From positions 1 through 33,366 of the forward strand of contig CALZJI010000103.1 of assembly GCA_945787615.1 (NCBI GenBank): 33,366 bases of DNA, in the 5' to 3' direction. Within the stretch, counting starts at the first letter, position 1. Every line of letters begins with the position of its first letter. This stretch comes from an uncultured Chromatiaceae bacterium. Lineage in GTDB: Bacteria > Pseudomonadota > Gammaproteobacteria > JAADHS01. Positions 1-33,366 of the stretch are shown in pieces. The translations under genes and the position numbers were made by a program. Below the pieces are notes generated by a model that did no database searches, was not told where the DNA came from, and saw only the letters and a list, made by a program, of their open reading frames with translations.

Positions 1-1094
1 CCGCCGCCGCGAACTGCCTGACGTGCCTGCGAGGTACTTGGCCTTAAACCGGTTTCTTTAATCACAAGCGAAATGGACATCGACGGCCCGCCGGAGCGTA
101 ACGTATATTCCGGCATGTTATCCGGTATAACGCGTTCTTTAAACCGTTGCTCAAAATCGGCCAACGCGGCTTTGGCTGATGCCTGATCGTGAAAACGCGT
201 GATAAGCTCCTGGGCGAGTTCCACCTTCATATCGCGCGGATTGGCGTGTCCTGAGTCGGCCCGACGGCGCATTTCCTGAATCTCTGAGGACGTTTTTACT
301 AACGAAAGCAATTCAAAGTATCGCCACATGAGCTCGTCAGAGATGGACATGATTTTCCCAAAGATTTCGTTAGGCGGCTCCGCTACGCCAATATAATTCC
401 CGAGTGATTTCGACATCTTCTGAACACCGTCCGTACCTTCAAGTATAGGCATCGTCATCACTACCTGCGGATTCTGACCGTAATGTCGTTGTAACTCCCG
501 ACCAACCAGCATGTTAAACTTCTGATCCGTTCCACCCAATTCCACGTCGGCCTTCATCGCCACCGAGTCATAACCTTGAACGAGCGGATAAAGGAACTCG
601 TGCAATGCGATAGATTGACCTGACGAATACCGTTTTTGAAAATCATCACGCTCTAACATACGCGCAACGGTATGTTTCGCAGCCAGCTGCACGAGATCGG
701 CAGCGGACATTTCGTTCATCCAGCTCGAGTTGAACATGACCAATGTCTTCTCGGGATCCAGCACCTTAAAGATTTGTTGCTCGTAAGTACGCGCATTGTC
801 GATCACCTCATCGCGAGTTAACGGTTTGCGCGTCGCATTTTTTCCGGTCGGATCGCCAATCATGCCTGTAAAATCGCCAATCAAGAATATGACCTCATGA
901 CCCAGATTTTGAAATTGCCGCATTTTGTTCAGCAACACGGTGTGGCCAAGATGCAAATCCGGGGCGGTGGGGTCAAATCCAGCCTTAATTCGTAGCGGCC
1001 GCGCCTCCTTAAGCCGTTCGGCCAGAGCGTCGTTGGTTAATGTTTCTTCGACTCCCCGCTCGAGAAGGTCTACCGCTTCGCCAATCGACGCCAT
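1..1094 (-). CDS. tyrS: Tyrosyl-tRNA synthetase (3' end cut off by window)
   Basis: Charges tRNA-Tyr with tyrosine in the cytosol (class I aminoacyl-tRNA synthetase). Reading the minus strand gives an uninterrupted frame from an ATG at 1094 to the window edge, about 364 residues. The class I signatures are clear: PDLHLGH (HIGH box) early in the protein and QKMSKSLGN (KMSKS loop) in the middle. The end of the visible part enters the C-terminal S4-like RNA-binding domain; the last residues and the stop lie outside the window. AAGGAAG precedes two in-frame ATGs at 1100 and 1094. The second is preferred because it gives 8 nt spacing to GGAAG, against 2 nt for the first. The tyrS, M23 peptidase, anmK, erpA and argC neighbourhood is a familiar gammaproteobacterial arrangement. 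Identification is very secure. Confidence 0.96.
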
Positions 1095-1138
1095 ACTCAT
1101 CACTTCCTTCAAGGTAAATCTACAAATAGAGGGGTCGA

Positions 1139-1144
1139 ATTATA
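1139..1144 (-). promoter_or_regulatory. Candidate -10 element for tyrS
   Basis: On the minus strand a perfect TATAAT lies about 45 nt upstream of the chosen tyrS start, in an AT-rich stretch. No good TTGACA-like -35 is found at 16-18 nt spacing, so this is only a partial promoter match. Confidence 0.3.
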
Positions 1145-1325
1145 ATTTATATAGAGATCACAGCGATATTTTTCATAGTATCGAAGCGCATCCAGGTGGC
1201 ATTGATCGACGCCCAGCAGATGACGTGATTTTGACGCGAGGCCTAAGCCCTTGTTTATGGCGTACACAGGCTTCTAATCCCGTTTCGGCCACAAAAACCT
1301 GACTATTTCGAAGCGCGATTGACTA

Positions 1326-1352
1326 TAAATTTTTCTGGATCGCTGCCGTTAC
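1326..1352 (+). promoter_or_regulatory. Candidate sigma-28 (FliA) promoter of the receiver-CheC-DGC operon
   Basis: TAAATTTT (1326-1333), exactly 11 nt, then GCCGTTAC (1345-1352). The enterobacterial FliA consensus is TAAAGTTT-N11-GCCGATAA, so 7 of 8 and 6 of 8 positions match with ideal spacing. The predicted start of transcription would leave a leader of about 40 nt before the ATG at 1402. A late-flagellar sigma factor suits a CheY/CheC-type operon. This is a motif match by eye only. Confidence 0.5.
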
Positions 1353-1401
1353 CCTAAAACGTTGGAGATGTTGGACAAAAAATGGGACTGGAATTCCGAA
1401 A

Positions 1402-1767
1402 ATGACTACCCCAATAACGATCGTTGACGATTCCGCAATGTCGCGCAAGCTCATGACCCGAGCTCTACCCGCCGGTTGGGATGTGGAAATTTCACAGGCG
1501 ACGAACGGAAAAGAGGCGCTGGAAGCGTATCATGCAGGCAAAGCCGATGTAATGTTTCTGGATCTGACCATGCCCGTCATGGATGGATACGAAGTGCTCG
1601 AAACATTGAAAAAAGAAGGCCTGAACACTTTCGTGGTCGTTGTGTCCGCCGATATTCAACCGAAAGCCCAGGAGCGGGTTATGTCACTAGGTGCAATGGC
1701 GTTCATTAAAAAACCCGTCAACACGGAAGAAGTGACTAAGATTTTAAAAGAGTACGGGATAATATGA
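1402..1767 (+). CDS. Single-domain response regulator (CheY-like receiver)
   Basis: A stand-alone receiver domain of 121 residues without an output domain, the size of CheY. All conserved residues are present: acidic pair D9/D10, phospho-acceptor D54 in MFLDLTMP, S82 at the Ser/Thr switch position and K104 in IKKP. It probably takes phosphate from a histidine kinase elsewhere in the genome. Its TGA overlaps the ATG of the CheC-like gene (ATGA), indicating translational coupling. Together with the next gene it makes a natural phosphatase-substrate pair. No strong Shine-Dalgarno sequence is visible; GGAATT lies about 8 nt before the start. Whether it acts on the flagellar motor or only controls the downstream cyclase cannot be told from sequence. 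Confidence 0.9.
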   Translation: MTTPITIVDDSAMSRKLMTRALPAGWDVEISQATNGKEALEAYHAGKADVMFLDLTMPVMDGYEVLETLKKEGLNTFVVVVSADIQPKAQERVMSLGAMAFIKKPVNTEEVTKILKEYGII

Positions 1768-2378
1768 GCATTACGCCACTCACTGAGGATCAGAGGGATG
1801 CGCTCCAGGAGGTTCTCAACATTGCCATGGGGCAAGCCGGAGACTCGTTGGCGCGTATTCTCGATGCATTTGTAGAGCTTTCCGTGCCACGAATCCGAAT
1901 CGTTGAAGTGAAAGAGGTCACAAATACGATTCGGGAAATGGTGGGTAACACGGCAGATGTCACTGCCGTTAGACAAGCATTTTTTGACGACTTGCGCGGT
2001 GAAGCGATCGTAGTCATGGACGAAAACGGATGCAGAGATCTCGCAGACCTAATGGGTTACGACGACAACCTCGATTGCCAAGCCGAGCAAGAGCTGTTAC
2101 TCGATGTGAGCAACGTTTTGGTTGGCGCGATTCTCAACGGTGTCACCGAAACGTTAGGCACATCACTTAGCTATTCGGCGCCCTCCATCATGGCCGAACG
2201 CTGCCCGGTGGACCATATCATTGATCCGCGAAATTTATCCTGGACACACGCGCTATTACTCGAAGTCAACTATAGCCTGAAGAATCGCGGCTTCAAAAGC
2301 CACCTTCTCTTACTAATGGCCGAAGAAGCCATAGAATCGCTACGCAAAGCCGTAGACGATTTCGTGGAATCCATCTAA
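1764..2378 (+). CDS. CheC-family CheY-phosphate phosphatase
   Basis: A 204-residue protein of the CheC/CheX/FliY family, which dephosphorylates receiver proteins. The family active-site pattern [DS]-x3-E-x2-N-x22-P occurs twice. The first site is D12, E16, N19 and P42 with the exact spacing. The second is E110, D114, N117 and P140, again with x22, but with Asp at the usual Glu position. Two pseudo-symmetric sites are typical of CheC rather than CheX. The gene overlaps the upstream receiver gene by 4 nt and its TAA overlaps the ATG of the cyclase (TAATG), so the three genes look like one translation-coupled operon. The likely substrate is the adjacent receiver. A separate partner such as CheD is not encoded here. 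Confidence 0.85.
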   Translation: MSITPLTEDQRDALQEVLNIAMGQAGDSLARILDAFVELSVPRIRIVEVKEVTNTIREMVGNTADVTAVRQAFFDDLRGEAIVVMDENGCRDLADLMGYDDNLDCQAEQELLLDVSNVLVGAILNGVTETLGTSLSYSAPSIMAERCPVDHIIDPRNLSWTHALLLEVNYSLKNRGFKSHLLLLMAEEAIESLRKAVDDFVESI

Positions 2379-3334
2379 TGACCATGCAACTGAATTCAGC
2401 GCCGTTGCTGGATTTCATCGTTGGTAAAATCAACGTGGGTGTCTTCGTTATAAATAGGGACATGGATATAGTGCTTTGGAACCACTTTATGGAAACCTAC
2501 AGTGGATTAAAAGCCGATGACGCCGTGGGGACCAACGTATTCGATCAATTTCCCGAGTTACCCCGCAGGTGGCTAGAACGCAAAATCAATAGCGTATTTG
2601 TTCTAAAAAACTTCGCGTTTACGTCCTGGGAGCAACGCCCCTACCTGTTTAAGTTCCCGCACAACCGTCCCGTGACGGGGGGGGTCGACTGCATGCGCCA
2701 GAATTGCACTTTTCTGCCCGTGCGTAACGAAGCTGGCGACGTAGAACACGTGTGCGTAACGTTGCTTGACGTTACAGACACGAGCATCTACCAAAGCATG
2801 ATGAAAGACGCGCTTCGGCGACTCGCCGACGCCAGCAATCGAGACGGCTTGACGGGCATTTATAACCGGCGCTTTTTAGAAACGTCGCTTGATAAAGAAT
2901 TTTCACGTGTCCGGCGCTATGGCGGTACGCTATCGTTTATTCTACTAGACATCGACTTCTTCAAGAAAGTTAACGATAACCTTGGCCACCTCGCTGGAGA
3001 CGAAGTGCTAAGGCGCGCAGCGGAAATTTTTTCCCACACTATTCGCGATTCGGATACGTTGGGCCGCTACGGTGGCGAGGAATTTGCCGTTATCTTGCCG
3101 CAAACCGAGCTCGACGGCGCCGTGATTTTGGCGGAAAGATTACGGCAAAATATCGAAGAGGCAGAAATTCTCTATGACAAAAACCCTATCCCGGTAACCA
3201 TTAGCTTAGGTGTTACCCAACTGAGTGATGACGTCGCTGCCTATGAACAATTAATAAACGACGCGGACATCGCCCTCTATCAGTCAAAAGAAAACGGTCG
3301 TAACAAGGTCACCGCATTTAAGCCGTCTGTATAA
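2378..3334 (+). CDS. PAS-GGDEF diguanylate cyclase
   Basis: A 318-residue cytosolic protein that should make cyclic di-GMP from two GTP. An N-terminal PAS domain (about residues 10-135) is followed by a short helical linker and a GGDEF domain (about 155-316). The catalytic loop is intact as GGEEF (232-236), with the metal-binding Asp in LLDIDFFKK near 191. An RxxD product-inhibition site (R223-D226) lies exactly five residues before GGEEF. The PAS domain has a CMRQNC element (C105, C110) that might bind a cofactor or sense redox state; that is speculative. No transmembrane segment is seen. Translational coupling to the CheC-like gene suggests that the receiver and phosphatase control cyclase activity or localisation. 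Confidence 0.93.
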   Translation: MTMQLNSAPLLDFIVGKINVGVFVINRDMDIVLWNHFMETYSGLKADDAVGTNVFDQFPELPRRWLERKINSVFVLKNFAFTSWEQRPYLFKFPHNRPVTGGVDCMRQNCTFLPVRNEAGDVEHVCVTLLDVTDTSIYQSMMKDALRRLADASNRDGLTGIYNRRFLETSLDKEFSRVRRYGGTLSFILLDIDFFKKVNDNLGHLAGDEVLRRAAEIFSHTIRDSDTLGRYGGEEFAVILPQTELDGAVILAERLRQNIEEAEILYDKNPIPVTISLGVTQLSDDVAAYEQLINDADIALYQSKENGRNKVTAFKPSV

Positions 3335-3442
3335 GGCGTTATGCACATAAAGAAGTGTATCTTTGTCCGACTACCACCGCACCGCCCCTCGTTTTTTCAA
3401 AAGCGTTCTAACGTCAACGCCATAGTAAATACGCGCTGGGGC

Positions 3443-3470
3443 TGGCCAAACCGTTAAAAACGGTTACAAT
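3443..3470 (+). promoter_or_regulatory. Candidate sigma-70 promoter with inverted repeat in the spacer
   Basis: TGGCCA (3443-3448), 16 nt, TACAAT (3465-3470), about 110 nt upstream of the M23 peptidase start. The spacer is almost entirely a perfect inverted repeat, AACCGTT-AAA-AACGGTT (3449-3465), which could be an operator for a dimeric regulator. No T-tract follows, so it is unlikely to be a terminator of the preceding operon. Confidence 0.35.
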
Positions 3471-3581
3471 AGCCGCTGTGAATACTGTGATACGTATGTT
3501 CACTTTGTGCCGGGTAATTAAAATATTACGGATACACTGCCGCTATAGAGGAAGGGGCTTAACAAATATTCCGGATGCGAC

Positions 3582-5015
3582 GTGAAAACCAACTCGTTTA
3601 TCAATCAAGACTATTTATATCGAATTGAAGACGCGCCGGGGAGGGGCCGTAAGATCTCACGCCCGCTTCTACTCCTCGTCGGTGGCGCACTCATCGGCAT
3701 AGTCGCCGCTTTGGTCTTTATTCCGGATGATGCGAGAGCAACGCGCCCCAAAAAGACCGCCACCGAAGACCCTAGCCATCAAGTCTTGAAGCAGCATGTT
3801 ACGGCACCCATTACGCTGCCGGAACCCTCTGCAGCACCAACACTTCCGGCGGTACGCCAAGATCAAACACCCCAGCGGACCACTCAGCCCGCCAGGATAG
3901 AGCAACGCATCGAATGGCGTACGGTTAAAGTTAAGCGAGGGGACAACCTTGCGGCGATCTTTTCTCGCCTTGGCGTCAGCGCGAAACAGCTTCACGAGAT
4001 TATGTCTCTCGGGGATGATACAAAAAAACTAAAACGCATCTACCCAGGGGACATCTTTAAAGTGAGCGTAAACAGCTCTAGCGAACTGCAAATCCTAAAC
4101 TACGAACTCAACGACACCCAAAAACTGGAAATTCGCCGCACGAAAGAAGGATTTGAAGCAGAAACCGTATTATTACCCCTCGACACACGATTAGCCTACG
4201 CAAGCGGCACCATAAACAGCTCCCTGTTTGTCGCCGCGCAAAAAGCAGGGCTCACCGATAAACTCACGATGGAATTGGCCGGTATCTTCGGTTGGGACAT
4301 CGATTTTGCCCTCGACATTCGCGAAGGTGACCATTTCGCTGTGTTATACGAAGAACTGTATCGACACGGTGAGAAACTAAAAAACGGAAACATTGTGGCA
4401 GCCGAATTCACCAATCGAGGTGATGCATTTGAAGCGATACGCTTTACACCAGAAAACGGCCGTACAGAATATTACACCCCAGAGGGTTTAAGCATGCGGA
4501 AAACATTTTTGCGCACACCCGTCGAGTTTACACGTATAAGCTCTCGCTTTAGTACTGGCCGAAAACATCCCGTGTTAAACCGTATCCGCGCTCATAAAGG
4601 CGTCGATTACGCAGCGCCAACGGGGACTCCTGTCCAGGCCACGGGGGACGGTAAAATTATCCACCGAGGCCGCAAAGGGGGCTATGGAAAAACTGTCGCC
4701 ATTCAACATGGCAACCAGTACAGCACCCTATATGCCCATTTATCCAGTTACGCTCGCGGCGCACGATCCGGGAGCCGCGTACGCCAGGGTCAAGTCATCG
4801 GCTACGTAGGACAAACGGGGCTCGCAACGGGGCCTCACTTGCATTATGAATTTCGCCTAAATGGCGTCCATCGTAACCCACTTACGGTCCGCTTTCCCAA
4901 TGCTGATCCGTTACCCAAACACTACGAGAGCGACTTTCAGCGAGTCGTGGACAGCGTCCTTGCCACAATGGATAGCTATAAGCAAACTCGCGTGGCTTTG
5001 AATCGAAGCGAGTAA
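3582..5015 (+). CDS. M23 family cell-wall endopeptidase with LysM-like domain
   Basis: A 477-residue inner-membrane-anchored protein of the MepM/OapA-like type that cuts peptidoglycan cross-links. A cytoplasmic N-terminus is followed by one membrane segment (about 28-47), a Pro/Thr-rich linker, an OapA/LysM-like domain (about 112-163) and a C-terminal LytM/M23 domain. The zinc ligands are H338 and D342 (HKGVD) and H421 (HLHYE), with H386 (YAHL) and H419 completing the active site, so it should be catalytically competent. The only in-frame start fitting this N-terminus is GTG at 3582; the purine-rich GAAGGGG lies rather far upstream. The gene sits before anmK, which recycles anhydro-MurNAc, so two cell-wall turnover functions are adjacent, as in related gammaproteobacteria. 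Confidence 0.92.
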   Translation: MKTNSFINQDYLYRIEDAPGRGRKISRPLLLLVGGALIGIVAALVFIPDDARATRPKKTATEDPSHQVLKQHVTAPITLPEPSAAPTLPAVRQDQTPQRTTQPARIEQRIEWRTVKVKRGDNLAAIFSRLGVSAKQLHEIMSLGDDTKKLKRIYPGDIFKVSVNSSSELQILNYELNDTQKLEIRRTKEGFEAETVLLPLDTRLAYASGTINSSLFVAAQKAGLTDKLTMELAGIFGWDIDFALDIREGDHFAVLYEELYRHGEKLKNGNIVAAEFTNRGDAFEAIRFTPENGRTEYYTPEGLSMRKTFLRTPVEFTRISSRFSTGRKHPVLNRIRAHKGVDYAAPTGTPVQATGDGKIIHRGRKGGYGKTVAIQHGNQYSTLYAHLSSYARGARSGSRVRQGQVIGYVGQTGLATGPHLHYEFRLNGVHRNPLTVRFPNADPLPKHYESDFQRVVDSVLATMDSYKQTRVALNRSE

Positions 5016-5183
5016 TCTCCGCTGTCAATACAGGACTCCGACTCCCTCCACGATTTATCTGAACAGACCCAACCCCGTCGCGTAATTATTGAATTCCAAG
5101 CACGTCCTAACTCGCCTAACACGGTGCAATCACCGATAATTGCGTTCATTGTTTCCTCAAATCTTCACCAAGGCGACTGAGCT

Positions 5184-6314
5184 ATGCCTGAATATTATGT
5201 AGGCCTGATGTCTGGAACCAGTATGGATGGAATAGACGCCGTCCTCGTTGATTTGGGCACGATGCCTCCATCCTGCGCTGGCCGTAAGCACCGCCCGATG
5301 CCCGGTGATCTCAGAAAACTGCTCATCAATATTGCTACGAGCCAGGCTATTCGGCCCCAACAATTCGCATCTGCGGATGTGCAATTTGGGCGTTTGGCCG
5401 CTGAGACCGTGGTCCAGCTTCTCTCCGATACCAAACTTCGCGCTCCAGCGGTAAACGCTATCGGCAGTCACGGACAAACAATTTATCACTGCCCAACAAG
5501 TGATACTCCCACAAGCATTCAAGTCGGTGACCCAAATATTATCGCCGAAATCACAGGAATTACGACGGTCGCCGATTTTCGCCGCCGGGATATCGCAGCG
5601 AGAGGGCAAGGTGCCCCTTTGGTTCCCGCGTTCCATAACGCCGCATTCTGGTCGCCCGTCGAAGATCGCTGCGTGGTCAACATCGGGGGTATGGCGAATA
5701 TTACGGTGCTTCCGCGCAATGAAGCGGAACCCGTAACGGGATTTGATACCGGCCCCGGGAACGTTTTAATGGACTTGTGGAGCGAGACTCATACGGGCAA
5801 TCCCCTAGACAAAGATGGAATATGGGCGGCGGCGGGAAAGATTGACAATCAGCTGCTTACCCACTTCCTTCAGGACTCGTATTTTTCGCTATCGCCGCCA
5901 AAAAGCACTGGGCGCGAGTGTTTTAATGCGGATTGGTTAAATAACCACCTCGAGAGCGAAGCCGCTCGTGAAAAACAACACCTAATCCCGCAGGACGTAC
6001 AGGCGACACTATGCGAACTAACCGCGCTGGCCATTTCGGATGCCATCTGTCGCTGGGCACCTAACACCCAGCGGTTACTCGTTTGCGGAGGTGGCGTGCA
6101 CAATAAAACATTGCTGCAACGCTTAGAAAGTCACATTTCCTACCCGATTCAGTCGACGACGGAGTTCGGCGTTGAACCGGACTGGGTAGAAGCCGTAGCC
6201 TTCGCCTGGCTCGCCAAACAAACCCTGGGCGGGCACGCCGGCAACATCCCGACAGTCACCGGTGCCGTTAGGCCCGTGGTCTTGGGCGGAATATACCCTG
6301 GTGGATACGCCTAA
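5184..6314 (+). CDS. anmK: Anhydro-N-acetylmuramic acid kinase
   Basis: Phosphorylates and ring-opens 1,6-anhydro-N-acetylmuramic acid to MurNAc-6-phosphate with ATP, in cytosolic recycling of peptidoglycan fragments. It has 376 residues, normal for the family. Signatures include GLMSGTSMDGID near the N-terminus, GSHGQT, VVNIGGMAN, GFDTGPGN and a C-terminal CGGGVHN. The start ATG at 5184 has only a weak AAGG upstream. It follows the M23 peptidase by 168 nt on the same strand and converges with erpA on the other. Confidence 0.96.
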   Translation: MPEYYVGLMSGTSMDGIDAVLVDLGTMPPSCAGRKHRPMPGDLRKLLINIATSQAIRPQQFASADVQFGRLAAETVVQLLSDTKLRAPAVNAIGSHGQTIYHCPTSDTPTSIQVGDPNIIAEITGITTVADFRRRDIAARGQGAPLVPAFHNAAFWSPVEDRCVVNIGGMANITVLPRNEAEPVTGFDTGPGNVLMDLWSETHTGNPLDKDGIWAAAGKIDNQLLTHFLQDSYFSLSPPKSTGRECFNADWLNNHLESEAAREKQHLIPQDVQATLCELTALAISDAICRWAPNTQRLLVCGGGVHNKTLLQRLESHISYPIQSTTEFGVEPDWVEAVAFAWLAKQTLGGHAGNIPTVTGAVRPVVLGGIYPGGYA

Positions 6315-6455
6315 CAGACAGTCGAAGCGGGCTGCCGAACAACACCAATCGCGTTATCGAAAGGTTGCCGCCCATTTAATTTACTTAGTAGCGGCTCACC
6401 TGTATAGGAATGGCAGATGCCAGACTAAGCTCAAATGACCGGCAATTAAGGACTC

Positions 6456-6480
6456 AAAAAAGGAAGGCCCGCGCGCCCTA
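6456..6480 (-). terminator. Possible rho-independent terminator after erpA
   Basis: Read on the minus strand, AGGGC-GCGCGG-GCCTT (5 pairs including one G-T) is followed by CC and a run of six T, about 50 nt downstream of the erpA stop. The stem is short, so this is only moderately convincing. Confidence 0.4.
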
Positions 6481-6530
6481 TTTCGACTGGCGTTCGATTG
6501 ACAATGGTAATGGGGTAAGACTAACCGATT

Positions 6531-6902
6531 TTAAACACTAAACGACGACCCACAGCCGCATGTCGTTGTCGCGTTTGGGTTACGGATAACGAAGTGTGCG
6601 CCTTCCAAACCTTCCGTATAATCGATTTCAGCACCAACCAAGTACTGGAAACTCATTGGATCGATGAGCAAGGTAACCCCACTTTTCTCGACCACGGTAT
6701 CCCCGTCGTTGACGCTTTCATCAAAACTAAAGCCGTACTGAAATCCGGAACAACCTCCTCCGGAGATAAAAACGCGGAGCTTGAGGTCATTGTTACCCTC
6801 TTCTTCGATTAGGTCTTTGACTTTCTCGGCCGCATTATCGGTAAAAACAAGCGGGCTGGGAATGTCTGAATTCGCGACGTCTGCTGATATTACTTCACTC
6901 AT
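6531..6902 (-). CDS. erpA: A-type iron-sulfur cluster carrier ErpA
   Basis: Receives Fe-S clusters from the scaffold and passes them to apoproteins, notably enzymes of isoprenoid synthesis and respiration. It has 123 residues with the three invariant cysteines C51 ([11 protein letters not shown]), C115 and C117 (TCGCGSSF). The longer N-terminal extension and C-terminal SSFSV favour ErpA over IscA, as does the neighbourhood with anmK and argC. A strong AGGAAG lies 5 nt before the ATG at 6902. A good sigma-70 promoter match lies between it and the bactofilin gene, so it may be transcribed on its own as well as by readthrough. Confidence 0.94.
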
Positions 6903-6932
6903 GATTGCTTCCTAAGATACATATACTTATTG

Positions 6933-6960
6933 AATATAATATAATTCTGGACGAAATCAA
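6933..6960 (-). promoter_or_regulatory. Candidate sigma-70 promoter for erpA
   Basis: On the minus strand TTGATT (6960-6955), a 16 nt spacer, then TATATT (6938-6933), about 30 nt before the erpA start. The -35 matches the consensus at 4 of 6 positions and the -10 at 5 of 6. The element lies directly after the bactofilin stop codon. Confidence 0.5.
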
Positions 6961-7374
6961 TCAAGTATTATTGGCTTCCGACTGAACCACCGGTTGGCGT
7001 TCCTCTTCCACCATTTCGTTTACGTGTATGAGCTGACCGTTCACTTCGGCACCCATGGCCATTTCTATCCGATTATAGTAGATATTGCCGGTGACACATG
7101 CGTTGGGCGCCAATTCAACGGTTTCCGTGGCGTGAACATCGCCGACCACGCTACCGTCCAATATGAGATGGGGAACGTGAACATCGCCTTCGATGGTCGC
7201 CTCCTCCCCGACGGTAAGTACGGCCATCTGATCCTCCATATCCGAAACATCACCTTTCACCACGCCGTCGATATGCAATCCACCTTGGAACACGATCCCG
7301 CCGCGAATCTCGGTTTCTTTCCCTATCAAGGTGTTAACTTTCGAATTGCGGCCCTTCTTTTTACTATCCCACAT
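6961..7374 (-). CDS. Bactofilin (polymer-forming cytoskeletal protein)
   Basis: A 137-residue bactofilin, a small beta-helical protein that polymerises without nucleotide and organises cell-envelope enzymes. The central region (about 14-118) shows the glycine- and valine-rich periodicity of the right-handed beta-helix, with repeats such as IRGGIVFQGGLHIDG, EATIEGDV and NIYYNRIEM. The N-terminus is short and basic and the C-terminus charged and probably disordered, as usual. It lies 13 nt downstream of the coiled-coil membrane protein gene and is probably co-transcribed with it. Because bactofilins can recruit M23 peptidases in other bacteria, the nearby M23 gene is a possible partner; that link is inference. 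Confidence 0.9.
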   Translation of the reverse strand: MWDSKKKGRNSKVNTLIGKETEIRGGIVFQGGLHIDGVVKGDVSDMEDQMAVLTVGEEATIEGDVHVPHLILDGSVVGDVHATETVELAPNACVTGNIYYNRIEMAMGAEVNGQLIHVNEMVEEERQPVVQSEANNT

Positions 7375-7387
7375 ATGTTTTCACTCC

Positions 7388-8164
7388 TCATGTGGCCACG
7401 TTAGACCATTGGAAAACCTTTTCCACGTCCTTCGCCTTCGCCCCTTGGGGCGTAACGCGAACCGTAACACGCATTGGCTCGAAGGTGTCCGGCAAAATAA
7501 AATCACCTTGAAAATTCTGGAAATACTTAAACCGATACTTTAGGCTGGTCATTTCGCCGCCGGACAATTCCTTCAGGGACAACGACTTCTGTTCGCCATC
7601 CTGAACACCGGCAACAATGAATGTCACCGTTCCCGTGACCCGCCGCGCCCTCGCCGGACCTTGGATCAATATAAGCTTAAAATGAAAATCATTACCCTCA
7701 CTAAGACGCTCTAATTTCAGGTTCTGAACTTGCACGCCCAAGGATGCGTCTGCCGGAGATACAATACCTTGGTAGAACGAAACTTGCTGTTTTAACTCCG
7801 CGAGCTCATCCTGCAGCAATCTAAGGCTATCTTCGACCGCCGTATACGCTTTTTCATCGACCACCGTGGAACGCTCGAACACGGCAATCTTCTCCCGAAG
7901 CTCCATGTTTTCACCGTTGCGTTCACGAAGGCGCAGCTCGAGTATGTTGATCTGCCGCTGGGTTTCATCGGCATCGTAACCCGCCCGCTGGCGGCCAAAA
8001 TCATACAACCCCCAGCTTCCCCAAGCGAGAAACGCCGTCACTACTGCGACGAGTAAGATCGTGCGAAGCGGCTGTCGCCGTCTAATCACGTGATGCGTCG
8101 TTGCTTCTACCATGGCCCAATTCGTACTCTGCCGAGGCTTGCGCAAAGCAACGCCCGGCGACAT
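7388..8164 (-). CDS. Membrane-anchored coiled-coil protein (DUF6776-like)
   Basis: A 258-residue protein of unknown function resembling the gammaproteobacterial family annotated DUF6776. It has a basic N-terminus, one membrane segment (about 34-52), a predicted coiled coil (about 65-130, rich in E, L, R and Q), and a beta-rich C-terminal domain (about 145-255) presumably in the periplasm. The open frame allows ATG at 8164 or 8113. The second would remove 17 residues and keep the membrane segment; neither has a strong Shine-Dalgarno sequence. It is followed after 13 nt by the bactofilin gene, so it may be the membrane partner of the bactofilin polymer. That role is inferred from position only. 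Confidence 0.75.
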   Translation of the reverse strand: MSPGVALRKPRQSTNWAMVEATTHHVIRRRQPLRTILLVAVVTAFLAWGSWGLYDFGRQRAGYDADETQRQINILELRLRERNGENMELREKIAVFERSTVVDEKAYTAVEDSLRLLQDELAELKQQVSFYQGIVSPADASLGVQVQNLKLERLSEGNDFHFKLILIQGPARARRVTGTVTFIVAGVQDGEQKSLSLKELSGGEMTSLKYRFKYFQNFQGDFILPDTFEPMRVTVRVTPQGAKAKDVEKVFQWSNVAT

Positions 8165-8208
8165 TCAGGTCGCTCAACTACCCCCTAACACATGAAAATC
8201 TCGCCCTG

Positions 8209-9252
8209 CTACGGCACCAACGCGACGGGTGAGAGGCCGGCCTTTTCATCCAGGTTAAACATAATGTTCATGTTCTGCACCGCCTGACCGGCGGCGCCTT
8301 TTACCAAATTATCAATGACGGATAGAATCACGACGACTTCGCCATCCTGAGGTCTATGGACGGCCAGACGGCATACATTAACGCCTCTTACGGTTCGCGT
8401 TTCTGGATGTGATTCAGCCGGCAGTACGTCAACAAAAGGCTCATCGCAATACCGCTTCTCATACAATTCCTGCAAATCTACTGAGGCATTCGGTACCTGC
8501 GCGTACAACGTAGCGTGAATGCCGCGGATCATGGGTGTCAAATGAGGCACAAAAACCAATTCGACGTTGTCACCGCTGGCCTTGATAAGCCCTTGCCTAA
8601 TTTCTGGAAGATGACGGTGCCCCGAAACGGCGTACGCCTTTAAACTCTCGCTCGCTTCACACAGCAATGCCCCCAAATTCGCCGTTCGGCCGGCGCCGCT
8701 GACACCGGATTTACAATCCGCAATGAGGCTTGATGGTTTCGTTAGCCCATGCTCTATTAACGGCAGGAATCCAAGTTGGACAGCCGTTGGATAACAGCCC
8801 GGGTTGGCGATAATCCGAGCAGTGCGGATCTTGTCTCTGGCGACCTCCGGCAACCCATAAATGGCTTCCTCCAGTAGGCCCGGACAAACATGGGGCACGC
8901 CGTACCACCGCTCCCACTCGGTCGCTGACTTCAGACGAAAGTCAGCGGCTAAATCGATGATGCGCGTTCCCGCGGCAAGTAATTCCTCAGCCATTTTCAT
9001 CGCGGTACCGTTAGGGGTCGCAAAGAATACAACGTCGCAGTTTCCCAAAACTTTCGTAGCCGGTGCTGAAAATTTCAAATCAACAACGCCCCGAAGGTTT
9101 GGAAACAACGTCGAGACCGCCACGCCCTCCTCCGAACGGGAGGTAATCACAGACAACTCAACCGCCGGATGTGTGGCTAACAAACGAAGCAACTCGACCC
9201 CGGTGTAGCCAGTCCCGCCGACAATCCCAACACTAATATGCTTTGAAGTCAT
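8209..9252 (-). CDS. argC: N-acetyl-gamma-glutamyl-phosphate reductase
   Basis: Third step of arginine biosynthesis: NADPH-dependent reduction of N-acetylglutamyl phosphate to the semialdehyde, in the cytosol. It has 347 residues. The nucleotide-binding glycine-rich motif [10 protein letters not shown] is at residues 9-18 and the catalytic cysteine is C153 in [15 protein letters not shown] in the second half is the conserved histidine region. The length and start (ATG 9252) are normal for the type 1 enzyme, although no clear Shine-Dalgarno sequence is visible. No convincing ArgR box was found upstream. It is separated by 44 nt from the coiled-coil protein gene on the same strand. Confidence 0.97.
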
Positions 9253-9341
9253 TCGTATTACTGAAATTTAAAGTTAAAGTTAGCGCAATATATCAGGAAC
9301 GGAATCGTTATTATACCTAAGGGTAGGGCTAAAAATGGCCT

Positions 9342-9363
9342 GCTTCTCGTCAACGAAGAAGCT
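9342..9363. terminator. Hairpin between argC and the multiheme cytochrome
   Basis: GCTTCT-CG-TCAA-CG-A-AGAAGC forms an 8-pair stem with one bulged A. On the plus strand it is followed by TTTT; on the minus strand a T5 stretch lies several bases further on. It lies about 180 nt downstream of the cytochrome stop, so it may end that minus-strand transcript, but the U-tract is poor. The rest of 9253-9545 holds a CGATAAA-TG-TTTATCG palindrome (9471-9486) and no convincing gene. Confidence 0.3.
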
Positions 9364-9545
9364 TTTAACAGTTTTTACACTGCCGTAAGAGGAAGACGAT
9401 TCGCTGCTTACGCCTAGTGCGGATGTGTGCGTTTTCGTGCGCAACATTGTGCCGATGGCGAAACCAGTATCGATAAATGTTTATCGTGAAAGAAAAACTA
9501 CCGATAGAGCGTAAAGATAAATGGAGGATCGGGCTCTTGAACCAT

Positions 9546-10580
9546 CTATTTCTGTTGATCAACCGAAACGCCTTGCTGGGCATGTATAAAAACACGATCT
9601 ATATACGAAACCAAATCGTCTATTTGTTGGGCGGATAAGACGTTTTTCCACGCCGACATCGTCGTACCCGGCAATCCGTCCGCAATAACGCTTCTCAACC
9701 GTTGTCTCGTCATCCGCTTTTTAACACCATCGTCGGTCAAATCACGCGGGTGGGGCTGCAAGAAACTTCCTATCCAGTTTTTCCCTGTCCCATCGGCCCC
9801 ATGACAAAACGCACAATTGCTCTGGAACAGAGCTTCACCCCGTCGTTGGACATCAGTCAAGCCCTCTATCTTCGGCGCGATATCATGAACACCGAAAGGG
9901 GTTGCCGCCGAGATAGTGTCTGCGTTGCCAGCTACGTGGTCATAACCTCCCCGAGGAAATGAAATAGAACGACGATTCCAGATCCGCCCCGTATCCTCGA
10001 GGCTAGCCCTGTCATGGCAGGTAATGCAGGAATCCATAAAAAGACGTCTACCGACTTGCTGAGCAGCTGATAACGTTTCCCAAGGCGTATCCAAAGCCAA
10101 TGCTCCCAGCACAAACGGAAATGCCGCGGCAAAGCGTTCATGGTTGGGCCAACCATTTGCTGCGGTATGGTAGCGGGTGTTTACCGCGTTGCCGCCCATA
10201 AACTCGTCGCGAATAAAGTCGACTACCGCTTCGATTTCAACATCGTCTAAAATCCCCTGAAAGGCCATCATCGCCGATCCATCTTTCCCGATGGAAACCG
10301 CGCGGATCATGGACTCCCGATCCAACTCGGCCCAGGTCATAGACGTAAAATCTCGGGGTTTCGGTGACAAGAAGGAACTTGCCACGGTCTTAGCATCGCC
10401 ATTGTAACCGTGACAAAAATAACAGCGGTAATTATAAACATCTCTGCCAAGCTCGAAAGCGGTGGCTGCAACACGCCCGGCGGCAATGGTAACCGTGGAA
10501 GGTACCGTATCGCTGTTTCGATGCGGCGTTTTTTCCGGGATCGTTGTTGGTTCGTCCCCGCTAAGACTTAGCCGTCGGCT
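9546..10580 (-). CDS. Multiheme cytochrome c, C-terminal part (frame-shifted from the upstream gene)
   Basis: The minus-strand frame is open from 10592 (just after an in-frame TGA) to the stop at 9546. Three heme-binding motifs are encoded: CYFCH (10424-10410), CITCH (10028-10014) and CAFCH (9815-9801). The first lies upstream of the first usable start, a GTG at 10385; there is no ATG, GTG or TTG between it and the TGA, and no signal peptide. A c-type cytochrome must be exported before heme attachment, so this part makes sense only as a continuation of the triheme protein in the other frame. The repeat modules (PRDFT, then a G-S/T-A-MM segment) continue the same pattern. The two frames meet at a run of nine A. 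Given coordinates start at the frame junction. Confidence 0.7.
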   Translation of the reverse strand, partial: SRRLSLSGDEPTTIPEKTPHRNSDTVPSTVTIAAGRVAATAFELGRDVYNYRCYFCHGYNGDAKTVASSFLSPKPRDFTSMTWAELDRESMIRAVSIGKDGSAMMAFQGILDDVEIEAVVDFIRDEFMGGNAVNTRYHTAANGWPNHERFAAAFPFVLGALALDTPWETLSAAQQVGRRLFMDSCITCHDRASLEDTGRIWNRRSISFPRGGYDHVAGNADTISAATPFGVHDIAPKIEGLTDVQRRGEALFQSNCAFCHGADGTGKNWIGSFLQPHPRDLTDDGVKKRMTRQRLRSVIADGLPGTTMSAWKNVLSAQQIDDLVSYIDRVFIHAQQGVSVDQQK

Positions 10581-10588
10581 TTTTTTTT
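10560..10588 (-). promoter_or_regulatory. A9 slippery run at the junction of the two cytochrome frames
   Basis: On the minus strand nine A (10588-10580) encode Lys-Lys-Lys near the end of the upstream frame. A -1 shift here, or one extra A in DNA or RNA, joins the two frames into a protein of about 731 residues. Seven nt after the run a small stem GCTAA-GTC-TTAGC (10572-10560) contains the upstream TAA stop. A homopolymer A run fits the X-XXY-YYZ slippage rule, and similar A-rich sites support programmed frameshifting in dnaX. A sequencing or mutational indel is the alternative. Confidence 0.55.
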
Positions 10589-11740
10589 CTCCTCAACCGA
10601 TGAACTCGTGGGGACGTCGCCACCTTCCTCTGGCGAAATAAAAGCTTGAAAAACGAATTCCGCGACATTAGCAATTTGTTGCGCATCGAGCACCTTATTC
10701 CACGCGGCCATAACGGTGCCTTGCTTACCGAAACTGATGGCGTGGAACAATGCTGGCCGGTTCAATACCCGCCGTGAATCCGGGTGCACGAAATTGCGTG
10801 GCTTGGGGCGTATAAACCCTGCTCTCGGCCCGTTGCCATCACCCTGCTCTCCGTGACAGGTAAAACAATTATTCATGTAGAACTCGCGTCCCGCACCAAG
10901 ATCACCGACCAATCCGTCGGAAAAAGGTAACGACATATCCGCCGCAACGATTTCTCTATCGGGCTTTGCTGAAGGACTCGCTGTGGCAGCATGTCCGTGC
11001 CGGGGAGGACCCGGAATGGCCTGTTCTTTGACTTCGGTGGCACGACCTACAAACGAACTCCTCACGTAGTCGACAACCGCCTCAATCTCTTGGCGCGATA
11101 GGCGTGTCGCGAAAGACATCATCGCCGTTCCAGGACGGCCGTGCGTTACCGAACTGACCATCCGCTCACGAGACAAGTCTTCGATGGCTTGAAGCGTCGT
11201 AAAATCCCGTGGCGGCGGGTTGAGGCTGGTTTTCGTCCACATGGCGCCATTGCCGTCGTCGCCGTGACAAACAGCGCAATTACTGGTGTAGATGTTTTTA
11301 CCTAACTCCGCGGTAACCATAGCGGCGTCGAGCTGGACATCGTCCGCCACCATAAAGGCGTCGCGAACAAAACCGACAACCTGTTCTATCTCAACCGGAG
11401 TTAAGCGCGACGAAAAAGACATCATCGCCGTTCCCGGCCTCCCGTTGGAGACCGACGATATCATGCGCTCTCTAGTCAATTCTGCTTTCGCCAGCCGAGT
11501 TGTAAAATCCCGCGGCGGCGGATTCAGGCCGCGCCGCACTCGTGTCATACCGTCGCCGTTATCGCCGTGACAAACAGTACAATAATTTCGATAGATTTCC
11601 TCACCATTTGTAACCGATTCCCCGGCTTCTTCGGCGGTAACGGGAAATCCCAACACTAGCATCGAAATGAGAACCCACCGCAAGGGCAAGCCACGCCCAT
11701 GGACGGCTAGCATCTTACGTCGCACATGCATTTTTTTCAC
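10568..11740 (-). CDS. Triheme c-type cytochrome, N-terminal part of a probable hexaheme protein
   Basis: A 390-residue exported protein starting with GTG at 11740, preceded by AGGAAG. The N-terminus is basic, followed by a hydrophobic segment (about 20-35) ending near a signal peptidase site at VTAEE. Heme motifs are CTVCH (54-58), CAVCH (155-159) and CFTCH (292-296). Each is followed by an NPPPRDFT or PKPRNF element and a G-T-x-M segment that probably gives the distal methionine ligand. The modules are internal duplications; the first two are strikingly alike. The final residues run through KKK to a stop right after the A9 run, and the same module pattern resumes in the -1 frame. The role is probably periplasmic electron transfer; donor and acceptor are unknown. 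Confidence 0.85.
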   Translation of the reverse strand: MKKMHVRRKMLAVHGRGLPLRWVLISMLVLGFPVTAEEAGESVTNGEEIYRNYCTVCHGDNGDGMTRVRRGLNPPPRDFTTRLAKAELTRERMISSVSNGRPGTAMMSFSSRLTPVEIEQVVGFVRDAFMVADDVQLDAAMVTAELGKNIYTSNCAVCHGDDGNGAMWTKTSLNPPPRDFTTLQAIEDLSRERMVSSVTHGRPGTAMMSFATRLSRQEIEAVVDYVRSSFVGRATEVKEQAIPGPPRHGHAATASPSAKPDREIVAADMSLPFSDGLVGDLGAGREFYMNNCFTCHGEQGDGNGPRAGFIRPKPRNFVHPDSRRVLNRPALFHAISFGKQGTVMAAWNKVLDAQQIANVAEFVFQAFISPEEGGDVPTSSSVEEKKKADG

Positions 11741-12058
11741 AGCTTCTTCCTAGATACAGTAAACAACTAATTTACTTGTGCTTTTTTACGCAACCACAGG
11801 CATTAGGCATGCCTTGGAAAGGTCTGCCGACACAAATGCACCGCAAACAGGCATCATATCAAAATCGCTGCTTTGTCGCGGCATTTATACATGTGTTAAT
11901 CTTTGTATAAATAAAGTCCAAAGGTTTACAATAAAGGTAGGAAACCGCGACTGGGGGAGTTTTCCGCACCTTTTAAGGACACCTAAAATATTAAGACAGA
12001 TGGTAACCCTTTGGGTTCTTTCTACGCTGTAACCACTACAACAAAAACGGATTCGTAC
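11741..12058. other. Divergent intergenic region between two cytochrome genes
   Basis: About 320 bases upstream of both the minus-strand multiheme gene and the plus-strand pentaheme gene, so it should hold promoters for both. An AT-rich stretch has a TATAAA-like -10 for the plus strand near 11905-11911 without a good -35. AGGCATGCCT (about 11809-11818) is a perfect palindrome, and AACCC-TTT-GGGTT (about 12005-12017) could form a small hairpin just before the pentaheme gene. No FNR-type TTGAT-N4-ATCAA site was seen. Confidence 0.4.
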
Positions 12059-12808
12059 GTGAAAAGGCCACTCGCTCTATTTCGTTGGACCCTGTTAGTC
12101 TGCTTAATTCTGGGTTTTGATACCGCGGCGCAAACGGGATCGATTCTCGGCACAAAACATGACTTTACAGGCCTGAATCAGCGAGTCGGCGTAGTTGCCA
12201 TGGCTACCGTTGCATTCTCGGACTACGGCTCTCCTTGTGTTTATTGCCATATCCCACCAGAGAAAGAGGGTGCCGATACGACCGAGATGGGAGGGATACC
12301 CGGCTGGAACCGATTCATTCCGGCGACGACAACCTACGATCTTTACGACAGCCGCACATTGGATAACAAAGTCAGAACCCCGAGCCCCATTAGCCTACTG
12401 TGTTTATCATGCCACGACGGTACAATGGCGGTTGATATGACAGTTTTTAAGCCGGACACCTTTAGCAGCAAAGAAGACGCAGCCCTCCATTTACGGATCA
12501 ATGGAGGTAATACGCTGATGAATTGTGGCAAGTGCCACGACGGAAAACAAGCGGCGCACAGTATCGAGATTAAACACATCGGTACGGACCTCCAAAACGA
12601 CCACCCCATTTCGATGACCTACGCCGGGCTTACCCATGCGGATCCAGATTTTCGGCCACCGGACAGCGAGTACGGTTTTGATAACGGAATAAAGCTCTAT
12701 GACGGCAAGGTTGAATGCGCAACGTGCCACAACGTCCATAACCCTGATATCAAAATACTTTTACGGGCAAGCGCCGACCGACTTTGTGAAACGTGCCATA
12801 TCAAGTAA
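12059..12808 (+). CDS. Pentaheme c-type cytochrome (doubled-CxxCH type)
   Basis: An exported multiheme cytochrome of about 249 residues. The open frame allows a TTG start at 12011, but GTG at 12059 gives a compact signal peptide (KRP, then a hydrophobic core, then DTAAQTG) and is preferred. Five heme motifs follow: CVYCH, CLSCH, CGKCH, CATCH and CETCH, the last three in the closely spaced pattern of doubled-CxxCH cytochromes. Additional histidines between motifs could serve as distal ligands, suggesting bis-His, low-potential hemes. The 3' end overlaps the NHL lipoprotein gene by 16 nt, so the two are probably translated together and may form a complex. The electron donor and acceptor are unknown. 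Confidence 0.85.
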   Translation: MKRPLALFRWTLLVCLILGFDTAAQTGSILGTKHDFTGLNQRVGVVAMATVAFSDYGSPCVYCHIPPEKEGADTTEMGGIPGWNRFIPATTTYDLYDSRTLDNKVRTPSPISLLCLSCHDGTMAVDMTVFKPDTFSSKEDAALHLRINGGNTLMNCGKCHDGKQAAHSIEIKHIGTDLQNDHPISMTYAGLTHADPDFRPPDSEYGFDNGIKLYDGKVECATCHNVHNPDIKILLRASADRLCETCHIK

Positions 12809-13908
12809 CTGCTAGCCGGTGCAACCGGGTCGCTTTTTTAATTTCACTGGTTTTAATGATATCGGGGTGCTCAACGGCGCCGCCAGAACCCGAGTTCGCC
12901 CCACCGGTGTTCCCAACGCCCCCGGCGGAGCCGCGCTTTGTTTTCGAGCGAACGTTACGCTTTAGTGACAACATCATAAAGCCCTCAACCGGTGAAAAAC
13001 TAAAACGTTTTGCCACGGGCGCGCCGAGAGAACTCAAAGGCCTCGTAAAACCTTACGATATCGCTGTACAGGACGGCCGCATCTACGTCACAGACACGGT
13101 GCAAAGCAGCGTCATTGTGTTTGATATCCCCGCAGGCCGTTATTTCGAATTTGGTAAAGAAGAGCCCGGCTCATTAACCAAACCCACTGGTATCGATATT
13201 TCCGATGAAGGCGAAGTGTTTGTGAGTGATGTTAGTGCCCAACGTGTGATGGTCTACGATCCCAACGGCCGCTTCCTTCGAGCCATCGGCGATCGAACAT
13301 TGCTGCAGCGGCCCTCAGACGTCACTGTCGACTCACGTCGACAACGCGTCTATGTGGTTGATACCGGAGGCGTAGCGAGTCAACAACATGGCGTGCAGGT
13401 TTTTGATCTCACATCCGGGCAGCATCTGCAAACCCTCGGCACACGCGGCCGAGACGAAGGCCAATTCAACCTACCGCTACAAGCGGCAGTCGCTCCTGAC
13501 GGTACGCTTTACGTTGTAGATAGCGGTAATTTTCGGATTCAAGTATTTGAACCAGACGGTACGTATAAATTTACCTTTGGCTCATTGGGCAGGCTTCCGG
13601 GGCAATTTGCCAAACCCAAAGGGATTGCGATAGACGCGGCCGGTAACATCTATGTCGTGGATACCGCCTTCGGCAACTTCCAAATCTTCAACCCGAAAGG
13701 TCAGCTGCTCCTATTCATCGGCAACCGGGGCAATGCAAGTAAACCTGCTACTTATATGCTGCCCGCCGGAATCGAAGTTGATGAACTTGGGCGCATTTAT
13801 GTCGCAGACCAATTTTTTCGTAAAATCGACATCTTTCGACCGACCGGACTGGATCCCGACTTATGGACTGTTTCAAACCAAAGCGTTGAGCAACGCGCGC
13901 AGGAATAA
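12793..13908 (+). CDS. NHL-repeat beta-propeller lipoprotein
   Basis: A 371-residue lipoprotein. The start is GTG at 12793, inside the 3' end of the pentaheme gene. A hydrophobic signal ends in the lipobox ISGC with C26 as the lipidated residue and Ser next, consistent with outer-membrane sorting. After a Pro-rich linker (about 29-50), residues from about 80 onward hold NHL-type repeats with the recurring pattern D-x-IYV-x-DT/DS and GQF-x-x-P. The number is consistent with a six-bladed propeller. Such propellers usually bind proteins or ligands. Coupling to the pentaheme cytochrome suggests it may dock or scaffold it at the outer membrane; this is inference from position. Confidence 0.85.
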   Translation: MPYQVTASRCNRVAFLISLVLMISGCSTAPPEPEFAPPVFPTPPAEPRFVFERTLRFSDNIIKPSTGEKLKRFATGAPRELKGLVKPYDIAVQDGRIYVTDTVQSSVIVFDIPAGRYFEFGKEEPGSLTKPTGIDISDEGEVFVSDVSAQRVMVYDPNGRFLRAIGDRTLLQRPSDVTVDSRRQRVYVVDTGGVASQQHGVQVFDLTSGQHLQTLGTRGRDEGQFNLPLQAAVAPDGTLYVVDSGNFRIQVFEPDGTYKFTFGSLGRLPGQFAKPKGIAIDAAGNIYVVDTAFGNFQIFNPKGQLLLFIGNRGNASKPATYMLPAGIEVDELGRIYVADQFFRKIDIFRPTGLDPDLWTVSNQSVEQRAQE

Positions 13909-13966
13909 TCAGCGCTACGCGATTCTACGTCCTAGCGAACTTCACGCGTCCCTGTGAGAAACCGGG

Positions 13967-15229
13967 CTAGCGGCGCCACACGTCAGAGCCGAACCGCGCT
14001 ACACCGCCGAAACTGCCTATCCATACGCTACCGTCCTGGGCATTGGCCATGGAGAAAACGTTATTCGCGTAGAGTCCGTCAGCAACTGTTAAGGTTTTAA
14101 ACGAACCGTCTCGTTTATTCATAGTGGCCAAGCCCTTGCTCGTGCCAGCCCACAAAGTCCCTTGGGGATCCTTGTATAGCATAAAAATGTGGTTGCCAGG
14201 CAGACCGTCAGCGGTGGTGAAGTTCTGCCATTTTTTACCGTCAAACCGTGCCAGCCCACCGCCCCAGGTACCGCACCAAACGCTCCCCTCATCATCTACT
14301 TCCAGAGATATGATGTAATTGGGGTTGTAGGCTACATCAACGCCCTCTAGGCCTTGTTCGGATTTTTGTTGAGCATGGTGTTTCGAAGCCTTCGCCGGAT
14401 CATTGGTGAATTGAATCGCCTTGCGAACGGATTCAAAAGGCGCACCCAAACCGTCATCATGCTGCCAATTCTCCCAGTCGCCATCTTTGTACCGGGCTAA
14501 TCCCGCTTCGGTCGCAAACCACATCTCGCCGTTTACACCTTCCTCTACGCCGTACACCCAAGGATTCGGCAAACCCCCACCGGTATTTTCTACCGTAAAA
14601 GTCTCCCAGCTGCCGGGATCATCGAGGTTTCCGCCGATTACGCGGTTAGCTCCGGACCACGTGGCGATCCAGAAATCTCCGTTCGATGCCAAAACGGTGT
14701 CGTAAACAAACTGGTCAGCCAAGCCTTGGGGAATGTTGTAGTTTTTCCACTTACCCGATTCCGGATCAAGCACCGACATACCGCCCCCGTAACTGCCGGC
14801 AACAATGCGGTCGCCAAACTTACTCACGTGGAATATACCGTTTGACAAGATGCCAGGGGTCGTATTGTCGAACACCGCATAGTCATCGGAAGCGGTATCG
14901 TAACGGATCACCCCTCCGGAGGTCGCTAACCAGATGCGGTCCGGTTCGGCGAATAGGCCCTTCACATTCCGGTTACCGATTTCAAAATGTGCGATACGGC
15001 CGCCAGGTGTAAAGCCCGCCTTGCCCCCAGCGCCAAGGGCACGCACCTCGGGCGCAGCCACGGTCTGCTGAATACTGCCCGACTCGACATTGCCGGCAGC
15101 GACGTCCTGACCGACACCGCCCGATTCCTGACTAGCCAGGTCCCGTTGCCCTAATTTGTAGGAAAAAACAGCGATTGCCACGGCAACGATAAGCAACACT
15201 GCGATTCCCTGAAATTTCATTGCATTCAC
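13967..15229 (-). CDS. Reg_prop-type beta-propeller protein, membrane-anchored
   Basis: About 420 residues with an N-terminal hydrophobic anchor (IAVLLIVAVAIAVF), then repeats of the two-component-regulator propeller type: a DG-L-x-N/D-x-V/I element, then a D-G-x-x-W-x-G/A-T-x-x-G-L/V-x-R stretch. The repeat number fits a seven-bladed propeller in the periplasm. In sensor proteins such propellers form the ligand-binding part, but here no kinase or other signalling domain is attached. GTG at 15229 or ATG at 15220 can start it; the latter is better spaced from GAGAG. It lies 10 nt downstream of a paralogous gene, and both carry an insertion of about 35 residues after a DGLGA motif, so they arose by tandem duplication. 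Confidence 0.82.
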   Translation of the reverse strand: MNAMKFQGIAVLLIVAVAIAVFSYKLGQRDLASQESGGVGQDVAAGNVESGSIQQTVAAPEVRALGAGGKAGFTPGGRIAHFEIGNRNVKGLFAEPDRIWLATSGGVIRYDTASDDYAVFDNTTPGILSNGIFHVSKFGDRIVAGSYGGGMSVLDPESGKWKNYNIPQGLADQFVYDTVLASNGDFWIATWSGANRVIGGNLDDPGSWETFTVENTGGGLPNPWVYGVEEGVNGEMWFATEAGLARYKDGDWENWQHDDGLGAPFESVRKAIQFTNDPAKASKHHAQQKSEQGLEGVDVAYNPNYIISLEVDDEGSVWCGTWGGGLARFDGKKWQNFTTADGLPGNHIFMLYKDPQGTLWAGTSKGLATMNKRDGSFKTLTVADGLYANNVFSMANAQDGSVWIGSFGGVARFGSDVWRR

Positions 15230-15239
15230 TCTCTACTCT

Positions 15240-16400
15240 CTATTTTTTCCGCGCTAGCCACGCCACACCGTTCTTAGTCCCAACCCAAACGCCGCCACTA
15301 TCCGTTGTCGCGATGGCGTAAACATTATTGCTCAATAACCCATCGCTATGGGTAAAAGTGTGCCAATTCTCGCCGTCGTAGCGAGACAAGCCTTTATTGG
15401 TACCAAACCAGAACACGCCGTCCTTGTCTTGCGCTACACTAAATACAACGTCACCGGCGAGACCGTCTTTTTGCGTCAAGTTATGCCACGCGCTGCCGTC
15501 AAAACGGCTCACACCCCCGCCCCAGGTTCCAACCCAGACATCGCCATTTTGCGCGACCATCACACTAAACACGTAGTTGCGATTGTAAGTCTCTTGACCG
15601 TCGCTGGTGACGCTCAAGTCATGGCGCGATCGGGTACCTAGACCCGTGTTAGTGCTAATGGGGAGGTTGCGTTCGTTGGACGCACCCAATCCATCCTTAC
15701 TGGTCCATGAATGCCAAGATTTTCCATCGAACATGGAAATTCCGCCTTCGGTTCCAAACCATACTCGTTCTTGCCTATCCACCGCGATGCCATAAACCCA
15801 CTCGTTAACCAGTTCCTCCACATAAGTCTCGAAGTCACCTTTCACCGGATTAAATCGATTAACACCGTACCATGTCCCGATCCATATCGTGCCGTCTGAC
15901 TGTTCGCCGAAGGAATAAGCCCAATAATCCGCGAGACCGTGCATGGGAAAATAGGTGCGCCAACCGCTGCCATCGTAGCTCGACACGCCCCCACCGTTGG
16001 TGCCGAACCAGCGGCCCCCTTTAGTGTCCACATGGATTGCAAATACGTATTCGTTAGCAAGCCCTTCTTTTCGTGTATAGGTATTTTTTACGTCTCGACT
16101 ACCTAGATCGACCTCTAAGACACCCACCGACGTACCGATCCAGACACTATTATTCGACGTATCGACGGCCAACGAACGCACGTATACGTCCCGACCGACG
16201 GCAAAAGCTTCGGCGACGTAATAGGGATTTGGCTCGGTCTGCTCATCTAACGCACCTTGCTTGTCTGGCTCGTCGTCTAGCGGCACTATCGCGACTTGTT
16301 TTGTCGACTGGGCTTCGACGTCATCCGTATCCGAGCTGCAGGCAACGAGACCGACACAAACGAAAATCGCGACTAAAAACAAGCCTCGCCAGCGACGCAT
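15240..16400 (-). CDS. Reg_prop-type beta-propeller lipoprotein
   Basis: A 386-residue lipoprotein: basic start MRRWR, hydrophobic core and lipobox LVAC with C21, followed by Ser-Ser, so probably outer-membrane. From about residue 75 onward it consists of Reg_prop-like blades with W-x-G-T/F-G-T-x-G-G/x-V-S-x-Y/F-D-G elements. The shared insertion after DGLGA (about residues 245-280) marks it as a paralogue of the downstream gene. The start ATG overlaps the stop of the monoheme cytochrome (TAATG), so cytochrome and propeller are translation-coupled. The ligand is unknown; a docking or sensing role toward the cytochromes is inference. Confidence 0.83.
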   Translation of the reverse strand: MRRWRGLFLVAIFVCVGLVACSSDTDDVEAQSTKQVAIVPLDDEPDKQGALDEQTEPNPYYVAEAFAVGRDVYVRSLAVDTSNNSVWIGTSVGVLEVDLGSRDVKNTYTRKEGLANEYVFAIHVDTKGGRWFGTNGGGVSSYDGSGWRTYFPMHGLADYWAYSFGEQSDGTIWIGTWYGVNRFNPVKGDFETYVEELVNEWVYGIAVDRQERVWFGTEGGISMFDGKSWHSWTSKDGLGASNERNLPISTNTGLGTRSRHDLSVTSDGQETYNRNYVFSVMVAQNGDVWVGTWGGGVSRFDGSAWHNLTQKDGLAGDVVFSVAQDKDGVFWFGTNKGLSRYDGENWHTFTHSDGLLSNNVYAIATTDSGGVWVGTKNGVAWLARKK

Positions 16401-16777
16401 TATCGTAGCGTTCTCAAGTAAGCAATTACATCATCTATTTCGTCGTTGCTGAGTATCCCCTCATAAGCGGGCATAATGTGCCTTCCTTCGCGAATCGTTC
16501 TCGACAAGTCACTGTTGGGCTTAAAAAGACCTTCACCGCGCGCAAAGTTTGGCACCCCAGGCATCACAGGTACGCCACCGTTCCCATGACAGTTTAAACA
16601 ATGACGACTGTAAATCTGGCCGCCGCTTTCAGGATCTGCAGCATATAGGGCAGGTTGAAACCCCAGCAAACCGGCGACCACCAGGACGTTGACAAATTTA
16701 CGCCGGGCCCTAATCGATGCCGTCGCCCTGGCCTTTTTGCCTAAACCTAGTGATTTAGAGTTAGACTTTCGAATCAT
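16400..16777 (-). CDS. Small monoheme cytochrome c
   Basis: A 125-residue exported class I-like cytochrome c. One heme motif, CLNCHGNGG, is followed by a GEGLF region and a REGRHIMPAY segment whose methionine is the likely distal ligand, then the typical C-terminal helix DDVIAYLR. The N-terminus is unusually long (about 26 residues) and rich in Arg and Lys before the hydrophobic core, with an ARRKFV sequence that loosely resembles a Tat motif; Sec export remains the default. A strong purine-rich AGGAGAGGAAC sits directly before the ATG at 16777. Its stop overlaps the start of the propeller lipoprotein gene. Confidence 0.87.
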   Translation of the reverse strand: MIRKSNSKSLGLGKKARATASIRARRKFVNVLVVAGLLGFQPALYAADPESGGQIYSRHCLNCHGNGGVPVMPGVPNFARGEGLFKPNSDLSRTIREGRHIMPAYEGILSNDEIDDVIAYLRTLR

Positions 16778-16904
16778 GTTCCTCTCCTCAGCCTTAAATT
16801 CTCTTAACGTTGCGCTCCGTTGTATCCTACGAGCACGAATGGACCTTCCACATCGTTGTAGCCACGCATCGTCTTCATTTGTACGTTAAAACTGATGCTT
16901 ACAG

Positions 16905-17462
16905 TTATTCTATAGACACGTTATTCCCCGCATACGCCGCTTCTAACACCTCTACCATTTGGGGGGTATGCCAAATTCGCTCTCCAACGACGTGACTAAC
17001 CAACTGTCCCTTTCTGTCGATGATGAACGTGTCTGGAAACGTGGTAATTCCAAGTCGCTCGATAATCGATACGCCCCCGCGATCCAAATAACGCGCAAAA
17101 GTAACATTTTTATCTATGAGGTATTCGCGGACCGGGTGCTCATCATCGTCAACAGATACACCTAACACCACAAAACGATCCGGGTCCAACAGCTTGGCCA
17201 AGTTTTCAAGGCTTGGCAGCTCTCGCCGACACGGCTCACACCATGTTGCCCAAACATTCAATATTACGAGTTTTCCGCGAAACGCCCCAAGCGAAGTGTG
17301 GCTGCCATCAAGGCCAGTCAGTACAACATCGGAGAGGTCGCTGCTTCGACCCGTTGCCGTATTCTGCGTAACCTTTTGCTCACACGCGCTAAGGAGTGCT
17401 AAAAAACACGCCGTGAGGGTCGTAACAAAAACCGATCTGGACCAACTCGTGGTCTTCAACAC
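16905..17462 (-). CDS. TlpA/ResA-like thioredoxin-fold lipoprotein
   Basis: 185 residues: signal sequence with lipobox LSAC (C27), then a thioredoxin fold with the redox motif WCEPC (C75, C78) and a cis-proline region TTFPDTF. Proteins of this type are periplasmic disulfide reductases that keep apocytochrome CxxCH cysteines reduced. The best start is GTG at 17462, preceded by AGAGG. It lies 48 nt downstream of ccmI on the same strand and is followed by a cytochrome and propellers. It is distinct from CcmG (19279-19812), so the locus has two such thioredoxins; this one may serve the neighbouring cytochromes or their assembly. Confidence 0.86.
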   Translation of the reverse strand: MLKTTSWSRSVFVTTLTACFLALLSACEQKVTQNTATGRSSDLSDVVLTGLDGSHTSLGAFRGKLVILNVWATWCEPCRRELPSLENLAKLLDPDRFVVLGVSVDDDEHPVREYLIDKNVTFARYLDRGGVSIIERLGITTFPDTFIIDRKGQLVSHVVGERIWHTPQMVEVLEAAYAGNNVSIE

Positions 17463-17510
17463 GAATAGCGGCCTCTATATTTTTCTCCGCTTCCCGTTGT
17501 ACCCCACCAA

Positions 17511-18794
17511 TTAGGGAACAAGTTCGTTGATGGTGATTTGAAGATCGCTTGCACCTACCTTAACTATGGAACTCATTCCTTGTATGTCCCCACTCTGCGC
17601 CATGGCGTTTCCACTTTTAGACACGCGCGCGCCCACCACGACCTCGGGATAGTCCGCCAAGGACATACCGGCCATCATCGCCATTGAATCATCCAGCGAA
17701 AACGCGACAGGCAATTCGCCGGCTTGTTTTCGTATGATGGCCAATGGAAGCCGCGGCCCGTTAGCCGCGCGAGCGAAAATGAATACCGTATCCGTGGGCG
17801 ATACGCTTTGCTCCAAACTGGGATCTAGACTAACCGTGCCGGCGACCGCCGCGGGACCCGACGGGGCCGGTGGCGCCTCGACGACTTCCGGTGGCGGAAT
17901 CGGCTTGCCTTGTTCCCTGAGTCGAGCTTCGACTTCAGCAATATTGGCCTCCATCGCCTGCGCATCCTGGGAACCCGGAGGCACCGTACGATGCAGTCGC
18001 CGCCAATGCTGCAACGCGCTTTCATAATTACCCTTGTCGAAATCATAGGTGCCCGCTAACCACAACGCTTGGGTATTAGTCGGGTCCAATTCTAGCGCCT
18101 GGCGTATCAAGCGCATAGGTTTACCTTCCAACGCGCCGCCGGTCGCCATCGCCAAGGTGTCCGCGTAGTCCGCTAGGAGCTGTGGATTGGTCTCGACTAT
18201 AGGCATGGCCTTGTCGAACGCCGCCACGGCATCGGCGTGGCGCCGTAGAAAGCGATACGACCGGGCAAGCATCAACCAACCTTCAAAATCATCAGGCGTT
18301 TGCTCCATGCGCGCCGCCAGCTGCGCCACCATGGCCTGCACTTGTTGGTCGGTGTCGGGGTGCTCTACGCTACTGGGATCGTCCGCGCCCTGTTGCGCGG
18401 CGAGCATTGGCGACTGAACTCCGGAAATGGCGCTAGGTTCCCCCAGCGATAAGTACAACGATACGGCTAAGGCTGGAATACCGATCATCAGCCCAACCGC
18501 CGTTGAGCGACTCAACACCGAAGGACCCGCTAACGTCTTACCCGCCGAGGCGGCGTCCACATCTTGAAGTAAACGCCGTTCCAACTCATGACGAGTCCGT
18601 TCGTAGTGGCCTTGATCGATGGTGTTGTTCGCTAAATCGCGATCGAGCTCCGCCAATTGATCACGGTAGATAGATGCATTGAGCTGGCTATGATCGACAG
18701 AAGCCTTACCGAGCCCACGATTGAGCAACGGGGGTAATACAAATAACAACGAAGCCACCGTAAGGCAGCCCGCCACGAGCCAAAACACCGTCAT
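17511..18794 (-). CDS. ccmI: Cytochrome c maturation protein CcmI (CycH)
   Basis: A 427-residue TPR protein that presents apocytochrome c to the CcmF-CcmH heme ligation complex. An N-terminal membrane segment (about 3-22), a cytoplasmic loop with the typical YRDQLAELDRD helix and a second membrane segment (about 95-113) are followed by TPR repeats (about 150-290). After a Pro-rich linker comes a C-terminal beta domain. It is a gene separate from ccmH, as in Pseudomonas-type operons; in Escherichia coli the two are fused. The start overlaps the ccmH stop by 4 nt. Confidence 0.93.
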   Translation of the reverse strand: MTVFWLVAGCLTVASLLFVLPPLLNRGLGKASVDHSQLNASIYRDQLAELDRDLANNTIDQGHYERTRHELERRLLQDVDAASAGKTLAGPSVLSRSTAVGLMIGIPALAVSLYLSLGEPSAISGVQSPMLAAQQGADDPSSVEHPDTDQQVQAMVAQLAARMEQTPDDFEGWLMLARSYRFLRRHADAVAAFDKAMPIVETNPQLLADYADTLAMATGGALEGKPMRLIRQALELDPTNTQALWLAGTYDFDKGNYESALQHWRRLHRTVPPGSQDAQAMEANIAEVEARLREQGKPIPPPEVVEAPPAPSGPAAVAGTVSLDPSLEQSVSPTDTVFIFARAANGPRLPLAIIRKQAGELPVAFSLDDSMAMMAGMSLADYPEVVVGARVSKSGNAMAQSGDIQGMSSIVKVGASDLQITINELVP

Positions 18795-19282
18795 GCCTTC
18801 TTTTCTCCCGCCGTTTCTTCTGTATCGAGTAATGCGTTCACCCGCGCCTGTTCCTCCGCCGTTAACGGCGTCGTTTCATCGATGTGTTGGCGTTTTTTGG
18901 AGCGAACGTTAACCAATAAGACCGTCAGAGCAATGGCAAATAATGCGGCGGGACCAAACCATAGCAAAGCAGTCGACGACTTTAGGGCCGGTCTATACCG
19001 GATGAAATCCCCATATCGAGCCACGAGATACTCGACGATTTCGTTATCCGTCTTGCCCTCGTGCATTAAATCGTGAACTTCCCGACGTAGATCATCGGCG
19101 ATTCCCGCAGGGGAATCCACTAAAGACTGATTTTGACACTTCACGCAACGCAACTCGGCGGCTAACGACTTAAAGCGCGCCTCGTAAATGGGATCGTCAA
19201 ACACAGGGGTCGCCTCTTTCGCCAGCGCGAGATTTAGGCCGACGAAAAACATTACACACCCCAAAAAAACCGCGCGTCTCAT
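18791..19282 (-). CDS. ccmH: Cytochrome c maturation protein CcmH
   Basis: 163 residues with a cleavable signal (ending LALA), the redox motif LRCVKCQ (C46, C49) that reduces apocytochrome thiols, and a C-terminal membrane segment (about 103-126). The three-helix N-terminal domain is exposed to the periplasm and works with CcmF and CcmG. It overlaps both neighbours by 4 nt (ATGA), typical of a tightly coupled ccm operon. Confidence 0.94.
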   Translation of the reverse strand: MRRAVFLGCVMFFVGLNLALAKEATPVFDDPIYEARFKSLAAELRCVKCQNQSLVDSPAGIADDLRREVHDLMHEGKTDNEIVEYLVARYGDFIRYRPALKSSTALLWFGPAALFAIALTVLLVNVRSKKRQHIDETTPLTAEEQARVNALLDTEETAGEKKA

Positions 19283-19812
19283 CCTCTCAATTCCTCGATC
19301 ATTGGTAAGATTTCATTAGTTAACACAGTGGGCGTCACCGGACCGACGTGCTTGTAGCGGATTATTCCCCGACCATCAATGACATACGTCTCGGGCACAC
19401 CATAGACGCCGTAGTCGATCCCCACGCGCCCTTCGTAATCGGAGACACTGGCCGAATACGGATCGCCGAATTGGCGCAACCACGCCAATGCATCAGGCCG
19501 TTCATCTTTGTAGTTCAATCCGTAAATAGGGACATCGCCGCGGCGGGCTAATTCCATGAATAGCGGATGCTCCTGTCGACATGACACGCACCATGACGCC
19601 CACACGTTAAGAAGCCATGGCTGGCCCCGTAAATCGTCCGGCGACATGGATTGATCAGGCTCGTGTAGATTGGGCAAGGTAAAGCTCGGAGCCGCCTTGC
19701 CGATAAGCGGCGAGTCCAATTCTGTCGGATTAAGATCCAGGCCCTTGTAAAAAAAACCTGCTAATACGCCAAATATGACCAACGGCAGAAGGTAACGAAG
19801 ATGACGCCCCAT
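19279..19812 (-). CDS. ccmG: Thiol:disulfide interchange protein CcmG (DsbE)
   Basis: A 177-residue membrane-tethered thioredoxin with an uncleaved N-terminal segment (about 5-22) and active site WCVSC (C75, C78) followed by RQEHP. The cis-proline loop GVPETYVID is the CcmG signature. It reduces apocytochrome or CcmH disulfides in the periplasm. Its start codon overlaps the ccmF stop by one base, and its stop overlaps ccmH. Confidence 0.95.
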   Translation of the reverse strand: MGRHLRYLLPLVIFGVLAGFFYKGLDLNPTELDSPLIGKAAPSFTLPNLHEPDQSMSPDDLRGQPWLLNVWASWCVSCRQEHPLFMELARRGDVPIYGLNYKDERPDALAWLRQFGDPYSASVSDYEGRVGIDYGVYGVPETYVIDGRGIIRYKHVGPVTPTVLTNEILPMIEELRG

Positions 19813-21851
19813 TAGCTGTCCACCCCGGAAGCCATCGCCGAGGCCGGCTTCGTGGCCACGCCCTGTCCGGGCTGCGGCGCCAAACCTGCCCCCTTAGCGG
19901 CCGCCTTCTTAGCGCGCGAGGCGATGCGGTAACGCCGATCGCTAATGGCTAGAATGCCGCCTAATCCCATAAGTCCGCAACCCGCCCATATCCAAGCGAC
20001 GAATGGCTTGAAATAAATGCGCGCGCTCCAAGAGCCGCCGCCCACCGGTTCTCCCAGGGACACGTACAGTTGATGGAAAAATCCGGATTCGATGGCTGCT
20101 TCTGTCATCGGATTCTGCTGGGAATTGTAGATGCGTTTTTCCGGGTGGAGAATCGTGTAGGGCTCGCCGTCTTCACTAACGACGAAGATACCCCTATGCG
20201 CCTTGAAATTGGGCCCAGTCACCTGTACCACGCCATCGAAGCGAAACGTGTAGGCGTCCATGGTTACGACGTCGCCCAAATCCAGCCGGATGTCCTTTTC
20301 TTGTTCGTAGCCGTTAACGAAGGTAACACCCAGGACAAAGATACCCACGCCGGCGTGCGCCACCAGCATCCCGTAATAATGAAGAGGCTGCTTAGCGAGT
20401 TTGGCGGTCACGCTTTCGGAGCCGCTCATGGTCGTCACCCGTGTAACCAAGTTAACCACGCCGGCGCCAAACAACCAAAACGCCATCAACACACCTAAAG
20501 CCACAAGGATGGACCAACCGCCCATGACGAACGGAAAGACGAGGGCTGCTATCACCCCGGCACCCAACGCCCACCTCAAACGAGTCTTCAACTCGGGGAC
20601 GCTGGTTTTTTTCCACCGCGAGATGGGCCCTACGCCCATCATGAATATAACCGGAACCATTAGCGGTAAAAACACGGCGTCGAAATAAGGCGGCCCAACC
20701 GAGAGCTTACCCATACCCATTGCGTCGTGAACTAACGGGTAAACCGTGCCGAGCAACACAGCTCCTGCGGCGACCGACAGCATCACGTTACCCGTTAGCA
20801 ACATGGTCTCACGCGACGCCAATTTGAAATCGCCCCCGAACCCCACCTTCGGCGCGCGCCACGCGTAAAGGGCCAGGGACAGGCCAATGACGATTGCTAG
20901 AAACGCCAATATGAACACCCCGCGTTCCGGGTCGGTCGCGAATGCGTGCACAGAAACAAGAACCCCTGAGCGAACCAGAAAAGTGCCCAATAGACTCAAC
21001 GAGAACGCGGTGATGGCCAGCAATACGGTCCAGTTACGAAACGTGCCCCGTTTATCCGTAACGGCTAATGAATGTATTAACGCCGTGCCTATCAACCACG
21101 GCATAAATGATGCATTCTCTACGGGATCCCAAAACCACCAGCCGCCCCAACCCAGTTCGTAGTACGCCCACCAACTACCGAGCGCAATGCCTATGGTTAA
21201 GAATACCCAGGCCGCCGTCGTCCAGGGCCGCGACCAACGCGCCCACGCGGCGTCAAGTTTGCCGCTTAACAACGCGGCGATAGCAAAGGCGAACGCCACC
21301 GAAAAACCCACGTAACCGAGGTATAGCATCGGCGGATGTATGGCCAAACCTGGGTCTTGTAATAGCGGATTTAAATCGCGGCCGTCAGGTGCGGCGGGGA
21401 GAAGCCGTTCAAATGGATTCGACGTAAAGAGCATGAAAAGCAGGAATCCCACGCTGACGAATCCCAGGACGCCTATCACCCGAGACAGCATAGCCTCGTC
21501 CAACGCGCGGCTAAACACCGTTACGGCCAGAGTCCAGGTACTCAAGAAGAGTACCCACAGTAACAACGAGCCCTCGTGCCCGCCCCATACAGCCGAGACC
21601 TTGTACAGTAACGGCAGCTGCGAATTTGAATGGCTCGCGGCGTAGAGAACAGAGAAATCGTTAGTGACGAATGCGTAAGTCAAACAGGCGAACGCGAGGG
21701 CGACGAAAACAAACTGACCCTGGGCCACCGGTCGCGCCAAAGCCATCCACGCTGCGTTGCCCCGGGCGGCCCCTACGATCGGGAAAAAGGTTTGTATGAT
21801 AGCCAGGCACAACGCAATGATGAGGGCGAATTGCCCAATCTCTGGGATCAT
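19812..21851 (-). CDS. ccmF: Heme lyase subunit CcmF
   Basis: A 679-residue polytopic inner-membrane protein that, with CcmH and CcmI, transfers heme from holo-CcmE to apocytochrome c. The tryptophan-rich WWD domain reads WGGWWFWDP at residues 235-243, and the surrounding histidines (for example GGHEGS, LAIHPPM and IHSLAV) provide heme ligands. There are more than a dozen hydrophobic segments and a large periplasmic loop near the C-terminus. Length is normal. It lies 23 nt downstream of ccmE. Confidence 0.96.
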   Translation of the reverse strand: MIPEIGQFALIIALCLAIIQTFFPIVGAARGNAAWMALARPVAQGQFVFVALAFACLTYAFVTNDFSVLYAASHSNSQLPLLYKVSAVWGGHEGSLLLWVLFLSTWTLAVTVFSRALDEAMLSRVIGVLGFVSVGFLLFMLFTSNPFERLLPAAPDGRDLNPLLQDPGLAIHPPMLYLGYVGFSVAFAFAIAALLSGKLDAAWARWSRPWTTAAWVFLTIGIALGSWWAYYELGWGGWWFWDPVENASFMPWLIGTALIHSLAVTDKRGTFRNWTVLLAITAFSLSLLGTFLVRSGVLVSVHAFATDPERGVFILAFLAIVIGLSLALYAWRAPKVGFGGDFKLASRETMLLTGNVMLSVAAGAVLLGTVYPLVHDAMGMGKLSVGPPYFDAVFLPLMVPVIFMMGVGPISRWKKTSVPELKTRLRWALGAGVIAALVFPFVMGGWSILVALGVLMAFWLFGAGVVNLVTRVTTMSGSESVTAKLAKQPLHYYGMLVAHAGVGIFVLGVTFVNGYEQEKDIRLDLGDVVTMDAYTFRFDGVVQVTGPNFKAHRGIFVVSEDGEPYTILHPEKRIYNSQQNPMTEAAIESGFFHQLYVSLGEPVGGGSWSARIYFKPFVAWIWAGCGLMGLGGILAISDRRYRIASRAKKAAAKGAGLAPQPGQGVATKPASAMASGVDS

Positions 21852-21874
21852 GGGTAACTCCTTCGGTTATTTTA

Positions 21875-22339
21875 TTATTGTGTGACGCGCGTTTGGCTGA
21901 CGCTTTGCGCGTTGGCCTGTTCGGCTTTTTCTAAAGCTTCCGCAACTTCCGGTGGCATGTATGTTTCGTCATGTTTAGCTAACACTTCTTCGGCCTGGAA
22001 TACACCGCCAGCCCCGATTCGCCCTTGCGTCACCACGCCCTGACCCTCGCGAAACAAATCAGGGAGAATGCCCGTAAAAATGACCGGAATATCCTCAGCG
22101 TTATCGGTCACAACGAAGTTGACCGTCAAACCGTCGTCCTCCCGGTTAACGCTACCTTCCTTTACGAGACCGCCCAACCTGAACGGCCGATCTACGGGTG
22201 CCTCTTTGGCGACCACTTGCGTGGGGCTGAAGAAGAACACCATGTTGCCTTTAAAGGCGTTGAGTACCAAACCTGCGGCAATGGCAACACCTGCCAAGCC
22301 GCCAACGATAAACGCTAACCTCTTATGCCTACGCTTCAT
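21875..22339 (-). CDS. ccmE: Heme chaperone CcmE
   Basis: 154 residues: one N-terminal membrane anchor (about 8-27) and a periplasmic OB-fold beta barrel. The heme-attaching histidine H123 and the Y127 ligand are present in LAKHDETY, the classic HxxxY form. It shuttles heme from the CcmABCD release complex to CcmF. Its start overlaps the end of ccmD by 11 nt. Confidence 0.96.
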
Positions 22340-22508
22340 TTTCCTGCCTCGTTGCTACACGTACTATACGACCGACGCGCTGCTTAATAGTTCGCCGTTG
22401 ATGTCTTAACGAAATCACTTCAATAAGCAAACACAGGGCCAAAACGCCGTATGAACCCCACACGTAAAAACTGTATTTACCCATATCGAGGGCTTCGCCA
22501 ATACTCAT
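22329..22508 (-). CDS. ccmD: Heme exporter accessory protein CcmD
   Basis: A 59-residue protein found by reading the minus strand between ccmC and ccmE. It begins [20 protein letters not shown], contains one membrane segment (about residues 14-33) and ends in a basic, charged tail. This matches CcmD, a small membrane protein that helps release holo-CcmE from CcmC in the CcmABCD complex. The start ATG overlaps the ccmC stop by 4 nt (ATGA), and the TAG lies inside the ccmE start region. Its position in the operon and topology make the call firm despite the short length. Confidence 0.92.
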
Positions 22509-23251
22509 TCTTTACCCTCGTGTATCAATTGCGCGACCCAGCTAGTATCGCGTTCTCTCTCTAAGATTTCGCCGCGCACCCGCACCAACGCCACGGCTAT
22601 GGTGTAAAACCACAAACTAAACGTCACTAACAAGATGCCCACCAGCATTGACGTTCCCATGGTCGCCTCGTTCAACTTTAAGGACGGCGGCTGATGCAAC
22701 GTACTCCACCAAAGCACCGAAAAGTAAATGATTGGCACGTTTACGACCCCTACGAGGGCGAGCAAACCGCACGCGCGCGCGGCGCGGCGCGGGTCTTCGA
22801 TGGCGGAGCCCAAGGCGATGAATCCGATATAGAGAAAAAACAAGATCAACTCTGAGGTTAAACGAGCGTCCCACACCCACCACGTGCCCCAGGTCGGCTT
22901 ACCCCACAATGCACCGGTCCATAACGCCAAAAAAGCAAAAAGCGCCCCAGTCGGCGCCAACGCCTTGGCCATCATGTAGGAAAGGCGGGTATTAAAAACC
23001 ATGCCCGCCGCCGCCCACAGGGCCATAACCACGTAGATAAACATGGACATCCATGCCGTCGGCACGTGGATAAATATGATCTTGTAGGACTGGCCTTGCT
23101 GGTAGTCCTTCAGCGGCGCTTCAAAGAACGCCACGTAAAGACCGACGACGCCTAGGATCGCCGCCAACCAAGCAAACCATGGAACCACCTTACCGGCCAA
23201 AGGATAGAAGCTTGCCGGAGAGGAGTATTTAAACCAGTTAATTTTCGCCAA
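22505..23251 (-). CDS. ccmC: Heme handling protein CcmC
   Basis: A 248-residue inner-membrane protein with six predicted membrane segments and the WWD-type motif WGTWWVWDARL, flanked by conserved histidines (FIHVPTAW and TLHQPPS). It binds heme at the periplasmic face and attaches it to CcmE. Eight nt separate it from ccmB and it overlaps ccmD. Confidence 0.95.
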   Translation of the reverse strand: MAKINWFKYSSPASFYPLAGKVVPWFAWLAAILGVVGLYVAFFEAPLKDYQQGQSYKIIFIHVPTAWMSMFIYVVMALWAAAGMVFNTRLSYMMAKALAPTGALFAFLALWTGALWGKPTWGTWWVWDARLTSELILFFLYIGFIALGSAIEDPRRAARACGLLALVGVVNVPIIYFSVLWWSTLHQPPSLKLNEATMGTSMLVGILLVTFSLWFYTIAVALVRVRGEILERERDTSWVAQLIHEGKE

Positions 23252-23259
23252 ACCGAAAC

Positions 23260-23928
23260 CTATTCAATGGATATTTTTAGGGCCGCCGCCGTTGCCCACG
23301 GCGCAAACACCAACGCTAGAAACAATCCCGCGCCCAATAACGACAGATGCGCTTGCGCGCCTATGCCCGATGCCGTCGCCTCAACGGCGCCGCTGCCAAA
23401 CACCAAAACGGGTATGTATAAAGGCAGAATTAATAGCGATACTAAAACGCCGCCTCCCCGCAATCCCAAAGTGAGCGCTGCTCCGATGGCGCCAATGAGA
23501 CTTAGAATGGGGGTTCCCAAAAACAAGGCGACGACCAACACAAGCAACGCATCACCACCTAAATCAAACTGCAGTCCCAGAATAGGCGCCACGAGCACCA
23601 ACGGAATGCCCGACACCAACCAATGGGCGAGCACTTTACCCAGCACAATTACGGAAAGCGGCTGCGGGGCCAGCACCATCTGCTCAAGGGTCCCGTCCAT
23701 ATAATCGTTATAAAACAACCTTCCCAAGGACAGCATTGAGGCCAGCAGCGCCGCCACCCAAACCACCCCTGGGGCGATGGTGCGCAGCGTGTCGATCTCA
23801 GGACCCACACCCAACGGGAATAGACTCACAACAATAATAAAAAAAAACACGATGGTCAAAAAATCTGCTCGGCGGCGCATAGCCAACACCAGATCCCGCC
23901 GCAGCACTGTTCGAAACGCCGACAACAT
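23260..23928 (-). CDS. ccmB: ABC transporter permease CcmB
   Basis: 222 residues with six hydrophobic segments, the membrane subunit of the CcmAB ATPase that powers release of holo-CcmE. The conserved stretch DGTLEQMVLAPQP and the preceding LGRLFYNDY are family hallmarks. It starts 10 nt after ccmA. Confidence 0.94.
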   Translation of the reverse strand: MLSAFRTVLRRDLVLAMRRRADFLTIVFFFIIVVSLFPLGVGPEIDTLRTIAPGVVWVAALLASMLSLGRLFYNDYMDGTLEQMVLAPQPLSVIVLGKVLAHWLVSGIPLVLVAPILGLQFDLGGDALLVLVVALFLGTPILSLIGAIGAALTLGLRGGGVLVSLLILPLYIPVLVFGSGAVEATASGIGAQAHLSLLGAGLFLALVFAPWATAAALKISIE

Positions 23929-23938
23929 TCACTAAATC

Positions 23939-24562
23939 CTATGAATTCAAATGGATATGCTTCACGTCACCGGACGAAATATCGACTTCTTGGTGAGTCG
24001 TTAGCATCGCCATGCCGCCCGTTTCGACGTGCTCAGCGATAATGCCTTGCAACACGTCCACGGCGTGCACGTCGAGCGCGGTAAATGGCTCATCGAGAAT
24101 CCATAACTTATTCTTATGCAGAAGAAAACGCGCTAAGGCGGTGCGTTTTTTTTGTCCTTGAGACAACACCTTGCTGGGCAAGTCTTGGCAAACTTCCACA
24201 CCAAGTCGCGCCAAAACATCGGAGATTTCCTGATCCGCGACTCCTAAACCGGCTAACTTAGTCGAAAACTGCAAATTCTCGAAGCCGCTCAACTCATCCT
24301 TTAGGCCGTTTAAATGACCGAGATAAGACACATGCCGCCGGAAATCCTCGCCCAGTGATCGGATATTCTGATTGTCCCAATGGATGTCACCGTCCTCTGC
24401 GGCACACAATCCACAGACGGTGCGCAACAAGGTCGTCTTACCGCTGCCGTTTGGGCCATGGACGTATAACAAGCTACCGTATCGTAAAGAGAAGGACAGT
24501 CCAGAAAACAAGCGCTTATCGCCACGTGCGCAGGCGAGATTAGTAACTTCGAGCATCGCCAT
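23939..24562 (-). CDS. ccmA: ABC transporter ATP-binding protein CcmA
   Basis: A 207-residue ATPase and the first gene of the ccm operon. Walker A is GPNGSGKT (36-43), the signature LSQGQKKR and Walker B LWILDEP followed by TALD. ATP hydrolysis drives release of heme-loaded CcmE from CcmC/D. Two in-frame ATGs are available (24562 and 24556), both weakly preceded by purines. A TATAAT element just upstream suggests transcription of the whole ccm cluster begins here. Confidence 0.95.
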   Translation of the reverse strand: MAMLEVTNLACARGDKRLFSGLSFSLRYGSLLYVHGPNGSGKTTLLRTVCGLCAAEDGDIHWDNQNIRSLGEDFRRHVSYLGHLNGLKDELSGFENLQFSTKLAGLGVADQEISDVLARLGVEVCQDLPSKVLSQGQKKRTALARFLLHKNKLWILDEPFTALDVHAVDVLQGIIAEHVETGGMAMLTTHQEVDISSGDVKHIHLNS

Positions 24563-24585
24563 TGTTATATACTCTATACGGTTAA

Positions 24586-24591
24586 ATTATA
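24586..24591 (-). promoter_or_regulatory. Candidate -10 element of the ccm operon
   Basis: A perfect TATAAT on the minus strand, 23 nt before the first ccmA ATG, preceded by TG. No convincing -35 lies at 16-18 nt. The remaining 24563-24793 interval holds no gene. Confidence 0.4.
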
Positions 24592-24713
24592 CATGAATTC
24601 CAGCGCTAATGGTCGCTGTCGTCGACGGCTGGACACCTGAATAAGAAAATAACCAATCAGAACACAGACAGCATCAAGCTATTGTTTTAATTAATTTTTA
24701 ATGGTTTTCTCGT

Positions 24714-24735
24714 AAAAAACCGCCGTCGCGCAACG
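24714..24735 (-). terminator. Possible terminator after the SUMF1-like gene
   Basis: On the minus strand CGTTGCGCGACG can form a short stem with one wobble pair; GCGG and six T follow. It lies about 60 nt after the stop of the gene at 24794-25609 and upstream of ccmA, so it would insulate the two. The stem and loop are small. Confidence 0.35.
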
Positions 24736-24793
24736 CTTAACGAGTTATTTGTCGGCAAACAGCCGAAATTTCGTTCTCCACAATGCGCTACTG

Positions 24794-25609
24794 TTAAGGC
24801 GACTTCGCTAATCGAAAACCGTTGCCCACGTCATTGAGGTCAAACGTATAACTGCCCCGTACAGCAGAGCGTACGAACTCGGCACTGCTATTCCAAGCGC
24901 CGCCGCGAACAACGCGTTCGGCACAGTCTCCTTTGCCCAGCCATGGCCGCCCATCCGTTGGCGCCCCGTGATAATCGTCGTGCCAGCAATCCTCCACCCA
25001 TTCCCACACATTGCCGTGCATGTCGTACAGCCCCCAAGCATTGGGTTTTCGTCCACCCACCGGTCGTGACCCGACATTGCCTTCGTGCCCAAACCAGGCA
25101 TAGTCGTGGAGTTCGGCCGTATCGTCCCCGTGGGCATAAGCCGTATCCGAGCCGGCTCGCGCAGCATATTCCCATTCAGCCTCGCTGGGCAATCGGTATT
25201 GCGTCGATTCTTCTATCTGATTCAGGCGCTGAATAAATTCTTGCACCTCAAACCAAGTCACTTGATCCACCGGCCGATTTGTGTTTTTGTAGAGACTTGG
25301 ATTGTTACCCATCACCGCCACCCATTGCGCCTGCGTCACTTCGTACTTACTCAGGTAGAACGGCTTTATCTTGACTTGGTGCACGGGTTGCTCGTTTTTG
25401 AAAGCGCCCACGCCTCCCTCTTTGCTACCCATCGAAAACCTGCCGGATGGAACCAACACCATTTCGATACCCAGTGAATTCGTAGCCGTCAAATCGCCAT
25501 CATGGTGTTGTTCTACGTCCTCGCGCAGCGTTGGGGCCTGCGACAAAACAACAGCCAACAGAATGACTATGCCAACGGGCAATGCCAGTTGAACCCAGGA
25601 ACTGCGCAT
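24794..25609 (-). CDS. SUMF1/FGE-fold protein lacking catalytic cysteines
   Basis: 271 residues: N-terminal membrane anchor or signal (about 9-24), then a formylglycine-generating-enzyme/sulfatase-modifying-factor fold. Hallmarks are MVLVPSGRFSMGS, YEVTQAQW, YRLPSEAEWEYAARAG, WGLYDMHGNVWEW and VVRGGAWNSS, then GNGFRLA. In true FGE the region after RGG-S/A-W holds two cysteines that bind copper and act on the substrate. Here the segment is WNSSAEFV, so sulfatase activation is unlikely. Proteins of this fold without cysteines often have binding or structural roles. It is divergent from the moxR operon and upstream of ccm on the same strand; the function is unknown. Confidence 0.85.
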   Translation of the reverse strand: MRSSWVQLALPVGIVILLAVVLSQAPTLREDVEQHHDGDLTATNSLGIEMVLVPSGRFSMGSKEGGVGAFKNEQPVHQVKIKPFYLSKYEVTQAQWVAVMGNNPSLYKNTNRPVDQVTWFEVQEFIQRLNQIEESTQYRLPSEAEWEYAARAGSDTAYAHGDDTAELHDYAWFGHEGNVGSRPVGGRKPNAWGLYDMHGNVWEWVEDCWHDDYHGAPTDGRPWLGKGDCAERVVRGGAWNSSAEFVRSAVRGSYTFDLNDVGNGFRLAKSP

Positions 25610-25827
25610 TAATCGATTAACCCTCAGTCGTCGGGGGATTGCCGGAACAGCTGACCTTTTTCGTCATTTTTTTAATACGAACAAACACGCTCAACCATAT
25701 CGTAGCCAAGTACTGCGCGCCGCTAAATGGTACCATTAAAAAATAAGCCTGGGGGATGGCTTGGCACAAAATACAAAGATAAACCAATAGTTTTGTACGA
25801 TATTACCTTTTTACGGCTGGAAATAGC

Positions 25828-26784
25828 ATGAATACCCGATTTCTTTCGCTGAAAAACCACATCTCAAGAACCATTGTTGGACAAAGGGATCTTGTTGATA
25901 ATCTGCTGGTGGCCATATTGGCTGAAGGACATGTGCTCATTGAGGGCGTACCTGGCCTTGCGAAAACGACGGCCGTGCGCACCTTGGCGACGGGCATGGA
26001 TGTCTCCTTCCAACGCATTCAATTTACCCCCGATTTGATTCCCGGCGATATTACCGGAACAGACATTTTCCGCCCACAAAGTGGTCAGTTTCAATTCGTT
26101 AGCGGCCCTATATTTCATGAAGTCATTCTGGCCGACGAAATCAATCGAGCCCCACCCAAAGTGCAATCCGCATTACTCGAGGCTATGCAAGAGCGCCAAG
26201 TCACCGTCGGTGGGGTTAGCAGACCCTTACCCGAGATTTTTCTGGTTATCGCAACGCAAAATCCCCTGGAACACGAGGGCACGTTCCCGCTACCCGAAGC
26301 CCAGCTCGACCGTTTCCTAATGAAAATCAACCTCAACTACCCGGACGCCGATGAAGAGCTGGAGATTCTTCACCGCGACCAACAACGCTTAAGCGGCCAA
26401 CGAACCGAACCGACGAAACCCGAAGTGTCGAAAGAAGAGGTGCTCCTCGCCCGACGCCAGGTCAACGATATTTACATAGACGAGATGCTGGAGCGCTATA
26501 TCGTCACTCTTGTTGCCGCTACCCGAGATCCTTCGCGGTGGGCGCCGGATGTGACACCCTGGTTAGCGCGGGGCGCATCGCCGCGAGCGACACTTGCTTT
26601 AGCACGTACCGCGCGCGCTCATGCATTATTAAGCAACCGCGACTTCGTTGAACCCGGTGATATAATGGAGCTGGCCTACGCGGTGCTGAATCACCGCATC
26701 GCGCTAAGCTTCGCAGCCCGAGCCGACGACATAACCCTGAAAACCGTCGTCAATCGTCTTGTTGAATCGGTACCTGTTCCCTAA
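25828..26784 (+). CDS. MoxR-family AAA+ ATPase
   Basis: A 318-residue AAA+ chaperone. Walker A is GVPGLAKT (40-47) and Walker B is VILADEINR, followed by the MoxR-typical ALLEAMQERQVTVGG and ATQNPLEHEGTFPLPEAQLDRF. The C-terminal lid (about 210-318) is typical of AAA_3. MoxR proteins act with von Willebrand factor A proteins in folding or metal insertion. It is the first gene of an operon with DUF58, DUF4381 and Bat proteins; DUF58 starts 2 nt after its stop. The 218 nt upstream, shared with the divergent SUMF1-like gene, show no strong promoter. Confidence 0.95.
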   Translation: MNTRFLSLKNHISRTIVGQRDLVDNLLVAILAEGHVLIEGVPGLAKTTAVRTLATGMDVSFQRIQFTPDLIPGDITGTDIFRPQSGQFQFVSGPIFHEVILADEINRAPPKVQSALLEAMQERQVTVGGVSRPLPEIFLVIATQNPLEHEGTFPLPEAQLDRFLMKINLNYPDADEELEILHRDQQRLSGQRTEPTKPEVSKEEVLLARRQVNDIYIDEMLERYIVTLVAATRDPSRWAPDVTPWLARGASPRATLALARTARAHALLSNRDFVEPGDIMELAYAVLNHRIALSFAARADDITLKTVVNRLVESVPVP

Positions 26785-26786
26785 AT

Positions 26787-27686
26787 ATGGCGGAAATAAA
26801 TACGCCCCTCGTCAGTGATGAAGAGCTAGCCCTGCTCCAGACCCGCGTCTTAGAGCGACAGTCTCGGCAAGTTGTTGCCACCACCTATGGCGCGGGGCAG
26901 CATCGTTCGCGTTTTCGCGGCCTGGGTCTGGACTTGGAAGACACGCGTCCGTACCACAGCGGGGACGATATCCGCCATATGGATTGGCGCGCCACGGCAC
27001 GCAGCGGCAAACCAACCATGAAAGTCTTTCGCGAAGAGCGTCAACGCAGCCTCTTTATTGTTGCCGATCGCGGCCCGACAATGGCGTTTGGTACGCGCGG
27101 CGAATTAAAAGCGGCTGTTGCCGCCCGTGCCGCGGCGATATTAGCGTTTTCCGCCTTGGCGCAGCATGAAACCGTCGCTGGACTGGTGGTTGAACGAAGC
27201 ATTCGTTTCTTCCCAAGCTCGCGCGGCTTAAACCAAACGCTACGGTTACTAAAAACCGTTTCGGCTCCGTTGCCCCCGACCGTTAACGAACTCACTCCTA
27301 CGCAAACGGATGATCTTTTCAGCACCCTTTACCAGATGGCGTCACCCGGTAGCGTAGTTTTTTTAATTAGCGATTTCTATTTTCTTGATGGGAAACACCG
27401 CACCGCGCTTGCCGAACTCGCCGAACATCGACACGTTGTTGCATTACACATCACTGACCCGGCAGAAGACGCGTTACCTAACGCTGGATTAGTACGTCTT
27501 GTTTCTCCGGTCACAAACGAAATTAGTATTATTGATACCAGCGACAAAACATTACGACACGCGTATTACCACGCCAGATCGCAACGACTAGAAGAACTGA
27601 ACAACCTTTTCTCGGGCGGTGGTATTCCGTTGCAGCATCTCTACACCAATGGGAATACTTTCGCCGAACTGGAGGAAGTTTGGTGA
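26787..27686 (+). CDS. DUF58 domain protein
   Basis: A 299-residue cytosolic protein with the DUF58 signature HSGDDIRHMDWRATARSGKP (about 57-76), followed by KVFREE. The rest resembles a von Willebrand A-like fold without a full metal site. It is a constant partner of MoxR ATPases. The exact activity is not known; a link between ATPase and VWA proteins is assumed. Its end overlaps the start of the DUF4381 gene by a few bases. Confidence 0.93.
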   Translation: MAEINTPLVSDEELALLQTRVLERQSRQVVATTYGAGQHRSRFRGLGLDLEDTRPYHSGDDIRHMDWRATARSGKPTMKVFREERQRSLFIVADRGPTMAFGTRGELKAAVAARAAAILAFSALAQHETVAGLVVERSIRFFPSSRGLNQTLRLLKTVSAPLPPTVNELTPTQTDDLFSTLYQMASPGSVVFLISDFYFLDGKHRTALAELAEHRHVVALHITDPAEDALPNAGLVRLVSPVTNEISIIDTSDKTLRHAYYHARSQRLEELNNLFSGGGIPLQHLYTNGNTFAELEEVW

Positions 27687-28159
27687 ACGACATCATCCCC
27701 TTGCAGCAACTTGCCGATATCGAGCTGCCGCCTGCGCCACAGTGGCAGAGCGTTTTCACCGTCACCGGGCTGATAACACTTGTTGTTGGCGCCATCATGT
27801 GGCGGATCTGGCTCGCGATAAAGAATCGACGCCAGGCAACCACAAACCGCGTTTCGCACCGAGCCGACAATCCGCTGGACAAACTCGAGGAAATCCGCCA
27901 GTACTGGAAAGATGGCCAAATTGACGCACGCGAGACCGCCTATCGCTTAGCCGCATTGATCAGGGTCGCGCTGGGTCTCCCACAACTCACGGCGAACTGT
28001 CCCGATGTTGTAACGACGTCTCGCGACCATTGGCCGAAAACCATCGATATCCTCACGCGAGCCCGATATCGACCCGTATCCGATATTCAACTCTCGCCGG
28101 CAACATTCGATCGTATCCGCTATTGGCTGGATGACGCTCGAACACGAGGGATAAAATAA
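27683..28159 (+). CDS. DUF4381 membrane protein
   Basis: About 158 residues with one membrane segment near the N-terminus (about 26-46) and a cytosolic helical part, matching DUF4381, found between DUF58 and BatA genes in proteobacterial Bat operons. The frame allows TTG at 27680, but GTG at 27683 has a strong GGAGG seven nt upstream and is preferred. The 3' end of the DUF58 gene overlaps it. Its function is unknown. Confidence 0.85.
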   Translation: MNDIIPLQQLADIELPPAPQWQSVFTVTGLITLVVGAIMWRIWLAIKNRRQATTNRVSHRADNPLDKLEEIRQYWKDGQIDARETAYRLAALIRVALGLPQLTANCPDVVTTSRDHWPKTIDILTRARYRPVSDIQLSPATFDRIRYWLDDARTRGIK

Positions 28160-28161
28160 CA

Positions 28162-29166
28162 ATGCTGGATTTCGCGGCACCGTTTTGGTTTTTAGCGCTT
28201 CCGCTTCCGGCAGTTGTATGGTTCGCGGCAACAAAGTATGCAGGAAAGACCCATTTGCGCCCTGAGAGACCGGCACTAGTACATCCCTACGCAGGACTGC
28301 TGACGCGGCTTAGTCGATCCAACGCAACATCCAAGAGGCAAAAACCTTGGCTATGGCTACTTGGCTGCACGGCTCTCGTCGTTGCCATGGCACGCCCACA
28401 GTGGAGCGATGCAGAGTCTGTCAACGGCGCGTTTAGTCGCGACATAATGCTGGCGGTGGATGTATCGGGATCGATGCGCGCCCAAGATTTCATCATTGAC
28501 GGGGTTGTCGTCAGCCGGCTCGACATGGTGAAAAACGTCGTCACGGCATTTATTCAGCAGCGCCACGGTGATCGTCTGGGGATAATCGTTTTCGCGGATG
28601 ACACCTATACGCTCGCTCCGATAACGTCCGACTTAAGTATTATACAAAGCCTACTCGAGGAACTTCAGCACGGCATAGCCGGAGAAAAAACTGCACTCGG
28701 TAGCGCCATCGCGCTAGCCGTCAAACGGCTCGAAGCGCAGCAAGACAAACAACGTGTGCTTATCGTGTTAACCGATGGAACCAATACCTCAGGAACGATT
28801 CATCCGAACACAGCGATCGCCATGGCCAAAGAAAAAGGGGTACGTATCCATACAATCGGCATAGGCAGTCAACGACGCGTAGCATTCCCCAAAGCTTCTC
28901 TTGAACAACCCGAACTGGTGCAAATGCCGTTGGATGAAAACCAACTTCGACGAATTGCCAGCGAAACGGGCGGACAATATTTCTTGGCCAGCGACAGTAA
29001 CGCCATGCAACGGATCACGGCAGAGATCGATCGACTGGAGACTCGCGAAGTCAAGGATGCCTCAGGCGGTCCGACCAGCGAGTGGTATTGGATCCCGTTG
29101 ACCATAGGATTAACGTTACTATTTCTGAGCCAGCAACGCAGCCGTGGCATGGTAGCACCGACGTAG
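28162..29166 (+). CDS. BatA-like von Willebrand factor A membrane protein
   Basis: 334 residues with hydrophobic segments at about 7-23 and 62-78, a VWA domain (about 94-285) and a C-terminal membrane segment (about 310-328). The metal-ion-dependent adhesion site is intact: D100, S102 and S104 in VDVSGSM, with a later LTDGTN. Bat proteins were named for Bacteroides aerotolerance and are thought to act with MoxR in envelope protein maturation. It starts 2 nt after the DUF4381 gene. Confidence 0.92.
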   Translation: MLDFAAPFWFLALPLPAVVWFAATKYAGKTHLRPERPALVHPYAGLLTRLSRSNATSKRQKPWLWLLGCTALVVAMARPQWSDAESVNGAFSRDIMLAVDVSGSMRAQDFIIDGVVVSRLDMVKNVVTAFIQQRHGDRLGIIVFADDTYTLAPITSDLSIIQSLLEELQHGIAGEKTALGSAIALAVKRLEAQQDKQRVLIVLTDGTNTSGTIHPNTAIAMAKEKGVRIHTIGIGSQRRVAFPKASLEQPELVQMPLDENQLRRIASETGGQYFLASDSNAMQRITAEIDRLETREVKDASGGPTSEWYWIPLTIGLTLLFLSQQRSRGMVAPT

Positions 29167-29177
29167 AGCGCGCCGTG

Positions 29178-30875
29178 ATGATGGCTGATCAATTGTACTG
29201 GCGAGAACCTCTTTGGTTGCTGTTGTTAGCCTTGCCCCTAGCGTCTCTTGCCTGGCAAACGCACTCGCAGAAGACGGAAAGACAGTTGGCGCGCTTTGCC
29301 GACCCCCACTTGCTACCGCTCCTCGTTCGAGGCCAATCCGCCACAACGCAAAACCGTATCATGATCTTCATGGCATGGTTATTGGCCGCTCTCGCGGCAA
29401 GCGGCCCGTATCTCGTTACAGAGGAATCCGAGCAGCAACAACGCCGCGCCATCGATATCGCCGTAATCATGGATATCTCGCCCTCGATGAACGGTGAAGA
29501 TGTCGTGCCAACCCGCTTGCAACGCGCTAAGTGGGAACTGAAAGACTTCATTACGCGGCTAGATGACGACGACGGCAGCCGCCTGGCGCTCATTACGTTC
29601 TCCGCCAACGCCTATATCACATTACCCCTCACCCATGACAAAGCGACATTTCTACACTTTGTCGACGCCTTGGACCCCAGCTTGGTGAGGCAAAAAGGCT
29701 CTAATCTAAGACGCGGCCTGCAATTAGCGACCGATCTTCTCGAAACGAGCAAACCGGACGGCCGCGCGATCGTTTTATTAAGCGATGGCGAAGCCCACAG
29801 TCCCAATAACCTCGACGCCGCTAAGCAGCTCGGCGCCCTGAGTATTCCGCTTCTTATTCTTGGCGTCGGCACCGAGGCGGGCGGGCCGATAATGAACGAA
29901 TCAGGCCGCTTTATATTGGAGAATGGCCGCCCCGTTGTGTCAAAGCTCAACCGCTCCGCGCTCTTGGAGCTGGCACACGCCAGTGGTGGCGCCTATAGCG
30001 AGCTGCAAAGCGACAATAGCGACTGGGCTCCACTGTTTACAAGGCTTGATACGCTATCGAGCTTAAATCCTTACGCGTTGGACAGCCGCAAGACCAAACA
30101 GCTTTTTCCCTGGCTACTGGGCTTCAGCATTCTCCTCTTTCTATGGGTCGGGAGCCGACGCGTGGATACGCTGGCAATTATCGTCGCCACACCGCTATTG
30201 GGTTTAACACCCGATGCGCTGGCGTCACCGTGGCAAGAACAGCAAGCCAGAGAAGCACTGCAGAGGGGTGATTATCAGCGTGCCGCGCAGCTGTACGGAG
30301 AGATTGACTCGTACAACGGGTATCTCGGACGAGGCGTTAGCGCGTATAGGGAGCATCGATGGCACCAGGCTCTCGACTGGTTTCAACACGCATTGACGGT
30401 GGCAACATCTGATGTTCAACGCGCAAAAGCCAGTTATAACAGCGGCAATGCTTTAGCACAATTAGGCGAATTGACCCGCGCCGCCGACGCGTTTCGTGAA
30501 GCGCTACGATGGAAAACCAATTATCCGCGCGCGGCACTTAATCTCAATCTGGTTGCCGCGGAACAACGTCGTCGCGGTGATGCGATACGAAAACAAGCCG
30601 AGCTGTCTGAACGGCAAACGACGCAGGACGCCCAAGCCGACGAAACAGACGAAAAAACCACGACCGGTGAATTAACGGTGCGAAAAAAGCGTAGTCAAGC
30701 GACTCGCCCGCAACCCGGGCAAGCGCAGCTTCCGCGCGAAGAAAGTCAAAGTTTAAGCGAAGTTGATCTACAGCTCCGTGGACTACGCGAAGACACTCAA
30801 ACCTTCTTGAGCAAGCGCTTCGCCCGTCGTGATCGTTTGGATGGTTTAGCTCGAACAGGAGACAAGCCTTGGTAA
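29178..30875 (+). CDS. BatB-like VWA protein fused to TPR domain (BatB-BatC type)
   Basis: About 565 residues from ATG at 29178. The open frame extends upstream to 29082, but that part overlaps batA in another frame and is not membrane-protein-like. Two membrane segments, then a VWA domain with the intact metal site DISPS, another membrane segment (ending near GSRRVD), then a TPR domain (about 355-475) with repeats such as ALQRGDYQRAAQLY and ALAQLGELTRAADAFREAL. The C-terminal tail is highly charged, rich in Q, E, K and R. In some bacteria BatB and BatC are separate. The stop TAA lies 10 nt before a palindromic repeat element. Confidence 0.9.
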   Translation: MMADQLYWREPLWLLLLALPLASLAWQTHSQKTERQLARFADPHLLPLLVRGQSATTQNRIMIFMAWLLAALAASGPYLVTEESEQQQRRAIDIAVIMDISPSMNGEDVVPTRLQRAKWELKDFITRLDDDDGSRLALITFSANAYITLPLTHDKATFLHFVDALDPSLVRQKGSNLRRGLQLATDLLETSKPDGRAIVLLSDGEAHSPNNLDAAKQLGALSIPLLILGVGTEAGGPIMNESGRFILENGRPVVSKLNRSALLELAHASGGAYSELQSDNSDWAPLFTRLDTLSSLNPYALDSRKTKQLFPWLLGFSILLFLWVGSRRVDTLAIIVATPLLGLTPDALASPWQEQQAREALQRGDYQRAAQLYGEIDSYNGYLGRGVSAYREHRWHQALDWFQHALTVATSDVQRAKASYNSGNALAQLGELTRAADAFREALRWKTNYPRAALNLNLVAAEQRRRGDAIRKQAELSERQTTQDAQADETDEKTTTGELTVRKKRSQATRPQPGQAQLPREESQSLSEVDLQLRGLREDTQTFLSKRFARRDRLDGLARTGDKPW

Positions 30876-32677
30876 AGCGTTACTTTAGGGCCGCGGAAAA
30901 AAATAATTGTCCAAAGATTGCGCCGGATTTTTGTTCAGATTCAAGGCGCGGCAAGTGGCGCATATTAGAATATGCAACAATTGCCGTAACGCAGAAGCTG
31001 AGCAAAAAGACAAGCAAGGTTGGGCAATTATTATTTTCCGCGGCCCTTGTGCTCGCCCTGCTATGGATGGCGTTACCGGCGTTCACTTACGCCGCCACGT
31101 TCACCGCGTCGGTCGATCGGAATGAGCTCGCCGAAGATGAGCACTTGGTGCTCACACTTACGCTCGCCAACAGCGACACGCGCTTGCGCGCACAGGGCGT
31201 ATCCCCTAATGTAGATTTAAGCGTTTTAACCGCCGATTTTGATATCGGCACACCTCGAGACAACAATCGCTTTAATATCTTTCGCGGGCGCGCCCGTTCC
31301 ACATCAGAGCTTATTATCGAGTTATTCCCGAAACGAACGGGAAACGTCATCATCCCACGCTTCGAAGTCGATAATGTTGCCACGGATGCAATCACCGTGG
31401 CCGTTAAACCCTCGGTTCACGGTGATACTCCGTTTGCCTTTGCCCGAAGCGGGATCAGTAAACCCGCTATTTGGCAGCGCGAGCAGCTGCTTGTCTACCA
31501 TGATGTCTACTATCGTGTGGAATTGGAAAGCGCCAAACTCGGTGAAGAAATCGAAACAGAGCCGACGCCTTTAGAACTGTACGAGCATTTTCGGCTTACC
31601 CGAACCGAACGTCAAGAACAACATAACGGGTTCACCTATAGCGTCGCTCGCACAAGCTGGACCATCTTTCCAACGGATAGCGGAACGCTGACCGTGTATT
31701 TTCCTGACACGTGGATTGTTACCAACACCGGCGAACGCATTCGACTCCCTCATCAACAACAAACCGTCATGGTAAACGCGTTGCCAGCCGATGTTACGGC
31801 GGACATCATGGTCGGCGTACCGGAGCTCAAGCTCACAACCTTAGTAGAAAACGCGACCGTAAATCAGCTGAACAGTTGGCGGGTAACGCTAAGGGCGCCG
31901 GTGCTCTCCACGACTGTGCCTGCACGACTGACGATTGAATCCTTGCCTCAAGTTCAAACCTATCTGGATCGTGGCCAACTCGACAAAGAGGAAAGTCCCG
32001 ATGGTGTCATCTTTACCAGTGACTACACCGTATCGGCCGTCCCATTAACAGCTGGCGTATTCCAACTCCCCGCCATCACCTTCCCTTATTTCGATCCACA
32101 TCGAGGCGAATTAAAAACGGCAACATTGAACGGACCTCGCCTCGCAGCCCAAGCCGGCAATCGTGTTGCCGCGACGACATCATTGCCCAACAACGCCTCC
32201 GCCGCGTTGTATAACGAGGCAAACGGTCCACAGAACAATCTCTGGCAGGTCGCAACGTTCGCTTTTGCGTTCTTATGGTTAATAACATTAATGCTTTCTT
32301 GGAAACGTAGAGAGGCTAAGGATGTTGGTGCAGGCCGGTCAGCTGTCTCCGAACTCGAGCCCGGTCCCTCCCGCGGCGCCATGCAAACCATGCTGCTTGA
32401 CGCCTTCAATAGTCGTTCGCTCGAGGAGGGGCTAATGGACTGGGAACGGGTTAATGGTCCTTTAGAAGACATACGCAATACGGTCCGCTCAGTTCAGCGG
32501 TTTTATTACGGCCAAGCTAAGGACATTGACGCGGAGGCTTTGAAACGAGACGTTATTAAAGCCGTCGAAAAGATACGCAAATCCGCGATCAATCACAAAC
32601 AACAAGAAAACCGCTGGTCACCCAGGGCATTTACGCCCGTAGAAAAACGTGCGGGGGACAAAGCTGTTAGCCAGTGA
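30869..32677 (+). CDS. BatD-like protein with repeat-derived N-terminal insertion
   Basis: A 602-residue envelope protein of the BatD (oxygen tolerance) family: an exported beta-sandwich region starting at ATFTASVDRNELAEDE, several immunoglobulin-like domains, a membrane segment (about 467-485) and a cytosolic C-terminal tail. The only in-frame start before the hydrophobic signal is TTG at 30869, overlapping the preceding stop. Codons 7-60 come from the palindromic repeat (30887-31047), which is open in this frame. Joining residues 1-6 (MVKRYF) to VLALLWMALPAFTYA would give an ordinary signal peptide. Translation may instead begin at GTG 31049 or ATG 31067, giving a short signal. Confidence 0.85.
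   Translation: MVKRYFRAAEKNNCPKIAPDFCSDSRRGKWRILEYATIAVTQKLSKKTSKVGQLLFSAALVLALLWMALPAFTYAATFTASVDRNELAEDEHLVLTLTLANSDTRLRAQGVSPNVDLSVLTADFDIGTPRDNNRFNIFRGRARSTSELIIELFPKRTGNVIIPRFEVDNVATDAITVAVKPSVHGDTPFAFARSGISKPAIWQREQLLVYHDVYYRVELESAKLGEEIETEPTPLELYEHFRLTRTERQEQHNGFTYSVARTSWTIFPTDSGTLTVYFPDTWIVTNTGERIRLPHQQQTVMVNALPADVTADIMVGVPELKLTTLVENATVNQLNSWRVTLRAPVLSTTVPARLTIESLPQVQTYLDRGQLDKEESPDGVIFTSDYTVSAVPLTAGVFQLPAITFPYFDPHRGELKTATLNGPRLAAQAGNRVAATTSLPNNASAALYNEANGPQNNLWQVATFAFAFLWLITLMLSWKRREAKDVGAGRSAVSELEPGPSRGAMQTMLLDAFNSRSLEEGLMDWERVNGPLEDIRNTVRSVQRFYYGQAKDIDAEALKRDVIKAVEKIRKSAINHKQQENRWSPRAFTPVEKRAGDKAVSQ
30887..31047 (+). repeat. Palindromic MITE-like repeat, copy 1
   Basis: 161 bases bounded by AGGGCCGCGGAAAA and its inverted copy TTTTCCGCGGCCCT. 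The two halves are imperfect reverse complements throughout, meeting at GCATATT-AG-AATATGC, so the transcript could fold into one long hairpin. A second, inverted copy lies at 32736-32874. No transposase is present. The size and terminal inverted repeats fit a miniature inverted-repeat element or a large palindromic intergenic repeat. The target duplication is unclear. The element lies inside the 5' end of batD. Confidence 0.75.
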
Positions 32678-32735
32678 TGCGACAACCTAAAGCTAGCACA
32701 CGGACCACATTAATACAGTGTGTAACGGGTACTTT

Positions 32736-32874
32736 AGGGCCACGGAAAAAAATAATGGCTCAGCTTCTGCGTTACGGCAAGTGTTGCATATTCCAATATG
32801 CGCCACTTGCCGCGCCTTGAATCTGAGAAAAAATCCGGCGCAATCTTTGGATAATTATAATTTTCCGCGGCCCT
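32736..32874 (-). repeat. Palindromic MITE-like repeat, copy 2 (inverted)
   Basis: 139 bases, the reverse complement of copy 1 with only a few substitutions in the central 95 bases. A stretch of about 22 bases near one end, present in copy 1, is missing here. Ends are AGGGCCACGG and CCGCGGCCCT. It lies between the convergent stops of batD and the TPR gene, where its hairpin could act as a bidirectional terminator. Apart from it, 32678-32937 shows nothing gene-like. Confidence 0.75.
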
Positions 32875-32937
32875 TATACTTCGTAAGTCGTTATCCGGTA
32901 GTCATCGCCGCCGCGGCGGAAGTGCTCCGCTTAGCGT

Positions 32938-33366
32938 TTACTGACCGGACAATAAATCGATTCCCGCTTCCTCTGTTACCGGCATATCGACGGCGGGGCT
33001 ATTGCGTTCATCCCATTCGCGACCGCGGCGCGCAATCCATTCCGCTTCTTCCTCAGGCAGGGGCCCGCGTTTCAGCCTTGTTTCCCATTCCCACAACGCG
33101 GAACGCGCTTTTCGAACGTACGAATCACCAGGGGGCGCGAGATGGATGTAGGAACGCATCGCGCCCAAAGCGCCTTCGACGTCTCCGAGATTCTCAAGGG
33201 CCACGGCAAGTCCCCAGTACGCATTCCCTTGGTAGGGTTTAAGCCGTATCGCCGACGCAAAAAAATCGCCCGCGGCTTTGTATTTTTCGAGGCCCAGTAA
33301 TGCAAATCCCATATTAACGTGCGCCTCAGGCATGTTTGGCGACAACTCCAGCACGCGGTGCAACGC
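32938..33366 (-). CDS. TPR-repeat protein (5' part outside window)
   Basis: The C-terminal 142 residues of a tetratricopeptide protein; the frame is open to the window edge, and the TTG at 33363 is an internal codon (Leu) rather than a start. At least two TPR units are visible, with consensus positions in PNMPEAHVNMGFALLGLEKY and GNAYWGLAVALENLGDVEGA. An acidic, tryptophan-containing C-terminal tail follows. It converges with batD across the second palindromic repeat. The role is unknown. Confidence 0.8.
   Translation of the reverse strand, partial: ALHRVLELSPNMPEAHVNMGFALLGLEKYKAAGDFFASAIRLKPYQGNAYWGLAVALENLGDVEGALGAMRSYIHLAPPGDSYVRKARSALWEWETRLKRGPLPEEEAEWIARRGREWDERNSPAVDMPVTEEAGIDLLSGQ

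Follow-up and report, generated by a model that had tools for sequence, protein, structure and literature searches.

The window, by which we mean the whole stretch of 33,366 nucleotides that was analysed, carries on its minus strand two overlapping reading frames, each encoding three CxxCH heme motifs, that meet at a run of nine A (A9; Table 1). The upstream frame starts at a GTG (position 11740), encodes a signal peptide, has its CxxCH motifs at residues 54, 155 and 292, and reads through the junction as GAG GAG AAA AAA AAA GCC GAC GGC TAA. The downstream frame lies at -1 and has its motifs at residues 57, 189 and 260; a hydrophobic leader was sought in its 348 residues and none was found. 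Because its first potential start codon follows the first heme motif, this frame has no usable internal start. A -1 shift within A9 joins the two frames into one protein of 731 residues with six CxxCH motifs, for which we compute an apoprotein of about 80 kDa before leader removal, as against about 43 kDa for the triheme form. The modules of both halves match the Pfam families Cytochrome_CBB3 and Cytochrom_C; all NCBIfam matches, on both halves, were below cut-offs, which leaves both halves outside its named families. A plasmid search returned generic cytochromes only. The sequence AAGAAGAAG is a designed variant of A9 in which the run is broken.

Table 1. Features at and around the cytochrome junction in the window
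Feature	Position	Strand	Remarks
0-frame ORF, exported triheme class I-type cytochrome c	10568-11740 (stop included)	minus	390 aa
Heme motifs of the upstream half	~11581-11567, 11278-11264, 10867-10853	minus	
Putative slip site, nine A (AAA AAA AAA in the 0-frame)	10580-10588	minus	A9/A10 conserved in 55 loci
0-frame stop TAA	10568-10570	minus	ends 12 nt past the A9 run
-1 frame, leaderless second triheme half	9546-10592	minus	348 aa
Heme motifs of the downstream half	~10424-10410, 10028-10014, 9815-9801	minus	
First ATG/GTG/TTG of the -1 frame (GTG)	10383-10385	minus	3' of the first heme motif
Divergent neighbour, homologue of the OmcE filament subunit	12011-12808	plus	five CxxCH
NHL beta-propeller protein, lipoprotein-like leader	12793-13908	plus	conserved partner of the OmcE homologue
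argC-like semialdehyde dehydrogenase	8209-9252	minus	conserved flank, not thought part of the system

The original prediction, made from the sequence alone, was of a probable hexaheme cytochrome split at A9. The frame break, the two halves, their coordinates and their description were confirmed: the run (10588-10580) and the open downstream frame (10592-9546) are exactly where they had been placed, the second half does lack a leader and any start before its first CxxCH (first GTG at 10385), and the -1 shift does join the frames. The claim that a repeated module (PRDFT plus G-T-x-M) continues across the junction held roughly, the first downstream domain having PRDFT...G-S-A-M instead. The small stem pointed out after the run (GCTAA-GTC-TTAGC, 10572-10560, minus) is present as sequence, but its role as an element is unsupported, the 60-nt fold being ordinary (z -0.71) and the stem absent from the junctions of relatives that were inspected.

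The divergent neighbour matches PDB entry 7tfs nearly end to end (query 32-265, chain 13-232, E 4.9e-17); PMC12954529 gives 7TFS the name OmcE. In 18 of 20 loci with long flanks, a divergent multiheme gene and an NHL propeller gene precede the cytochrome gene, the multiheme neighbours being 55-83% identical to the multiheme protein of the window; the two exceptions are one locus cut by a contig end (L099) and one that is rearranged (L107, genome G365), where some 3 kb separate the two halves, which are on opposite strands, and where two NHL-like and three OmcE-like matches lie close by. Relatives with separate cytochrome genes hold homologues of the same neighbours (OmcE-like and NHL). Among the neighbours compared, we saw neither a porin nor an undecaheme gene. 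Beside the NHL gene of the window, positions 13967-16400 (minus) encode two adjacent Reg_prop (two-component-regulator propeller) proteins.

Using the downstream half as query, we searched genomes of the family to which the window belongs and of its order, class and phylum, together with five other orders and a GTDB-wide collection of contigs, and kept 99 distinct loci once duplicates and truncated loci had been removed. Signal peptides were judged by a hydrophobicity rule of our own, without a trained predictor; the leaders inspected appear unambiguous. The second half is without a signal peptide in 62 of the 99 loci, and every one of these 62 has a slip site at the junction: A9 alone (45 loci), A10 (nine), the heptamer G_GGA_AAG alone (six), A9 with G_GGA_AAG (one) or A8 with G_GGA_AAG (one). 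Wherever the upstream half of these site loci is readable, the second half is at -1 to it; the distance from run to stop is 4-15 nt in most relatives, and 35 of the 62, the window included, have no ATG, GTG or TTG between the site and the heme domain. Another 35 loci have no site, and their second half is a separate gene that has a start and a hydrophobic leader of its own; the remaining two (L051 and L129) have an in-frame six-heme fusion ORF. A site and a second leader never occur together in the 99 loci, and every locus has one of the three solutions. L051 and L129 both belong to genus g179, the rest of whose family uses A9 or A10. Two loci, L037 and L042, have long open frames that look like fusions; they are separate genes with signal peptides. 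In L017, where the second half is a separate gene with a leader, the first half ends AAG AAG AAG TGA (KKK, then the stop), the lysines being retained and the slip-prone codons absent.

A Fisher test of site against leader state gives 3e-27, ignoring kinship; locus counts are not counts of independent events, and most of the genomes are drafts. Mapped on a tree built from 46 downstream halves, the states require nine changes, compared with a mean of 18.9 after shuffling, indicating that the rule linking site and leader spans several transitions and not one. We framed this rule on the loci up to L054, and L055-L087 served as a test. Those from two site-rich orders (L055-L064) all have A9 or A10, as the rule predicts; those from a phylum-wide sample, mostly of another class (L065-L087), all have a leader and no run; and L108-L132 are also consistent with it if G_GGA_AAG, a site already noted in L033 and L040, is allowed for.

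Purifying selection acts on both halves, with omega between 0.02 and 0.23 in close pairs (dS is saturated in some). The 95 overlapping A9 matches over both strands of 4.06 Mb collapse to about 64 distinct runs of nine or more A, and by our own estimate the chance of such a run on the coding strand of a given junction of about 50 nt is well below one per thousand. The window also has a run of nine T on the coding strand (23839-23847), inside a gene at 23260-23928 (minus) whose frame is intact and whose product is a full-length match to CcmB, of cytochrome c maturation. The frame break at the cytochrome junction is conserved, and is not an error, an indel or a pseudogene. The original prediction had left a recent indel or an assembly error as options, and these are rejected, A9 or A10 standing in the same -1 relation in 55 distinct loci that span at least 13 families. 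It had also named two observations that would refute it: no relative was found whose run length gives one continuous frame, and where the second gene does have a start and signal peptide, it is in precisely the relatives that lack the run.

From this comparative evidence, and without expression data, we consider it very likely that a single gene with a single start uses a programmed frame transition to produce two exported cytochromes, one triheme and one a fused hexaheme. On an unaltered message, translation would end just past A9 and give the triheme cytochrome; for another share of the product, RNA polymerase would slip on A9 and add one extra A, and translation would continue in the -1 frame, or (less likely here) the ribosome would slip by -1 on A_AAA_AAA. 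The hexaheme fusion would reach the periplasm by the same signal peptide and have its hemes attached there. That slipping occurs at a useful rate in the cytochrome gene is inferred; the rate is unknown, and RNA and protein data are lacking.

Programmed frameshifting or transcriptional slippage had been one option of the original prediction, and that option is strongly supported; the choice between the two is unresolved, with the balance towards transcription in the lineages with A runs. The A run has at least nine A wherever it is the sole site, and also in the one locus with A9 beside the heptamer, 55 loci in all (A8 occurs only beside the heptamer, in L108), and the runs fall in all three codon phases (42, 10 and 4 loci, with the A8 of L108 included). 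The homopolymer of about nine or more A/T expected of transcriptional slippage genes is present in these 55 loci and not in the six loci with the heptamer alone. Avoidance of such runs becomes evident at length nine in many bacteria (PMC1088944), and the main polymerase error at A/T runs is insertion of a single base, the direction that matches slippage here (PMC5574713). No upstream stimulator was found in the A-run loci as a group (mean z +0.13 ± 0.18); the GAGGAG of the window, a candidate Shine-Dalgarno-like stimulator, is not general among relatives. Downstream of the site, structure exceeds background slightly (z -0.71 ± 0.23, with a background of about 0) and is strong in a few loci (L009, L041 and L045). 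Taken together, the length of the runs (nine or more, whatever the codon phase), the direction of the shift (-1) and the absence of an upstream stimulator favour RNA polymerase slippage in the A-run lineages, and we infer that slippage there is likely to be mainly transcriptional.

The site itself has turned over within genus g73 (family f71), which forms one well-supported clade. Eight of its species carry G_GGA_AAG (L033, L040, L108, L109, L111, L112, L121 and L122), and L110 has A9 alone. Two of the eight carry both kinds of site: L109 has A9 and then the heptamer about 44 nt further on, and L108 has A8 and the heptamer, with a stop right after it (CCG GGA AAG TAG). The other six have no A run; their frames overlap for about 80-110 nt past the heptamer, and no start codon was found in the second frame of any of them. 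Seven of the eight have GGAG (GGGG in L122) 14 nt before the heptamer. In L110 the corresponding ACGACGGAG is present and the heptamer is not, and the GGAG may therefore reflect shared ancestry rather than a stimulator. We infer from sequence alone that one genus has likely swapped its A run for a site of the ribosomal type. The direction of this change cannot be read from the branching order, and a change from A run to heptamer is the likelier one because A9 is found in the rest of the family.

Of the explanations that compete with this account, the one that survives best is that programmed -1 ribosomal frameshifting on A_AAA_AAA is the main mechanism in the A-run lineages, the window included. 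In its favour, every A run holds A_AAA_AAA in the correct phase, and the A9 of L126 and L128 even includes A_AAA_AAG; the use of G_GGA_AAG in genus g73 implies that the ribosome can serve in this family, and the GGAG upstream of that heptamer and the slight excess of downstream structure point the same way. Against it, a seven-base site would be enough for the ribosome, yet runs that are the sole site are never shorter than nine, and the A-run loci as a group have no upstream stimulator. In E. coli a poly-A cassette gave 40% frameshifting with nine A and 10% with seven (PMC3711429), the two mechanisms not being separated. On balance we place ribosomal frameshifting well behind polymerase slippage as the main mechanism, without setting it aside.

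A second alternative is that these are two ordinary overlapping genes, the second translated from an internal start or by coupling to the first stop. Overlapping frames are usual for coupled genes, and more distant relatives do have two genes; against this, more than half of the 62 site loci (the 35 noted above, the window among them) have no start codon, none of the 62 second halves has a signal peptide, and the conserved run is left unexplained. Hemes of the c type are attached after export, which disfavours a separate second gene without a leader. We regard the two-gene reading as very unlikely.

We give equally little credence to phase variation, in which replication slippage would toggle the second half on and off between cells. 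Homopolymers are mutable and both A9 and A10 occur among the relatives. Phase variation should, however, leave some genomes in the on state, and none is: all 62 site loci are out of frame by -1, and in the A10 loci the codon phase or the flank differs, compensating for the added base, such that the second half is still at -1. That none of the sampled genomes or loci has the in-frame run length at the DNA level argues against this reading, as do the species that have the heptamer and no run at all. Sequencing or assembly error, a recent indel or a pseudogene, which the presence of a homopolymer in a draft genome of 616 contigs might suggest, is all but excluded by the recurrence of the site in many independent assemblies, including one of just two contigs (G242, L024), and by purifying selection on both halves.

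Returning to the programmed frame transition, our inference is that the tri/hexaheme cytochrome acts in the periplasm as a partner of an extracellular filament of the OmcE type; there are no data on filament formation or electron exchange, and the role of OmcE-type filaments as respiratory electron carriers is itself disputed (PMC11077965). What the hexaheme form does, and in what ratio to the triheme form it is made, is likewise inferred. A bolder reading has two parts, which taken jointly we regard as a toss-up: that slippage sets the triheme-to-hexaheme ratio for the OmcE-type filament, and that genus g73 exchanged RNA polymerase slippage for ribosomal frameshifting by way of intermediates with both sites. 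If this is true, selection keeps the recoding outcome rather than its mechanism.

Two known systems of extracellular electron transfer come closest to the neighbourhood. The neighbour of our cytochrome differs from the subunit of the Geobacter OmcE filament (PDB 7TFS) in having five CxxCH motifs and not four, and the tri/hexaheme cytochrome itself is not an OmcE homologue. The Uet pathway of Ca. Tenderia electrophaga (PMC10734462, PMC5371394) likewise combines periplasmic trihemes and NHL proteins with an extracellular multiheme cytochrome encoded close by; we rejected identity with Uet on domain type, its trihemes having Cytochrome C7 domains whereas ours match Cytochrome_CBB3/Cytochrom_C.

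As to recoding, frameshifting on G_GGA_AAG in E. coli and in the G-T genes of phages (PMC5009743) involves a heptamer identical to that of genus g73, and in the right phase; ours differs in lying in a cellular respiratory gene, in one genus only and not in the window. In dnaX (transcriptional slippage at A9 in Thermus thermophilus, and the two-ORF poly-A type; PMC3711429, PMC5009743, PMC1088944), A9 or A10 gives a long and a short product, as here, and a -1 shift is also required in several two-ORF genomes with A runs; the difference is that our product is extended by three heme domains, whereas the tau of T. thermophilus is itself a single ORF. A parallel in layout is offered by the chlD-type magnesium-chelatase genes (PMC3711429), in which two annotated genes are joined by -1 at 7-11 A and which, like our cytochrome, have fused homologues in other genomes; that protein is unrelated, and ours is exported, the alternative to recoding being a second gene with a signal peptide. 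A programmed frame transition at poly-A is of a known kind, and we found no frameshifted class I or multiheme cytochrome in the literature searched, although an unnamed cluster in a supplementary listing (GeneTack study) is possible. What the present case adds to these systems is a broadly conserved respiratory gene among the bacterial genes with strong evidence for programmed frame transition, and a six-heme set that is encoded in one of three ways: by two exported genes, by a single recoded gene or by a single fused gene. Gene callers will list its second half as a leaderless or truncated cytochrome, leading to wrong heme counts for these bacteria in surveys of extracellular electron transfer; and a genus with A-run, mixed and heptamer-only species offers a setting for asking whether transcriptional and ribosomal slippage replace each other in evolution.

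Follow-up and report, generated by a model that had tools for sequence, protein, structure and literature searches.

Palindromic elements that lie in frame in bacterial genes have already been described, in Rickettsia (PMC10969869) and as single cases in Coxiella (PMC5896051). The available text of PMC10969869 describes the Rickettsia palindromic elements (RPEs) as palindromes of about 150 bp, found in frame in unrelated genes whose proteins they extend, with nearly half of the copies located within genes. In Coxiella burnetii, some QMITEs are in frame, one of them adding 33 C-terminal residues to enhC (PMC5896051, in the text available). Exceptionally long N-terminal Sec signals are also described in Gram-negative bacteria, in autotransporters (PMC2805444, in part). 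The accessible part of PMC5771137, from the open-licence literature, describes no in-frame insertion of a MITE or palindrome in a signal peptide.

The element studied here interrupts the signal peptide of a batD gene. Like the RPEs, it is a palindrome of about 150 bp present in frame in coding genes, here batD and two others. The likeness is one of description, and the large in-gene share of the RPEs is not seen, the three cases all being in signal peptides and using different element frames. For the batD family, moreover, a 3-bp duplication and an insertion sequence (IS) with the same ends are evident. With the Coxiella QMITEs it shares being a gammaproteobacterial MITE that is partly in frame, but no signal-peptide case appears in the available text of PMC5896051. 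The long autotransporter signals represent a common domain organisation (PMC2805444, in the part available), whereas that of batD is transposon-derived and such signals occur in single genes.

The batD locus

The window (the whole stretch of DNA analysed, 33,366 nt) is contig C103 of a draft genome of an uncultured Chromatiaceae bacterium (4.06 Mb, 616 contigs, 85% complete). The gene row ahead of batD is of the bat type, with MoxR-type ATPase, DUF58, VWA and VWA/TPR genes (Table 1). An earlier note on this DNA had read codons 7-60 of batD as a stop-free repeat, and the inserted 162 nt are located exactly there. They comprise the element, whose first letters are GGGCCGCGG and last letters CCGCGGCCC, and a 3-bp duplication, the first base of codon 7 coming from the left TTA. 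Because 159 + 3 = 162 nt = 54 codons, a full-length copy keeps the reading frame and needs only the absence of stops. The batD start codon is TTG, not ATG.

The RNA of the batD copy with its flanks folds at -86 kcal/mol (z -10.9), and the hairpin begins 19 nt downstream of the first base of TTG 30869. Rfam covariance models gave no match between positions 30700 and 33000 at E up to 1. With the second copy downstream, batD is bracketed by inverted MITE copies, which could perhaps recombine or act as a terminator.

Table 1. Coordinates of features at the batD locus (positions of the window).
Feature	Position	Strand	Remarks
Upstream VWA/TPR gene, bat operon	29082..30875	+	Stop codon overlaps batD start
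AGGAG, Shine-Dalgarno-like site	30857..30861	+	7 nt before TTG 30869; read from sequence
batD	30869..32677	+	Open frame, TTG start, 602 aa; PF13584, E 1.8e-17; start position conserved in relatives
Extended signal peptide (putative), 75 residues	30869..31093	+	Cleavage before ATF suggested by relatives
Left target-site copy, TTA	30885..30887	+	Sequence and family flank statistics
Palindromic MITE, 159 bp, ISAzo13-type ends	30888..31046	+	Inserted after batD codon 6
Right target-site copy, TTG	31047..31049	+	One change from TTA; sequence and family flank statistics
In-frame GTG, codon 61	31049..31051	+	Alternative start after the element; read from sequence
Second MITE copy, internally deleted, 137 bp	32737..32873	-	Directly 3' of batD; flanked by TTA at both ends

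The ancestral batD start in relatives

The repeat is absent from batD in three relatives (G002, G001 and G023), and in each the stop codon of the upstream gene overlaps the batD ATG (CCATGGTGA, CCATGGTAG and CCATGGTAG, respectively); the corresponding stop/start junction of the window is CCTTGGTAA. Their signals are MVKIKKEICKLVLLFLFTASSLA, MVGRLIHRALIAIALLALASPAWSA and MVARIAFLLLTLWSGNTLA, 19-25 residues long with ends placed by eye. In a fourth near relative (G024) the junction differs slightly, a GTG start coming after a separate stop. Removal of the element and one target copy from the window leaves MVKRYF, followed by M or V and then by LALLWMALPAFTYA. The genomes searched included only two of the same family and none of the same genus or species.

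Because three repeat-free relatives share the start, followed by an ordinary signal peptide, the comparison indicates that the insertion after codon 6, between the n- and h-regions of the signal, is real. The earlier proposal that MVKRYF and the post-repeat sequence together made a normal signal agrees with these genes, in which the signal follows straight after the start. The comparison of batD 5' ends that the note had called for revealed the same overlap in all three, and not a quite different BatD start. Its remark that the repeat supplies hydrophobic residues was also borne out, by LLFSAAL, and lysines are added before the h-region. For the batD signal, hydrophobicity over 15 residues peaks at 2.48 with the element and at 1.70-1.85 without it.

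A high-copy MITE family

An internal motif of the element matches the genome 274 times at up to three mismatches, while the reversed control gives no match; the family thus has about 274 copies in the draft genome. These counts and the fold z-score exclude a chance repeat. The family is short, present in high copy and without its own transposase, as is typical for a MITE. Apart from 24 matches located at the end of a stretch and 10 partial matches, which were excluded, 137 distinct full-length copies were analysed with their flanks; 68 have 159 bp, 30 have 158 bp and 21 have 160 bp. The 3-bp flanks are identical in 99 of the 137, nearly all being TAA or TTA, while 1000 re-pairings of left and right flanks averaged 54.9 and never exceeded 74. 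Identical 4-bp flanks were found for one copy. Since the 3-bp flanks match beyond the re-pairings and 4-bp flanks in a single copy, insertion by this family duplicates 3 bp of the target, at TTA/TAA. The flanks of 21 copies are discordant, one being TAA and the opposite one TTA; these may reflect misassembly, recombination between copies or something else.

Selection on the hairpin at the RNA level is unsupported among the Watson-Crick pair columns of the family, where distinct single changes lead to G-U and to A-C equally often (50 each). Counted as cells, the same columns give 309 G-U and 122 A-C, figures inflated by shared descent. Two-sided Watson-Crick changes occur in 53 cells of 10 pairs, compared with 3-9 cells when the partners are slid; common ancestry within the subfamilies can account for a large part of this excess.

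A class-wide scan covered 369 genomes, of which nine, including the source genome, had a match. A pattern scan of the contigs of other genomes found at least one locus; the BatD match of its genome has 28% identity and was left out of the start comparison. Several related repeats were also observed. Five loci in other genomes of the class (L099-L103) have a similar hairpin core (about 70-80%) and different ends, some apparently flanked by TAA, and perhaps form one family across the class, in which the core is conserved while the ends change. The locus L098, in a genome of another family (G053), is a shortened derivative that is flanked by TTA at either end and has 98% identity across 96 bp, pointing to recent transfer or contamination. 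At L213:4362-4538 there is another MITE-like repeat, about 177 bp long, whose ends are related and whose flanks are TAA, and several copies of the main family directly abut the end of this type of repeat.

The link to ISAzo13

The end motif of the MITE has 339 matches in the examined stretches of the genome, seven of them outside MITE matches (some being one place seen twice). One led to a 1304-bp IS with TAA on both sides (L212:6881-8184, contig C602). Two open frames of this IS match PF07592 and the NCBI ISAzo13 transposase model NF033519 in consecutive parts, each by itself scoring below NCBI's 200-bit cut-off. No other PF07592 locus was found in the 85% complete draft, and a frameshift and a TGA stop disrupt this one; an intact ISAzo13-type transposase was not found in this draft. 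The MITE and the IS have their terminal 27-33 bp in common, at 85-93% identity, and the MITE core has no significant match to the IS interior.

Which transposase moved the MITE? In the source genome, the profiles PF13359 and PF13340 have no match and PF01609 has five, each in a long open frame (474-527 aa). Two of these five loci (L091 and L093, both on contig C602) contain a close copy of the MITE end, and it was the copy at L091 that led to the 1304-bp IS. The 3-bp duplication had first suggested an IS5 (IS1031-type) origin, which was dropped in favour of ISAzo13. Members of the ISAzo13 family are reported to make 3-bp duplications (PMC10045372, in the part available). The MITE resembles this family in its terminal inverted repeats, in the TAA/TTA duplication of 3 bp and in the PF07592/NF033519 transposase of its genome, and differs in having just the terminal 27-33 bp in common with the IS. 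The MITE was probably mobilised by an ISAzo13-family transposase.

Other insertions in genes

The 137 insertion sites were joined computationally, and all frames of 90 aa or longer that crossed a site were listed, those with a stop inside the element being excluded from the in-frame count. Read-through of the element is seen in five frames (batD, L005, L112, L015 and L125); L015 and L125 were left out of the gene count, with no gene recognisable by eye. In-frame read-through in recognisable genes hence amounts to 3/137 copies, all in N-terminal signals, the two besides batD being in genes for apparently secreted proteins. L005 encodes a glutamine cyclotransferase (PF05096), with the element after codon 5 of the signal sequence; in the relative G002 the orthologue, preceded by the same upstream gene, starts with a normal signal. 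In L112, which matches Big_9 and Sortilin/BNR, MYLLKNL precedes the element and TSTHCLSVIVLVFFLPLATPIAVA follows it, a case judged from its own sequence. The element frame used differs among the three genes.

Copies of the family have on average 0.72 open frames of 6, and the three copies in signal peptides have 2, 3 and 1. That all three would be open by chance has a probability of about 3%, an after-the-fact figure with n = 3. Five further copies (L118, L157, L148, L068 and L175) cut the last 3-13 codons of apparent genes and two (L022 and L090) break apparent genes further in, with the stop inside the element in each case. The location of gene insertions mostly at gene ends fits the removal of harmful insertions by selection.

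The element in L005 encodes a strongly hydrophobic stretch (2.77), and the protein, as judged from its sequence, may have two hydrophobic segments. In L005, L015 and L125, one element frame encodes TLLVFLLSFCVTATIAY or a similar stretch, resembling a signal or membrane segment.

Weighing the explanations

Why would batD keep such an insertion? The gene order and start of the relatives, the target-duplication statistics and the IS with matching ends uphold the earlier claim of an in-frame mobile-repeat insertion in the batD signal, and the explanation that we favour, at roughly 60%, is a tolerated MITE in the n-region, with the long form made from TTG 30869 and exported. The very stable hairpin so near the start and the right flank of TTG, where TTA would be expected, weigh against it, and the dampening of translation that the note had suggested may occur. 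It is possible that the insertion instead silences or strongly dampens batD, the hairpin blocking elongation or being cut by RNase III, and that batD is becoming a pseudogene. The stable fold close to the start codon and the second MITE copy 3' of batD are in keeping with silencing. However, the remaining 541 batD codons are open and match relatives at 38-59%, all three N-terminal insertions are open and in frame, which a dead gene would not need, and the start region folded similarly without the element. Silencing thus appears unlikely. Alternatively, batD could now start at GTG 31049, leaving the repeat as leader DNA and MLALLWMALPAFTYA as the signal; this codon is in frame and the short form would keep a hydrophobic stretch. 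Yet inspection of the sequence before this GTG reveals no Shine-Dalgarno site, the short form would have no basic n-region and the codon touches the foot of the hairpin, while TTG 30869 has both AGGAG and the conserved stop/start overlap, making the later start distinctly improbable.

An assembly artefact, with short reads joined through a 160-bp repeat, would account for the locus without any insertion. The genome is in 616 contigs, many ending at MITE copies, and some of the 21 copies with discordant flanks might join unrelated places. Misassembly at batD is nevertheless extremely improbable, since both sides of the copy form one conserved gene junction and its longest exact stretch shared with any other of the 137 copies is 68 nt.

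The tolerated insertion would have arisen as follows. A non-autonomous, hairpin-forming MITE, moved by an ISAzo13-family transposase, would have entered a TTA in the n-region of the batD signal, duplicating 3 bp and preserving the frame. With no stop in the frame used, this copy would be read through, and it would have survived where an exported protein is presumably most tolerant of extra residues. Translation of BatD would still begin at TTG 30869, and export would use a signal of about 75 residues, with a basic new n-region (KLSKKTSKVGQ beside the h-region) and the h-region extended by LLFSAAL. Such selfish DNA would be tolerated as neutral or nearly so. A bolder proposal is that the family serves as a mobile, frame-neutral module of 54 codons that repeatedly builds extended n-regions and alters the export or expression of envelope proteins of this lineage, some insertions being kept as useful; this we consider very doubtful.

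Meaning of the insertion

The batD copy suggests a simple rule for the harmless entry of a transposon into coding DNA: the length of the element plus its target duplication should be a multiple of three, and the n-region should accept the insert. It also provides a caution for gene callers, by which starts such as that of batD would be trimmed. The three events in one draft genome form a natural series for testing the possible length of the Sec n-region, and the same series bears on whether export signals evolve in part from mobile DNA.
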